In this document: in pieces, positions 1-7,605 of the stretch
How the letters are laid out: each line of letters begins with the position of its first letter
Numbering within the stretch: the stretch's first letter is position 1
Notes under the pieces: generated by a model
What the model was told of the DNA's origin: nothing
Seen by the model: the letters and a program-made list of their open reading frames with translations, nothing else
Databases searched by the model: none
Program-made: the position numbers and the translations under genes
Source of the DNA: Thermoproteota archaeon
Lineage (GTDB): Archaea > Korarchaeota > Korarchaeia > B14-G2
Assembly: GCA_003661385.1 (NCBI GenBank)
Contig: QMWA01000081.1
Coordinates: forward strand, 1-7,605
Direction: 5' to 3'
Length of the DNA stretch: 7,605 bases

Positions 1-615
1 AGGATAAAGGTCTTAGGCAGGCCTGTCTGCGTTGGGGTCTCGAGGAAGTCCTTCATAGGAGCTATCCTCGGGCTGGATAGGCCTGAAGATAGGCTGTATG
101 GGAGCATAGCTGCAGCTGCAGTCGCTGTGTACTGTGGAGCAGATGTTGTCAGGACACATGATGTCAGGGAGACACTCCATGCTGTTAGGGTAGCTGAGGC
201 TATAAGAGGAAGCTTGAAGGCTGTGAAGGCTGGCAGCGTAGAGTGCTATGTGCTGCCTCCTCTACTGGAGGGTGATGCACTAGAGCTCTTCACTAGGATC
301 GGGTGCCATCCAGTTGGGTCCACGATAATGAGTAGAAAAGCCAGGCACTACATCCTCCTTTTGAAGGGGGTTAGCTCTCCGGTGGCAAATGTCCTTAAGC
401 AGGAGATGCTTGCAGCGGGTGGAGAGGCAGCTATACCGGCAGTAGCTCTGGTTGGAGGGAGGCAGCTGCATGACGTAGTCGTTATGGGAACCAGGAGCCA
501 GCTTGAAAGGGTAGTTGAGAAGCTTAAGCTGAACGCCAAGTACGCTGAGACCCTGTCAGGTGACTTCACGCAGCTGGCTGAGGCGATTGAAAAAGCAGCT
601 GAGCTGAAGCGGTGA
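1..615 (+). CDS. folP: Dihydropteroate synthase-like protein with C-terminal accessory domain (5' end outside window)
   Basis: The frame is open from base 1 to a TGA at 613-615, giving 204 residues; the N-terminus lies upstream of the window. Residues 14-20 read SRKSFIG and residues 50-55 read VRTHDV, the two C-terminal signature loops of the dihydropteroate synthase TIM barrel (pterin/sulfate and product-binding loops). DHPS joins a hydroxymethyl-dihydropterin diphosphate to an aminobenzoate-type acceptor; in archaea making tetrahydromethanopterin the acceptor carries a ribose phosphate. After the barrel, residues about 84-200 form a second domain with ANVLKQEMLAAGGEAAI (129-145) and MGTRSQLERVVEKL (162-175). 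From memory, this resembles a domain that sits N-terminal to the barrel in many clostridial-type DHPS proteins, so its C-terminal position here is unusual. The stop overlaps the GTG of mptA by 3 bases. The DHPS call is firm; the exact acceptor is inferred. Confidence 0.9.
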   Translation, partial: RIKVLGRPVCVGVSRKSFIGAILGLDRPEDRLYGSIAAAAVAVYCGADVVRTHDVRETLHAVRVAEAIRGSLKAVKAGSVECYVLPPLLEGDALELFTRIGCHPVGSTIMSRKARHYILLLKGVSSPVANVLKQEMLAAGGEAAIPAVALVGGRQLHDVVVMGTRSQLERVVEKLKLNAKYAETLSGDFTQLAEAIEKAAELKR

Positions 616-1487
616 GTGCGTGTTTTAAAGCAGTGGTTCAGCAGCCTCCCATGAGCCAGGCTGAGAGCTTCGTTAAGGAGGCCAAGGACGTACACTCTGA
701 GAGGCCAGAGTACAGCTTTGAGGTTGCAGCAGGCTTCACAGGGCTCACAGCCCCGCTGAAGTGGGAGGAGACAATAGCTCACCTCGACGTGTACGTCAGG
801 CTTCCCAGGTGGAGGAGGGGAGCCGACCTATCCAGGCTTGTTGAGGCAGCATACGAGTGTATGAAGGCAGACAAACCCCCAAGTGAAATTGTGTTTAGGA
901 TAGCTGAGGAGGTGCTCCTAAGAGCAAGCTACGCTTCTGAAGCTGAGGTTAGGCTGAAGTTCACTGCGCTCAAGCAGGCTAGAGGCTATGAGCCATATGA
1001 GGTTATGCTCTCAGCATCACTTAAGAGGGGAGGGGAAGTCGAGATGGGGATTAGAGTCGAGGTAGAGGGGATGTCAGCTTGCCCATGTACGCGAGAGCTC
1101 CTCAGAGCCTACTTCAAACGCCAGAGAGGGCTTGCAACACACACTCAGAGGTGTACTGGATGCCTTGGAGTCAGAGTGCGAGGGAGAATGCTACCCAGCT
1201 ATAGGGTGCTAGCTGAGATAGTCGAGGAGAGCATGAGTTCCCCTACAAGAGCCCTACTGAAAAGAGAGGATGAAGCCCTTCTAGTCGCAAGCTCCCTGGA
1301 AAACGCCAAGCTGGCAGAAGACATAGCCAGAGAGATCCTGAGCAGGGTGTTAGCTCTGCTATCAGAGTACCCAGAGGACACGAAAGTGCAAGTTGAAGTC
1401 GAGTGCCTTGAAAGCGTCCACAAGCAGGACATAGTAGCCTTCAGGGAAGCTACCTTATCTGAGCTTAGAAGCGAGCTTGGAGTATAG
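612..1487 (+). CDS. mptA: GTP cyclohydrolase MptA (FolE2/MptA family)
   Basis: This 291-residue protein belongs to the type IB GTP cyclohydrolase family. In archaea MptA converts GTP to 7,8-dihydroneopterin 2',3'-cyclic phosphate, the first step to methanopterin-type cofactors. Family landmarks are ERPEYSFEVAAGFTGL near residues 30-45, EGMSACPCTRELL at 152-164 with the conserved cysteine expected to bind the catalytic metal, ATHTQR at 175-180, and ECLESVHKQDIVAFRE at 264-279, the acidic/histidine active-site segment. Two extra cysteines follow the THTQR motif (QRCTGC, 179-184). The GTG start at 612 overlaps the DHPS stop, which favours coupled translation. The ATG at 651 (residue 14) is a reasonable alternative because family similarity only begins after it; neither start has a clear ribosome binding site. 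The 3' end overlaps the convergent cofE gene by 33 bp. Adjacent DHPS supports a pterin operon. Confidence 0.93.
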   Translation: MSACFKAVVQQPPMSQAESFVKEAKDVHSERPEYSFEVAAGFTGLTAPLKWEETIAHLDVYVRLPRWRRGADLSRLVEAAYECMKADKPPSEIVFRIAEEVLLRASYASEAEVRLKFTALKQARGYEPYEVMLSASLKRGGEVEMGIRVEVEGMSACPCTRELLRAYFKRQRGLATHTQRCTGCLGVRVRGRMLPSYRVLAEIVEESMSSPTRALLKREDEALLVASSLENAKLAEDIAREILSRVLALLSEYPEDTKVQVEVECLESVHKQDIVAFREATLSELRSELGV

Positions 1488-2228
1488 CGGCTTAAAGTAA
1501 GCACATTCCTCAGGAGAGATCTTGAGGAGCTCAGGATCGAAGTCACCCAGCTCAACTGGGGGATCCTTGATTAAGACGAATGGTGTTAGCTCAGCTGCCT
1601 CACCCATGTATAGGTGAGCTGCTGAAGCAAGCTCATCAGCTACATTCATCATGGTCACATATATCCTGTTCCCAAACAGGTCTCTGCCACCCCTAAAGTC
1701 TCTAACCCCCTTAAACCCTGAGATTCCTAGGGCGAAGCCGGTAGTCCCCCTTCTCAGGGGAGCTAGCCTGCTATCTACCACTATTACACCTACTCTCCTG
1801 CTAGTTCTCCTCAGAATCTCCAACCTAATCTCCTCAGCCTCCCTATTTGGGTCCTCAGGCCAGAGGGCAGCATGCCCTCCAGGAGCATTCTTGTGGTCTA
1901 TGCCAGCGTTAGCGACGAGAACGCCGTCTTTGATAGTCAGTATGGTCCTGTAGGCCGTCCCAATCACGAGATCACTGTGCTCCAAGACAAGCTCAGCGAA
2001 CCCCGGCTCCAGCTCTGCTTCACGAGCCAGCTTAACAGCCTCCTCTGAGGGCTTAATGGATGAGTAGTCTACTATCCTCCCCTTAACGTGAGCAATCACC
2101 TTGTCTGCTACAGCTACAATATCACCGTCATCAAGAGACTCACCAGCAGCCTCTATGCTATCCAGCAGTAAGCCGACAAGGTCATCTCCACACTTAATCA
2201 CGCGCGACTTAAGCGGGATAACCCTCAA
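1455..2228 (-). CDS. cofE: Coenzyme F420-0:L-glutamate ligase CofE
   Basis: This 257-residue protein has the full length and motifs of CofE, which adds glutamate to F420-0 in a GTP-dependent reaction to give F420-1 and longer forms. Visible signatures are ADKVIAHVKGRIVD (41-54, usually SKVVS..EGR), NAGIDHKNAPGG (107-118), WPEDPN (123-128), VDSR (151-154), RRGTTGFALGISG (159-171) and the late AD-LASAAHLYMGE segment (197-210). The conserved acidic residues of the NAGID and VDS loops are the expected metal and nucleotide ligands. There is no fused nitroreductase domain, unlike mycobacterial FbiB. The start is TTG at 2226-2228, sharing the bases TTGA with the stop of the upstream membrane protein gene. 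AGGTGG four bases before it, and the family-like N-terminus MRVIPLKSRVI, support this start. The gene is last in its operon and converges on mptA with overlapping 3' ends. Confidence 0.96.
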   Translation of the reverse strand: MRVIPLKSRVIKCGDDLVGLLLDSIEAAGESLDDGDIVAVADKVIAHVKGRIVDYSSIKPSEEAVKLAREAELEPGFAELVLEHSDLVIGTAYRTILTIKDGVLVANAGIDHKNAPGGHAALWPEDPNREAEEIRLEILRRTSRRVGVIVVDSRLAPLRRGTTGFALGISGFKGVRDFRGGRDLFGNRIYVTMMNVADELASAAHLYMGEAAELTPFVLIKDPPVELGDFDPELLKISPEECAYFKPLYSKLASKLR

Positions 2229-2725
2229 TACACCACCTTCCCTGAAAGCCTCTGGAGAGCCTCCTTTAAGCCAGGCTTAGCTAACAGTGCTTCTATCAAA
2301 ACACCTGAAACCATATCCTCAAGCATAGCCTTAGCAGCTATCACAGAAACCACACTGAAGGGGAGCCCACTTATGAAGTGTGTTGTGAAGAGCATGTAAG
2401 GAAGCTCAGCCAGAAAACCTATTATACAGGCTAAGGCAGGCATGACTCGCCTAGCTGCCAGCCCCGCTGAAAAACAGAGTATAGCCACTCCAAGTGGGAT
2501 GAATGCAGCTGCAAAGGTACCTATCATATAGGATGTAGCCAGTGAGCTGAGGAAACCTGTGACAGCCCCCTCAAAAGGCCCTAACACAACTGACAGGAGC
2601 AGCGCTGGTAGCTGGGAGAAGTGCACCCTGACACCAGGCATCAGGGGAACTGAGACTAAAGCCAGGACATTACCCAAAGCAGCCATTATAGCTATGATGC
2701 TAGCTCGCCTAGCACTCAAGCACAA
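2225..2725 (-). CDS. ECF transporter S-component-like integral membrane protein
   Basis: This 166-residue, highly hydrophobic protein has about five to six predicted membrane segments (roughly residues 8-30, 38-50, 52-68, 72-92, 94-116 and 120-148). The segment VRVHFSQLPALLLSVVLGPFEG (32-53, interrupted here by no charged residues except the ends) is typical of ECF S-components, the small substrate-binding subunits of energy-coupling factor vitamin importers. The size also fits. No ATPase or T subunit is adjacent, so any partner module would be encoded elsewhere. The substrate cannot be read from sequence. Its overlap (TTGA) with cofE and position inside the F420 block suggest a substrate linked to deazaflavin, flavin or pterin metabolism; this is inference. 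The likely start is TTG at 2723-2725, because an in-frame TAA lies 36 bases upstream and a TATA-like box is suitably placed. ATG at residue 14 is an alternative. Confidence 0.75.
   Translation of the reverse strand: MCLSARRASIIAIMAALGNVLALVSVPLMPGVRVHFSQLPALLLSVVLGPFEGAVTGFLSSLATSYMIGTFAAAFIPLGVAILCFSAGLAARRVMPALACIIGFLAELPYMLFTTHFISGLPFSVVSVIAAKAMLEDMVSGVLIEALLAKPGLKEALQRLSGKVVY
2233..2238 (-). promoter_or_regulatory. Ribosome binding site before cofE
   Basis: The minus strand reads AGGTGG four bases before the TTG start of cofE and lies inside the last codons of the membrane protein gene. The nitroreductase start has the same AGGTGGTGTA context (4988-4997). Confidence 0.55.
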
Positions 2726-2750
2726 CCCCAGAAGCCGCTTGAAGACGACA

Positions 2751-2760
2751 CTTAAATCTT
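2751..2760 (-). promoter_or_regulatory. Possible internal TATA-box promoter for the ECF-S/cofE pair
   Basis: The minus strand reads AAGATTTAAG in the 58-bp gap after cofC. Its centre is about 30 bases upstream of the TTG start of the membrane protein, the spacing expected for a leaderless or near-leaderless archaeal transcript. The box is not a perfect consensus, and readthrough from cofC is also possible. Confidence 0.4.
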
Positions 2761-2783
2761 ACACCAGCAGCTACATTCGCTAT

Positions 2784-3440
2784 TCACGTGCTCACAAGCT
2801 TAGATAGCACCCTGCTCTCAGCCCCTATCTCCTCCAGGTACCTCCTAGCTTCACTCTGAACCCCCGACCTAACCACATATAAGATGTCCTGAGGGAGATC
2901 TAAGTCCAAGAGGAAGCCAACCGAGTAGTAGGCTCTGAAGTCTAGACCTAAGCTTGCTGCAAGCATCACATTCCTCGCGAAGCTAAGCTCCCCATAGAGA
3001 GGCGTAAAGCCACTTCCATACCTGATGAGAACTCCAGTAGTTCCTAGATTCTTTGATGGAGCCAAAACCAAGTCTCCTCCATAGCCTGCCACCTCTAGAA
3101 CCTCCTTAGGCGAGAGCAGGGGGAGGTCAGAGTGAACCACCAGCACTCGGCTAAACTCCCTCTCAAAGCACATGCTGATAGCCTTCTGGACAGAAGCACT
3201 TAGCCCATAACCCTCGTCATCTATCACCTTACACCCATAGCCTGCAGCCAGCTTCTTGACATATCTGTCCCTAGATACCACATAGACCCCACTTACCTCA
3301 CTACACTCCGTCAAAGCATGCAGTACATCAGCTAGCATGAGGAGAGCTAGCTTAGCCCTCTCATCAGCAGACAGCACAGCACTTAGCCTACGCTTCGCTG
3401 AACGCACCTCCTTGACCGGAACTACAGCACATAAGCTCAT
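2784..3440 (-). CDS. cofC: 2-phospho-L-lactate (or phosphoenolpyruvate) guanylyltransferase CofC
   Basis: This 218-residue nucleotidyltransferase activates 2-phospho-L-lactate or phosphoenolpyruvate with GTP, making the donor used by CofD. The glycosyltransferase-A-like fold is marked by VPVKEVRSAKRRLS (7-20, GTP-binding N-terminal loop), GYGLSASVQKA (77-87, usually GLN.A), HSDLPLLS (103-110, metal-binding aspartate), APSKNLGTTGVL (127-138), GELSF (150-154) and LDLDLPQDI (178-186), the acidic metal site. The usual methanogen GGTN motif is replaced by LGTTG. The ATG at 3438-3440 overlaps the cofD stop as ATGA. It lies behind GGGGAGG and a perfect GGAGGTGATC anti-Shine-Dalgarno complement that double as cofD codons. 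Together with cofD and cofE this leaves little doubt about the pathway; only the preferred three-carbon substrate is open. Confidence 0.94.
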   Translation of the reverse strand: MSLCAVVPVKEVRSAKRRLSAVLSADERAKLALLMLADVLHALTECSEVSGVYVVSRDRYVKKLAAGYGCKVIDDEGYGLSASVQKAISMCFEREFSRVLVVHSDLPLLSPKEVLEVAGYGGDLVLAPSKNLGTTGVLIRYGSGFTPLYGELSFARNVMLAASLGLDFRAYYSVGFLLDLDLPQDILYVVRSGVQSEARRYLEEIGAESRVLSKLVST

Positions 3441-4390
3441 CTGCCTCCCCTGATCACCTCCATCACAGCCTTAGCAAGCCTCACCTTATCTGACATAGTC
3501 TTCATCACAGTATCCTCTGCTAGAACCTTCACACCAAGCTCACACTCTATCCTAGCTGCCATATGAGAGTCCACTTTATCTAAGATGAAGTAATCTAGGA
3601 AATCCCTATACAGGCTTGCTACCCCATATGCTGTGGGCTCATAGCCTAGCGAGCGCATCATCCTGTCAGCAGGCCCCTTTATAGTCTTTCCACCGACTAT
3701 AGGGCTTATAGCGACTTTAACAGCCCTAGACCTCCTAATAGCATCCCTAACACCCTTAACTGACAGTATGGGAGCTATGCTGACAATAGGGTTGCTAGGG
3801 CACACTATAATCCCAGATGCCTCCTGAATCGACTCCAAAACCCCTGGAGCAGGCTTAGCAGTCTCTATCCCCTCAAATACAACCCCCTTAACCTCTGGCT
3901 CAGTCCTATACTTGACAAAATACTCCTGGAACTCCAGCATCCCGACATCAGTCACAAGCTTTGTACGCACCCTATCATCTGACATTGGAAGTATCCTAGC
4001 TGAGACTCCAAGCCTCCTCCTAATGAAGTCTATAGCATACGAGAGGCTAAACCCCCTCCTAAGAAGCCAAGTCCTCAAGACATGCGTAGCCAAATCCATG
4101 TCCCCAAGCTTAAACCAAGGCTTAAAGCCATATCTCTCCAACATCCTCATGAAGTTGAAGGTATCGCCTGCAAACCCCCACCCCTTTACCTCATCCACTA
4201 CACCAGCCAGCGTATAGACCACTATATCGGGGTCAGGAGATATGTAGAGCCCATACAGCTCCACATCATCTCCAGTGTTAACTATAACAGTCAGGCTACT
4301 TGGGTCAATAACCCTAACAAGCCCCTGCAGAAACCTAGCTGCACCCACACCCCCAGCTAACGCAACAACCCCATCAGCACCACGTGTCAA
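3437..4390 (-). CDS. cofD: 2-phospho-L-lactate transferase CofD (FO to F420-0)
   Basis: CofD moves the phospholactate (or phosphoenolpyruvate-derived) group from its GDP-linked donor to the deazaflavin FO, giving F420-0 or dehydro-F420-0. With the start chosen here it has 317 residues, close to the family's usual length. Motifs are ALAGGVGAARFLQGL (10-24), VNTGDD (37-42), LPMSDDRVRT (134-143), CPSNPIVSIAPIL (197-209) and SPIVGGKTIKGPADRMM (229-245). The frame extends upstream to 4453, but that would overlap the nitroreductase by 80 bp and add a non-family arginine/leucine-rich leader. TTG at 4388-4390 sits 7 bases after GGGAGGTG and puts the GG-G motif at the normal distance from the N-terminus. 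It therefore overlaps the upstream gene by 17 bp. The 3' end overlaps cofC by four bases. Confidence 0.95.
   Translation of the reverse strand: MTRGADGVVALAGGVGAARFLQGLVRVIDPSSLTVIVNTGDDVELYGLYISPDPDIVVYTLAGVVDEVKGWGFAGDTFNFMRMLERYGFKPWFKLGDMDLATHVLRTWLLRRGFSLSYAIDFIRRRLGVSARILPMSDDRVRTKLVTDVGMLEFQEYFVKYRTEPEVKGVVFEGIETAKPAPGVLESIQEASGIIVCPSNPIVSIAPILSVKGVRDAIRRSRAVKVAISPIVGGKTIKGPADRMMRSLGYEPTAYGVASLYRDFLDYFILDKVDSHMAARIECELGVKVLAEDTVMKTMSDKVRLAKAVMEVIRGGR
3444..3461 (-). promoter_or_regulatory. Double Shine-Dalgarno element before cofC
   Basis: The minus strand carries GGAGGTGATC (3452-3461), an exact complement of the usual archaeal 16S 3' tail. GGGGAGG (3444-3450) follows, ending three bases before the cofC ATG. 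Both lie in the cofD C-terminal codons, so ribosomes ending cofD can restart on cofC. Confidence 0.7.
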
Positions 4391-4988
4391 ACCTAAGCAC
4401 CTCCCTAAGAGGCTTCCTAGGAGGCTTCTCAGGCTTCTCAGCAGGAACACCAAGCGTAATCAAAGCCTGAGGCTCGAAGTCATCTGGAAGCCTCAGCACA
4501 CACCTCACCTCCTCAGGAGCAAACAATGGAGCACACATCCAGCATGCACCAAGCCCCTCAGCCTCAGCAGCTATAAGCAAGTTCTCAATAGCAGCAGCAA
4601 CACTCTGAACAGCCATCAGAAACTCAGCCCTACTCCTCCTCTCATCAGGATAACGGTCCATATCCCTCATGGTCAGCGCCACCACTATGACAACAGGAGC
4701 CCCAGTAATCCTCTTAACAGACTCCTCAACCATAGCTCTAGCCCTATCAGCTGGAACCCCATCCCCAACAAGATCCCTAAGCCAACGCTCACCCATCAGC
4801 CTAGCAAGCCTCTCCTTAACCCCCCTACTAAAAACAGCAACAAACCTCCAAGGCTGAGCATTATGAGCAGAAGGCGCCCAAGTAGCAGCCTCAACCAGCC
4901 GCTCAACCACATCCCGCCCCACCTCCCCACCAGCATACCACCTAACAGAAGCACGCCTCCTCAACACAGAATACACCAGCCCCCTCAT
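4374..4988 (-). CDS. FMN-dependent nitroreductase, FbiB C-terminal-domain type (putative dehydro-F420 reductase)
   Basis: The 204-residue protein is a nitroreductase-family flavoprotein. RRRASVRWYA (10-19) and APSAHNAQPWRF (38-49) are the FMN phosphate and ring-binding segments, and GLGACWMCAPLF (145-156) is the late FMN loop. The stretch GERWLRDLVGDGVPADR (66-82), plus the RYPDE and DFEP.A...LG positions, recalls the C-terminal domain of mycobacterial FbiB. That domain reduces dehydro-F420-0 to F420-0 when phosphoenolpyruvate is the three-carbon donor. Here the domain stands alone and overlaps cofD by 17 bp, first in the F420 operon. The start is ATG 4986-4988, preceded by AGGTGG; the frame runs further to 5111, but that part is a tryptophan/cysteine-rich product of skewed composition. 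Family and cofactor are firm; the specific reaction is inferred from resemblance and context. A general NAD(P)H nitroreductase is the alternative. Confidence 0.88.
   Translation of the reverse strand: MRGLVYSVLRRRASVRWYAGGEVGRDVVERLVEAATWAPSAHNAQPWRFVAVFSRGVKERLARLMGERWLRDLVGDGVPADRARAMVEESVKRITGAPVVIVVALTMRDMDRYPDERRSRAEFLMAVQSVAAAIENLLIAAEAEGLGACWMCAPLFAPEEVRCVLRLPDDFEPQALITLGVPAEKPEKPPRKPLREVLRFDTWC
4398..4405 (-). promoter_or_regulatory. Ribosome binding site fixing the cofD TTG start
   Basis: On the minus strand this reads GGGAGGTG, seven bases before TTG at 4388-4390. It lies inside the nitroreductase 3' end and is the main reason for preferring the TTG over the far-upstream start. Confidence 0.75.
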
Positions 4989-5306
4989 ACACCACCTACA
5001 CACAGCCCAGGTAATAAACCCTGAGAAACACCAGCAACACCCACGAAAACCCCAAGCCACAAGCAGAGAACCCACCACAGCCTCCAACCCAACCACACCA
5101 AGACAAGACACAGAACAGCCCCTACAACCACCTCAAACCACAGCCTCCAACAAGCACCCACCAACAGCCAACACCCACAACAAGCATCTCCCATCCTCCA
5201 CCAACAACCCAACTCATCCCCCATCCACTAATCCCCTAGACCACCACATAGAGGAATCTGAGAAACCCCAGACTCACCTAGAGGACCCCAAGAAGCTAGA
5301 AGCCTC
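4989..5306. other. Intergenic stretch with extreme strand composition bias
   Basis: No supportable gene lies in this 318-bp gap. The top strand is almost only A and C: bases 5101-5220 hold 8 G and 9 T out of 120. The minus strand is therefore G/T-rich, which creates long open frames full of Trp, Cys, Gly, Val and Leu codons that look like membrane proteins but are composition artefacts. Near 5185-5207 the minus strand has close-set G runs (GGTGGAGGATGGG). A 14-base near repeat, ctgagaaacaccag and ctgagaaaccccag, occurs at 5021-5034 and 5258-5271. Confidence 0.6.
5012..5019 (-). promoter_or_regulatory. Possible TATA-box promoter for the F420 operon
   Basis: The minus strand reads GTTTATTA, centred about 27 bases before the ATG of the nitroreductase. 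This would place transcription start almost at the start codon. It is one of the few AT-rich spots in an otherwise G/T-rich minus strand. It is a weak match and is supported mainly by position. Confidence 0.4.
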
Positions 5307-5969
5307 CTAAAGAAGATGCTCAGAGCCTCTAGCAGACACAGCTAAGACCTCCCTGACATCGAGGACAGCTGGCAGAGGCCTCCTGCTTAAGGCAAGCTCC
5401 TCCAGCCTCTTCTCCTCCTTTATCAGCTGCCCTAGCTTGCCCTCCCACCTCCCATACCCTGCTCTCCAGGCCTCAAGGGCCTCACCTGGATCTCTAAGCC
5501 AGATCCTCAAGGCTTCCAGCGCAACCCTACACCTCAGCCTGTAGCCATACGCTATGAAAACAGGCTCCCAACCAAACCTCCCCAGGAGTTCCTCCAGGTA
5601 CTTTAGGAGCTCCCTAGCATCCTCCTCTCCAGCCTCAAGCTCACCCCTAACAACCCTGCCAGCAGCCTCCAGAGCTGGGTCAGCTCTCCTCATGTAGGCT
5701 ATGAGCCTGCGCAGCTCCTCCTCGCTGTCCTCCAAGACCCCCTCTACAACAGCACAGATGACCTTAGGCTCCTCTGCTATCTTCGGCAGCTCAAGCTCCA
5801 GCCAGCCTCCACCCAAAGCACACACCTCACATGCAGCTTCAAACAGCAGATGCCCAAGACCAGCAGCCCAACCTAGATATAAGCGTTGGATTCCCTCCTG
5901 CTTCAGCTCCTCTAGATCTGCTAGCGCTCCCTCGACTACATCCCTGTCTGCTAGCTTACAGCCATGCAC
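5307..5969 (-). CDS. Hypothetical protein, predicted mostly alpha-helical
   Basis: I do not recognise this 220-residue protein. It is rich in Glu, Leu, Ala and Arg and reads as a soluble, mainly helical protein, with likely helices around residues 10-25, 80-95, 112-130 and 150-195. A cysteine/glycine patch (CEVCALGGG) lies near residues 47-55. There is no signal peptide or membrane segment. The only in-frame start after an upstream stop is GTG at 5967-5969, which has no properly spaced ribosome binding site. A different reading frame from upstream ends 14 bases inside this gene. That pattern fits either reinitiation after a small partner gene or a frameshift that has cut off the true N-terminus. 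Codon choice resembles the neighbouring minus-strand genes, which supports it being coding. Confidence 0.6.
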   Translation of the reverse strand: MHGCKLADRDVVEGALADLEELKQEGIQRLYLGWAAGLGHLLFEAACEVCALGGGWLELELPKIAEEPKVICAVVEGVLEDSEEELRRLIAYMRRADPALEAAGRVVRGELEAGEEDARELLKYLEELLGRFGWEPVFIAYGYRLRCRVALEALRIWLRDPGEALEAWRAGYGRWEGKLGQLIKEEKRLEELALSRRPLPAVLDVREVLAVSARGSEHLL

Positions 5970-6156
5970 CTCCGCTCTCGTACATCATCTCCACTACACC
6001 CCTCCTACAGGCTTCACCAGCCTCCTGAGACAGCTGCCACCTGATGCCACTCCAGCCACATTTCCCTACCCATCTAAGAACCATTCTCGACTTCAACCGC
6101 CCTCTTAAGAACCCCTCAGCATAGCTAAACCCACCAGCTGCATCCTCTACATCCAC
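5956..6156 (-). CDS. Small ORF, possible N-terminal part of the following gene in another frame
   Basis: This 66-residue frame runs from GTG at 6154-6156 to TAA at 5956-5958 and overlaps the next gene by 14 bp. It contains a basic central part (RGRLKSRMVLRWVGKCGW) and a likely helix (QEAGEACRRGVVEMMYE). No family was recognised. It could be a separate small gene whose ribosomes restart on the GTG of the downstream gene, or the displaced N-terminus of that gene. Its start has no clear ribosome binding site and only a weak TATA-like element upstream. It could also be spurious. Confidence 0.3.
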   Translation of the reverse strand: MDVEDAAGGFSYAEGFLRGRLKSRMVLRWVGKCGWSGIRWQLSQEAGEACRRGVVEMMYESGGAWL

Positions 6157-6390
6157 AAATCACAATCAACATATGCTATTCCCACTAAAACCGTCTCTAA
6201 TTACAGAGAGCATGAAGCTGCAAACAGACTAAAATACAATAGATGCCACAGCAAGCAGACAGCAGCCGAACACTGTATTTCCTCGAGGACTTCTGTCATA
6301 TCCCGCTGGAATATTACCAAAGCTCTCGGAAAGGCTAACTTCAGGCTGCTGACAGTATTTATAATTAAGCGTCTACCATATCAGCTAATC
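6157..6390. other. Intergenic region without a supportable gene
   Basis: This stretch is more AT-rich and balanced than its flanks. It holds only very short frames, such as a 31-codon one at 6243-6338 on the plus strand, none with family resemblance or a ribosome binding site. The minus strand of 6356-6364 reads AATTATAAA, a possible TATA element with no gene at the right distance. It may contain decayed gene remains. Confidence 0.4.
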
Positions 6391-6400
6391 TTTTATATAT
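6391..6400 (+). promoter_or_regulatory. TATA-box promoter for the truncated ATPase gene
   Basis: The plus strand reads TTTTATATAT, a strong archaeal TATA box, in the most AT-rich part of the window. Initiation would be expected near 6420-6424, ahead of the GTG at 6436 and ATG at 6445 of the short ATPase-like frame. The box is nearly symmetric, so minus-strand use cannot be excluded. Confidence 0.5.
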
Positions 6401-6444
6401 CTATCCAATTATATGTCGGATTATCTTATAAGCTGGTGTCCGGC

Positions 6445-6507
6445 ATGTACAGGCCTGATGTGATAAAGCAGAACCCATGGTGGGCTGACTCTCCCAAGCT
6501 AAGCTGA
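6445..6507 (+). pseudogene. N-terminal remnant of an archaeal AAA-type ATPase gene
   Basis: The frame encodes MYRPDVIKQNPWWADSPKLS and then a TGA, 20 residues in all. The QNPWW motif shortly after the start codon is characteristic of a large family of archaeal P-loop ATPases (often with a C-terminal DUF4143-type domain), which normally run about 400 residues. Nothing resembling the Walker A motif or later domains follows; the frame stops and runs into the convergent vapC, overlapping its end by 9 bp. The upstream promoter and start region look intact, with an in-frame GTG at 6436 as an alternative start. This fits replacement or deletion of the gene body at the toxin gene boundary. The resemblance rests on a short motif recalled from memory, so confidence is moderate. 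Confidence 0.5.
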
Positions 6508-6930
6508 TTCACCATGTTTTCTGACATAGTCTTCTAAGAACAGAATGTCAACATCGAAGGGCTTCCTCTCAATCTCCCTAACAAGCTCTTTTTCTCTCCT
6601 TGCGAATAGCACGGGCATCGACAAGTACTCTCCTAGCGCTATCGAAAAGCAGTCTGGAAGTGAGATCGCTCGCTCACACTTGTACTCTGAAGCCAGTGTA
6701 ACTATGGGTGAGATTTCTTCAACACGAAAATACCCTGAGGCAAGAAGCTTATCAACCCTCCTCCACGCCTCATCTCTCCCAAGCATCCTACAAACCACAT
6801 ACCTAAGCTCCGATACAGCCAGCTCAGTCACATACCCAAACAGCACCTCATCAACCAGCATACGCCTGACTAACCGGCCTCCCACCGTCGAGAAGATAAC
6901 CTCCACCAGGACACTTGCATCAAAAACCAT
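6499..6930 (-). CDS. vapC: PIN-domain ribonuclease toxin VapC
   Basis: This 143-residue protein is a PIN-domain nuclease, the toxin of a type II toxin-antitoxin pair; such toxins cut RNA, often tRNA or rRNA, using metal held by clustered acidic residues. Visible ones are Asp4 in MVFDASVLVE, Glu41 in AVSELRYV and Asp93 in LPDCFSIALGE. The segment VLFARREKEL (107-116) matches the C-terminal strand of archaeal VapC proteins, where Glu113 takes the place of the last acidic residue. The ATG at 6928-6930 is preferred because it begins at the first PIN strand, follows AAGGAG, and overlaps the antitoxin stop by 11 bp. The frame runs open to 7020, inside the antitoxin gene. RNA target unknown. Confidence 0.88.
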   Translation of the reverse strand: MVFDASVLVEVIFSTVGGRLVRRMLVDEVLFGYVTELAVSELRYVVCRMLGRDEAWRRVDKLLASGYFRVEEISPIVTLASEYKCERAISLPDCFSIALGEYLSMPVLFARREKELVREIERKPFDVDILFLEDYVRKHGESA

Positions 6931-7171
6931 ATCTCCTTCTAGCTCTCTCCTCATCCCCAGCCCTCTCAGAGTAAAGCACCCTAAGAGCCTCCTCACCATC
7001 ACCCTCAACACAAGCCTCAAAAAGCAAATTAGGCCTCCTAACCCTAACCTCCCTAAGCAGAAAGCTTATAGCCATGTCTAAACTAACCTTCCTCCCAAGC
7101 TTAGCTTGAAGCTCAGCAGCATACCTAACAAGCTCCCTCTTAACAGCCTCAGAAACCCTAATCACAGCCAC
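6920..7171 (-). CDS. vapB: VapB-type antitoxin
   Basis: The 83-residue product begins MAVIRVSEAVKRELVRYAAE and continues with LGRKVSLDMAISFLL. This is the strand-helix-helix pattern of the ribbon-helix-helix DNA-binding domain of archaeal VapB antitoxins. The charged C-terminal part (FEACVEGDGEEALRVLYSER) is expected to wrap the VapC active site. The frame extends to a TTG at 7192, but GTG at 7169-7171 is better. It has GGGGAG five bases upstream and gives the normal family N-terminus, while the TATA box at 7203-7212 puts transcription start near 7182, downstream of the TTG. Like other pairs of this type, it probably represses its own promoter together with VapC; no clear operator palindrome was seen. 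Confidence 0.85.
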   Translation of the reverse strand: MAVIRVSEAVKRELVRYAAELQAKLGRKVSLDMAISFLLREVRVRRPNLLFEACVEGDGEEALRVLYSERAGDEERARRRYGF

Positions 7172-7202
7172 ACCAGCTCCCCTATCATACAAAATCTACA
7201 TT

Positions 7203-7212
7203 GCATATAAAG
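7203..7212 (-). promoter_or_regulatory. TATA-box promoter of vapBC
   Basis: The minus strand reads CTTTATATGC, centred about 26 bases before position 7182, where GGGGAG and then the GTG of vapB follow. The spacing fits a transcript with a roughly 11-base leader carrying the ribosome binding site. Confidence 0.55.
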
Positions 7213-7545
7213 TTATCTAATTAAGACAGCCAGCAAAACAGAAAATAAACACACAAAAGGCAGGTAAAGCAGGCAGAAGCAGACACAAGGACACAGCCAA
7301 AGTCCGAGAAAAGACTCAGACACCAACAGAAACACACACCAGCAATACCACTCTCAGCATCCCCAGCACTAACAGAGCCAACAGCCAAGAAAACAGCCAA
7401 CAACACACCAAGCACACAAAACCAAGTAAAAGCCACCTACCACATAAAACTCTGAAGAACCCAGCCAACACCCAAGAACCCGAAAACCACCAGTCAAAAG
7501 CTAAGCGGAATAAAGCATTAAAATAGAGGAGGACAGCAGACTAAG
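7213..7545. other. Second A/C-rich (top strand) non-coding stretch
   Basis: This 333-bp gap has no supportable gene. Bases 7381-7440 hold 52 A or C out of 60, so the minus strand is G/T-rich, as at 4989-5306. It gives a 71-codon minus-strand frame (7221-7436) rich in Cys, Phe, Leu and Val that begins with an ATG but has no family resemblance; I read it as a composition artefact. T runs on the minus strand just downstream of the last gene (around 7490-7530) could serve as a terminator. Confidence 0.5.
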
Positions 7546-7605
7546 CTACTCCTCCCTCCTCCCCCTGTACTTCGGATGGTACTTCTTGATCCACTTCTCA
7601 TCTAC
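7546..7605 (-). CDS. C-terminal end of an unidentified protein gene (continues beyond window)
   Basis: The minus strand is open from the window edge to a TAG at 7546-7548. It encodes VDEKWIKKYHPKYRGRREE, a highly basic, aromatic C-terminal tail. It could belong to a nucleic-acid-binding or ribosomal-type protein, but 19 residues are too few to assign a family. The clean switch from balanced codons to A/C-rich top-strand sequence right after the stop supports a real gene end. Confidence 0.55.
   Translation of the reverse strand, partial: VDEKWIKKYHPKYRGRREE

Follow-up and report, generated by a model that had tools for sequence, protein, structure and literature searches.

When the F420 pathway was revised in 2019, the archaeal enzyme that would reduce dehydro-F420 was not settled (PMC6450877), and the locus analyzed here raises the question of whether a stand-alone nitroreductase encoded next to cofD is a candidate for this step. 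The window is the whole stretch of DNA analyzed, 7,605 nucleotides, and is contig C81 of the draft genome of an uncultured archaeon (G000; 1.74 Mb, 206 contigs, 91% complete). It carries a minus-strand operon in the order nitroreductase, cofD, cofC, ECF S component, and cofE. The initial annotation had described an FbiB-like reductase at the head of this operon, overlapping cofD and separate from the ligase gene, and had suggested that the split arrangement possibly preceded fusion.

The gene order places the nitroreductase (4374–4988, ATG start, 204 aa) first, as proposed, and ORF coordinates confirmed that its 3' end overlaps the 5' end of cofD (3437–4390) by 17 bp (4374–4390): cofD starts with TTG at 4390, and the reductase stop codon ends at 4374. 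The overlap cannot be shorter than this because this TTG is the last possible start upstream of the conserved GGVGAARF motif. The cofD product, an FO transferase for 2-phospho-L-lactate (2-PL) or phosphoenolpyruvate (PEP), scored 342.1 bits against TIGR01819 (cut-off 257.45). It is followed, with a 4-bp overlap, by cofC (2784–3440), a guanylyltransferase of the 2-PL/PEP type (TIGR03552, 147.2 bits, cut-off 105). After a gap of 58 bp comes the gene for a RibU-like ECF-type S component (2225–2725), which overlaps by 4 bp the gene for a single-domain F420-0:glutamate ligase, cofE (1455–2228; TIGR01916, 187.9 bits, cut-off 180.65). CofD, CofC, and CofE thus all exceed their NCBIfam equivalog cut-offs. 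The reductase and cofD together cover 3437–4988, and the operon extends to 1455, with ligase and reductase as separate genes, as had been described. On the plus strand (1–1487), two genes of tetrahydromethanopterin synthesis run towards cofE: one for a pterin-binding (dihydropteroate-synthase-like) protein and MptA, whose 3' end overlaps that of cofE by 33 bp. Elsewhere on the minus strand are a 220-aa ORF without a Pfam or NCBIfam match (5307–5969) and a PIN-domain protein behind an overlapping 90-aa ORF (6499–7192); these last two resemble a VapBC-type toxin-antitoxin pair.

The reductase scored 111.6 bits against the nitroreductase family PF00881 (cut-off 23.5), and its top NCBIfam matches were FbiB (PRK13294, 140.4 bits) and the FbiB C-terminal domain (TIGR03553, 132.7 bits), followed by BluB (89.9 bits). 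Both FbiB scores lie below the equivalog cut-offs (304 and 249.55, respectively), and CofE and the reductase do not form one polypeptide as in bifunctional FbiB. The TIGR03553 cut-off was also unreached in every Asgard genome searched, so what this model describes is the fused actinobacterial protein and not the family at large; for this reason we class the window protein as FbiE, as that name is used in PMC8498797, instead of as FbiB. The best sequence match in the PDB was the C-terminal domain of M. tuberculosis FbiB (4xom, E 2.4e-28; next match 7.3e-23), and the segment GERWLRDLVGDGVPADR aligns with DKWRSDLTSDGLPADA of that protein. An AlphaFold model built from 40 homologues had a pLDDT of 96.2. 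Foldseek ranked eight FbiB chains first for this model (best E 3e-18), and VIA-align against the FMN-bound FbiB C-terminal domain (4xoo) gave a Z of 25.1 over 200 residues at 33% identity, compared with 22.9 for the next protein. The PF00881 score and the match to the FMN-bound structure both assign it the FMN-dependent nitroreductase fold.

The 84 rows of a maximum-likelihood tree included generic archaeal nitroreductases, of which two came from the window's own genome. The FbiB-C/FbiE clade was split from the generic nitroreductases with 99/97 support, and the window protein grouped with FbiB-C and T. roseum FbiE, not among the generic enzymes, the position that would have contradicted the initial annotation. 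The tree, the profiles, the PDB match, and the fold therefore bear out the FbiB-like assignment, and the window reductase adds a member to a family already known. Within the clade, the stand-alone proteins of Bathyarchaeia, the window's phylum, Asgard archaea, and Nezhaarchaeota are paraphyletic, and those of Chloroflexota and some Proteobacteria form one clade (96/94), on whose side the window protein lies with weak support (81/90). The actinobacterial FbiB domains nest next to Asgard stand-alone proteins (99/85), and the Lokiarchaeal fusions sit in another Asgard/Nezhaarchaeota group (95/94). Stand-alone forms thus surround both fusion groups, and on the sequences compared, a history of separate genes that were later fused would fit the tree; fusion may perhaps have happened twice, once in actinobacterial FbiB and once in the Lokiarchaeal CofE-reductase. 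This part of the proposed ancestral arrangement stands, but a single clade for FbiB and the Lokiarchaeal fusions was not rejected by the AU test (p 0.138), although the best tree separates them. Two members of the clade on betaproteobacterial plasmids (L128:2860-3600 and L129:2878-3579) lie outside any F420 cluster and adjoin genes for FAD-dependent oxidoreductases, and other activities may thus exist within the clade.

The initial annotation overstated its point insofar as the gene is not a lone archaeal case. A scan of genome contigs returned 332 relatives of the reductase, and the best 80 of these belonged to archaea (Bathyarchaeota, Hermod- and Nezhaarchaeota, and Thermoprotei MAGs), Chloroflexota, and a few Alphaproteobacteria. 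The archaeal relatives are 43–58% identical to the window's protein and adjoin cofD, and relatives lie immediately upstream of cofD in Bathyarchaeia, Asgard archaea, and Chloroflexota. Archaeal loci usually run reductase-cofD(-cofC), in many cases with genes overlapping by 4 bp, and those of Chloroflexota run cofE-reductase-cofD-cofC; in T. roseum, too, a clade member lies inside a cofD-cofC cluster. Across 80 genomes, cofD was present in all 28 with the reductase and in 15 of the 52 without it (p 6e-11, a value inflated by shared ancestry). In the window's phylum, cofD was confined to the two reductase-bearing genomes; among Asgard genomes lacking the reductase, it was still found in 15 of 26, and the methanogen controls had cofD and no reductase match at the threshold used. 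Bashiri et al. (2019) surveyed about 1,000 archaeal cofE neighbourhoods and reported no close FbiB-C homologue except the Lokiarchaeum fusion (PMC6450877). The archaeal reductases may have been missed there because they lie mostly by cofD and the search was made around cofE. Independent FbiE homologues in several archaeal F420 producers are already mentioned in a 2021 review, which cites Braga et al. 2020 (PMC8498797).

Several positions are conserved across the clade and absent from generic nitroreductases, including H42, R48, M65, D72, D76-G77, Y113, D115, R118, E122, and M125 of the window protein, which are equivalent to H290, R296, M313, D320, D324-G325, Y360, D362, R365, E369, and M372 of FbiB. 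In the docking model of FbiB, the enolpyruvyl methylene lies between M372 and P289, and the carboxylate is held by R337 (PMC6450877). M372 is kept in the window protein as M125, P289 is replaced by A41, and R337 by E89. Most of the clade has alanine at the P289 position; the T. roseum protein has proline there and glycine at the R337 position, so R337 is probably not essential. That stand-alone protein, presumably WP_012643075.1, reportedly reduces dehydro-F420 (Braga et al. 2020, cited in PMC8498797).

The substrate of the first steps was considered from CofC and CofD. The alignment to FbiD showed PEP/2-PL-type residues in the window CofC, and a 3-phosphoglycerate route was rejected since the diagnostic position of CofC is glycine, as in the 2-PL/PEP type, and not serine. 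In CofD, the metal-ligand aspartates of FbiA are conserved, and the protein scores slightly higher with M. mazei CofD (225.6 bits) than with FbiA (199.6 bits), a comparison that is uninformative as a discriminator between PEP and 2-PL. CofC assays likewise cannot separate 2-PL from PEP as the in vivo substrate (PMC8764529). We consider it likely, in line with the initial annotation, that the protein is an FbiE-type, FMN-dependent dehydro-F420-0 reductase and that it acts in a PEP route; family, fold, and active-site positions were computed, and substrate and reaction are inferred. In this route, CofC would activate PEP with GTP, CofD would transfer the activated PEP to FO to give dehydro-F420-0, the reductase with FMNH2 would reduce the enolpyruvyl group between the CofD and CofE steps, and the single-domain CofE would add the glutamates.

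Such a route also depends on FO, and whole-genome profile searches with positive controls detected no CofH at 1e-5 and no CofG at 1e-10 in the 91% complete draft, so a complete de novo pathway (with CofG/CofH or FbiC) was not found in this genome and, without a detectable FO synthase, the route cannot start from scratch. CofG exceeded its cut-off in only 2 of 43 archaea with a stand-alone reductase and 1 of 16 Chloroflexota (nearly all were negative, Anaerolineae included), compared with 6 of 7 genomes with the Lokiarchaeal fusion and 3 of 3 Alphaproteobacteria. No CofG over the cut-off was found in the single-contig Asgard genome G038 or in the chromosome records CP070759 and CP070708, and CP070759 also lacked CofH, so incompleteness is not the general cause of the missing FO synthase. 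Lumazine (DMRL) synthase was undetected in 37 of 40 genomes tested, including the window's. The two losses agree, because FO is made from a riboflavin-pathway intermediate (PMC8498797), and they suggest that many members of the Bathyarchaeia, Asgard archaea, and Anaerolineae with cofC and cofD are riboflavin-dependent.

The small membrane protein of the operon is a candidate FO/flavin importer; like the missing FO synthase, it had been overlooked in the initial annotation. It scores above the Pfam threshold for the riboflavin-type ECF S family (PF07155, 30.9 bits, cut-off 26.7), and its model, built from four sequences only, had a pLDDT of 81.5. RibU filled the first five Foldseek ranks, and in VIA-align the thiamin and pantothenate S components scored nearly as high as RibU. 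At 11 of about 31 archaeal loci, an ECF-S-like membrane gene is found no more than about 120 bp from either the reductase or cofC; six of the S-like genes near these loci exceed a Pfam cut-off, and the others are weaker or unassigned. At two Chloroflexota loci, one of them in T. roseum, an EamA/DMT transporter lies beside the FbiE gene (L124:4912-5868 and L063:4063-4956); the riboflavin importer RibN belongs to the same superfamily. FO is said to diffuse through membranes (PMC8498797), so scavenging it would not even need a transporter. Whether FO is of external origin, arriving by diffusion or with the help of the RibU-like S component, seems to us evenly balanced; the S component possibly imports plain riboflavin. 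We give about equal weight for and against the wider proposal of an FO-salvage operon, in which lineages ranging from the relatives of this archaeon through Bathyarchaeia and Odinarchaeia to Anaerolineae would take up FO that their neighbours release and trap it as F420 through PEP, CofC/CofD, FbiE, and CofE, with a RibU-type S component beside the reductase in many of the archaea. No report of FO uptake or of F420 producers lacking FO synthase was found in the open-access literature, and as far as the literature searched shows, an operon of this kind with a RibU-like component and no FO synthase is an undescribed variant.

The genomes appear equipped to use F420. FrhB-like proteins occur in 35 of 40 of them, and F420:NADP oxidoreductase exceeds its cut-off in many that lack FO synthase; it was not found over the cut-off in the window's genome. 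That genome has one FrhB over the curated cut-off for the F420-reducing hydrogenase beta subunit (276.1 vs 269). It is encoded beside NuoD/NuoB-like genes, prenyl-lipid genes, and a Nuo/Fpo-type gene cluster (G000:C1:32181-48614; L185, L186), a region that possibly encodes an F420H2-oxidising complex. Of 67 CofD positions that never vary across the remaining genomes, FbiA, and M. mazei CofD, 54 are kept in the genomes without FO synthase, with conservative changes at the rest, and judged from their residues these CofD proteins give no sign of another head group.

Other explanations bear on either the reductase or the source of FO. One is that the gene neighbours cofD by chance and encodes a BluB-like enzyme or a generic NAD(P)H nitroreductase. 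Such enzymes belong to the same superfamily, and the BluB model did score 89.9 bits; however, the 99/97 split in the tree, the first rank of FbiB in all searches, and the conserved linkage to cofD leave this hardly credible, and on the tree and profile scores such an identity was rejected. The archaeon could instead follow the 2-PL pathway as proposed for methanogens, with the reductase as a side or repair enzyme for dehydro-F420 formed by mistaken use of PEP. CofC enzymes in general turn over 2-PL better than PEP in vitro, archaeal CofC/CofD pairs assayed elsewhere preferred 2-PL (PMC8764529), and the presence of cofD in reductase-negative Asgard genomes would agree with this. Overlap with and position ahead of cofD, co-occurrence in 28 of 28 positives, and fusion to the ligase in two lineages are more than a repair enzyme would predict, and we regard this explanation as improbable.

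With the PEP route as the preferred reading of the reductase, the source of FO can be weighed separately. There may be no salvage at all: the FO synthase could lie in the unassembled ~9% of the genome, and the S component could import riboflavin alone, which would be needed anyway given the undetected lumazine synthase; the role of the reductase would be unchanged. This is possible but rather doubtful, since 41 of the 43 archaea tested that have a stand-alone reductase lack FO synthase, as do 15 of the 16 Chloroflexota, with G038, CP070759, and CP070708 among the genomes lacking it, and without the riboflavin pathway the FO precursor is missing too. The absence of CofG/CofH and the riboflavin-type S component would also suit an F420 analogue with another head group, such as riboflavin. 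The conserved CofD positions and the FrhB and F420:NADP oxidoreductase families over cut-off in these genomes argue against an analogue, which we consider very unlikely.

The cofD-adjacent genes offer a directly testable candidate for the archaeal dehydro-F420 reductase, and because FO synthase is missing and the operon encodes a flavin-type transporter component, it can be tested whether F420 in these lineages depends on FO exchanged among microbes. If FO salvage occurs, F420 would be a shared, vitamin-like compound in anaerobic communities.

Among known systems, the C-terminal domain of M. tuberculosis FbiB (4XOM, 4XOO, 4XOQ) shares the full-length fold and the DG and Y.D..R...E..M motifs with the window protein; FbiB is fused to the ligase and exceeds the TIGR03553 cut-off, whereas the window protein is stand-alone, falls under it, and differs at P289 and R337. 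T. roseum FbiE is likewise a stand-alone nitroreductase of the same clade in a cofD-cofC cluster and keeps the M372 position, but it is bacterial and distant (long branch), retains P289 with glycine at R337, and its cluster has an EamA/DMT transporter where the window operon has the ECF S component. The Lokiarchaeal CofE-nitroreductase fusion (PMC6450877) belongs to the same clade and lies immediately upstream of cofD; unlike the window protein, it is joined to CofE, and 6 of 7 of these genomes have CofG. RibU (5KBW, 3P5N) has the same fold as the small membrane protein of the operon, which is only about 17% identical to it and is encoded within an F420 operon.
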